A stretch of 42,712 nt of DNA from a virus: positions 1 to 42,712 of IMG/VR virus record IMGVR_UViG_3300020176_000029. One strand, given 5' to 3'. Under the pieces are notes generated by a model. That model saw only the letters and a list, made by a program, of their open reading frames with translations, did no database searches and had not been told where the DNA came from. The stretch's first letter is position 1, and each line of letters opens with the position of its first letter. Positions 1-42,712 of the stretch are shown here, piece by piece. Position numbers and translations under genes: made by a program.

Positions 1-2
1 AT

Positions 3-1055
3 ACTGCGCCAATTACGGAGACTGTGGGTAAAGGGTTCTCATCTCCGCCGGTACAAGATGATATGTATTCTAGTGATCTATCTTCAAATAGCTTCACTAA
101 ATCTGCAGATTCATCAGTAGCATCTTCCGAGATTATTAATAGCAAAGTACTCGTTAGATATAATTACGATACCGCAACCACAAGTAACGTGGTTGGTAAA
201 TATTTTAATAGAGCCAATATAGATTCTTACGCATCTGCTGCAGATGCCTCGTCTTTGTTATTTGCTCCTAAATATTATTCTTACTCGTCTACATCTGACA
301 CTGATCTGTATTCAATGAATAAAGCTTTGTCATCAGAATCAGTAGTTTCTGATGAATTTGCTAGGGTTGTTGATGCAAAACGGTATTTAGCTAGCGTTAT
401 AAACATGTTAGATAATGGTAAGGAATTTGACATCGAACGTGCATTTGATGATTCGGCCACTGCGGATTCAGTATATGCATTGTTTAAACCATTCTTCTTT
501 ACCGATTCTAATACAACTGCGGATGTCAGCAGTTTAAATTATGGATTAAACCCGCTAGATATTGTGGGTGCAATTGAGACGGCATTTGGTCGACGACCAT
601 ATAAAAATATTGATGATTCTATTGTATCTTCTGAATATCTAAGATGGGAAAGAGATTACAATTTTGTTGAAGATGTCAATTTGGCAGATCTAATCGGCAA
701 ATCATTCCCGATTAATAAAGTTGACTCAATTACATTATTAGAATATATAGGCGCATTATTCTTTGTTAAGGGATTCAATGATACTATTACCACAGACGAA
801 GCATTTATCTTTGCTCGTGGTATTATTATGGATCCTGATTTTGTCAATATCCTGGATCAGTATGGAAGCGAGTTTGAGTTCGGTAAACAAGAATCCATCG
901 GAATTCTAGATCTAGTATCTCCAATACCATTTGATAAGGATATAACTGAAACAATAAATAATAATGATTATGGACAAATTACTTTTAACCCGTACAGTAT
1001 AGAAGGTTATTTTGCTGAGACGGGATCAATCCAGTCGGGAACGACTTTCACGTAA
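3..1055 (+). CDS. C-terminal part of large repeat-rich virion structural protein (5' end outside window)
   Basis: The reading frame is open from base 3, so this is probably the end of a longer protein. A GTG at base 24, preceded by GGAG, is the first candidate start but looks internal. About 350 residues are visible, very rich in Ser, Asp and Thr. Aspartate-containing segments recur irregularly (SFTKSADSSVASSE, RAFDDSATADSV, NIDDSIVSSEYL, GFNDTITTDEAF). Such degenerate 'K-x-x-x-D-S-x-T-x-x-D' repeats occur in large tail proteins of cyanophage-type myoviruses. No enzymatic motif is visible. It lies just upstream of a gp8-like wedge gene, the place where T4 carries gene 7, but I see no direct gp7 signature. 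It ends 15 bases before the next start, which has a good AGGAG site. Structural role is likely; exact identity is unknown. Confidence 0.6.
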   Translation, partial: TAPITETVGKGFSSPPVQDDMYSSDLSSNSFTKSADSSVASSEIINSKVLVRYNYDTATTSNVVGKYFNRANIDSYASAADASSLLFAPKYYSYSSTSDTDLYSMNKALSSESVVSDEFARVVDAKRYLASVINMLDNGKEFDIERAFDDSATADSVYALFKPFFFTDSNTTADVSSLNYGLNPLDIVGAIETAFGRRPYKNIDDSIVSSEYLRWERDYNFVEDVNLADLIGKSFPINKVDSITLLEYIGALFFVKGFNDTITTDEAFIFARGIIMDPDFVNILDQYGSEFEFGKQESIGILDLVSPIPFDKDITETINNNDYGQITFNPYSIEGYFAETGSIQSGTTFT

Positions 1056-1070
1056 AATAGGAGAAATCAA

Positions 1071-1547
1071 ATGATTTTCAAAAAATCCGGAGTCGAATTA
1101 GACGGCTCTCTTTCAGTCGTTACGCGCGATGCCTCAGGCAAAGTGACTAACGAAATCTACGTCCCTAACCTAGTTGTTGTGGTCGGTAAGCAATATATTG
1201 CCAGCCGTATGATTGACAACAGTGCTGCGGTTATGGAATTTATGGCATTGGGTACAGACGATTCATTGTCTTCTGATGATACCGTTACAGCATTGCAAGC
1301 CGAAGTTGCACTATCTGGATACTCACGCGTTCAGGCTAGCGTAAACCAAGTTGGTACAGATAGCAACCAAGTTGAGTATGTTGCTACATTCGCGCCAGGT
1401 AATCCAGGTTCTGATGCTGCGTTGGTTGAAGCTGGTATTTTTGATGCCACAACTTCAGGTAACATGCTTTGCCGTACGACTTTCCCAATCGTTACTAAGC
1501 AAGCTGGTGATACAATCACCATCACTTGGACTATCACAATCAACTAA
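1071..1547 (+). CDS. Small virion structural protein of the 'NLVVVVGKQYIASRM' type
   Basis: A 158-residue all-beta-looking protein. It begins with an anti-parallel 'GSLSVVTRDASGKVTNEI' strand pair, followed by NLVVVVGKQYIASRM (about residues 42-56), a central 'FMALGTDDS' stretch, and a C-terminal block containing 'EAGIFDATTSGNMLCRT', with a threonine-rich final strand. This arrangement is familiar from small structural proteins of T4-like cyanophages and some siphoviruses, where it sits among baseplate and fibre genes. Its exact place in the particle is not known to me. The start is supported by AGGAG (1059-1063) at normal spacing. The gene is between the large upstream repeat protein and the gp8-like wedge gene, so a role in the baseplate or in fibre attachment is inferred. 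No signal peptide or membrane segment is seen. Confidence 0.7.
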   Translation: MIFKKSGVELDGSLSVVTRDASGKVTNEIYVPNLVVVVGKQYIASRMIDNSAAVMEFMALGTDDSLSSDDTVTALQAEVALSGYSRVQASVNQVGTDSNQVEYVATFAPGNPGSDAALVEAGIFDATTSGNMLCRTTFPIVTKQAGDTITITWTITIN

Positions 1548-1565
1548 TTGATCGAGCGCTGAATA

Positions 1566-4184
1566 ATGGCCACTTCTATCCTAAAATCCACTTTTAGAAC
1601 AAATCTTGTTAAATCGTTGCTATTCGAAATCATTTCGAAGACTTCGCGTTACCACTATGTGTTCGGACGCAAGCAGCGGTGGCCAGCAATCGCAGATCCA
1701 GATACGGGGGAATCAATTTCTAGTGAATTTAATCCCCCGTCTGTTAGCGACTCATTTCCATATGAGCTAGAGGCGAGAAATGATATTATCTTTTCTAAAG
1801 CTTTAGATGCTAACGATGTGGCAGCAGTTATCGAACGCTATGATTGGTCTTCAAACATTGTTTATGACATGTATGACGAATATAGTGCAGATAATGTTGC
1901 AGCTTCAGGTGCCACATCATTAGCAACTGCAATTTTCTATGTAGTTACTGACGAATATAACGTATATAAATGTCTCGATAATAATCGTGGCGCAAACTCT
2001 ACAGTTAAGCCTACAGGCACTGCTAGAGAACCTCAAGAGTTATCTGATGGATATATTTGGAAATACATGTATACCATCCCAATTTATCTACGTAACAAGT
2101 TCATGACGTCTTCAGTTATTCCTGTTGCCACGTCATTGACCACGCAATTCTACTCTAACGGTAGTATTACTAGATACACGATCCAAAACCGTGGTAGTGA
2201 TTATGTACGCAGAGATTCATACTCGGTTGAGAAATTAGTTCCGGTCCGTGGTGGATCTGGATACTCTGATGGCGACTTGGATATTACGTTCCCATTTCCA
2301 CCTGAACAGGCAGTGGCAACTATTTCAGCAAACGTTGACGGAACACTAGACCAGGCATCAATTGTTATTGGAAACAGTGGACACCGTTATAATGACCTAT
2401 CTGCTCCATTAGTTACAATTAGTGCTCCAGATGAAGTTGGTGGTACTCAGGCATTAGCATACGCAACTGTTGTTGATGGCGATGTTACCGCAATCACATT
2501 ATCTGAAGTTGGTAGCGGCTATACACAAAACCCGTTAATTACAATTGAAGTCCCACCTGGTGGAGTTTCAGAAGGTATTAAAGTTAGAGCCGTGGTTGAT
2601 GCAATCGTTATCATTAATGGTACGGTTGAGCGAATCATCATGCAGAATTCTGGAGCAGGTTATACTACTCCACCGGTCCCAATTATCACTGGCGAAAACG
2701 GTTCTGATTTTGAAGTCAAGCCGTATTATATAAAAGACACATTCACTGATATCGTGGTTGATGGAGATGGATATATCCCCGATAATCCGTACAGTATCAA
2801 TAGTATCACTATTGAAGATGGTGGTATATTCACTACAAAACCTGCCGGTGAAACGTTAATTACTTTCCCTAATCCAAACATTGCTGGAACAAGACCTGTT
2901 GTTAAGGTTGAATTTGGTACGATATTGGATGAAGGCGTTACGAAGTACACAGTAACTGATGTACATATTATAGATCCAGGACAAGGTTATACTTCTCCAT
3001 TTTATTGGAGATCAAGTACCGCTAGGAATAATGTCACATCAGATGCATTAACTACAGCTCCTAACGTTGAAGCTCCATTAATACTAAACCTTAACGTTGA
3101 AGCACAGCGCAATAATGCTCAATTTGCTCCTCTGATTAATAACTCAGGTGAAATCGAAGCTATTCTAGTAAATGAACCTGGTGCAGCATACACATATGCT
3201 ACATTAAACGTGGTGTCTAAAATTACAACAGAGACTGGCGTCAAAACACTTGGATCTGATATTGTTGCATCGCATCCTAATTTCAGTCAAGCTACAATTC
3301 AAACTGACTTTAATGTGGGTAGTATTGACAGTAAGCAATCTGATGTAGAACTTGGTGCAATCGATGGCGCAATCTATGCGTGTAGAATTGTATCAGGAGG
3401 AAATGGATTTAGTTCAAATACAGTATTAACCGTTGATGGCGACGGATCTGGTTGTGAGCTAGTTCCAACTATTGGTCCTGGTGGTTCAATTATTGATGTT
3501 GCGGTAACCAATCCAGGTAAAAATTATAAGAGTGCATCTGTCGTGATTACTGGAAACGGTAGTGGTGCTCAGATTGTACCAATTATTGCTCCTAAGGGAG
3601 GGCATGGTAAAGATGCCATCGATGAATTGTATGCTAGTACGTTATTATTCTCAAGCAAAATTTACAATGAGAAGATTAATAATCTAGTTCCACTGACATC
3701 AGGCTATCGCCGTGTTGCTATGTTGAAAAATATTCGTGAATATTCTTCAGATTCAATCTACCAAAATGCGACGGGTACTTCTCTAATTACATGTATCATT
3801 TCTAAAAATGATGTAAACATAGCTTCAGTATCTAATATAAATATATCACTAGATCAATATTTGTATTTTGGTGATTATGCTAATGAATTTTTAATTGTTG
3901 AAAAGTACGAGACGGATGATAGTTATCATTTGTTAGTATTACCAACAAACACTTCTTATGTTCCAATTGCCGGTAGTTCTCTATCGCTATTTAAAACTTC
4001 AGAAGGTGCGTATAAAATTGATTCGTCATCGACGATAAGCAATAGATATAACATGAGTATCACCGGTGTTATATCCCCAAATATCAATAAATACTCTGGA
4101 GAGATGATCTATCTTGAAAATAGAACTTCATTCTCAGCTTCTGAAGACCAAGCAGTAGCAATTTCAACATCTATTAAATTCTAA
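1566..4184 (+). CDS. 8: Baseplate wedge protein, T4 gp8-like, with large beta-repeat insertion
   Basis: An 872-residue protein recognisable as gp8 from both ends. The N-terminal part has 'STFRTNLVKSLLFEIIS', a 'YNVYKCLDN' strand and 'LSDGYIWKYMYTIP' (about residues 157-170), matching T4 gp8 'VYRCLD' and 'GDGYVWEYLFEIP'. The C-terminus has 'KYSGEMIYLENRTSF' and ends in an alternating beta strand, matching T4 'HSGEMIYMENRPPI' near its end. gp8 is part of the baseplate wedge, where it helps hold the peripheral baseplate together and change shape on infection. T4 gp8 is 334 residues. The extra length here is an insertion from about residue 208 to 690, containing some ten 'GxGY' beta repeats followed by a linker. 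The start has only a weak GAG-type ribosome site 19 bases after the upstream stop. Family assignment is firm; the role of the insertion is unknown. Confidence 0.88.
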   Translation: MATSILKSTFRTNLVKSLLFEIISKTSRYHYVFGRKQRWPAIADPDTGESISSEFNPPSVSDSFPYELEARNDIIFSKALDANDVAAVIERYDWSSNIVYDMYDEYSADNVAASGATSLATAIFYVVTDEYNVYKCLDNNRGANSTVKPTGTAREPQELSDGYIWKYMYTIPIYLRNKFMTSSVIPVATSLTTQFYSNGSITRYTIQNRGSDYVRRDSYSVEKLVPVRGGSGYSDGDLDITFPFPPEQAVATISANVDGTLDQASIVIGNSGHRYNDLSAPLVTISAPDEVGGTQALAYATVVDGDVTAITLSEVGSGYTQNPLITIEVPPGGVSEGIKVRAVVDAIVIINGTVERIIMQNSGAGYTTPPVPIITGENGSDFEVKPYYIKDTFTDIVVDGDGYIPDNPYSINSITIEDGGIFTTKPAGETLITFPNPNIAGTRPVVKVEFGTILDEGVTKYTVTDVHIIDPGQGYTSPFYWRSSTARNNVTSDALTTAPNVEAPLILNLNVEAQRNNAQFAPLINNSGEIEAILVNEPGAAYTYATLNVVSKITTETGVKTLGSDIVASHPNFSQATIQTDFNVGSIDSKQSDVELGAIDGAIYACRIVSGGNGFSSNTVLTVDGDGSGCELVPTIGPGGSIIDVAVTNPGKNYKSASVVITGNGSGAQIVPIIAPKGGHGKDAIDELYASTLLFSSKIYNEKINNLVPLTSGYRRVAMLKNIREYSSDSIYQNATGTSLITCIISKNDVNIASVSNINISLDQYLYFGDYANEFLIVEKYETDDSYHLLVLPTNTSYVPIAGSSLSLFKTSEGAYKIDSSSTISNRYNMSITGVISPNINKYSGEMIYLENRTSFSASEDQAVAISTSIKF
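2188..3580 (+). repeat. About ten degenerate 'GxGY' beta repeats inside the gp8-like gene
   Basis: The encoded segment repeats a hydrophobic strand, then Gly-x-Gly-Tyr or similar, then a Thr/Pro turn and a second strand. Examples are 'GGSGYSDGDLDI', 'GNSGHRYNDLSAPLVTI', 'EVGSGYTQNPLITI', 'NSGAGYTTPPVPII', 'DPGQGYTSPF', 'EPGAAYTYATL', 'GGNGFSSNTVLTV' and 'NPGKNYKSASVVI'. Spacing is uneven (about 35-65 residues), and the DNA copies are well diverged, so this is an old expansion. A stacked beta structure projecting from the baseplate is a reasonable guess. Confidence 0.75.
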
Positions 4185-4196
4185 TAAGAGAGTAAT

Positions 4197-7100
4197 ATGG
4201 CAATCGACTTCAACACTGAACCGTTTTTTGATGATTATAACGAAGACAAGAAATTCTATAGAATTCTGTTTAGACCAGGTACTGCTGTACAGGCTCGTGA
4301 ATTAACTCAGTTGCAGACTATTCTCCAAGAGCAAATTAAGCGCCATGGAGATCATATCTTTAAAGAAGGTTCGATGATCATTCCTGGTCAGGTTGCCTAT
4401 GATTTAGATGTTAGCTATGTTAAGTTGAAAGATGACCCTACGGTTGACTTTGCTGCTACGTTTGCCGCAATGAAAGACCAGATCATTCAGGATAGTAATG
4501 GTACATTAGCCAAGGTCATCGACTATACTCTGTCCGAAGCAAACTCAGAAGGCACGATTGAACCTAATACATTGTTTGTTAAGTTCGTTGCTTCAGGTTC
4601 AGATGAACTAGGCAATCCACTATCTGAATTCTCTCCTAATGAACAATTAACTTTGATTGATGGTTCAACTCCGTATAATATCTTTGTAGATGATCCGGAT
4701 GAAATCCAGGCGGCCATTGTTGGAAAAGCAGGTATCGCTTCTGTTCAGCGTGGTGTATATTACATTCGTGGTCACTTTGTATTAGTTCCTGAACAGTCAA
4801 TCATATTAGACAAATACAGTAATACTCCAAGCTATCGCATTGGTCTTCAGCTAGTTGAAGAAGTTATTTACCCAGAATCAGATGAATCATTATTGGATAA
4901 TGCTTTAGGCTCTCCTAACTATTCTGCGCCAGGTGCCGCTCGATACTTTATCGACTTACAATTGACAAAATTGTCATTGACCACTACCGCGGATACTGAT
5001 TTCATCGATCTATTGAGATTGTCAAATGGCCGTGTTATTTTCAAGGTAGAAAGAACCGAATACGCAGAAATTGAAAAGACACTAGCTCGTAGAACGTTTG
5101 ACGAGTCTGGCGATTATACATTATCTCCATTCCCAATTAAACCACGTGACTACCGCAGTAACGATCGTGGTGGATGGTCTGCCGCAGAAAAATATATTTT
5201 TGGCGACATGATTAGTATCATCACGAATGGTATTAACCTAAATTACTTCATGTGTACAGATGATGGCACATCAGATGCTGCCACTGAGCCTACATGGAGC
5301 ACGACTGCAGCATCCATTAGCGACGGTACCACGACATGGGAGTATATGCCTTACCCAATCTTTAATGATGGCGTATATAAATTCGAGTCTGGTCAATACG
5401 ACTTCACATTGGATGACCACAATCGTCTAGCGGCTATGGTTGCATACGCAATTGAGCCAAGTAAAGCCTATGTTAAAGGTTACGAGATTAGCAAGATTAC
5501 AACTGAATATGTACCGGCGTTTAAGTCACGATACATTCCAGCAGGAAGTAATAACTTATGTGATTACTTTGGCGTTGAACACGGCTCATTAGTTGAAATT
5601 GATCAATCAGTCTCTGCCGAAAAGACCGCAACATTGGACCTATCTATGGGTTCATATGTTATTGCTGAAAATCTTTTATTTGCACCAGATCTATCCACCT
5701 TTGAGAAAGTTACATTGCGCAATGTTGCACTTTCTAGTGGTACAATTGGTAGCACTAGCTCTGTCATCGGTACGGCTCGTGTCCGCGGTCTAGAGTTACA
5801 TGATAAAGGCGCAACTGTTGCTGAAGACCAATACAAAGTATTCTTGTTTGACATCCAAATGAATGGATTAAACACATTTGATCAGGTTGCTGCCATCTAT
5901 GATAGCTCTACTAAATTCAAGTGTGACATGGTTGCCGGAGTTGATAACTTTACGGTGCTAAATGATCCAAATAATTTCTCTTTGATTCACCAATTACCTG
6001 ATTATGCAATCAAAGAAGTTATTGAAGCTAATTACGACGTTGTTTACCCATTAACAATTACTGGTACAGAACAAATCGTCAGTCCTCCAGCAGGATTCTC
6101 TTTTGACTCAGTGAGTGGCATTGGTAACTATGTACTTATCATGAAGTCAGGCGGTTCAGAAAACGGTTCTTACATTGAATATAATACTTCTGGCCAACCG
6201 CAAATTGCTATTAATGGTTCAGGACAATTGGAAGTTACCGCTCTAGAATCAAGCGTGGTTTACACTCTATTTGCAACGCTTATTTCTAATGGAAATAGTG
6301 GATTTAGCACTGCATTATCTATCCCTGAGGATAGGGTAGATTATTTCATGACTGAAGAATTGGCTGCTCCAGTTTCTAGGGTTCTAACTTTACAGAAATC
6401 GTATGTTGCCCGATTGATTTCTGTTATGCAAGATACAGGCGACTTTGATAATCCAACCGGAACTTACGGAGTAGACATCACTAACCGCTACACGCTAGAT
6501 AGCGGCCAACGTGATACACATATTTCCGTTGGTAAACTATCATTGGCACCAAATGCTCCAGCCCCGACTGCACCGCTTAAGGTAACATATGAATATATTA
6601 TGCCATCTGGTGATTCAGGCGGCAAGCTATTCACTGTTGATTCATATATAGCAGAAAATTCTAATATCTCATATGCCAGCATTCCTAGCTTTAGCTTAAA
6701 TCAATTAAGAGACTGCTTAGACTTTAGACCATATGCATTAGATTCTGCTAATACATTCTATACACGTTTCATGCCTAAATTTGGCAGAAATGCAGTATTC
6801 AAGTATCATGCATACTTAGCTCGTGTCGACTGTTTGTCTTTGAACACGAAGGGTCAATATGTAGTTTCATACGGCATTCCTGATGATATTAATCCTCAAG
6901 AGCCAACAATTCCAACCGAAGCAATGAAGCTAGCGGTAGTGAACGTTGAACCATACACATTCTCTAGCGACGGCCTAGAAGTAAGTCGTGTTGAAAACAA
7001 ACGTTACACCATGCGCGATATCGGTAAGCTAGAGCGTCGAATTAAAGATCTAGAATATTACACATCGTTGTCTATGCTAGAAGCTGATACCAGCAACATG

Positions 7101-10100
7101 CGTATTGTCGATTCAAATGGACTTGATAGATTCCAGAACGGTTTCTTGGTAGATACATTTGATGGACAAGGTATTGGTAACACTGCTTCTAATGAATGGA
7201 ATGCATCAATCGATTCTAAGAAGAAAGAATTGCGCCCATTCTTTGCTCAAAGACAAGTTGATTTGTTAGAAAACGTAGATAAAGCAACACGTGATTACTC
7301 CATCTTAGGTGACATCATCACGATGCCAATTTCTTCTGAAATTGACATGATTAGTCAATTACGTGCAAGTAAAGACATCTCAGTTAACCCATATGATTTG
7401 TTTACCTTTAAAGGTATCATGTACTTGAACCCATGGTCAGACACATGGTTCTCTACAGATCGTCGTCCAGATATTATTATCAACGACGATGGTCAATATA
7501 ACGCGTTGGTTGCTAAAGCTGAATCCGATGGAGTATTGGGTAGTGTTTGGAATGCATGGCAACTAGTATCTCAGGGCGAACCAGTTACAATTGGCAGTAA
7601 ACTAGATGTTATTTCTAGCAATGCTCAAAGTAATAGATTTGCAAAAATTGATACTGATTTGATTAACTCCGGTGGTAGTGGCGTTGGTAATGGTCCATAT
7701 TGGAGATCACGTGCGTCATTTACATCTGAAGAATTAGGTGCGATTGGATTAAATCCAGCTCAAGCAGGAAATTGGGGATACTTAAGATCATCAACTGCTT
7801 CTTCAGTTGCAGGTTCACGCGTGTTGACAATTGAAACTGATGCAGTGGAAACAATCAGCTCACGTTCAGGTAAGAGAACATTTATTGAGGATAAGATCGA
7901 CTCAAGAGTTGTTGATGACAAGGTTGTGGAAACACGCGTTGTTCCATATATCCGTCCAAGAGCGGTTCTATTTACCGCTAGCGGCTTGAAGCCATCCACA
8001 GAAGTTAATGGTTTCTTTGATGGTATTAAAGTTGATCAGTATATTACACGTGCACAAACTATTCGTGTTCAGTTAATCACTGGTTACGGAAGCACATTCG
8101 ATACTGCAAGAAACTGTGGTTCAGACGTTTCTAAAATAGAACGTTTGATCGAACAACCAGCCTATGGTCAAGGCACAATTAATGTTGTTAATAACTCAAC
8201 CGCTGTTGTTGGTTATACTACAGGATTTTTGAGTGAATTCATCGCGACAGACTTTATCATCATCGATGGTACTGAATATCGTATTGCTGAAGTTACCGAT
8301 AATACAAACTTAGTATTGGAAACTCCGTATACTGGACAAACTGCAGACGAGATTGCATATAAACGTCGAATTCCAGGCGTTGCAAACTCTGAAGTTGAAG
8401 TTGCGTTTAACCACGGCGAAGTCATTCGCGATAGTGTAACTGGTGCAACAGCCATCGTCGTTGGACAAGAAGCGCATAAGATCAATGCAACAACTACACA
8501 TTATTACCTACATATTTTAAACATTAAAAAGGGAAATAGCAGTAGCGCCTTTAGTACAGCATCAGCTGCATTCTTAGAAGGACAGTATACAAATACTGAT
8601 GGCAACGGTGGAAGAAAGCCACGTGTTAAGTATGTTAATACACCGAGCGCAGAAAATCCAGCTAGAAAAATTAAAACTTCATTGACAGGTCAGTTGCATG
8701 GTATCTTTAGAATTCCAAATAACCCTAAAGATCGTTTTAGAACTGGCGTGCGTGAGTTAGTATTCACCGATTCTGGAAATCCTAAAGAAAGCGGAAATAC
8801 TAGCACTACCGCAGTATACGAAGCAAACGGCGTGGTTACAGTTAAACAGCGTACCGTGATTTCTACTAGAACTGGTTCACTGAAGGTTGAAGACTTAGAT
8901 CCAGAAAGCAATGCAATCATCACAACAACTGATAGATTAACGCGTGACACCGGATGGTTTGACCCATTGGCTCAGACATTTATGGTTCAAGAAGAAGGAG
9001 GAGCGTTTATCTCCTCAGTCGATTTGTTCTTCTCTGCCGTTGATACTAACATTCCAGTTCGTATCGAGATTCGTGAAGTTGTTAACGGTTATCCAGGTCA
9101 GATTGTTTTACCATTCTCTAGAGTGTTTAAGAAACCTGCTGATGTGTATACATCCGCAACTGGTACAGTGGCAACAACGTTCAGATTTGAATCACCGGTG
9201 TACGTGCAAGAAGGTACTGAATATGCTTTGGTTGTCTTGTCAGACTCTGCTGCATTCCGTGTGCACATTGCAGAAACTGGTGCAGAAGATTACAACGGCA
9301 ATAAGATTTCGTCTCAGCCATATAATGGCGTTTTCTTCAAATCACAGAATGCTTCCACTTGGACCGCATCTCAGATGGAAGATTTGAAATTTGTGATGAA
9401 AAAATCACAGTTTACTTCAGGAACATACGAAGTTGAATTGGTTCCGCCTAAGACAAACTTGAGAAACTTGGATTACCATCCATTTGCGTTTGTACAGGGT
9501 TCTAAGAAAGTTCGCGTTGCCCATAGAAACCATGGTTTTGTAGTTGGAGAAACTGTCGAGATCTCAACTCGCCAGACTATCACTGATATTAATGGTTTCT
9601 TAGCTGCTGATATATTCAAGACCCATACAATCATTTCCGCAGAAGAAGATTCATATGTGATTGAATTGACATCTTCTGCAACTGCTGCTGATGCAACTGG
9701 TCGCGAAGGTGGAGCATACATATACGCAACAGAGAATTATGAATTCTCTACGGCAATGTTGAATGCGGCAGTTACAGCAGTTTCAGGTACATCAATTAGT
9801 TATGTTCTTAAAACTGTAGATCATGCCGGTCAGTCTTACTTCAATACATTAGTTAATGGAGAAAACACTAGCTTTAATACACCACGTGTATTAACACACT
9901 CTCTAGAAAATACTACTGATGTTGTTGTAACTGCAAAACTAAGTAGCACAAATCCTAACGTATCTCCAGTCTTAGACGTAGGTAGAATTGCGCTAACGAT
10001 GGTTAATAACAAGGTTGATAGTCCGCGTGCATTGACAGTAAATGATCCAGATTTGGACGAGTACATCTTGGCCAATACTACCACGATCAATGATACTACT

Positions 10101-10745
10101 GCGCCAATGAGTTTGACTGGTACTAATACGATCACTATTGCTGCTTCGGAAACAGAATTGTTTAACACATTCAGTGAATTGCAAGTTGGCAATACAATTC
10201 GTTTTAGATACACCAATCTAGATAATTCCTTGGCAACTAAGATTGTATTCGTGGCTCAACACTTCGTTGATCCGGATGGCAATTTGGTTATTGAATTTGA
10301 TACCGAAGACTTTACTGATCCAGGTTTAATGGAAACCCCATCTGGTAGAACTGTAGATATCCATTGGTTATCACATTACAATTCTGAAATTGGCGTCAAT
10401 AACGGGTCAGTCACTTCTAAGTATGTTACCAAGAAAATTAACTTGGCACGTCCTTCAGAAATGTTGAGAATTATGATGGCAGCATCTATTCCTAATGATG
10501 CAGACATCGAAATTTACTACAAAACCGGTCAATCGATCGATAGCGATTTTATTGCATCTAGATATTACCGTGCGGCTCCAACTAGTGGATATGTTAAGTC
10601 AGATTCACAGTGGACAGACCTATCATTTGATGTTGAAAACCTAGAACCATTCACCAGCTTGATTGTTAAGATAGTGATGCGCTCGAGTAATATTGCCAAG
10701 GTTCCACGCATTAAAGACTTTAGGACAATAGCATGCGCAGCGTAA
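4197..10745 (+). CDS. Giant virion structural protein with DUF4815-type N-terminus
   Basis: A 2182-residue protein. The N-terminus 'FNTEPFFDDYNEDKKFYRIL', followed by 'LFRPGTAVQARELTQLQTIL' and 'HIFKEGSMIIPGQ', is the hallmark of the DUF4815 family of T4-like cyanophages and jumbo phages. Also family-typical are 'LARRTFDESGDYT' (about residue 297) and the end 'KIVMRSSNIAKVPRIKDFR'. The family is a particle component encoded beside baseplate genes; its position suggests a peripheral baseplate or fibre-connecting protein. Between the ends are several beta-rich parts, including a 'NHGFVVGETVEIST' module near residue 1780. That module resembles the 'HG(F/L)xxG' modules of the 1852-residue protein at 29867. 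The start follows the gp8 stop by 12 bases, with AAGAGAG upstream. The last 13 bases overlap the next gene. Family call is strong; the function inside the tail is inferred. Confidence 0.85.
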   Translation: MAIDFNTEPFFDDYNEDKKFYRILFRPGTAVQARELTQLQTILQEQIKRHGDHIFKEGSMIIPGQVAYDLDVSYVKLKDDPTVDFAATFAAMKDQIIQDSNGTLAKVIDYTLSEANSEGTIEPNTLFVKFVASGSDELGNPLSEFSPNEQLTLIDGSTPYNIFVDDPDEIQAAIVGKAGIASVQRGVYYIRGHFVLVPEQSIILDKYSNTPSYRIGLQLVEEVIYPESDESLLDNALGSPNYSAPGAARYFIDLQLTKLSLTTTADTDFIDLLRLSNGRVIFKVERTEYAEIEKTLARRTFDESGDYTLSPFPIKPRDYRSNDRGGWSAAEKYIFGDMISIITNGINLNYFMCTDDGTSDAATEPTWSTTAASISDGTTTWEYMPYPIFNDGVYKFESGQYDFTLDDHNRLAAMVAYAIEPSKAYVKGYEISKITTEYVPAFKSRYIPAGSNNLCDYFGVEHGSLVEIDQSVSAEKTATLDLSMGSYVIAENLLFAPDLSTFEKVTLRNVALSSGTIGSTSSVIGTARVRGLELHDKGATVAEDQYKVFLFDIQMNGLNTFDQVAAIYDSSTKFKCDMVAGVDNFTVLNDPNNFSLIHQLPDYAIKEVIEANYDVVYPLTITGTEQIVSPPAGFSFDSVSGIGNYVLIMKSGGSENGSYIEYNTSGQPQIAINGSGQLEVTALESSVVYTLFATLISNGNSGFSTALSIPEDRVDYFMTEELAAPVSRVLTLQKSYVARLISVMQDTGDFDNPTGTYGVDITNRYTLDSGQRDTHISVGKLSLAPNAPAPTAPLKVTYEYIMPSGDSGGKLFTVDSYIAENSNISYASIPSFSLNQLRDCLDFRPYALDSANTFYTRFMPKFGRNAVFKYHAYLARVDCLSLNTKGQYVVSYGIPDDINPQEPTIPTEAMKLAVVNVEPYTFSSDGLEVSRVENKRYTMRDIGKLERRIKDLEYYTSLSMLEADTSNMRIVDSNGLDRFQNGFLVDTFDGQGIGNTASNEWNASIDSKKKELRPFFAQRQVDLLENVDKATRDYSILGDIITMPISSEIDMISQLRASKDISVNPYDLFTFKGIMYLNPWSDTWFSTDRRPDIIINDDGQYNALVAKAESDGVLGSVWNAWQLVSQGEPVTIGSKLDVISSNAQSNRFAKIDTDLINSGGSGVGNGPYWRSRASFTSEELGAIGLNPAQAGNWGYLRSSTASSVAGSRVLTIETDAVETISSRSGKRTFIEDKIDSRVVDDKVVETRVVPYIRPRAVLFTASGLKPSTEVNGFFDGIKVDQYITRAQTIRVQLITGYGSTFDTARNCGSDVSKIERLIEQPAYGQGTINVVNNSTAVVGYTTGFLSEFIATDFIIIDGTEYRIAEVTDNTNLVLETPYTGQTADEIAYKRRIPGVANSEVEVAFNHGEVIRDSVTGATAIVVGQEAHKINATTTHYYLHILNIKKGNSSSAFSTASAAFLEGQYTNTDGNGGRKPRVKYVNTPSAENPARKIKTSLTGQLHGIFRIPNNPKDRFRTGVRELVFTDSGNPKESGNTSTTAVYEANGVVTVKQRTVISTRTGSLKVEDLDPESNAIITTTDRLTRDTGWFDPLAQTFMVQEEGGAFISSVDLFFSAVDTNIPVRIEIREVVNGYPGQIVLPFSRVFKKPADVYTSATGTVATTFRFESPVYVQEGTEYALVVLSDSAAFRVHIAETGAEDYNGNKISSQPYNGVFFKSQNASTWTASQMEDLKFVMKKSQFTSGTYEVELVPPKTNLRNLDYHPFAFVQGSKKVRVAHRNHGFVVGETVEISTRQTITDINGFLAADIFKTHTIISAEEDSYVIELTSSATAADATGREGGAYIYATENYEFSTAMLNAAVTAVSGTSISYVLKTVDHAGQSYFNTLVNGENTSFNTPRVLTHSLENTTDVVVTAKLSSTNPNVSPVLDVGRIALTMVNNKVDSPRALTVNDPDLDEYILANTTTINDTTAPMSLTGTNTITIAASETELFNTFSELQVGNTIRFRYTNLDNSLATKIVFVAQHFVDPDGNLVIEFDTEDFTDPGLMETPSGRTVDIHWLSHYNSEIGVNNGSVTSKYVTKKINLARPSEMLRIMMAASIPNDADIEIYYKTGQSIDSDFIASRYYRAAPTSGYVKSDSQWTDLSFDVENLEPFTSLIVKIVMRSSNIAKVPRIKDFRTIACAA

Positions 10746-10978
10746 ATATTCAATATTTACAGGTAGAAGATAATACGTCTCTGATACGGGACGTATCTTC
10801 CAATGCTGTTATAAATAATAATGACGTTGAGTATGAGCAATACCGACGTAGAAAAGATGTATTGGTACGTCAGAACACACAGATCCAGAATCAAGTGAAA
10901 GAGATCGATTCTCTTAGACGTGATATGACAGAAATAAAACAAATGTTAAGTGCACTACTATTAAAGGCCGATAAATGA
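10733..10978 (+). CDS. Small coiled-coil protein overlapping the DUF4815 gene
   Basis: An 81-residue protein whose start codon lies inside the last codons of the upstream gene, with AGGA (in 'ttaggacaatagc') about 8 bases before it. The N-terminal half contains 'VEDNTSLIRDVSSNAVINN'. The second half, about residues 34-80, is strongly charged with heptad spacing ('RQNTQIQNQVKEIDSLRRDM'), so a coiled coil is very likely. Its stop overlaps the next start as ATGA, so the three genes are probably translationally coupled. Small coiled-coil proteins at the same place, just after the DUF4815 gene, occur in T4-like cyanophages. A structural connector or assembly factor is a guess. No catalytic motif is present. 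Confidence 0.75.
   Translation: MRSVNIQYLQVEDNTSLIRDVSSNAVINNNDVEYEQYRRRKDVLVRQNTQIQNQVKEIDSLRRDMTEIKQMLSALLLKADK
10810..10817 (+). promoter_or_regulatory. Possible T4-type late promoter inside the coiled-coil gene
   Basis: An exact TATAAATA occurs 158 bases before the collar-domain fibre gene at 10975. T4 late promoters consist essentially of this box. It is inside a coding region, however, and an A/T-rich genome will contain a few by chance, so this is only a candidate for separate expression of the fibre gene and its assembly protein. Confidence 0.35.
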
Positions 10979-13416
10979 CAGCTATCTTAAACCCAGTTAA
11001 AGTTGCTACCAATGCGCCACTTTCTGCAACAGCTTATGTGGAAGGCAACTATATTGATTCGCCATTAAGAATTGATGACGTCAATATCTACCTTGATGAT
11101 AGAGTTTTATTTAAATCTCAGACCAGTGCGGTAGAAAACGGAGTATATGTTGTAGCATCCGTTAGTTTAACTGAAATAGTTGGTGGTGCAACTCAACTTC
11201 GTAATGTATTAGTTCGAGCGGATGATATGTTGGCAGATGCAGATGTTTTTGCATCCACTATTGTGTTTGTTCAAGAAGGCACTCTATTTGCAGATACTGG
11301 TTGGGTTATTACTTCGGCTCCTGCTGCCGGTGATACGCCACTTACGGTTGGAACAAATACATTAACGTTTGTAAGATTTACTATTAATCCAAACGTAGCT
11401 CTTGGCGATGCCGTATTATCTACTTTAGTATTACGTAGAGACAAAGGTTATCCACTAACCAACGATGAATTAGATAATAACTTTAAATATTTAGGATTAT
11501 CCTTATCAGAAAAAGTAGATATTGAAAACTATACTCCCGAAGTTATCGTTGGTAAAATCGCAGAGTTAACTTATGCTCAAGCGAATATTGATGCCAACCG
11601 CGTGCATGGTTATTACCCGTCAGAAGCTGCTTTAGACATCAACTATCCAGAGCAAACTACAGTTGCTTTAAGAACTGCAAACAGCGAGATCTTTGCAAAT
11701 ACATTCATTGGCGATTTGGATGGAAGTGCTGCCTTGTTAGAAGGCGAAGACAAGATATTCTACACTAACGTTAATAATATTACATCCGGCCAATTGGCAA
11801 TTGAACATGGTGGAACTGCAGCAACCAATGCAGCAACTGCGCGTACAAACTTATTAGTATTAGGTACCCAGGGTACTGAGGCGATGACTGGCAAGTTAAC
11901 TCTTGCCGCGGCGACTGCTGATAGAGCCTCTATTAATATGACTAGCGGCACTGCTCCAACACTAAAAGTGCATGGTGACATGTATGCTGAAAATAATCAG
12001 CTCAAATATACTAATGCAGCTCTCCAAACTAAGACTGTTGCATTCTTAGAGTCGCCAGTAATCGTAACTCCAACACTATTGGATAATCCAGCTTCTAGTA
12101 GCGATAGTAAAGCCGTAGCCACTACACATTTTGTTAAAAACAATTTAGATATGGTAGAGTCTGGATTACAGACACAAATAAACACTAAAGCACCTATCGC
12201 GTCTCCAACTTTGACTGGTGTTCCAAAGGCTCCGGATATTGGAAAAACTTCAACATCTCAGATTGCCACAAAGACTTACGTTGATGGTTCAATCGTCACT
12301 AATAATAATTTTTATTATACTAAGGCACAGATTGATACAACATTCTCAAATCTAAAGGGCGGATCAACCAGAACCCTTGAACAAATCGACAATGATGTAC
12401 AAGATGCTTTAGCTAATGTTGGAATTCCTGTCGGTAGTATAGTATACTTTGCCGCTAATTCAGTACCATATGGTTGGTTAGAGGCTAATGGTGCATGGCT
12501 TTCACAATTAACATATCCTAGATTATATGAAGTTATTGGTGGAACATATGGACGAACTACGACTAAGTTTAGACTCCCAGATTTAAGGGGCGAGTTTATT
12601 CGAGGTCATGACAACGGAAGAGGCGTTGACCCTAGTCGTATATTCGGATCAAATCAACTTGATGAATTTAAGTCACACACTCATACTTTATGGGGAAATG
12701 ATCGCGGTACAGCTAGTAATCAAAAATACGCACCTGGTTTGTACAAAGACGATGCCGAAGGATTTACAGGAAACGCTTCGCAAATTGGAGAACCAAATAC
12801 AATTAGACCAACAGGTGGAGTTGAAACACGCCCTCGCAACGTTGCAATGAAAGCGTGTATTAAGGTTTTCGGCGAGGTGGATGACGCGGATCAAATTTTA
12901 GCTGCTGCTGTTATTGGAGATGTAAATAACAAGCTAGATAAAGCCGGTGGTTCTATGACTGGATTTTTGACGCTTCATTCAAATCCAACATCATTATTGC
13001 ACGCAGCAACAAAAAGCTATGTTGATACTTCTATTGACAATGTCTCGTTGTTGCCAGGTCCTAGAGGTCTTACTGGACCAACAGGCCCTCAGGGAGCACG
13101 AGGACCAACGGGTCCGGCCGGTCCATCTATAAAAATCACATCTGGTTATAATTATACTGCTAGTTATACGAATATAGTAGGAAACTGGCATAATTCCTAT
13201 AACTATTTTGATGTGTATCCACCATCTGGGTATTCCATGTCAAATTTGCGTGGTTTTATTGCATCAATTCACGTTATTCATTATGCCGGTGGTGTTGATG
13301 GTAACGATTCAATACGATGCGTATATCAATATTACTCAAATAGAATCCGGGTATGGGTGCAAGGCACAGAACAAAGATCAAATCCTGCAGCAAACTGGTT
13401 TGCTGCTTGGTCCTAA
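10975..13416 (+). CDS. Tail fibre with phage collar domain and collagen-like stretch
   Basis: An 813-residue fibre protein. Its N-terminus has a phage-fibre domain ('DDRVLFKSQTSAVENGVYVV', about residues 41-60), followed by 'YPLTNDELDNNFKYLGL' near residue 160. The middle has fibre repeats ('EAMTGKLTL', 'SKAVATTHFVKNNLD'). A phage tail collar domain (PF07484 type) starts near residue 483: 'GSIVYFAANSVPYGWLEANG', then 'FRLPDLRGEFIRGHDNG'. An HTH motif (His568, His570) and a 'CIKVFGEVDDA' end follow. Eight Gly-X-Y triplets (about 695-718) form a collagen-like segment before an about 95-residue C-terminal tip of unrecognised fold. Collar domains of this kind sit at the receptor end of T4 gp12 and related fibres. 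The start overlaps the upstream stop (ATGA). An assembly-like protein follows, so this is probably a trimeric host-binding fibre. Confidence 0.85.
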   Translation: MTAILNPVKVATNAPLSATAYVEGNYIDSPLRIDDVNIYLDDRVLFKSQTSAVENGVYVVASVSLTEIVGGATQLRNVLVRADDMLADADVFASTIVFVQEGTLFADTGWVITSAPAAGDTPLTVGTNTLTFVRFTINPNVALGDAVLSTLVLRRDKGYPLTNDELDNNFKYLGLSLSEKVDIENYTPEVIVGKIAELTYAQANIDANRVHGYYPSEAALDINYPEQTTVALRTANSEIFANTFIGDLDGSAALLEGEDKIFYTNVNNITSGQLAIEHGGTAATNAATARTNLLVLGTQGTEAMTGKLTLAAATADRASINMTSGTAPTLKVHGDMYAENNQLKYTNAALQTKTVAFLESPVIVTPTLLDNPASSSDSKAVATTHFVKNNLDMVESGLQTQINTKAPIASPTLTGVPKAPDIGKTSTSQIATKTYVDGSIVTNNNFYYTKAQIDTTFSNLKGGSTRTLEQIDNDVQDALANVGIPVGSIVYFAANSVPYGWLEANGAWLSQLTYPRLYEVIGGTYGRTTTKFRLPDLRGEFIRGHDNGRGVDPSRIFGSNQLDEFKSHTHTLWGNDRGTASNQKYAPGLYKDDAEGFTGNASQIGEPNTIRPTGGVETRPRNVAMKACIKVFGEVDDADQILAAAVIGDVNNKLDKAGGSMTGFLTLHSNPTSLLHAATKSYVDTSIDNVSLLPGPRGLTGPTGPQGARGPTGPAGPSIKITSGYNYTASYTNIVGNWHNSYNYFDVYPPSGYSMSNLRGFIASIHVIHYAGGVDGNDSIRCVYQYYSNRIRVWVQGTEQRSNPAANWFAAWS

Positions 13417-13435
13417 TTAAACAATTGAGGTAAAA

Positions 13436-13795
13436 ATGTATTACGTATACTTAGAAGATTCGCAAATTACTTCGATATTAAATTACGAAGCAAATGTCCC
13501 GGACACGATAACGGCCGTACAAATTAGTGATGAAGATTATGATGAAATGCATCAGCAGTATCCAACCAAGAAGTTTGACATAGCTACTCTTAGCGTGGTT
13601 CCAGTTGATAATTCTGCGCAGGAGGCATTAGATAAATCTAATGCCCAGAATAGAGAAATATTAAATTCTACTGATTGGAAAGTGATGCGCCATATTCGTG
13701 AACTAGCACTTGGACTAGATACATCATTGAGCGAAGAAGAATACTTGTCGTTAGAACAAGAGCGTGCCGCAGCTGCATCACGAATCGTTCAATAA
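13436..13795 (+). CDS. Tail fibre assembly protein (chaperone-like)
   Basis: A 119-residue protein. Its C-terminal half reads 'LNSTDWKVMRHIRELALG' followed by 'TSLSEEEYLSLEQERAAAA'. This is the classic end of phage tail fibre assembly proteins: a short Asp-Trp helix followed by a Glu/Arg-rich helix. The N-terminal half, 'MYYVYLEDSQITSILNYEA', is the usual short beta domain. Such proteins act as chaperones for folding or trimerisation of the fibre encoded next to them. The gene directly follows the collar/collagen fibre, with a GAGG site about 6 bases before the start. The family's usual length is 100-200 residues, so it seems complete. It probably serves the 813-residue fibre. Confidence 0.78.
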   Translation: MYYVYLEDSQITSILNYEANVPDTITAVQISDEDYDEMHQQYPTKKFDIATLSVVPVDNSAQEALDKSNAQNREILNSTDWKVMRHIRELALGLDTSLSEEEYLSLEQERAAAASRIVQ

Positions 13796-13799
13796 GCTG

Positions 13800-13807
13800 T
13801 ATAAATA
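13800..13807 (+). promoter_or_regulatory. T4-type late promoter (TATAAATA)
   Basis: A perfect match to the T4 late consensus lies in the 38-base gap after the fibre assembly gene, 26 bases before the start at 13834. Late transcription in T4-like phages uses the gp55/gp33/gp45 system at this box, with initiation about 6 bases downstream. This would give a short leader carrying the AGGA site. It would start the unit 13834-16717. Confidence 0.8.
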
Positions 13808-13833
13808 GTAATAACCGAATTCAGGAATATTAG

Positions 13834-14658
13834 ATGGCTTACTTAAATTTTAGAACCGCTGCACCGCACTTAATTAATACACAAGATGTAGTTAAGGATA
13901 ACGGTCTCGGCAATGCCGATATTGATAATAACTTTAATACTATTAACCAACTTAAGTTGGAAAATAACGGCTATGATGTAGCGGATTTACTATACGCGGG
14001 TAGTGATGGTGAGTTGACGACTCTCAGCAAGGGAAGTGGCGGACAGTATCTAGTAATGAATCAAAGTGGTACTGCTCCAGAGTGGACGGACAATGTTATA
14101 TCTTGGACCGGTATTACGGATAAACCTACTGAATTTCCTCCTACAAAAGCCAGTAATGTAACTATTGGCGGAGTTAAGGCCGACGTGGTAGGAAACACTA
14201 CGTTTATTGATGAAAATGGCGTAATTGTTGCCAACATTCCATCTTTAGTTGAAGAAGATGTAATAGTAAAAAGCTTGTACACAAATAGTGTACAGGAAAA
14301 AATTAACTATAAAACAAATGCAACTGGAACGGTGCAACATAACTATACTAGTGGTACTATTTGGTATCACACTTTGTTATCTTCTAACTTCACTGCTTCA
14401 TTTACTAATGTACCAAACACCGCTAATACAAGTACGGTATTTGTTTTAATATTAGATCACACTGGTCCGGTAAAAGCAAGACCTGTTGCGGTTCAAATTA
14501 ACGGAACTACTAGAACTGTTTATTGGTTAAACGGTAGATTACCGGATGAAAATCCAGGAGGATATTTAACGGTATCTTTTACATTACTAAATACTGGAAC
14601 AGATACTAGCCCGGTATGGCTAGTATTTGGACAGGGATTAGCGCATACGACAGTTTAA
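13834..14658 (+). CDS. Short tail fibre protein with C-terminal beta head
   Basis: A 274-residue protein. The N-terminus has 'GLGNADIDNNFNTINQLKLE', equivalent to the 'LTNDELDNNF' module inside the 813-residue fibre. 'WTGITDKPTEFPPT' (about residue 89-102) is a phrase common in phage fibres. The C-terminal 110 residues ('YTSGTIWYHTLLSSNFTASF', then 'VQINGTTRTVYW') are a beta domain seen in structural proteins of T4-like cyanophages. It has AGGA before the start and a late promoter in the preceding gap. It lies before the His-rich fibre and its assembly-like protein, so it may be a proximal part of that fibre. The structural role is well supported; the exact location is inferred. Confidence 0.72.
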   Translation: MAYLNFRTAAPHLINTQDVVKDNGLGNADIDNNFNTINQLKLENNGYDVADLLYAGSDGELTTLSKGSGGQYLVMNQSGTAPEWTDNVISWTGITDKPTEFPPTKASNVTIGGVKADVVGNTTFIDENGVIVANIPSLVEEDVIVKSLYTNSVQEKINYKTNATGTVQHNYTSGTIWYHTLLSSNFTASFTNVPNTANTSTVFVLILDHTGPVKARPVAVQINGTTRTVYWLNGRLPDENPGGYLTVSFTLLNTGTDTSPVWLVFGQGLAHTTV

Positions 14659-14670
14659 TAGGAATATATT

Positions 14671-16041
14671 ATGCCATTTTTAGATTCTATCAGTAGCACT
14701 TCTTCATGGTGGGCACCAGGTACCGCAGAGGATATACCTGATGAATTATTGGTTTTCCCTGAAGGTACGGTGTTTTTAAGCGTGTTTAAAAATATTACTC
14801 CTACTAGCACCCCGCCTGAGTCAGATATACCCAACGAATATTTTTCTTATAACTACTCAGTAGGAGTTAGATATAATTATGTGACTACGTATAGTTTGCC
14901 GTCCCATTATTATATTGGGGGTGATTCTCAAAATAATACTTTTACTATAAATGTCGATAATAATAGGGGCTACGGCGCGCAAGTTGGAAATGCCTATGTA
15001 AACGCTACTACGAATAATAGCGGGGGTCATTCTGGGGGCAATTTGAGCAGCTATCAAACACCAGCGACCAGGTATTCCATCAACAGCTATGTGTATACTA
15101 CAAATTACGCGTCGAGCTATCACAGTCATTCTCATTCATCCTGGAAATTTCCTAGTATAACATATCAAACATTGTATACTAAACCTAAAAGGCTTAGAGC
15201 CCCGACAAAATATGGTCCTCCGGGGGCAGTGATAATGAGCGCTAATTCAAATTCTAGAGGCAAACAATTGAGAGAGTTATATCCGGATATGATCGGAGAT
15301 TTTTATGTAGCATTTACCCCAGGAGATGACACGATATGGAATAAAGGCGATTCTAATCATTATGTGTCATCAGATGACGCAAATTCAATACAATATACCA
15401 CTCTGATTAATTCAGCTGATAGCAATACCACAGCAATATCGCATATTCATACCTATGCATCTGGTAATTACTATGGGTTCCGTCAAACGTACTCGTATGC
15501 CTATTACAAGTCAGGTAGCAACGAGAGCTACGCTGGCGCCCACGAACATCAAGCCACTGGATCTTATCAAGTAAAACATGTAAATGCCACTAGAATATGG
15601 AAGGCATTTGTACAGGACGAATATTTTAGACCTTCTCCAGACATGATTGTATTATTTGATGGAGACATTACTGACTTGCCGAGAAACTGGAAAGTTTGTA
15701 ACGGATTAAATGGTACTCCAGATTTAAGAGGTGGCATAATGTGTTGGAATTCTGAAAATAGATATGCAAATGATACTAAACGCAGTGCTTCTGGTTACTC
15801 GTACGCACAGCTTGACGATCCTACCCCAATTAAAACTAGCCATGCTCATACTGGATCTTATTATTCATTTTATGCAGGCAATGTGCAGCTACAGTACACG
15901 AGCCAACGCACGTTTCATAATTCCATAAATTATGACCACCAGCATACCAGGTCCAGCACCACCGCAAATATCTCGGTAACTGATCCATTAACGACAAAAA
16001 AATACCAATTCAAATATATACAATTTAAGTATCCACTATAA
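14671..16041 (+). CDS. His-X-His-rich tail fibre tip protein with collar-like domain
   Basis: A 456-residue protein rich in Tyr, Ser, Asn and His. Five His-X-His sites are visible: HSHSH (151-155), HIH (258-260), HEH (291-293), HAH (391-393) and HQH (423-425). In T4 gp37 and gp12, His-X-His motifs bind metal ions inside the fibre trimer near the receptor-binding tip. A collar-like segment at about 328-360 contains 'DMIVLFDGDITDLPRNWKVC' and then 'TPDLRGGIMCW'. This matches the tail collar pattern of a Trp-x-x-Cys-Asn-Gly turn and a Pro-Asp-Leu-Arg-Gly turn. A second, weaker collar-like part ('GPPGAVIMSANSNSRGKQL') lies near 186. The gene has AGGA before the start and is followed by an assembly-like gene. 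A host-binding fibre tip is likely, but metal binding is inferred. Confidence 0.75.
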   Translation: MPFLDSISSTSSWWAPGTAEDIPDELLVFPEGTVFLSVFKNITPTSTPPESDIPNEYFSYNYSVGVRYNYVTTYSLPSHYYIGGDSQNNTFTINVDNNRGYGAQVGNAYVNATTNNSGGHSGGNLSSYQTPATRYSINSYVYTTNYASSYHSHSHSSWKFPSITYQTLYTKPKRLRAPTKYGPPGAVIMSANSNSRGKQLRELYPDMIGDFYVAFTPGDDTIWNKGDSNHYVSSDDANSIQYTTLINSADSNTTAISHIHTYASGNYYGFRQTYSYAYYKSGSNESYAGAHEHQATGSYQVKHVNATRIWKAFVQDEYFRPSPDMIVLFDGDITDLPRNWKVCNGLNGTPDLRGGIMCWNSENRYANDTKRSASGYSYAQLDDPTPIKTSHAHTGSYYSFYAGNVQLQYTSQRTFHNSINYDHQHTRSSTTANISVTDPLTTKKYQFKYIQFKYPL

Positions 16042-16051
16042 AGGAATAGCA

Positions 16052-16717
16052 ATGGAATCCGAAAACGATATTATTGAGGGTCTTCCTCCAATAGAAGAAA
16101 GAAGTCTATCATTTACATTTGATGCTGATACCTTGCAATTTATGATGTCAATTGTAGGCCACAGATTTAATTGCAATGCGGAAGTGTTTTATCAAAAATT
16201 TCCTGATTTTAAATATGCGAAGAATGTGGTCTACATTCAGTACTATGAAATTAGAGATGAATTTGTAGTTCATAGAAAATATCCTGATAATCCAATAATA
16301 GACCAAGATACTTCTAGAATATGCATTGAGTGGGATTGGATCCAAGAAAATAAAGATGCATTGAAGCGCGTTTGTTATGAGGAGGTTTTATTCCAAATAC
16401 AGGATATTCAATATGGAGTAGAAAAGAGAGTTATAGCGACATTAGATGAAACAGATTATCTAGTGACTCGTCATGCTGAGGAATCATTGGCTGGCAGCGA
16501 TACTACGATTACTGCAGAAGAATTTACTCAGATTGTTGAATATAGAAAAGCTCTCAGAGCCGCAATGAAAGAAGAAAGGGCGTTGGGTAAAGAATTACAC
16601 TTATCCGAAATGGTATTGCCAGAACCTCCTCCAATATTGCAAGATAGAGTTTTTACTACTGAAAAAGCTAGAGAAGAAGCTGAATACTATAAATTACAAC
16701 AAGCACAAATAGAGTGA
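16052..16717 (+). CDS. Tail fibre assembly-like protein
   Basis: A 221-residue acidic protein immediately downstream of the His-X-His fibre (10 bases after its stop; AAGGA site). The region from about residue 130 reads 'LDETDYLVTRHAEESLAGSD' and then 'EEFTQIVEYRKALRAAM'. This is the pattern of fibre assembly/DUF4376-type proteins: an Asp-Tyr/Trp turn followed by a Tyr-Arg-x-Ala-Leu-Arg helix. The N-terminal 120 residues are a separate domain without a recognised signature. The C-terminus is a charged helix (EEAEYYKLQQAQIE). Based on pattern and neighbourhood it probably helps fold the fibres at 13834 and/or 14671. The alternative is a small structural protein. Confidence 0.6.
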   Translation: MESENDIIEGLPPIEERSLSFTFDADTLQFMMSIVGHRFNCNAEVFYQKFPDFKYAKNVVYIQYYEIRDEFVVHRKYPDNPIIDQDTSRICIEWDWIQENKDALKRVCYEEVLFQIQDIQYGVEKRVIATLDETDYLVTRHAEESLAGSDTTITAEEFTQIVEYRKALRAAMKEERALGKELHLSEMVLPEPPPILQDRVFTTEKAREEAEYYKLQQAQIE

Positions 16718-16729
16718 TTGTTTAAATCA

Positions 16730-16737
16730 TATAAATA
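16730..16737 (+). promoter_or_regulatory. T4-type late promoter (TATAAATA)
   Basis: An exact late consensus in the 43-base gap between genes, 23 bases before the start at 16761, with CGGAG between box and start. It would begin the unit 16761-20209. A second near-match (TATAAATG) overlaps the start codon itself and is less likely to work. Confidence 0.8.
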
Positions 16738-16760
16738 TTAGAAAGAATATCGGAGTATAA

Positions 16761-17093
16761 ATGGCTGTATCATCCAACCTTTATGTAGATCAGGGAACTG
16801 ATTTTACGGCAATCGTGAACCTGCAAAATATTTCGGGAGGGGCATTTGACCTCTCTAATTATTCTTTGCGCGCTCAAATGCGCAAAAATTATACTTCAAC
16901 CACGTATATTGAATTTACGACTATTATTAGCGATGCCTTTAACGGTGTTTGCGAAATAAGATTGTCACCTACTGATACCGACGGTCTAAGACCTGGACGT
17001 TATGTATACGACGTGGAAGCAGTTTCACCTCAAGGGACGGTATACCGTGTTGTTGAGGGTATTGTGGAAATCATACCTAACGTAACGAGATAA
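16761..17093 (+). CDS. Small beta-sandwich structural protein ('DQGTDF...GRYVYDVE')
   Basis: A 110-residue protein with 'NLYVDQGTDFTAIVNLQN' at the start, 'LRAQMRKNYTS' in the middle, and 'LRPGRYVYDVEAVSPQGTVY' before a final 'VEGIVEIIPNVTR'. This is a familiar small protein of T4-like cyanophages and other tailed phages. It resembles the immunoglobulin-like N-terminal adaptor domain of baseplate proteins such as BppU, where it attaches receptor-binding proteins to the tail. No lectin or enzyme motif is visible. It is the first gene after a late promoter, has a CGGAG site, and is followed within 2 bases by the next gene. A role as fibre adaptor or decoration protein is inferred. Confidence 0.72.
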   Translation: MAVSSNLYVDQGTDFTAIVNLQNISGGAFDLSNYSLRAQMRKNYTSTTYIEFTTIISDAFNGVCEIRLSPTDTDGLRPGRYVYDVEAVSPQGTVYRVVEGIVEIIPNVTR

Positions 17094-17095
17094 AA

Positions 17096-17350
17096 ATGGC
17101 TACACAGAATATTACAGCTACGGTAACACAGGGTAATGCATTATCTGGGCTAGCTAGCCCAGGTTCGACGGTAGATGTCGCAGGCATTGCAATCGGAGGG
17201 GTAAGATTGTCAGAATTGTCGGATGTTGTTATTGACGATAAAGATAAAAAAACGGGAGCATTAATGACATACGATGCAAGTACTGGGGGATTTAAAGTAC
17301 TGACCGAAATAAACGCACCAGCATTAAAATTAACCGGAGGGGCATTCTAA
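17096..17350 (+). CDS. Small fibre-associated protein
   Basis: An 84-residue protein starting 2 bases after the upstream stop, whose own TAA directly abuts the ATG of the 952-residue fibre. The N-terminus is Ala/Thr/Gly-rich. The second half, 'LSELSDVVIDDKDKKTGALM' followed by a Tyr-Asp-Ala-Ser-Thr-Gly-Gly-Phe turn, is a single copy of the 'LSDVDIT..LVWD..KFIPG' module. That module is repeated six times in the 1796-residue fibre and occurs once in the protein at 40662. It could be an N-terminal attachment piece of the following fibre, split into its own gene. No further function can be recognised. Confidence 0.6.
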   Translation: MATQNITATVTQGNALSGLASPGSTVDVAGIAIGGVRLSELSDVVIDDKDKKTGALMTYDASTGGFKVLTEINAPALKLTGGAF

Positions 17351-20209
17351 ATGACCGGAACAGTAATCAAGATTAAGTATAGTACCGTAACAGCCCAACC
17401 GGCAGACGATACATTAGAAATTGCAGAATTAGCGTATTCCTATATATCAGGATCCAATACGTTATTCATTGGCGCAGATGACGGCGCTGGTGGAACTACT
17501 GCCATTAAGATTGGCGGTCAAAAATACGTAAATTATTTAGACCATGCCAAAGGCACACTAACCGCTAGTGCAGCAATCCTGGTAGACTCCAATAAGTGGG
17601 TCGATGAGATCATCACTGGAGGATTAACACTAACAACTTCTGGTGGTTCGGGTACTCAAAAGGTTACTTCAATCAGTACGGAAATCGACGGGACTTCCAC
17701 AAACGGTCAGCTAATTACTGCTCTTGCCGTTAAGAACTACGTTGATACTACCGCAGCAGCAGTTGATCTTGGTGAACTAAATGACGTTACGATCACTAAT
17801 GCCACCGGCGCTCAGATTCTTTTATACGATAGCATTAACAGCGAATGGGTAAACCGTGGTTTATCTGGTGATGTTACTATCAACGAAAGTGGCGTTGCAG
17901 ATATTGCAGCAACTGGCGTTACTACTGGTTCCTTTGGTTCGGCCACATCTATTCCAACATTTACTGTTGCCGCTGACGGTCGATTGACTGCCGCTGGTTC
18001 TGTTAATGTTGCAACAAGTTTAAATGTTCGTGGTGATGATTTAACTACCACGACAGTAGATCTTTTAACTGATACACTTTCTATCGGTGGTGGCACTGGT
18101 ATTAGTACAACCACTAGCGCAGATAAAATTACCGTTAAGTTAAATGACACTTCAGTTATTGCTGGGGCATATGGTTCTACTAGTGCTATCCCAACTTTCA
18201 CGGTTGATCAACAGGGTCGTTTGACTTCTGCTGGTAGTGTATCCATTACAACATCATTGAGTATCCAGGGTGATACAGGCACTGATACTGTATCACTTGC
18301 CAATGATACGTTAGACTTTGCTGGCGGAGTTGCTTTAACCAGTAGTGTTACTGATAATGTAGTAACATATAACTTAGTTAATACTTCGGTTACTGCAGGT
18401 GCTTATGGTTCAGCGACAACCATACCAACATTTACCGTTGATGCGCAAGGTCGTTTAACTGCTGCAGGAAGCGCATTAGTTTCTACAACCACATCATACG
18501 CTGGCGATAGTGGCTTAGGTAATATTACTACTGGCAGTGCACTAACAATTGCTGGTGGAGTTGGTCTAACAACTGAATACGATACCGGTACATTAACAGT
18601 TGATCTAGATAATACAGCTGTAACTGCTGGATCTTACGGTAATGCAACAACCATACCAACGTTTACAGTTGATGCACAAGGTCGTTTAACTGCCGCTGGA
18701 ACTGTGCTTGTTTCAACTACTACTTCTATTGCCGGTGATACTGGTTCAGGTAGTGTTGCAACAGGAAGTGCAATCACTTTTGCCGGTGGAACTGGTTTAA
18801 CTACTGATTGGGACACAAATAACGATACGTTGACAGTCACACTAGATGATACCGCAGTTACTGCTGGTACATATGGTGCGGCCACGACGATTCCTCAATT
18901 TACTGTTGATGCTCAAGGTCGTATTACAAATGCAACCACGGTAAGCATTAATGCTAACTCATATGGAACGTTCTCGGTCGATCAGGCCGGCACATTCACT
19001 TGGGCAGATTCTGGTACTACTGTTGCTTCCGGTAATGCCGATACAGTTAGATTTGTTTCTGGTGAGGGTATCAACCTATGGGTAGATGGTACCAATGATG
19101 CAGTTAAGTTTGATAACACCGGCGTTCTTTCGAATGTTGCTGGTACTCATATTACCGTTTCTAGCTCAACCGGCAACGTAACAATTGGTACTGATGCCAC
19201 TTCAGCAAATACTGTATCAACAATTGTTGCCCGAGATGCTTCTGGTGACTTTGCTTCTAATAAAGCAACATTAAATGAATTGCAAGTTGATGATATTAAT
19301 ATCAACGGCAATGTTATTTCAACGACCACTACTGATGAAAATCTTCAGTTGACCGCTAACGGTGATGGTATTGTTGAAATTACTTCAGATACCAATATTA
19401 CTGGTGGTCTTACTATCACCGGCGATTTGACTGTAACTGGTACATCTACTCAGATTAATGTACAAGAATTGGTGGTTGAAGACCCGATCATTTACTTAGC
19501 GTCTGCTCAAACTCCTGGCGTTGATACAACAACCGATATCGGTTTTGTTGGAAACTATATCTCTGGTGGTGTTTATGCTCACACAGGTTTGGTACGTCAT
19601 ACGGCAGACGGCATTTGGTATCTATTTGACCAATACACGCCAGAAGTTGACGAGAATGGTAACGTTGTAGATATTGCAGATGCATCGTTTAACATTGCAT
19701 CACTTAATGCTAACGTTGTTGGTACACTTACTGGTGTCGCTGAAACAGCCACTAAACTTCTAAACTTACGTACAATCTCACTATCAGGTGATGTCGTTGG
19801 TTCATTAGAATTTGACGGTAGTGCTGATGCAAATATGGCTGTCACAATCCAGCCAAACTCAGTAGCCCTAGGAACAGATACTACAGGCAACTATGTTGCA
19901 ACACTTGCCTCATCTAACGGTGGTCTAACAGTTACTGATTCTGGTTCAGAATCTTCTGCAGTTTCAATTGAACTTGATACCACAAATTCTACATTCACCA
20001 ATGGTGCAAAAGATGCATTTGGTGCAAGTATTAATGGCGGAACATACACCAACATTGCACTTTCATACAATACCGGAACTAAAGTTGTCACTGGATCAGT
20101 CAATACTGCCACAACAGCCGTTAAAGGTATTGCATCGTTTAGTGCTGATAATTTCACCGTCACTTCAGGCGTAGTAACTGTTTCTAGAATTGAAGGTGGA
20201 ACGTTCTAA
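17351..20209 (+). CDS. Repetitive tail fibre protein, 'DAQGRLTAAG' repeats
   Basis: A 952-residue fibre. The N-terminus has 'EIAELAYSYISGSNTLFIGA', a domain common at the start of phage fibres. Residues about 186-540 hold five copies of an about 77-residue repeat centred on 'GATTIPTFTVDAQGRLTAAG'-like text. From about residue 694 there is 'QINVQELVVEDPIIYLASAQ' and a 'GGVYAHTGLVRHTADGIWYLF' type block, a domain also present in the 1796-residue fibre. The end ('VSRIEGGTF') is a hydrophobic/glycine tip. These features are typical of long beta fibres of T4-like cyanophages. The start directly follows the upstream stop, with GGAGG about 10 bases before it. A late promoter and a hairpin follow the gene. 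It is probably a trimeric rod; the receptor is unknown. Confidence 0.78.
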   Translation: MTGTVIKIKYSTVTAQPADDTLEIAELAYSYISGSNTLFIGADDGAGGTTAIKIGGQKYVNYLDHAKGTLTASAAILVDSNKWVDEIITGGLTLTTSGGSGTQKVTSISTEIDGTSTNGQLITALAVKNYVDTTAAAVDLGELNDVTITNATGAQILLYDSINSEWVNRGLSGDVTINESGVADIAATGVTTGSFGSATSIPTFTVAADGRLTAAGSVNVATSLNVRGDDLTTTTVDLLTDTLSIGGGTGISTTTSADKITVKLNDTSVIAGAYGSTSAIPTFTVDQQGRLTSAGSVSITTSLSIQGDTGTDTVSLANDTLDFAGGVALTSSVTDNVVTYNLVNTSVTAGAYGSATTIPTFTVDAQGRLTAAGSALVSTTTSYAGDSGLGNITTGSALTIAGGVGLTTEYDTGTLTVDLDNTAVTAGSYGNATTIPTFTVDAQGRLTAAGTVLVSTTTSIAGDTGSGSVATGSAITFAGGTGLTTDWDTNNDTLTVTLDDTAVTAGTYGAATTIPQFTVDAQGRITNATTVSINANSYGTFSVDQAGTFTWADSGTTVASGNADTVRFVSGEGINLWVDGTNDAVKFDNTGVLSNVAGTHITVSSSTGNVTIGTDATSANTVSTIVARDASGDFASNKATLNELQVDDININGNVISTTTTDENLQLTANGDGIVEITSDTNITGGLTITGDLTVTGTSTQINVQELVVEDPIIYLASAQTPGVDTTTDIGFVGNYISGGVYAHTGLVRHTADGIWYLFDQYTPEVDENGNVVDIADASFNIASLNANVVGTLTGVAETATKLLNLRTISLSGDVVGSLEFDGSADANMAVTIQPNSVALGTDTTGNYVATLASSNGGLTVTDSGSESSAVSIELDTTNSTFTNGAKDAFGASINGGTYTNIALSYNTGTKVVTGSVNTATTAVKGIASFSADNFTVTSGVVTVSRIEGGTF
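17908..18957 (+). repeat. Five tandem copies of a ~231-bp fibre repeat
   Basis: Each copy encodes a 'TAGAYGSATTIPTFTVDAQ'-like turn plus a variable strand block. Copies begin near 17914, 18145, 18382, 18610 and 18847, a period of 228-237 bases (about 77 residues). A related copy occurs near 21616 in the next fibre. The DNA copies differ at many third positions. Confidence 0.75.
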
Positions 20210-20216
20210 AATATGA

Positions 20217-20224
20217 TATAAATA
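20217..20224 (+). promoter_or_regulatory. T4-type late promoter (TATAAATA)
   Basis: An exact late consensus 7 bases after the stop of the 952-residue fibre gene and 66 bases before the start at 20291. The expected initiation point is near 20230. That leaves a leader of about 60 bases containing the hairpin at 20250-20271. It would drive the long unit 20291-29614. Confidence 0.8.
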
Positions 20225-20249
20225 TATGTAAGTAATTTGTTGAAACAAA

Positions 20250-20271
20250 AGGGGTTCTCTTTAGAACCCCT
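20250..20271 (+). terminator. Perfect 9-bp hairpin with tetraloop (terminator or leader structure)
   Basis: AGGGGTTCT (20250-20258), loop CTTT, AGAACCCCT (20263-20271). On the + strand only a weak T-rich tail (CTTAT) follows. On the - strand the same stem is followed by TTTTGTTT, a better intrinsic-terminator tail. It may end + transcripts from the upstream fibre, stop antisense transcripts, or stabilise the 5' leader made from the promoter at 20217. The ribosome site AAGG lies 5 bases past the stem. The structure is certain; its role is not. Confidence 0.65.
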
Positions 20272-20290
20272 CTTATAAGGTCAATACCTA

Positions 20291-20788
20291 ATGGCAACCA
20301 GTATTATACATAAGAAGTCTTCCGTTCCTGGGAAGATTCCATCAACTACTCAGCTCGAGTATGGTGAACTTGCCGTAAACACGGCAGACGGCACGATTAG
20401 CCTCAAAAATGATCCAGGTACAGGTGAACAAATCACCACGATTTATTCCGCAACGGAAAATACAATCGCAATCGATACCACCGGATACTCAAACTCCACA
20501 GCATCAACTTTAAAAGACGTACTAGACGATCTAGACGGAGCAATATCCAATGTTACTAGTGGAGGAGTCGTAGTAGACCCTAATAGTATCTTGGGAAGTG
20601 GAACTGCAATCGATCCGTATTATGTAACACTAGACTCTGTGCTGTCTGCAGGTAATACCACACAATCAAATTTAACGGTTAATGACTTAACGGTCGAAGG
20701 AACATTTACCGTTGATGGTATATCAGTTACACAGATTGACGGCGCAACTCTAGATGATATCGTTGCGCTCAGTATAGCCTTAGGATAA
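20291..20788 (+). CDS. Fibre-like protein with 'GELAVNTADG' N-terminal domain
   Basis: A 165-residue protein. The N-terminus 'KKSSVPGKIPSTTQLEYGEL' continues 'AVNTADGTISLKNDPG', a very common N-terminal module of phage fibres and receptor-binding proteins. The remainder contains 'STASTLKDVLDDLDGAISNV' and a C-terminal 'NLTVNDLTVEGTFTVDGISV' strand repeat like that in both long fibres. It ends in a short helix ('LDDIVALSIALG'). It is short for a complete fibre, so it may be a connector or a separately encoded fibre base. It is the first gene after a late promoter and hairpin, with an AAGG site about 10 bases before the start. Structural role likely, partner unknown. Confidence 0.65.
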   Translation: MATSIIHKKSSVPGKIPSTTQLEYGELAVNTADGTISLKNDPGTGEQITTIYSATENTIAIDTTGYSNSTASTLKDVLDDLDGAISNVTSGGVVVDPNSILGSGTAIDPYYVTLDSVLSAGNTTQSNLTVNDLTVEGTFTVDGISVTQIDGATLDDIVALSIALG

Positions 20789-20795
20789 TATAAAC

Positions 20796-21134
20796 ATGGC
20801 AAATAAATTTAAACTTCATACATTTGACGGTTCTTCTACGTTTGCAAATACGCAGATGGCAGTATATACCGCACCAGCATTAACTACTACAGTTGTTATA
20901 GGCTTAACGATAAGCAATATTACACAAGCAACTTTAGTGTATATTGATGTAAAAGTAAATAACGTCGATGGTGATCAAGTATTTTTAGTTAAGGGCGCGC
21001 CTGTTCCTCAAGGCGGTTCGATTGAAATCATGTCGGGAAACAAGATAACACTGGAAGAAGGTGATGGCATCTTGGTATATTCAGATACAGCATCATCAAT
21101 AGATACAATCGTAAGCGTAATGGAGCAGTCATAA
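20796..21134 (+). CDS. Small conserved virion protein
   Basis: A 112-residue beta-rich protein. The region 'GAPVPQGGSIEIMSGNKITL' followed by 'EEGDGILVYSDTASSIDTIV' matches a small protein found near fibre and neck genes of many tailed phages. In those, a 'PxPxGGSxELMxGNKIVLxxGD' pattern is typical. Its function is not established to my knowledge; a decoration or connector protein of the tail is plausible. AGGA lies about 10 bases before the start. One base separates its stop from the ATG of the 1796-residue fibre, so co-translation with that fibre is likely. Confidence 0.68.
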   Translation: MANKFKLHTFDGSSTFANTQMAVYTAPALTTTVVIGLTISNITQATLVYIDVKVNNVDGDQVFLVKGAPVPQGGSIEIMSGNKITLEEGDGILVYSDTASSIDTIVSVMEQS

Positions 21135-21135
21135 T

Positions 21136-24100
21136 ATGGCACAATATATCGGTAATTCACCAGCAAATATTCTCTTACAAACTAAGAGACAGACATTTAC
21201 TTACATTGCTACTGCTGGTCAAACAATTTTTTCCGGAACTGATGCGTTCTCTCAGTCCTTCGTAGCTCCATCATTAGCGCAAATATTGGTTTACGTTAAT
21301 GGATCATTGATTGAACCGCATGAATATTCTAATACAACATCCACTCTAACACTAAACGCTGGTGTTAGTGCCGGTGATACTGTAGTTGTTTTCACTGAAA
21401 TAGAAGCTGCTTTAGTATCGTCGTATACTCGCGAAGAGACGTTAGATTTAATCAACTTGACTCTTTCTAGTGGATTTGATACATTATTTTCAGCAAAAGA
21501 TACCGATGATCTCGCAGAAGGCACTAACCTATACTATACCGACGCTAGAGCGCAAGGTGCTATCTCAACAGATGCAACACTATCATATTCAGATGGTGTA
21601 GTTTCTATGCCTCTATCTGGCGTTACTGCCGGGGAATATGGTTCTGCAAGTACAGTTCCTGTTATTACAGTTGATGCTCAGGGTCGCATTACATCCGCAT
21701 CTACGACCAATGTTGCTGGAGTTAGCGGGTTCTCATATGTACCTTCAACTAACACATATACTATCACAACTTCAGCCGGAACTAGTTTCGATGCTACTGG
21801 TGATTTAACTTCATTCGATACTGGTGATCTTGCAGAAGGCACTAACTTATATTATACTGATGCGCGTATTAACGATTTCCTTGCCACCAATGGATACGAT
21901 TCTGCCATTGCTGCCAAAATTAACTCAGCTGATTTTACTTCAACAGCAGATACTTGGATTAATACTAAAAATTCTGACGTCCTCGATGAAGGCGTTACTA
22001 ATTTATACTATACGGATACACGAGTTGGTGATTACCTTGACAACAATGGATATGATACTGCGGCAAATATTGTAGCGTCAATCGTAGACACTGCTCCTAC
22101 TACACTAGATACTCTAAACGAACTTGCGGCAGCTTTGGGCGATGACCCTAACTTTGCAACTAGTATCAGTGATGCTATCGGATTGAAGGCTAACACTGCT
22201 GATTTAGGAACTGCCGCAGCACAAAATGTTGAATACTTTGCAACTGCTGCTCAAGGTACTCTTGCTGATAGTGCATTGCAATCAGTTGCATTTACTGATC
22301 TTACAACAACTCCAACGACAATCTCTGGATACGGTATTACTGATGCGTTCGATGGTGCTTATGCAAGTTTAACTGGCGTTCCTACTTTAGGAACAGCTTC
22401 TGCTGAAAATGTAGAATACTTTGCCAGCGCAGCGCAAGGTGCATTGGCGGATAGCGCATTGCAATCAGTTGCATTTGCAGATCTTACTTCAACCCCAACG
22501 ACACTTGCAGGATATGGTATCACTGATGCATTTGATGGTGCATATTCAAGTCTAACAGGTACTCCGACGACACTTGCAGGATATGGTATTACTGATGCTC
22601 CAGCATCATTGACTGATCTTGGAATCACAGATGGTACTATTGGTCAGATCCTCACCACTGACGGAGCTGGTGGATTTACATTCGAAGATGCTGCAGAACC
22701 TTTAGTAGTTTCAGGTACTGCACCAGCATCACCAGAAGAAGGTGCATTGTGGTTTGATAATGTCACTACTGGTCAACTCTACGCATATGTAGGTACTTCA
22801 TGGTTGTCAACAGCTGGATTGACAACGTTAAGCTTCTCAAGTGTTGGTGATCTATCTGATGTAGATATTACGACATCTACTCCAACTGCAGGACAAGCGT
22901 TAGTTTGGGATGCAGTAAATTCTAAGTTTATTCCAGGAGAGTCTTTCAGTCAATCTGATTTTAATACCGCATTTGCAGCTAATAGCACAGATGATTTGGA
23001 TGAAGGTACGACTAACCTATACTATACGGATACTCGTGCAGACGCTAGAATTACTCTTGCATCTAGTAATTATGCCACCGCTGCGCAGGGTGTATTAGCA
23101 GATACTGCTTTACAGACAGTCGCATTTGCGGATCTCACGACAACTCCAACCACGATCGCTGGTTATGGTATCACTGATGCCTTTGATGGTGCGTACTCAA
23201 GTCTGACTGGCACTCCAACCACGATCGCTGGTTATGGTATCACTGATGCCTTTGATGGTGCGTATTCAAGTTTAACTGGCACTCCAACTTTAGGAACAGC
23301 TTCTGCTGAAAATGTCGAATACTTTGCTACAGCTGCTCAAGGCGCTTTGGCAGATACTGCTTTACAGACAGCTGATTTAACTGGTTATGCCACTGAAACA
23401 TTCGTGAATAACGCAGTAGCTGCAAAAGATAATACAGACGAGATTACAGAAGGCACGACTAACCTATACTATACAGATGCACGCGTCGAGACAAAGATTG
23501 ATGCATATGTAACTGGTGGAACTGGTGTTACAGTTACATCTGGCGAAATCGCAATTGGTCAAGACGTTGCAACTACTGCTGACGTTATCTTCAACGACAT
23601 TTCTGCCAACGGAAACGTTGTTATTGACGGCAACTTAACTGTTTCTGGCACAACTGTTACTATCAATGCTACCGACCTTGCCGTTGAAGATAACATGATA
23701 TATCTCAACTCAGGTAGTGCCGTTGCCAATCCTGATCTTGGTATTGCTGGTAACTATAATGATGGTACATACGCACATGCAGGCGTCTTCCGCGATGCTA
23801 CTGATGGAGTATGGAAGTTCTATGATGGATACACACTAGAACCAGATGCATCTGTTTTCATTGACACATCACATGCCTCATTCAATTTAGCATCAGTTCA
23901 GGCAAGTTCTTTTATTGGCGATGTTACTGGCACAGTTTCATCTTTATCTAATCATACCACTACAGATCTAACCGAAGGAACTAATCTTTATTATACTGAT
24001 ACAAGAGTTGGTACATATCTAACAACAAACTCGTACGCGACAGAAACGTTTGTTGGTTCTGCGATCACAACTGCATCTAGTAACTACGCTACAGCTGCAC

Positions 24101-26526
24101 AAGGTGCATTAGCAGATAGTGCACTCCAAACAGTTGCTTTCGGCGACCTCACATCGACCCCAACAACATTGGCTGGATATGGTATCACGGATGCGTTTGA
24201 CGGTACTTATGCAAGTTTAACTGGAGCTCCAACTGTTCCATCTGCATTGACGGATCTTGGAATTACTGACGGTACTATCGGACAGATTCTTACTACAGAC
24301 GGTGCCGGTGGATTTACATTCGAAGATTCTACTGGCGGTGTTGTCGTATCAGCAACAGCCCCTACATCACCGGCAGAAGGTGCACTATGGTTTGATAATG
24401 TTACAACCGGCCAACTATATGCGTATGTTGGAACTTCCTGGCTATCAACTGCCGGTCTAACGACGTTAAGTTTCTCAAGTGTTGGCGATTTATCTGATGT
24501 AGATATTACTTCAGCCGCTCCTACTGATGGTCAAGCATTGGTTTGGGATAATGCCAATTCTAAGTTTATTCCTGGCGATGTTTCTGTAGACTTTACTGGT
24601 TATGCAACAGAAACATACGTTGGTACAGCAATATCTACAGCATCTAGCAATTACGCTACAGCTGCACAAGGAACTCTTGCTGATAGTGCATTGCAAGCAG
24701 CCGATTTGACTGGATATGCTACAGAAACTTATGTCGGTACAGCAATATCTACAGCATCTAGTAATTATGCGACTGCGGCTCAAGGTACACTTGCCGATAG
24801 CGCATTACAGGCTGCCGACCTAACTGGTTATGCCACGGAAACATATGTTGGTACGCAGATTGCTAACTTGGTTGACACTGCGCCATCAACATTAGATACA
24901 TTGAATGAGCTTGCTGCAGCATTGGGAGACGATCCTAACTTTGCTACAACAATTACAACTTCATTGGGAGAAAAAGTAGATCTTACTGGAACTACTACTG
25001 CTGTTATTCCATTCTATTATGCAGATCAGACATCATTCCCAAGTGCAGCAACATATCATGGCGCCATAGCACACAGTCATGCAGATGGTGCAATGTATTT
25101 TGCACACATGGGAACGTGGGTTGAGCTTGCAAATTCAACTGATTTAGTTTCTGATGTTAGCGGATTATCTGATGTCGATCTAATAACAACACCTATCGCA
25201 GACGGAAATACTTTGGTGTGGAATGCTTCTTCTGGAACATTTATTCCAGGAGATCATGCAATCTCGGCAGTAGGTTACTCCAACGATTACGATGATCTAG
25301 ATAACAAACCAACTCTATCAACAGTAGCTGGAACTGGTGACTATAATGATCTGATCAATACACCTACTGTTCCAGCTTCTATAGATGACTTGACTGATGT
25401 AGATACTTCTACATCGGCTCCTTTAGATGGTCAGTCTTTGGTTTGGAGTTCGACAACTTCTAAGTGGAGACCAGTTACCGTATCCGGTGGCACTGGTGGT
25501 GGTTCTAGTTTAGTTCCTACTCAAGACACGGCACCTGTAGGTCCTGCTGATGGTCAGTTATGGTATGACACAGACTCTGGAACATTGTTTGTATATTACG
25601 ACGATGGTTCTACTGCACAATGGGTCCAGGTCGCAAACCCATCTTCTGGTGGTACTGTTTCAATTTATCTCAATGATCTACATAACGTAGACACAGAAAC
25701 CAATCCTGCTGCTGATGGACAGGCATTGATTTGGGATGCTGCTAATTCCATGTGGATTCCTGGAGACTCATTCAGTGAGACTGATTTTAATACTGCATTC
25801 GGTATCAAGAGTATCGGTGGATTGGGTGATGTCGATTTAGCGACGACTCCTCCTGCAGATGGTGACACACTAGTTTGGGATGGTATCAACTCTAAGTTCG
25901 TTCCAGGAGCCGGTGGTGGCGGTGGTGGTGGTGCATCTATCACCACATCAGAGACTGCTCCTACAGAACCAGTAGAAGGTGACATGTGGTTCAACTCTGC
26001 GACATTCGCATTGTTCTTATATTATAACGACGGTGATTCTACTCAATGGGTTCAGATCAACGATGCTGGTGGTGCTGCTGGAAATGGTCTAGTTCAGATC
26101 TCTTCCACTCCTCCTGCAAATCCTTCATCTGGTGATTTGTGGTACGACGATGCATCTACTGGAACTTTGTTGATATACAACGGCGAAGTATGGGTATCTA
26201 CCGCAGATGGTGGCGGTGCTGGTAATCAATCAGGTTACTGGAGTGAAATTAATACCACTACTTTCGATGCGATCAGTGGATCTAAGTTGTTTGTGGATAG
26301 TTCTACTAATCCAGTTCAAGTTAATCTTCCTGCTAATCCTTCTATGGGTGAAGAAGTTTATATCGTTGATGCGACGGGAACTGCTGAAACAAATGCAATC
26401 ACGGTGTCAAGAAACGGAAGTAAGATTCTAGGTCTTGACGAAGACTTGATCATGGATGTTAACAATGCAGCTGTTCTACTTGCATACTATAACACAACTC
26501 GTGGTTGGATCGTGTTAAGCAAATAA
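21136..26526 (+). CDS. Very long repetitive tail fibre (1796 residues)
   Basis: Built almost wholly from short shared modules. There are six 'EGTNLYYTDAR' motifs, seven 'ATAAQGALADSALQ' motifs and five 'GYGITDAFDGAYSSLTG' motifs. There are also two 'TLDTLNELAAALGDDPNF' motifs and six 'LSDVDITT..LVWD..KFIPG' modules. Several 'EGALWFDNVTTGQLYAYVG' modules include two identical long blocks. Residues about 834-937 match the 'VED..IYL..GNY' block of the 952-residue fibre. Poly-glycine hinges lie at about 1592-1599. The C-terminal domain ('TNPVQVNLPANPSMGEEVYI' and 'NTTRGWIVLSK') is a head domain familiar from T4-like cyanophage fibres. GGAG precedes the start. It is probably a long flexible trimeric fibre. 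Confidence 0.8.
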   Translation: MAQYIGNSPANILLQTKRQTFTYIATAGQTIFSGTDAFSQSFVAPSLAQILVYVNGSLIEPHEYSNTTSTLTLNAGVSAGDTVVVFTEIEAALVSSYTREETLDLINLTLSSGFDTLFSAKDTDDLAEGTNLYYTDARAQGAISTDATLSYSDGVVSMPLSGVTAGEYGSASTVPVITVDAQGRITSASTTNVAGVSGFSYVPSTNTYTITTSAGTSFDATGDLTSFDTGDLAEGTNLYYTDARINDFLATNGYDSAIAAKINSADFTSTADTWINTKNSDVLDEGVTNLYYTDTRVGDYLDNNGYDTAANIVASIVDTAPTTLDTLNELAAALGDDPNFATSISDAIGLKANTADLGTAAAQNVEYFATAAQGTLADSALQSVAFTDLTTTPTTISGYGITDAFDGAYASLTGVPTLGTASAENVEYFASAAQGALADSALQSVAFADLTSTPTTLAGYGITDAFDGAYSSLTGTPTTLAGYGITDAPASLTDLGITDGTIGQILTTDGAGGFTFEDAAEPLVVSGTAPASPEEGALWFDNVTTGQLYAYVGTSWLSTAGLTTLSFSSVGDLSDVDITTSTPTAGQALVWDAVNSKFIPGESFSQSDFNTAFAANSTDDLDEGTTNLYYTDTRADARITLASSNYATAAQGVLADTALQTVAFADLTTTPTTIAGYGITDAFDGAYSSLTGTPTTIAGYGITDAFDGAYSSLTGTPTLGTASAENVEYFATAAQGALADTALQTADLTGYATETFVNNAVAAKDNTDEITEGTTNLYYTDARVETKIDAYVTGGTGVTVTSGEIAIGQDVATTADVIFNDISANGNVVIDGNLTVSGTTVTINATDLAVEDNMIYLNSGSAVANPDLGIAGNYNDGTYAHAGVFRDATDGVWKFYDGYTLEPDASVFIDTSHASFNLASVQASSFIGDVTGTVSSLSNHTTTDLTEGTNLYYTDTRVGTYLTTNSYATETFVGSAITTASSNYATAAQGALADSALQTVAFGDLTSTPTTLAGYGITDAFDGTYASLTGAPTVPSALTDLGITDGTIGQILTTDGAGGFTFEDSTGGVVVSATAPTSPAEGALWFDNVTTGQLYAYVGTSWLSTAGLTTLSFSSVGDLSDVDITSAAPTDGQALVWDNANSKFIPGDVSVDFTGYATETYVGTAISTASSNYATAAQGTLADSALQAADLTGYATETYVGTAISTASSNYATAAQGTLADSALQAADLTGYATETYVGTQIANLVDTAPSTLDTLNELAAALGDDPNFATTITTSLGEKVDLTGTTTAVIPFYYADQTSFPSAATYHGAIAHSHADGAMYFAHMGTWVELANSTDLVSDVSGLSDVDLITTPIADGNTLVWNASSGTFIPGDHAISAVGYSNDYDDLDNKPTLSTVAGTGDYNDLINTPTVPASIDDLTDVDTSTSAPLDGQSLVWSSTTSKWRPVTVSGGTGGGSSLVPTQDTAPVGPADGQLWYDTDSGTLFVYYDDGSTAQWVQVANPSSGGTVSIYLNDLHNVDTETNPAADGQALIWDAANSMWIPGDSFSETDFNTAFGIKSIGGLGDVDLATTPPADGDTLVWDGINSKFVPGAGGGGGGGASITTSETAPTEPVEGDMWFNSATFALFLYYNDGDSTQWVQINDAGGAAGNGLVQISSTPPANPSSGDLWYDDASTGTLLIYNGEVWVSTADGGGAGNQSGYWSEINTTTFDAISGSKLFVDSSTNPVQVNLPANPSMGEEVYIVDATGTAETNAITVSRNGSKILGLDEDLIMDVNNAAVLLAYYNTTRGWIVLSK
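23143..23280 (+). repeat. Recent 69-bp tandem duplication in the long fibre gene
   Basis: Two direct copies (23143-23211 and 23212-23280) differ at only 3 of 69 bases, all silent, and share 52 identical bases in a row. Each codes for the 23-residue unit from Thr-Pro-Thr-Thr to Ser-Leu-Thr-Gly. A partial third copy starts at 23281. Confidence 0.9.
24589..24816 (+). repeat. 114-bp tandem repeat, same protein but diverged DNA
   Basis: Copies 24589-24702 and 24703-24816 encode 38-residue units that differ at one residue (Phe/Leu) but carry more than a dozen silent changes. A central block of about 25 bases is identical. A partial third copy starts at 24817. Confidence 0.88.
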
Positions 26527-26540
26527 TCTAGGATAATAAA

Positions 26541-29372
26541 ATGCCATCATATTCAAATATAGTTTCTACAGCACTAAGTTCGTCGAATGTCGCAGGAAAA
26601 TCTCTGGTATTTTCCACAATCGCTCAATTACCGCTGAGTGGAAATGAGGCGGGGTCGATAGCATATGTACAATCAAATGGCAGATTGTACATATGGAACA
26701 ATGGATGGTATTCTATTGGTATCGTTAATAGTAGTCCTATCGTGACTGGTAACTATGACCCATTTACTGCATTTGAGAAAGATGGAACTCCAATTGTTTT
26801 GGAGTTAGAAGCTACTGACCCAGAAGGAATTCCATTAACTTGGTCATACTCAATTACCAAAGGATCTCTTGGGGATACCGCAACAGTTGTTCAAGATGAT
26901 AATATATTCACCATAACTCCTAGTCAAAATGAATCCGATGAAGGTGAGTTTGAAATAACTTTTGCAGTGTCAGATGGAGTAGCGATTACAGCTCTTCCAT
27001 TAACATTCAGATTAATCTTTAAAGATAACTGGCGTCATGGAGCTTCAGAATATGATACTACCACATACCCTAGCGGAGTACAATTTGGTGGATTGAATGA
27101 AGCTAGAGCGATGGATATAGACGGTAATAATATTATTATAGGCGATAGTGGTACAAGTTCAGGTGCTGGAAAGGCTTGGATATATTCCAGTGATCCATTC
27201 GTACAAGTCAGAGAATTGATCTGCCCTAGCCCAGGAGCATACACAAGCTTCGGATTTGCTACCGCAATATCTGGAGACTATTGCGCTGTGGGACAATATG
27301 GTTATAGCTCCAATTCAGGCAGAGTTTACATATATGATGTAGATACGGGCACGTTAATTCATACATTAGAAAATCCAAATGATTATTACACAACTGCAAA
27401 TGATTATTTTGGATTTACCCTTTCATTAGACGGTGACACGCTTGCAGTATCAGCACCTTTTGAAGATGATGCAACTAGTTCGACTAGTGGTTCAGGCAGA
27501 GTTTACATATATTCAGTTTCTTCTGGCGAACTAGTTCATACTCTAAATAATCCCAACCCTACTGGGACTACTGTTGACGACAATTTCGGCAGAAACTTAA
27601 AGGTAACTGGTAATTATGTAATTGCATCTTCGTACGAAGATGTCGGTGCTACAAATAGCGGCGGCATACATGTATTTAATGCAACAACGGGAGAACTGCT
27701 GTATTCATTGAGTGCGCCCCCAGGATATGTAGAGGCATCCAGCCTATTTGGATATCCGATGGATGCTGATGCTTCATCTGATAGACTAGTGTCAACTAAT
27801 CGTTATGGAAATAATTTTATTCATGTATTCGAATTATCAACAGGAACTTTGCTACGGACATTTCCTAGACATCCAGAAACTAATACTAATCAGTGGGGAA
27901 CTGTATTAGCTATAAGTGGTTATACGATTATAATTGGGTTTGTAGAAGCTTCTAGTGCTGCGTACTGGAGAAACGTCTTTGTATATCATTCAGAATCTAC
28001 ACCGATTGAAACCAACGAGCCTTACGACGGAACTTATAATTTATATGGATTACTTCCAAATTCACTCATCTATAACACTGCGATAAACAACTGGGAGTTC
28101 AACAATGGAACCCTGTTACTCGCTCAAGGTGGACAAAGTGTCAGGATGATTAAAAATGTTGGAGTGCTTAACAGTTATACTATAGATAATCCTAATGGTT
28201 ATAATACTCCTAATAGTGATTACTTTGGATACTCGGTCGGAATATCTGGTAAATACGCTATCGTCGGTGCTTATTATGAAGATGATGCTGGTGGCAGTGC
28301 TTCAGGTAAAGCATATATTTTAGATGTATCCACTGGAAATTTAATTTACACAATAGATAACCCAAATGCTTATGGTACAGGTGCTAATGATTACTTTGGA
28401 TACTCAGTAGCAATATCTGGTAACTATGCTATCGTCGGTGCTTATTATGAAGATGATGCTGGTGGTACTGAGTCGGGTAAAGCATACATCTATAAAACCA
28501 CTAACGGAACTTGGTCGGATACGATTCTACTCCATACACTAGATAACCCTAATCCTTATAGTACAAGTCAGTTTGAGCTTTTTGGTCGAGAAGTTGCGAT
28601 ATCCGGTAACTATGCGATTGTTGGTGCGTATAATGAAGATGATGCTGGTGGCAGTTCTTCAGGCAAATCCTATATTTTTAATGTTACTACTGGTGCGCTA
28701 GTTCATACATTAGATAACCCAAATGCTTATGGTACAAGTGCTAGTGATCAATTTGGATTTTCTGTTGCAATATCTGGTAACTATGCTATTGCTGGTGCTC
28801 CGTATGAAGATGATGCTGATGGTACTGGTTCAGGTAAAGCCTATATCTTTGACGTATTAACTGGAGATCTAGTTCATACACTAGATAACCCAAATGCTTA
28901 TGGTGGCAGCACTAATGACTACTTTGGTTACTCAGTAGCAATATCTGGTAACTATGCTATCGTCGGTGCTTTTTCAGAAGATCTTAATGGTACTACTTCA
29001 GGTGTGGCATATATCTTTGACGTAACAACTGGAATATTGCTTCATACATTAGATAATCCCAATTCTTATGATACAGGCGCCAGTGATTCCTTTGGATTTT
29101 CTGTTGCAATAGATGGTAATTATGCAGTTGTGTCAGCTAAATATGAAGATACTGCTAATGGTCTTTCAAACGGCTCTGCATATGTATTTGATGTTAGGAC
29201 CGGAGAACTTCTTGGAAAGTTAGTAAACCCAACTAGCTTGAATGTTTCGGATACTGCAAACGGAATGCCGGTTGGAATATCAGGATCATATGTTATTTCT
29301 GGACATTCACAGGGATATACCAACGGCGTTTCTAATTCAGGATATGTTCGCATTTGGGAGGCTAATTATTAA
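26541..29372 (+). CDS. Tail surface protein with FG-GAP-like beta-propeller repeats
   Basis: A 943-residue protein. Residues about 30-62 form the adaptor 'LPLSGNEAGSIAYV' with 'GRLYIWNNGWYSIGIVN'. Residues 72-165 are a cadherin/Ig-like domain ('GTPIVLELEATDPEGIPLTW', 'FEITFAVSDGVAI'), shared with the proteins at 38905 and 40662. From about 170 on there are roughly 13 propeller blades of 50-60 residues, such as 'DYFGYSVAISGNYAIVGAYY' followed by 'EDD...SGKAYIFDVTTG'. These are FG-GAP-like repeats, best known from integrin alpha chains and bacterial surface proteins. A linker at about 490-548 separates a degenerate first set (six blades) from a regular second set (seven blades). AGGA precedes the start. 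A role in binding a host surface ligand is inferred. Confidence 0.72.
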   Translation: MPSYSNIVSTALSSSNVAGKSLVFSTIAQLPLSGNEAGSIAYVQSNGRLYIWNNGWYSIGIVNSSPIVTGNYDPFTAFEKDGTPIVLELEATDPEGIPLTWSYSITKGSLGDTATVVQDDNIFTITPSQNESDEGEFEITFAVSDGVAITALPLTFRLIFKDNWRHGASEYDTTTYPSGVQFGGLNEARAMDIDGNNIIIGDSGTSSGAGKAWIYSSDPFVQVRELICPSPGAYTSFGFATAISGDYCAVGQYGYSSNSGRVYIYDVDTGTLIHTLENPNDYYTTANDYFGFTLSLDGDTLAVSAPFEDDATSSTSGSGRVYIYSVSSGELVHTLNNPNPTGTTVDDNFGRNLKVTGNYVIASSYEDVGATNSGGIHVFNATTGELLYSLSAPPGYVEASSLFGYPMDADASSDRLVSTNRYGNNFIHVFELSTGTLLRTFPRHPETNTNQWGTVLAISGYTIIIGFVEASSAAYWRNVFVYHSESTPIETNEPYDGTYNLYGLLPNSLIYNTAINNWEFNNGTLLLAQGGQSVRMIKNVGVLNSYTIDNPNGYNTPNSDYFGYSVGISGKYAIVGAYYEDDAGGSASGKAYILDVSTGNLIYTIDNPNAYGTGANDYFGYSVAISGNYAIVGAYYEDDAGGTESGKAYIYKTTNGTWSDTILLHTLDNPNPYSTSQFELFGREVAISGNYAIVGAYNEDDAGGSSSGKSYIFNVTTGALVHTLDNPNAYGTSASDQFGFSVAISGNYAIAGAPYEDDADGTGSGKAYIFDVLTGDLVHTLDNPNAYGGSTNDYFGYSVAISGNYAIVGAFSEDLNGTTSGVAYIFDVTTGILLHTLDNPNSYDTGASDSFGFSVAIDGNYAVVSAKYEDTANGLSNGSAYVFDVRTGELLGKLVNPTSLNVSDTANGMPVGISGSYVISGHSQGYTNGVSNSGYVRIWEANY
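28185..29330 (+). repeat. Seven regular FG-GAP-like propeller blades
   Basis: Consecutive units of about 150-190 bases each encode a 'LDNPNAYGTSASDYFGYSVA' start, 'ISGNYAIVGA', an 'YEDDAGG' acidic turn and a 'SGKAYIFDVTTGxLVHTL' strand. Seven units would close one beta-propeller. DNA identity between several units is high, so expansion or homogenisation is fairly recent. Confidence 0.75.
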
Positions 29373-29614
29373 TGGCGTTACTATCAAAAATTATATCAGA
29401 TAAAGCATATGCTGCGGATGCGATAGACACGTCTGTCAATGGGTTAGTACCAGTCGGTACAGTCAATCTCTTGGCGGATTTGCCAATGTCGAATAATGAA
29501 GTTGGTGTAAAGATATTGGTGTTAGAAAACAATACAATATACCTCTGGGCTGGTAGAGGTATTAGTTATGGATGGTATCCTCTAGTAATGCTTGAAGATG
29601 CTCCAATAACATAA
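29372..29614 (+). CDS. Stand-alone copy of the 'LPxSxN..YLWxGRG' adaptor module
   Basis: An 80-residue protein whose ATG overlaps the upstream stop by one base (TAATG), with GGGAGG 10 bases before it. Residues about 33-72 ('LLADLPMSNNEVGVKILVLE', then 'NNTIYLWAGRG' and 'GWYPL') are the same adaptor module found near the N-termini of the proteins at 26541, 38905 and 40662. Here it is not attached to a binding domain. The first 32 residues are unrecognised. It could connect the preceding propeller protein to the particle, or be a remnant of a fibre that lost its binding part. An intact ribosome site and overlap with the upstream gene favour a working gene. Confidence 0.65.
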   Translation: MALLSKIISDKAYAADAIDTSVNGLVPVGTVNLLADLPMSNNEVGVKILVLENNTIYLWAGRGISYGWYPLVMLEDAPIT

Positions 29615-29631
29615 ATCAAAATAATTTTGGT

Positions 29632-29639
29632 TATAAATA
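29632..29639 (+). promoter_or_regulatory. T4-type late promoter (TATAAATA)
   Basis: An exact late consensus in the 56-base gap between the genes at 29372 and 29671, 31 bases before the ATG at 29671, with GAGGG (29658-29662) in between. It would start the unit reading the large structural protein at 29867 and the modular proteins downstream. Confidence 0.8.
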
Positions 29640-29670
29640 CTTATATCGATGAACACTGAGGGTTACTAAA

Positions 29671-29850
29671 ATGGCAACTATGGATTTTCCGGCATCTCCA
29701 ATTGATGGAGATAGTCATATTCATGCTGGTAGAACATATCGTTATAACGCTACTAAGGGCGTCTGGGAATTACTATCAAACGAAAACAATATAACAGATA
29801 AAATTGCGACCGAGAAAAAAGCTGTCGCATTTTCAATTGCATTATCATAA
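29671..29850 (+). CDS. 59-residue stand-alone 'GDxxxxGRTYxY' module
   Basis: A small gene of 59 residues and a stop. The ATG has a strong GAGGG 8 bases upstream and a late promoter just before that. Residues 5-34 ('FPASPIDGDSHIHAGRTYRY' then 'NATKGVWELL') are the same N-terminal module found in the proteins at 35440, 38905 and 40662 ('FPSSPADGDTFTYSGKTFEW' in the first). A charged linker and a short hydrophobic end (AVAFSIALS) follow. The shared motif, correct frame length and signals argue that it is real. It lies 16 bases before the 1852-residue structural gene and may be an adaptor or accessory of it. Confidence 0.75.
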   Translation: MATMDFPASPIDGDSHIHAGRTYRYNATKGVWELLSNENNITDKIATEKKAVAFSIALS

Positions 29851-29866
29851 TTGGAGTTATCAATAA

Positions 29867-32800
29867 ATGTCTAAACAATTAGCACATCACTATACCATCA
29901 ACGTTGACGATAACTCGGTAACGATCCCGCGGTATATCAATCAAGAAAGATTCCTTCTCATCACAGACGTAACAACTGGTGAGAACATCTATAGTTTCGC
30001 AGATTCTTCAATTGGTATTGTTACTTGGTCATTCGATGAAGTTACAGAAGCAACTACTATTGTTCTTGCCGCAGACTTTGGAACGTACAATGTAACTTCT
30101 GAAAGCAAGTTACAGATCTTCTATGATAAAGCTGGTCCTACCGAATTTGAACCGTCAGAGAGTATTCTAGATCCAGTTCATAAGATGCGCGTCTCTAATC
30201 CAGAGAACTTGATTGACACTGACTTCGAATACGGTCTACAACCTACTAAGTGGGAAACTCTAGAGACTTCTAATAACATTCCTTCCTTCTATACTGGTGA
30301 CGGTGATGTCCCACTATCTGGCATCATGAGTGTTACTACTGTTGAGGGTTCTGAAGTTGTCACGGTATATACATCCGATGATCACGGTTTAGCGCAAGGC
30401 ACTCCAATCGATATTCAAGGTGTATCGTCTAGAAGTGCTGAAGGTAAATTCCTAATTGCATCTACAACTGCAAACACATTCACATATAAGTCTAAAGCAG
30501 CACAAAATTATACTGGTAATATTGGTGGAATTTATACAACTATCACCCCAGGCGCTTTCTATCACGAATCTGGTATTCCATTCGATGTTGCAAGTGGACT
30601 ACAGTCAGATGAGCAAGAACCATCTACGATTACCATTACCACACCAGCTCGTCATGGATTTGTAGAAGGAAGTAGTTTCTACCTTGTAAATACAGTAGGA
30701 ACTAAGGCTACTGAAATAACAGATGTGACTACATCATCCGCTCCCGATGGAAATCCATACATCGATTTTGAAAACATTGTTACAACAACTACGACGAACG
30801 ATGCAACCTTGACAGAAACTCGTCAGGTAAGAAGTAGACACTTTTTAAAATTTACTGCATCATCTGTCGATATTTCCGCCAATACGATTACTTGGCCAAA
30901 TCATGGATTTAGAGCTAATGACTGTGTGTTATATGATCCCCCAGTAGGCGATTCTCCCATCGGCGGACTATCTAGATTTACAGTTTATTATGTCATCGTA
31001 GTCGATTCAAATACGATCAGATTGACAGCAACTTCTGACGGCGCAGCCGTCGACTTTATTTCTACTGGAACATATGATTTTGGTAGATCATCTTTGCATC
31101 TAGTATATGAAGTTCGTAGAATTTATATTCCATATAACGCATATTATTCACAATTTTCCCATGTAGCGAACGAGACTGGTGGCACTGGTAGCGGTTGGGA
31201 TTTACGAGCGAATACTCCACTGGGCGGAAATACGTCACTTCTCACGTTAATGCCATTCACTACAAACAACGCCAGCCAATATTTAATGGTAAATAGATAT
31301 GTCCAATGGCCAACTTCATACTGGATCGGCGGTTCTCCTAATTGGGGATATGGAATAGAATCTGATTCAGTTCCAATGAAGTATAACTTTATTGAAGATT
31401 TCAGTCGTTGGTCTACTCAAAACTGGGTTACTAATACTTCATACTGGTCTCAACAAACATATGGTTTATACTGGTACAACAAATACCGTTATGACGGAAC
31501 CTATAACTTTAATCCACCAGCAGCTACAACTTTCTTGATACCACTAGTGTATGATGAAGAAGGCGAATCTATCTACATTGAAGATCATGGATTGAAGAGT
31601 GGTGACACAGTCACATATAACGGAGCAACTTCAGGTTCGCCTATTCAGGCGCACGTTCCAGTCACTTCATATTCTGCTAATGCTTCTGTTAGTAATTTGC
31701 CTACAGGCACCTATATCGTAGATGTTTTATCAAAGGATAGATTTAAGTTTAGAGGTCGTCAATTATATTCAGTTACGGGTGTTCAGGAATTCACATACGT
31801 CGGAGAGAAGAAGACTGCGAACTCATTCTACCTTCCCGATCATGGATACGTATCCAATCAACAACTTATAGTTTCAACTTCAGATGGAGGATCCCTTCCT
31901 ACAACCACTACTGGAAACGTAGCCCCAATAGTAAATCCAAATACTGTTAATGCTTTACCACAGACTTTTAATGTCATTGACGATGCGATTCAGTCATATT
32001 TTTCGGATAATTCTATTACTCCGTTTAATATGACTACGTATAGCGGCACTAGTGCAACCAATACGCTTATATTTGGTAATGGAGGTCTTCCAAATATCTT
32101 ATCCAGTTATAACCTAACTACTGGAAACCACTATGCGGTTTATAGCAATACTGGATCAAGGGTTAACGCTAGTTTGAATTACTACAATCCAGCGGTAATG
32201 AATTCAACAAGTCCTACAAATATTTTTACTGGGACTACTTATGAAAATAGATACCATATGGCGATGCAGACTGATTGGGCGCCTAATATTTCTATTCCAT
32301 ATTATCTACTGGTCAGATCGACAGATTTTACTTCTGCGACAGAACGATATTATAATGTGTTCCAAGAGAATATTCAATGGAACTCTATAAGTAATTATAG
32401 ATATCTTTCTGCGGTTAGTAATACAACGTATGCCGTTCCTGGCGGAGCATCTTATAAGTATGCTGCAGTTGCGAATAATTTCTATTACGGTACGCAGAGA
32501 GTGACACACTATAGATTGAAGTTTACCAAGTTAGGAGATACTACAAATTGGTATGACTCAACTGCCAATATGATTCCGATCACTTCGAGTAATAATAATA
32601 CATACACGTATAGTTACTTTAACTCATATTGGCAAGGTAGAACCGTTGAACTATCTTTTCTCTTTGCGGTAGATAATATTAGTACATTTGATGATACGGC
32701 TTGGATTAATCCATTTACCCAATCTATATTAGCCGCATATGATACTAATATGGTATATCCGTCGTTGAATAACGGAGATTCGATTAATGTTTCTTTGGTC

Positions 32801-35425
32801 AGTAATGATAGATTTAGAGTAACTAAGAATGGTATTTCCGTAGACCTGACTAACTCTGGGACTCAACCAATTACATTTACTACTGCAGCTCAGTTAGGTG
32901 TTGTTGATGGAATCTATCAGACTTCCGCTGTAGGTGATACTTCGATTGAAATACAGACTAACGCAGCAATCAATGGGCAGACAGCTGCTGTTGATGCATC
33001 TGCTATTAATGGTAGTGTGATTCCATTAGTGACTGGAACACATTCTTTCAGATCTGGAACCGCAGTGATATATGATAACGGCGGTAATGCAGATATCGCA
33101 GAATTGACGAATGGAAATACATACTATGTCGTAGTAATCGATGACGAACATATTTCTGTTTCCGATGACGCTTCTGAAGCATCAAATGGGGCTGGAGGAA
33201 TCACACTAACAGCTGGGACTGGAACTCATACATTCCGATCAACTAGTTTGGCTGGGGTTGTTCCTGCACAAGGAACAGTCGCCGTGACCGTAGGTTCTAA
33301 TATAATTAAAGGAACAGATACTTTATTCAAGAGATACTTTAAAGTCGGAGACACTATCTATGTCAAAGATAATAATGCTACTCCTGGAGGTATGTCTAGA
33401 TTTGCAGTAACTGCCATTGCAGAAGATTCTACATTAACAGTTGATCAACCTCTGACATTCACATCAGCATCAACTTTACATTTTGTTGAGACTAAGGTAT
33501 ATACTAGACCAGATGGATATTCTTTACATAGACCGTTCGACGGTGGTGTTGAGATTGCAGCGGGAACCGCTCCTCTATCAAGAATTACTCGCCAAACACG
33601 TAAGTACTTCCGATATCAGTCTGGTAAAGGTATTCAGACATCATTGGCGATCAACTTCAATCCTCCAGTGATCTTAGATACAATTTCAGCGACAGGTACT
33701 TTAGTGACTTGTACGACCAAGTATCCACATAGAATGTCTGACGGTCAATTGATAGAAATCAGTGGAGCGAGTGATGAATCATATAATGTACAACAGACGA
33801 TCACGGTTGTAGACGATTCTACATTCACGATTACTCTAGACAATGCTCCGTCTGTTTCTAATCCATCAGGTATTATTCAATATAACCTACGTGGATATTC
33901 TGATGCATATATCCGTGCTGGTATGTTCGATGATCAAAACGGATTCTTCTACGAATATAACGGACAAACTCTATACGCATGTAGGCGTTCTTCGACAACT
34001 CAGTTGAGCGGAACAGTAACAGTTGTAAAGGGTAGTGGTATTATCACTGGAACTAATACAAACTTCCGTGGTCAATTATCCGTCGGAGATCAGATCGTTA
34101 TTCGTGGTATGTCATATAAAGTCGTTTACATTGACGGAACTTCTACACTCAACGTTCAACCTCAATATCGTGGACTGAGTGCTTCCGGAGTCATCATCAC
34201 CAAGACAGAAACTGTGAGAGTTCCACAAGAAGAGTGGAACGAAGATGTATGTGATGGAACTGGTCCAGAAGGATTCTTGTTAGACTTAGACAAGATTCAA
34301 ATGGCGTACATGGATTATTCTTGGTATGGTGCTGGTAAATTGAGATTCGGTCTAAAAGATAGAAACGGTCATGTTCGTTACGTACATTCGTTCCTACATA
34401 ATAACAGACTCGATGAAGCGTATATGCGTTCTGGTAACTTACCAGCCAAGTATGAAATTGAGAATGGATCTAATCCAACGTATGCACCAACACTATTCCA
34501 CTGGGGAACTTCTGTTATTATGGATGGTAGGTTTGATGATGACAAAGCATATTTGTTCACCGCTCCTTCCAAGTCATTATCGTTCTCTAACGGAGATACT
34601 TTAACTGCTACCACAAATGCTAATAGTGCGCTAACATTCCAATATAATTACGCTCAAAGAAGGTATGATTGGTACTTAAGATTGTCTTTCCCAAGTACTG
34701 ATGGATCTAAATTCTATACTGGATTGAAACTATACACCGTTTCTAACGAATTAGATGGTGAAGAGGTTGCATATACACAATATTCTGGCAGCAACGTTTA
34801 TGTGTATATCTACCTAAGTACTTCTAGAAATCAACCAAGTTCTTATCCTAATGTTCCTACTTCAACTGCGGTTACACTTGGTTCTGCCGCTAGTTCAGAT
34901 AGTAGCATTAACTTGGGAACTACCACGATTCCATTGGTTTCATTACGACTCTCTCCATCCGTCGACACTAACTTAAGTGGTGCATTGGGTGCTCGTGATA
35001 TTATCAACCGTATGCAGTTGCAGTTGAATGAAGTAGGTTTGATCCTATCTCACGACTGTGAAGTTAAGTTGATTTTGAATGGCGATTTGAGTAATGTCAA
35101 TTGGCAATCTGTCAAGAACCCGTCATTGTCTCAGTTGGTGGAACATGAACAAGGTGATTTGATCTCTGGTGGAACGGAAGTATTTTCATTCCGAGCATCT
35201 GGAGGTACTATCGACAGTACTGGTAAACGTGGAACCTTGGCTACGAACTTCGCTCTTGGAGAAATTATCGACATGGGTAACAGTATTTTAGGTGGAGACG
35301 GAACCTATCCTAACGGACCAGACGTATTGACAGTCGCTGTTAAAGTTGTGGACACTGGTGGTATTAAATCCAGTAACCCATTCTCAACCAGTGCTAGAAT
35401 TACTTGGTCTGAGTCACAGGCTTAA
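29867..35425 (+). CDS. Very large virion structural protein, cyanophage type
   Basis: An 1852-residue protein. Diagnostic parts are 'NLIDTDFEYGLQPTKWETLE' (about residue 113), 'DYSWYGAGKLRFGLKDRNGH' (about 1483), and 'RSGNLPAKYEIENG' with 'LFHWGTSVIMDGRFDDDKAY' (about 1520-1560). The C-terminus is 'SARITWSESQA'. All are well known from large structural proteins of T4-like cyanophages and relatives. Many modules of the type 'HG(L/F/Y)xxGxxVxI' occur (for example 'DDHGLAQGTPIDIQG', 'DHGLKSGDTVTYNG'). Two stretches interrupt the familiar pattern: about 414-549, rich in Trp and Tyr, and about 695-980, rich in Tyr, Ser, Asn and Thr. TGGAG precedes the start. It is probably a large tail or baseplate appendage; no enzyme motif is seen. 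Confidence 0.8.
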   Translation: MSKQLAHHYTINVDDNSVTIPRYINQERFLLITDVTTGENIYSFADSSIGIVTWSFDEVTEATTIVLAADFGTYNVTSESKLQIFYDKAGPTEFEPSESILDPVHKMRVSNPENLIDTDFEYGLQPTKWETLETSNNIPSFYTGDGDVPLSGIMSVTTVEGSEVVTVYTSDDHGLAQGTPIDIQGVSSRSAEGKFLIASTTANTFTYKSKAAQNYTGNIGGIYTTITPGAFYHESGIPFDVASGLQSDEQEPSTITITTPARHGFVEGSSFYLVNTVGTKATEITDVTTSSAPDGNPYIDFENIVTTTTTNDATLTETRQVRSRHFLKFTASSVDISANTITWPNHGFRANDCVLYDPPVGDSPIGGLSRFTVYYVIVVDSNTIRLTATSDGAAVDFISTGTYDFGRSSLHLVYEVRRIYIPYNAYYSQFSHVANETGGTGSGWDLRANTPLGGNTSLLTLMPFTTNNASQYLMVNRYVQWPTSYWIGGSPNWGYGIESDSVPMKYNFIEDFSRWSTQNWVTNTSYWSQQTYGLYWYNKYRYDGTYNFNPPAATTFLIPLVYDEEGESIYIEDHGLKSGDTVTYNGATSGSPIQAHVPVTSYSANASVSNLPTGTYIVDVLSKDRFKFRGRQLYSVTGVQEFTYVGEKKTANSFYLPDHGYVSNQQLIVSTSDGGSLPTTTTGNVAPIVNPNTVNALPQTFNVIDDAIQSYFSDNSITPFNMTTYSGTSATNTLIFGNGGLPNILSSYNLTTGNHYAVYSNTGSRVNASLNYYNPAVMNSTSPTNIFTGTTYENRYHMAMQTDWAPNISIPYYLLVRSTDFTSATERYYNVFQENIQWNSISNYRYLSAVSNTTYAVPGGASYKYAAVANNFYYGTQRVTHYRLKFTKLGDTTNWYDSTANMIPITSSNNNTYTYSYFNSYWQGRTVELSFLFAVDNISTFDDTAWINPFTQSILAAYDTNMVYPSLNNGDSINVSLVSNDRFRVTKNGISVDLTNSGTQPITFTTAAQLGVVDGIYQTSAVGDTSIEIQTNAAINGQTAAVDASAINGSVIPLVTGTHSFRSGTAVIYDNGGNADIAELTNGNTYYVVVIDDEHISVSDDASEASNGAGGITLTAGTGTHTFRSTSLAGVVPAQGTVAVTVGSNIIKGTDTLFKRYFKVGDTIYVKDNNATPGGMSRFAVTAIAEDSTLTVDQPLTFTSASTLHFVETKVYTRPDGYSLHRPFDGGVEIAAGTAPLSRITRQTRKYFRYQSGKGIQTSLAINFNPPVILDTISATGTLVTCTTKYPHRMSDGQLIEISGASDESYNVQQTITVVDDSTFTITLDNAPSVSNPSGIIQYNLRGYSDAYIRAGMFDDQNGFFYEYNGQTLYACRRSSTTQLSGTVTVVKGSGIITGTNTNFRGQLSVGDQIVIRGMSYKVVYIDGTSTLNVQPQYRGLSASGVIITKTETVRVPQEEWNEDVCDGTGPEGFLLDLDKIQMAYMDYSWYGAGKLRFGLKDRNGHVRYVHSFLHNNRLDEAYMRSGNLPAKYEIENGSNPTYAPTLFHWGTSVIMDGRFDDDKAYLFTAPSKSLSFSNGDTLTATTNANSALTFQYNYAQRRYDWYLRLSFPSTDGSKFYTGLKLYTVSNELDGEEVAYTQYSGSNVYVYIYLSTSRNQPSSYPNVPTSTAVTLGSAASSDSSINLGTTTIPLVSLRLSPSVDTNLSGALGARDIINRMQLQLNEVGLILSHDCEVKLILNGDLSNVNWQSVKNPSLSQLVEHEQGDLISGGTEVFSFRASGGTIDSTGKRGTLATNFALGEIIDMGNSILGGDGTYPNGPDVLTVAVKVVDTGGIKSSNPFSTSARITWSESQA

Positions 35426-35439
35426 AAGGGGAAATAAAG

Positions 35440-35919
35440 ATGGCATCAATTAACTTTCCATCTTCCCCAGCTGATGGGGATACATTTACATATAGCGGTA
35501 AGACCTTCGAGTGGTCTGCCGCTAATGGAATTTGGTTTCGTAGACCAAATGGACCGATTCCAGCTATAGTGGCAGTAGACACTCCGGTATTGTCCGGAGA
35601 GGTTTCTACTATAAACGAATTGGAAACCACAACGATCACCATTTCAAACTATGATCCTTTGGCTACATATTATGTATCTGTCACAGGAGGTACGTTTGTC
35701 AGAACAGAAGATTCTATTTCATGGACTCTTCCTGCAGCTGATAATGCCGACATAACGCATTCTATATACATATATGCAACACTACCTGGAGCTGGTATAT
35801 CTTCAACCGCTCAGTATGATATTTTAGTATCAGACGTAGTTATAAATCTTCAAGCAGATACTGCTATTATCATAGGCGTATTTGGAACCGACTCTTCTTC
35901 TATTGATTGGGAATTCTAA
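35440..35919 (+). CDS. Modular small structural protein with GDTF module and beta domain
   Basis: A 159-residue protein with AGGGGA before the start. Residues 6-35 ('FPSSPADGDTFTYSGKTFEW', 'SAANGIWFRRP') are the shared N-terminal module. The rest ('ETTTITISNYDPLATYYVSV', 'DSISWTLPAADNADITHSIY') looks like an immunoglobulin-like beta sandwich not seen elsewhere in the window. It ends one base before the start of the 860-residue propeller protein, so it probably acts with it, for example as its anchoring part. No closer family recognised. Confidence 0.65.
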   Translation: MASINFPSSPADGDTFTYSGKTFEWSAANGIWFRRPNGPIPAIVAVDTPVLSGEVSTINELETTTITISNYDPLATYYVSVTGGTFVRTEDSISWTLPAADNADITHSIYIYATLPGAGISSTAQYDILVSDVVINLQADTAIIIGVFGTDSSSIDWEF

Positions 35920-35920
35920 T

Positions 35921-38503
35921 ATGAGAGCACTTTCTAGAAATTCAAAATGGACAAGTAAAATATATTCACAGGAAGTCGGTGAAGGAAATTGGGCATTAGC
36001 ATCTCCGCAAATTGAAGCTAGACATCCTAGAATTATTCTAGATTCAGAATCATCTGCGACTGAGTTAGTTTCATATCAAAACCTTGACGTACAGCCTGGT
36101 GATAAACTCTTAGTTAAGTTAAGTGACGGCGAATATCATGAAGTTACCGCAGAGTCGGTTGCTAAAAATAATCCTACCGGTGGAATTGAAATTACTAGAC
36201 AAATAGATGACAATACATATTGGACTGTCACTGGCGAACAGGCAATTAATTTTAATTATCCAGGTCAGAGAATATTTAGTAATGATGGTACTAAGTTATG
36301 GTCGAACGCAACCGGCACTGGTCTTATTCAATATAATTTGAGTACTCCATTTGATGTTACTACTATGACTTCATCAGGAGTCAATTTATCTGCACTAGAT
36401 CAAGGGACCAATAATCATGGTTGGTTTTTTGCAGATAATGGTAGATATATTTTCATGGGAACTACTCTTTATCGGATGCATCGATATACTTTATCTACAC
36501 GTTATGATATTAGTACTGCATATAATTTAGTAACTCATACATGGAACAGTGGTTTTACATTTTCAGAATGGACTACTGGGGCTATTAGTGAAGATGGGCT
36601 AACAATGATGCTTTTTGAGCCTAACGGTGGATATAGTAAGTATACTATGCAAACTCCATTTGAAGTCACTTCCATGTCCATCGTTGACTACGGAACAGTA
36701 TCGTTAGTTAGTAATCAAACTACTTATACATACGCACATATTACGCCGAATGGTAAATATATGATGACTTATTATGATGACGTTGCCGCTGGTCCATATA
36801 TTAAGTTAATAACGTTTTCACCACCATTCGATGTAACCAGCCCATCAGAAACCATACTATCTACCAGCACTTTTGGTGGGTTACTTGGGTCTACTAGCAA
36901 TAACGGTTATTCTAGAGCAATATTTTCAGAAGACCTGCGTCATACGACATTGATGGGTGGTGTTGCTAATTCTTATAATAGGTTGGTAGACGTTTATACT
37001 AGACTAAACATTCCAACTAGAATTGATATATCAACTGCGGGACTAACCGAAGTTCCCTCAGAAGTTATTTTAATCAATGATCTGAAAGCGAATATTTCCT
37101 TTGCTAACGATGCATCAAGAGTATCTTCTATCACCGAACAATTATGGTTGGAGAATAGTACAGTCACCACTAGTTCCGCAGTCGTTGGTCACATAGAGTC
37201 TAATAAATTAGAAGTCGGTGATACTATAATCTTAAATGGATCGGACGAAGTTGTTTTGACTGGAGTTACTGAAACTCTAGATGGTCTTCCTTATATAAGC
37301 CTTGATGTGACAGATGGTAATAAATTATTAAATATCGCTAATGTAGGCTATGGAGGAGATCCGACCACTCTGGATGTTCATCAAGGACCTTCTCCAAAAA
37401 TGACGTTCTCTCCTGATGGAAAGAAACTGTTCGTTGCATTTAATTCCGAATCTTCTGGTGAACTATACAAGCATGGAATAGCTTGTTATAATTTAGAAAT
37501 TCCTTGGGATACTACCACAATGTCTCCAGATGCTAGGGGAGTTATACCTCCCACTCAGTTTGGATTCGCTAGTGTCTATATTGACATGCGTCAAACTTAT
37601 GAGAAATTTCTAGGAATTCAATTTTCAGACGATGGTACACGAATGTTCACGTTCTTTTCCATTGGCGTTGTTGACATTCGAATTACTCAATCGGAGTTAA
37701 TGGTTCCATGGGATCCATATACTATTAGTAGTACTTGGGCCTCGCCTGATATTACTAACTCAACCTATAGTTCCTTACGTAACGTTGATATATATATCGA
37801 TCAAGGAGGTACCTCATTAGTTATATTATTCCTTACAACAAGTACGTCTAGCTCTAACTTAGCAAATAGAGTCGCTCTTAGTATTTCTGCTTGGGACGTC
37901 ACTTCGCTAACAGGTGATTGGACTGCATCAAGTGCAAACTTTAATTTTACCAGAAATGAAACTGCTGACGTTACTACTGCCTCATATCGAGGAGCATTTG
38001 AAAGGTTTAACTCGGATAAGAGTATCATAATCTTCTGTGGATCTGGAGGTACTTCTGACGGATTTGGTACTGGTTCGATGAAGGTGGTTAAAGATGATCC
38101 ATCTGTGTTACTCGGGACATCGTTCCCAGCAGGAATTACTCTAGATGGAGATCCGGATGCAGTTATAACTGATGCGTATCTATCTGATGATGGAACTAAA
38201 TTCTTCGTTCTCACAATAGCTGGTGCATTATACGAATACCAGATTCGTGCAGAAACTTTACAAAAGTATGAGATCACTTTTGCCGCACAAACAGTAGCGC
38301 CGACATCTATTCATGTCAAGGAGAGAACTATTCCAGTGACATTAACACCGACGCTAGTATCACTCAATGCCGGTGACGCTGATATTACTTGGTCGTCTGA
38401 TCCGATCGAACTCGATTCTAGAGCGCTCCAGATTCAGGTTGATGGTGCTGGTCCTTCCACAGAGATCTCGACAATTAGACTAGATCTATTCACAGAACTT
38501 TAA
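35921..38503 (+). CDS. Tail surface protein with two sets of 'DGTK' propeller repeats
   Basis: The ATG at 35921 (860 residues) is preferred over an in-frame TTG 39 bases upstream, because it follows the upstream stop by one base and gives a plausible N-terminus (MRALSRNSKW). Residues about 45-100 are a beta domain ('VQPGDKLLVKLSDGEYHEVT'). About five propeller-like repeats follow ('IFSNDGTKLWSNATGTGLIQ', 'YNLSTPFDVTTM'). A second, similar beta domain ('LEVGDTIILNGSDEVVLTGV', near 425) precedes about five more repeats ('FSPDGKKLFVAF', 'LSDDGTKFFVLTIAGALYEY'). The C-terminal 65 residues are another beta domain. 'SPDGTKMYV..YQYxLSTPWDIST' repeats are known from phage and marine bacterial surface proteins. 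An assembly-like gene follows. A host-binding tail protein is likely. Confidence 0.7.
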   Translation: MRALSRNSKWTSKIYSQEVGEGNWALASPQIEARHPRIILDSESSATELVSYQNLDVQPGDKLLVKLSDGEYHEVTAESVAKNNPTGGIEITRQIDDNTYWTVTGEQAINFNYPGQRIFSNDGTKLWSNATGTGLIQYNLSTPFDVTTMTSSGVNLSALDQGTNNHGWFFADNGRYIFMGTTLYRMHRYTLSTRYDISTAYNLVTHTWNSGFTFSEWTTGAISEDGLTMMLFEPNGGYSKYTMQTPFEVTSMSIVDYGTVSLVSNQTTYTYAHITPNGKYMMTYYDDVAAGPYIKLITFSPPFDVTSPSETILSTSTFGGLLGSTSNNGYSRAIFSEDLRHTTLMGGVANSYNRLVDVYTRLNIPTRIDISTAGLTEVPSEVILINDLKANISFANDASRVSSITEQLWLENSTVTTSSAVVGHIESNKLEVGDTIILNGSDEVVLTGVTETLDGLPYISLDVTDGNKLLNIANVGYGGDPTTLDVHQGPSPKMTFSPDGKKLFVAFNSESSGELYKHGIACYNLEIPWDTTTMSPDARGVIPPTQFGFASVYIDMRQTYEKFLGIQFSDDGTRMFTFFSIGVVDIRITQSELMVPWDPYTISSTWASPDITNSTYSSLRNVDIYIDQGGTSLVILFLTTSTSSSNLANRVALSISAWDVTSLTGDWTASSANFNFTRNETADVTTASYRGAFERFNSDKSIIIFCGSGGTSDGFGTGSMKVVKDDPSVLLGTSFPAGITLDGDPDAVITDAYLSDDGTKFFVLTIAGALYEYQIRAETLQKYEITFAAQTVAPTSIHVKERTIPVTLTPTLVSLNAGDADITWSSDPIELDSRALQIQVDGAGPSTEISTIRLDLFTEL

Positions 38504-38515
38504 AAGAGATATTCT

Positions 38516-38899
38516 ATGTTACAAAAAGAACCTAAGTTAGTAGAACCTCAAGTATATAAGATCAATTCGGTATTCGTTAACGAGAAACTGCCTTTACAGG
38601 GAAGTAAAGCTAAACGTGCCGAAAAGATTCATACGTCTACTGTTGCGGCGAATGATATGGTATTTGATGCTAATGAAGAAAGTATCACCAGGATGGGATA
38701 TTATCTAACAAATGCAGCAGCTAAATATACAAAGGCTCGTTCTAGTGGATCGACTGGTCCTAGTGCATATGCCGCTTGTTATACAAACGCCATGGTCAAT
38801 TGGAAACTTGCCAATAACGTTTCTGCAGAGATTTCTCTAGAGACCCTTGCAGAAGTTCATGATTTAGCTTTGTCTCAATTAATGTCTAATTGGATCTAA
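38516..38899 (+). CDS. DUF4376-like, probable fibre assembly protein
   Basis: A 127-residue protein, 12 bases after the propeller gene, with AGAGA upstream. Residues from about 45 read 'VAANDMVFDANEESITRMGY', then 'NAMVNWKLANNVSAEISLET' and a final helix 'LAEVHDLALSQLMSNWI'. This follows the DUF4376 layout: a short strand with an Asp-(Ala/Glu)-x-Ser-x-x-Arg helix, then 'Trp-(Lys/Arg)-x-(Ala/Asp)-(Asp/Asn)-Asn', then a terminal helix. That domain is common in tail fibre assembly proteins. The neighbourhood suggests it helps the propeller protein at 35921 or the one at 38905. Assignment is by pattern only. Confidence 0.6.
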   Translation: MLQKEPKLVEPQVYKINSVFVNEKLPLQGSKAKRAEKIHTSTVAANDMVFDANEESITRMGYYLTNAAAKYTKARSSGSTGPSAYAACYTNAMVNWKLANNVSAEISLETLAEVHDLALSQLMSNWI

Positions 38900-38904
38900 T
38901 ACAG

Positions 38905-40644
38905 ATGTCATCACCATTCCCACTTAATCCAGAAAATGGAGATACCTATACTACATTCGGTAGAACTTATGAGTATTCTTCATTGAAAAGTGCATGGCAT
39001 CCGGTCTCTATCGCTCCGAAGACATCTGACATCATTGGCATGGATCAATTCGAAACCCCTGATGTGGGAGATATATTAGTCAGCGATGGTACATTGTTTA
39101 CCAAGTCCACTGTTAATCTCCCAAAGATATATCCAACTATTGCAGAACTTCCCCTGTCAGGAAACATAGCAGGAAATATAGCAGTAGTTTCTGAAAATAA
39201 TCGTGTATATATTTGGAATGGTGCAGGCTGGTTTTCAGTAGCATTAATTAATACATCTCCATCAATCACGGTTGGACCAAATGCAACGTATGAACTGAAT
39301 AACGATGGTACTCCTACAGTGATTACATTGGCTGCAGTTGATCCGGAAGAAGTTCCTATCGCATGGACATATTCTGTTACATCTGGTTCGTTAGAAGATA
39401 CTACCGTTACTAATGATGGTTCTGAATTCACAATTACTCCTGGAACAGTTGCAGCAACATTTGATCTAACGTTCACGGCGTCAGATGGTATCAATCTAGC
39501 TCAGACATCAGCTAGTTCATTTACTCTGTCATTCGTTCCAAGTTGGACTTCAGGTGGAACCTTACAGTCGGTCCTAACAACGAACGTTACAAATGCTAAT
39601 CTTACAACAGCGGCAATAAATGATGACGGAACTGTCGCCGTCGTAGGATCATCTGCCGACTCTCTGGCAACGTTTCGAGTTTATACACGAAACGGATCAA
39701 CATGGACATTAGCATATACAGGATCTAATATTAGCGATAGATATGCTATGAATGTTTCTATATCCGGCGATGGAACTACTATAGCTGTTTCTCGTGGAGG
39801 CGATGATCGCCCAGGCGGTAATTATGGATCGTTTGAAATCTGGTCTGGGTCCGGATCTAACTGGAGTTTGCAGAACACGGTAAATTATGGTGCATTCTCA
39901 TCTTATTTTGGAGAATATGTTCAACTAAGTCAAGACGGAACCCGTATACTGGTTGGTTGTCTTTATGATCCTAGACATATGATAGTATATCAGAAGTCTG
40001 GATCAAACTGGGTTTTAAGAGGTGATACAAGTTCATATACCTATGGTACATACGAGTATTCGCAGATTCCAGCAGGCTCTTCTAATCTAGATGTAATTTC
40101 GTGTCAGATCCAGGATGTACTTAGTGGGCAAAGGAAATTCCATATATATGAATGGAACGGAACCACTTATCAATTAGTTGTTAATATATCAGCATCAGGA
40201 ACATACGGTAACTTTGGTTTGGCGAATGCAGTTTCTCCTGATGGACAATACGTAGTATATAGGAATAATAGTAGCGGTGGAATCAGTGGCTATAAAAGAG
40301 ATTCTGCCCTGAATTGGAGCGTCACAGGTACTGAGTTAAATGACCTCTCCTTTGACCCGGCTAGATTTAAATTCTCCGGCAATGTGGGACCTGGAAATTT
40401 TTTATTAGAATTTAGTAATTCTCCTAATACGTCTCCCAAAGTTTTAACGTTTTCCAATGGAAGCTGGAATATAAGTGAACTTGAAGGTGCTGCATCTTTT
40501 ACTTTCACTGGTCTGCAAGGATCCCAAACTACTAACTGGGGTAATATTAGTGCAGATGGAAAACACATTGTCATAGTCAACACTGGCGAAAATAGAACTG
40601 GATATAATAACTCTGGCGGAGTGTATTTCTTCAAAGCTAATTAA
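38905..40644 (+). CDS. Modular tail surface protein, cadherin-like plus beta-propeller
   Basis: The ATG at 38905 (579 residues) is chosen over an in-frame TTG at 38890, because it reproduces the start of its relatives ('MSSPFPLNPENGDTYTTFGR'). Modules in order: GDTY/GRTYEY (5-34), 'AELPLSGNIAGNIAVVSENN' with 'RVYIWNGAGWFSVAL' (about 77-113), a cadherin-like domain ('GTPTVITLAAVDPEEVPIAW', 'FDLTFTASDGINLA'), then a propeller of about seven blades ('AAINDDGTVAVVGSSADSLA', 'VSISGDGTTIAVSRGGDD'). The first three modules match the protein at 40662 and, without GDTY, that at 26541. It overlaps no gene but begins 5 bases after the upstream stop. A host-surface-binding protein is inferred. Confidence 0.7.
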   Translation: MSSPFPLNPENGDTYTTFGRTYEYSSLKSAWHPVSIAPKTSDIIGMDQFETPDVGDILVSDGTLFTKSTVNLPKIYPTIAELPLSGNIAGNIAVVSENNRVYIWNGAGWFSVALINTSPSITVGPNATYELNNDGTPTVITLAAVDPEEVPIAWTYSVTSGSLEDTTVTNDGSEFTITPGTVAATFDLTFTASDGINLAQTSASSFTLSFVPSWTSGGTLQSVLTTNVTNANLTTAAINDDGTVAVVGSSADSLATFRVYTRNGSTWTLAYTGSNISDRYAMNVSISGDGTTIAVSRGGDDRPGGNYGSFEIWSGSGSNWSLQNTVNYGAFSSYFGEYVQLSQDGTRILVGCLYDPRHMIVYQKSGSNWVLRGDTSSYTYGTYEYSQIPAGSSNLDVISCQIQDVLSGQRKFHIYEWNGTTYQLVVNISASGTYGNFGLANAVSPDGQYVVYRNNSSGGISGYKRDSALNWSVTGTELNDLSFDPARFKFSGNVGPGNFLLEFSNSPNTSPKVLTFSNGSWNISELEGAASFTFTGLQGSQTTNWGNISADGKHIVIVNTGENRTGYNNSGGVYFFKAN

Positions 40645-40661
40645 AATAGAAAGAACATAAA

Positions 40662-42712
40662 ATGGCATTTCCAAGCAATCCAAGTGACGGCGATACATAT
40701 ATCAGATATGGTAGAACGTATGAGTATGAAGCAGCTCTATCGATGTGGAAAGTTAAAAAGAGCGGAATTCAATTAACCGAATTGTCCGACGTTGACGTTA
40801 CTACAACGCCTCCAGCAGCCGGAGAAACTTTGGTCTGGTCTGGAACTAAATTTGTACCAGACGAAATAAATCTACTCTCTGTGTATCAAAGTGAATTGCC
40901 GTTGACTGGTAATGTCGCTGGTCAAATGGCGTATGTCACAGATACTTCCAGATTGTATATTTACACCGGCGCAGGATGGTTTAACGTTGCACTTGTTAAT
41001 ACCAATCCGTCAATTATAGTTGGTCCGGATGGAAGTTATGCATTCGCAACCGATGGCACACCGATCGTATTAACACTAGAAGCACAGGATCCGGAAGAAC
41101 TTCCTATCACATGGAGTTATACTGTTACCTCAGGTGCATTGGGAAGTACTGCTACAGTTCAGCAAGAAGGTAACGTATTCACTATTACTCCTAGTACTGA
41201 TAAAGATGATGTTGGTGAATTTAGTATTACATTCACTGCTTCTGATGGTGTTAATCTGGCGACAGCGGTCAGTTCGTTTAAATTAGCGTTTGGCGCAGCT
41301 GATCAATACTATAACAACAATTATATCTTGTTAAAATCCACATCAGTACTAAATAACCACACGTTTGTTGATGAGTCTACTAATGGACATACTATAACAC
41401 GCTATGGCGATGTATATCAAATATCATCAAGTCCTTACTCACCTTCTGGATGGGCCGCTAGTTTTGATGGTAGTGGAGATTATTTAACTATTCCAGCCTC
41501 AAATGATTTTGTTTTTGATGATGGGGATTTTACGATCGAAGCGTGGATATATCCCACAGATTCTGGTACAGAGCAAGGAATTGTTAACAACTGGCAGATT
41601 GGCGGCGCATTTATTTTTAGATTAACAAATGCAAATAAACTTCAGTTATCATACCGGACAACAGCGTCCGTAAACAAGACTTCTACTGATACAGTACCAG
41701 AAAATGAATGGACTCACGTTGCTGTAGTTAGAAATAATAATAACATTTATTTTTACATTAATGGGGTTGCTGATTCCGGTGGTGCTCAAAGTGAAACTGG
41801 TACTATTGTCTATTACAATGGTTCGCCAAAAGATTTAAAGATTGGCACATCAGGTGATACCGGTAATTTGTGGAATGGTTGGATTTCTGATTTAAGAATT
41901 GTTAAAGGTGTAGCTGTCTATACATCAGCATTTACCCCGGCTACCGAGCCCCTCACTGCCATCACCAACACTAGCCTACTGACCTGTCAAAACAATCGAT
42001 TCATTGATAATTCAACTAATAATCACACTATAACTTCATATGGTCAGTGTGGTACTATCTCTGTATCACCATATGTTCCATCTGATCAATATGATCCAAC
42101 CGTTCATGGCGGATCAGCATCCTTTGATGGTAGTGGCGATTATCTCACCGCAGATATTACACCAGTGAGCAATCTTGGTGCCACAACATATACTATTGAG
42201 GGATGGGTTTGGATTAATAGTTCAGGCAGCAGAGCTTTAATTGGAGCGGCAAATATAAAATATTATATTCAATGGAGTACCAGTACATTTTATATTGGTG
42301 ACGGTTCAACCAATATATCCGCCTCGTGGATAGCTCCGAAAAACAGCTGGGTGCATATAGCTGTCTCTAGAGATTCTGGTGGTACAACCAGAGCGTTTAT
42401 AGATGGAACGTTGTTATTGACTAGCTCTACTGTTTTACAAACAGGGAGCTTAAGCTATCTCGAGATAGGACGAAAGGGATCTACCGCTTACATCATGGAC
42501 GGTTATATCTCAAATGTTAGATATGTTGCAGGTACAGCACTGTACACATCAGACTTTACTCCTCCAACACAATTATTGACCGCTGTTTCCGGCACAGAGT
42601 TGCTATTAAACATGAGCAATGCTGGTATTTATGATGAGATGACTAAGCAACACTTTCAAATGGTTGGCGATATTACTACATCAACAACACAGACAAAGTA
42701 TAATGACACAGC
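40662..42712 (+). CDS. Modular tail surface protein with two LamG-type lectin domains (3' end outside window)
   Basis: The frame is open from ATG 40662 to the window end (683 codons). Modules: 'MAFPSNPSDGDTYIRYGRTY' (1-20 and on), 'ELSDVDVTTTPPAAGETLVW' (about 40-60), 'LPLTGNVAGQMAYVTDTSRL' with 'YIYTGAGWFNVAL' (about 79-111), and a cadherin-like domain ('GTPIVLTLEAQDPEELPITW', 'FSITFTASDGVNLA'). Two concanavalin/LamG-3-like domains follow. The first, from about 264, has 'ASFDGSGDYLTIPASNDFVF', 'FTIEAWIYPTD', 'EWTHVAVVRNNNNIYFYING' and 'WISDLRIVKGVAVYTSAFTP'. The second, from about 485, has 'ASFDGSGDYLTADI', 'YTIEGWVWINSSG', 'SWVHIAVSRDSGGTTRAFID' and 'YISNVRYVAGTALY'. LamG folds often bind sugars, so a glycan-recognising fibre is inferred. 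The ribosome site is weak (AGAAAG). Confidence 0.78.
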   Translation, partial: MAFPSNPSDGDTYIRYGRTYEYEAALSMWKVKKSGIQLTELSDVDVTTTPPAAGETLVWSGTKFVPDEINLLSVYQSELPLTGNVAGQMAYVTDTSRLYIYTGAGWFNVALVNTNPSIIVGPDGSYAFATDGTPIVLTLEAQDPEELPITWSYTVTSGALGSTATVQQEGNVFTITPSTDKDDVGEFSITFTASDGVNLATAVSSFKLAFGAADQYYNNNYILLKSTSVLNNHTFVDESTNGHTITRYGDVYQISSSPYSPSGWAASFDGSGDYLTIPASNDFVFDDGDFTIEAWIYPTDSGTEQGIVNNWQIGGAFIFRLTNANKLQLSYRTTASVNKTSTDTVPENEWTHVAVVRNNNNIYFYINGVADSGGAQSETGTIVYYNGSPKDLKIGTSGDTGNLWNGWISDLRIVKGVAVYTSAFTPATEPLTAITNTSLLTCQNNRFIDNSTNNHTITSYGQCGTISVSPYVPSDQYDPTVHGGSASFDGSGDYLTADITPVSNLGATTYTIEGWVWINSSGSRALIGAANIKYYIQWSTSTFYIGDGSTNISASWIAPKNSWVHIAVSRDSGGTTRAFIDGTLLLTSSTVLQTGSLSYLEIGRKGSTAYIMDGYISNVRYVAGTALYTSDFTPPTQLLTAVSGTELLLNMSNAGIYDEMTKQHFQMVGDITTSTTQTKYNDT

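Follow-up and report, generated by a model that had tools for sequence, protein, structure and literature searches.

Locus and features

The window, i.e. the whole stretch of 42,712 nucleotides analysed here, is a 42.7-kb viral record, and a 136.5-kb contig (G001) comes from the same phage. Its baseplate-type protein (1566-4184) matched 539 phage records, 376 of which are Synechococcus phages, with 26-29% identity among the matches listed; judged from these matches, the phage is T4-like and distant from every record. The features around the leader are as follows.

17351-20209, + strand: upstream fibre-type gene, 952 aa, with PHROG tail fibre matches
20217-20224, + strand: T4-type late promoter TATAAATA, recognised by sequence, with a predicted RNA start near 20230
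20236-20249, + strand: HP0, a weak upstream hairpin in the fold of the leader, 5 bp, loop UGAA
20250-20271, + strand: HP1, a perfect 9-bp hairpin with the loop U-CUUU-A, resembling the U-NNNU-A family described below
20277-20280, + strand: AAGG, probable Shine-Dalgarno bases, 10 nt before the AUG, three of the four bases within HP2
20278-20289, + strand: HP2, AGGUCAAUACCU, AGGU-CAAU-ACCU, 4 bp, ending one base before the start codon
20291-20788, + strand: fibre-type gene that opens the unit, for a 165-aa protein with the N-terminus MATSIIHKKSSVPGK, ATG at 20291
20796-21134, + strand: gene for a 112-aa protein, second in the unit
21136-26526, + strand: gene for a large fibre protein of 1796 aa, assigned by protein matches, in the unit starting at 20291

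The upstream fibre gene has its stop codon 7 bases before the promoter. The unit that begins at 20291 extends to about 29614, and the following TATAAATA is at 29632. According to PMC2988020, RNA begins roughly one helical turn away from the TATA box. A protein of 109-114 aa, like the window's 112-aa protein in size and position only, follows the homologous fibre gene in P-SSM2, S-SRM01, Sf-CH8, S-T4, S-CAM9, S-PRM1 and S-SKS1. Pfam showed no domain in the three window proteins scanned (cut-off 0.05), and a blastn comparison of the region with phages gave no DNA match.

In the window, TATAAATA occurs six times against 5.3 expected, which is the chance level; all six copies are on the + strand, and four stand in short gaps before genes. 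The contig G001 has 24 such sites, 23 of them on one strand. Ten of its intergenic sites have a gene start nearby; of the ten leaders, that of the fibre gene exceeds all others in length (66 nt versus 5-43 nt), and no other has a stem of at least 6 bp. One more intergenic site, which has no nearby gene start, also has a 6-bp stem. When the looser ATAAATA was used, 3 of 13 intergenic leaders of this contig had a stem of at least 5 bp.

Hairpins in the leader

HP1 is composed of AGGGGTTCT (20250-20258), CTTT (20259-20262) and AGAACCCCT (20263-20271). The perfect 9-bp stem with a CTTT loop that the initial annotation placed between the late promoter and the gene is thus present at 20250-20271, and its statement that all transcripts from 20217 should bear the hairpin in their leader holds as well. 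As RNA, AGGGGUUCU-CUUU-AGAACCCCU has at least five Watson-Crick pairs, a 4-nt loop ending in U and a U-A closing pair, as do the members of the U-NNNU-A family; five of the nine pairs in the stem are G-C. The loop is 28 nt from the ATG, at the low edge of the family range of 28-38 nt, and a KKSS-type fibre gene lies downstream. The spacer between the promoter and the stem is 25 nt, which is unusual compared with the cyanophage leaders. The initial annotation mentions neither HP0 nor HP2. HP0 may be incidental. HP2 includes most of the likely Shine-Dalgarno bases and is the counterpart of the cyanophage GGUANAUACC.

The fold of the window's RNA leader has a z of about -2.7, and 2 of 200 shuffles were equally good in each of two runs. 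The window has six perfect stems of at least 9 bp, whereas 20 shuffles had 1.45 on average and never more than 4; the five besides HP1 are all within genes. Because six such stems were found with 1.45 expected, the stem of HP1 by itself is weak evidence; its location is better evidence than the stem alone, and the comparison with other leaders is the real evidence. A perfect inverted repeat (13 bp, 8-base loop) lies at 26662-26695 within a 943-aa gene.

Leaders of the closest relative and of the protein kin

The locus L244 was reached via the 1796-aa protein (54% identical), and its 165-aa protein is 57% identical. Its leader contains, in order, ACTCCCCT-CTTT-AGGGGAGT, GGT-CTTT-ACC and the ATG, with the stem rebuilt from different bases. 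Between HP1 and its closest distinct relative (L480), 9/9 pairs are kept, 6/9 are changed on both sides and the CTTT loop is the same, in a comparison of two sequences only. Compensatory base changes in relatives, which the initial annotation had proposed as a check, are accordingly found in one relative (6/9 pairs). In the closest relative, TATATATA stands in place of the window's TATAAATA.

A search with the protein pair of the window and the relative yielded 46 distinct leaders among the best 80 loci. In 27 of these, the best hairpin has the loop CTAT (25 leaders) or CTTT (2, the window and L480) and lies 28-38 nt before the ATG. Within 110 bases, NTAAATA was present in only 6 of 45 distinct kin leaders (best 80 loci). 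Since most of the nearest-kin leaders are without a T4-type promoter, the hairpin, as far as these loci indicate, is associated less with one type of promoter than with fibre genes sharing one type of N-terminus. Furthermore, all 42 TCTATA hairpins with at least six Watson-Crick pairs (L478-L557, near-copies included) lie 21-32 nt before a MATKIIHKKSS gene. An alignment of 21 of these kin leaders (the second alignment, A5), made up of 20 of the 25 CTAT hairpins and L546 (CCAT), has 93.1% of its cells paired and a covariation of 0.705 versus 0.259 when shuffled. Five CTAT hairpins sharing the 26-nt stretch of a kept row were omitted from it, as were the window and L480, for a blind model.

The window's own clade has two distinct leaders in all among the best 80 loci. 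A search with the 112-aa protein (best 80 loci) led mostly to other gene neighbourhoods, and in its 51 distinct leaders the element was seen by eye only in the window's leader and that of its relative. When the stem was scanned for with any loop, nine contig stretches were found, two of them from the window's own phage. A scan for CTTT-loop hairpins before GGTCNNTACC gave at least 125 places in at least 120 stretches; the stem has at least four pairs in five, and the layout of the window was not seen by eye among those listed.

Leaders of cyanophages

In P-SSM2, S-B05 and similar cyanophages, the order is promoter, hairpin, GGUANAUACC and start codon. A homologous fibre gene was examined in 12 records, either named or from single cells. 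Nine of them have the hairpin and GGTNNNNACC after a late-promoter-like NTAAATA, and the stem sequences differ among most of the nine; in S-CAM9 and S-PRM1, only CTAAATA precedes the stem. No such hairpin was found in Sf-CH8, S-T4 and S-SKS1, although the neighbouring genes are alike and TATAAATA is present in all three. The initial annotation had named relatives that lack the stem while keeping the promoter and gene order as evidence against its proposal; S-T4 and S-SKS1 are such relatives, and the leader of Sf-CH8 has no stem of five Watson-Crick pairs, so that the hairpin is dispensable in some lineages. Of 38 phage records, 19 were examined, some being duplicates or near relatives of a single phage, and the hairpin with GGTNNNNACC was seen by eye in 11 of the 19; in six more phage records (L643-L648) the element was not seen by eye.

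A scan of IMG/VR with the pattern ATAAATA...GGTANATACC gave at least 120 stretches. Among the matches listed, a fixed rule retained 40 distinct leaders before fibre-type genes, and a looser rule gave 60 distinct leaders, the window and named phages included. The loops in the 56 leaders with a scored hairpin are ATAT in 32, ACAT in 12, AAAT in 4 and AGAT in 2. The stem starts 4-8 nt past NTAAATA in 40 of these 56 leaders.

An alignment of 50 of the 60 leaders (A2) has 99.3% of its HP1 cells paired, with 117 cells changed on both sides, and a covariation of 0.666 versus 0.130 when shuffled. L017, L138, L170 and L195, without five Watson-Crick pairs, were dropped from it; the window's copy (L001) was omitted on purpose, and L132, L149, L177, one duplicate and L164, whose second stem is longer, were also left out. 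HP2 is invariant in the 50 leaders, since the search pattern that found most of them had a fixed HP2; in leaders picked by protein, HP2 shows stem variants of its own.

Two other late leaders carry stems of different kinds. Near 100797 of S-CAM9 (KU686205.1), a leader of 73 nt has AGAGGGGTC-TTCG-GACCCCTCT before an ORF beginning MANPLLNQVSNRNF. In L281 and L282, before an ORF beginning MASTKATELAQLSRK, TATAAATA is directly followed by a long-looped 7-bp stem, after which come seven T.

Survey of leaders chosen by protein

Loci were also fetched by protein, with the N-terminus of the downstream protein as the query, from two viral samples (best 80 each) and 36 bacterial genome contigs. The 196 loci gave 145 distinct leaders, with at least 80 bases upstream required of a locus. 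A hairpin was counted if it had at least five Watson-Crick pairs, a loop NNNT and a T-A closing pair. The U-NNNU-A hairpin, mostly U-[C/A]UAU-A, was found in 64 of 145 fibre leaders and 8 of 233 leaders of other genes at the same loci, under a loop rule set after the leaders of both viral samples, i.e. most of the leaders counted, had been viewed. Two of the eight control hairpins precede second MATKIIHKKSS genes. The hairpin is absent from 81 of the 145 leaders. In the single-hairpin test for each viral sample, the counts were 17/68 and 29/46 versus 2/139 and 3/50 in controls, with shuffle means of 1.0 and 0.4; in the genome-contig sample, fetched after the rule had been fixed, they were 5/33 and 0/48. 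As to the queries, 10 of 20 rows in A1 came from hairpin-bearing loci found by the leader pattern, and in A7 (genome contigs), 7 of 9 rows besides the window and L480 came from hairpin-bearing loci. Among the best hairpins with a 4-nt loop, a T-A closing pair was seen in 62 of 81 fibre leaders and 17 of 70 controls, and the loop is [C/A]-T-A-T; the U at the third base of the window's HP1 loop is a minority type among the 62 (5/62).

Two hairpins in tandem were present in 30 of the 145 leaders and in 1 of the 233 controls, with a shuffle mean of 0.14 per set. In five of the 30 (L504, L526, L535, L545 and L551), the first partner is a TGGT...ACTA stretch ending the preceding gene, which may be a coincidence. 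After clustering at 65% identity, one hairpin was found in 43 of 98 clusters and two in 25 of 98. The loops of HP1 and HP2 are ATAT/ATAT in L640, CTAT/CTAT in L611, CTTT/CTTT in L244 and CTTT/CAAT in the window, and other pairings exist. The contigs L611 (a Methylophaga MAG) and L640 (a Porticoccaceae MAG), in which tandem hairpins precede fibre-type genes, were binned as bacterial and are perhaps of prophage or phage origin.

Folded strand and transcription termination

Cells with G-U outnumber those with A-C by 17:1 and 31:1 in the two alignments. Such a bias is not expected of antisense RNA or of a DNA cruciform, and the sense mRNA is thus the folded molecule that was conserved. A palindrome acting at the DNA level was rejected on the same bias and because 15 of 47 ANAT loops in A2 match this motif on one strand only, the sense strand.

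One explanation of the family is that the promoter, the hairpin and the fibre N-terminus are a travelling cassette, a tag for recombination or shuffling, whose likeness reflects shared descent more than an RNA function. The link between the hairpin and the N-terminus is tight in the second family, including extra genes in L553, L554, L556 and L557 away from the fetching gene, and it persists with and without T4-type promoters, as such a cassette would predict. However, descent alone would maintain neither the pairing during sequence change nor the G-U bias on the sense strand, and we consider this explanation unlikely.

Termination was the other use considered for the stem, either of read-through from the upstream fibre gene or of antisense RNA, as a terminator or attenuator. 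The plus-strand tail of the window, CTTATAAG, has 3/8 T and lacks the direct U-tract of an intrinsic terminator; the plus-strand tails have 1-3/8 T in all 21 leaders of the second family and at least 5/8 T in only 7 of 51 cyanophage leaders. The T-rich tail is better on the minus strand, as initially annotated, with 6/8 T in the window; it has 5/8 T in the relative and at least 5/8 T in 24 of 51 cyanophage leaders, where the minus-strand T come from the A-rich promoter. These tails and the five G-C pairs of nine in HP1 would suit a terminator. In the second family, however, minus-strand tails with at least 5 T of 8 occur in only 3 of 21 leaders, the G-U bias is on the sense strand, and a terminator acting on the plus strand would halt the unit's own late transcripts too. 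A consensus terminator scan lists HP1 on neither strand, although by hand the minus-strand tail seems to satisfy the rule of the scan. We therefore regard a terminator or attenuator as improbable. Sense-strand termination was set aside because most members of the family have only a weak U-tract on the plus strand, and the suggestion of a terminator for read-through or of partial attenuation is likewise not supported. A block on antisense RNA, also suggested at first, agrees with the T-rich minus-strand tails of the window and of 24 of 51 cyanophages, but it became less likely with the 3/21 of the second family and the sense-strand bias. Among the four roles initially proposed, a function in the leader has gained support, whereas termination or attenuation on the sense strand has not.

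A terminator-like fibre leader does occur in L561 (Limnohabitans phage DC31), and it counts for termination as a use of such a position: about 50 bases before 1501 there is a hairpin followed by six T, unlike the family.

Covariance models and databases

Two covariance models were built, R1 from the 50 cyanophage leaders and R2 from the second set of 21, with the window in neither. In the window, HP1 ranks first with R1, at 14.2 bits versus 8.5 for the next site and a weak E of 0.096, and also with R2, at 14.6 bits versus 9.0 for the next separate site and a weak E of 0.16. Filtered searches with the models missed the window's copy. A filtered R1 search of 11 records found a strong site in seven (six training sequences and one copy of one) and nothing in G001. 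The L244 leader was found by neither model, perhaps owing to the opposite purine-pyrimidine polarity of its stem, and R2 had no hit among 62 loci from the first protein sample. Because of these two results, the loop types are, at the level of these models, separate families, which speaks against a simple single family. Rfam 15 gave no match in 19900-20700 of the window up to an E of 5 and none in 11 related loci up to an E of 0.5.

It could be argued that HP1 is a chance hairpin without function in the window, beside a genuine family elsewhere, given the other perfect 9-bp stems in the window's genes, the modest model scores and the single other distinct leader of the clade. A chance hairpin would hardly share its place and loop with the relative and differ from it by compensatory changes, nor rank first under two models built from different sets, and this explanation seems very improbable.

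Possible function of the hairpin

HP1 seems to be a genuine RNA structure that evolution has maintained, and it is similar to the U-NNNU-A hairpins before the tail-fibre genes of many aquatic phages. Judging from sequence comparison, it may well represent, in the window, a cis-acting RNA element conserved in the leaders of fibre mRNAs, with a post-transcriptional, operator-like role and a putative binder of the loop. Stems vary by compensation while the loop (U-NNNU-A) is nearly fixed. Since the stem is free and the loop and its closing pair are fixed, the loop is probably what is recognised. Its reader would be a protein, either encoded by the phage (perhaps the fibre protein itself or an assembly partner) or of the host, and it would act post-transcriptionally. 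Most likely it would expose or mask the start site in HP2 and thereby fix how much fibre each message yields. The second, weaker hairpin of the same loop class often lies nearer the start codon, and that of the window holds most of the AAGG. That HP1 and HP2 share a loop class suggests that one factor may meet both.

A broader proposal, which we offer as a tentative one with the chances rather against it, is that the tandem U-NNNU-A is a general RNA signal of host-recognition fibre genes across unrelated transcription systems. One protein, plausibly the N-terminal domain of the fibre or an assembly partner, would read both loops and balance synthesis against assembly, and the hairpin would move with the N-terminal domain in fibre swaps. 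Pairing between the loops of HP1 and HP2 was rejected by reasoning, as ACAT or CTTT loops cannot pair with themselves. GUANAUA resembles the eukaryotic PUF site, and this was taken as a coincidence.

The coat protein operators of MS2 and PP7 are short hairpins with a conserved loop at a gene start, with a bulged A and an ANYA loop. HP1 is like them in being a short hairpin with a conserved loop at a gene start; MS2 and PP7 are RNA phages, and the gene there is a different one. The PeSL (promoter early stem-loop) cassettes of T4-type phages are reportedly a promoter and a stem-loop between genes and have been proposed to be mobile. They share with the window a promoter and stem-loop between genes, but their promoters are early and the window's is of the late type. 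The nearest model appears, by analogy, to be the T4 gene 43 translational operator, and what binds, which way the effect goes and how assembly is coupled to it are our inferences. According to PMC3014915, operators of the T4 gene 43 type have the loop UAAC or UAAA before the polymerase gene. The T4/RB69 gene 43 operator thus belongs to a polymerase gene, whereas the window has a fibre-type gene and the loop CUUU, and HP1 is not of that operator type; the U-NNNU-A family likewise differs in gene and loop, is often in tandem and has a putative binder. Other structured RNAs of T4-like cyanophages, namely wcaG, manA (in leaders) and PhotoRC-II, are tied to metabolic or photosynthesis genes according to passages of PMC2864571, unlike the hairpins of fibre leaders.

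A serious rival is a role in RNA stability, which may coexist with the operator role; a hairpin at or near the 5' end would protect the mRNA by slowing decay initiated there, and its loop would matter little. Such a hairpin is known near the 5' end of E. coli ompA mRNA, where it slows decay from the 5' end and its loop sequence is unconstrained. The cyanophage hairpins are likewise near the expected 5' end of the RNA, which is what makes this rival serious, but the loop is constrained only in them. Counted from the promoter, the stem is 4-8 nt past NTAAATA in 40/56 cyanophage leaders versus 25 nt in the window, and the former would place it near the RNA start expected from the passages of PMC2988020. 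Stems of at least 5 bp also occur now and again in other late leaders of the same phages (3/13, 4/35, 6/37 with one counted twice, 4/31 and 4/21, the first three including the fibre leader), as general protection would predict. Protection leaves unexplained the fixed loop, the U-A closing pair, the tie to one type of gene and the second hairpin near the start codon, and the window's stem starts about 20 nt inside the RNA. As the sole explanation it appears a minority possibility, and under the operator reading the hairpin near the 5' end may simultaneously slow RNA decay.

Except in a few models, little is known, to our knowledge, about what determines how much tail fibre a phage particle receives. 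A leader RNA with a conserved loop and a variable stem at the fibre genes of cyanophages and of other phage contigs would provide a handle on this amount, and the cultured carriers P-SSM2 and S-B05 make loop and stem open to testing. The hairpin could also serve as a marker to spot fibre genes in unannotated viral contigs. The literature background was drawn in part from PMC2988020, PMC3037559, PMC3014915, PMC2864571 and PMC9964418; within the part of the literature covered, in titles and the openings of abstracts, no description of hairpins before phage fibre genes was found, which does not prove novelty.

Other leader RNAs

A leader with the order promoter, hairpin and GGTATATACC is present at L085:4557-4627 before a 703-aa protein of another type (MSKFLSERKKNLRIGIASYTDD), for which Pfam gave no match; this one contig speaks against the reading of the element as one of fibre leaders. 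A different leader RNA, GGGC-[stem-loop]-YTGACCC with varied inner stems and loops, precedes fibre genes in part of L149-L171 and in L483, L484 and L487, the last three having it double in tandem. It had no Rfam match in L149, L153, L484 and L487, and our guess is that the contigs with this leader are from freshwater. Near 4737 of L414, several GGGTCTTTACCC-like stretches follow one another.
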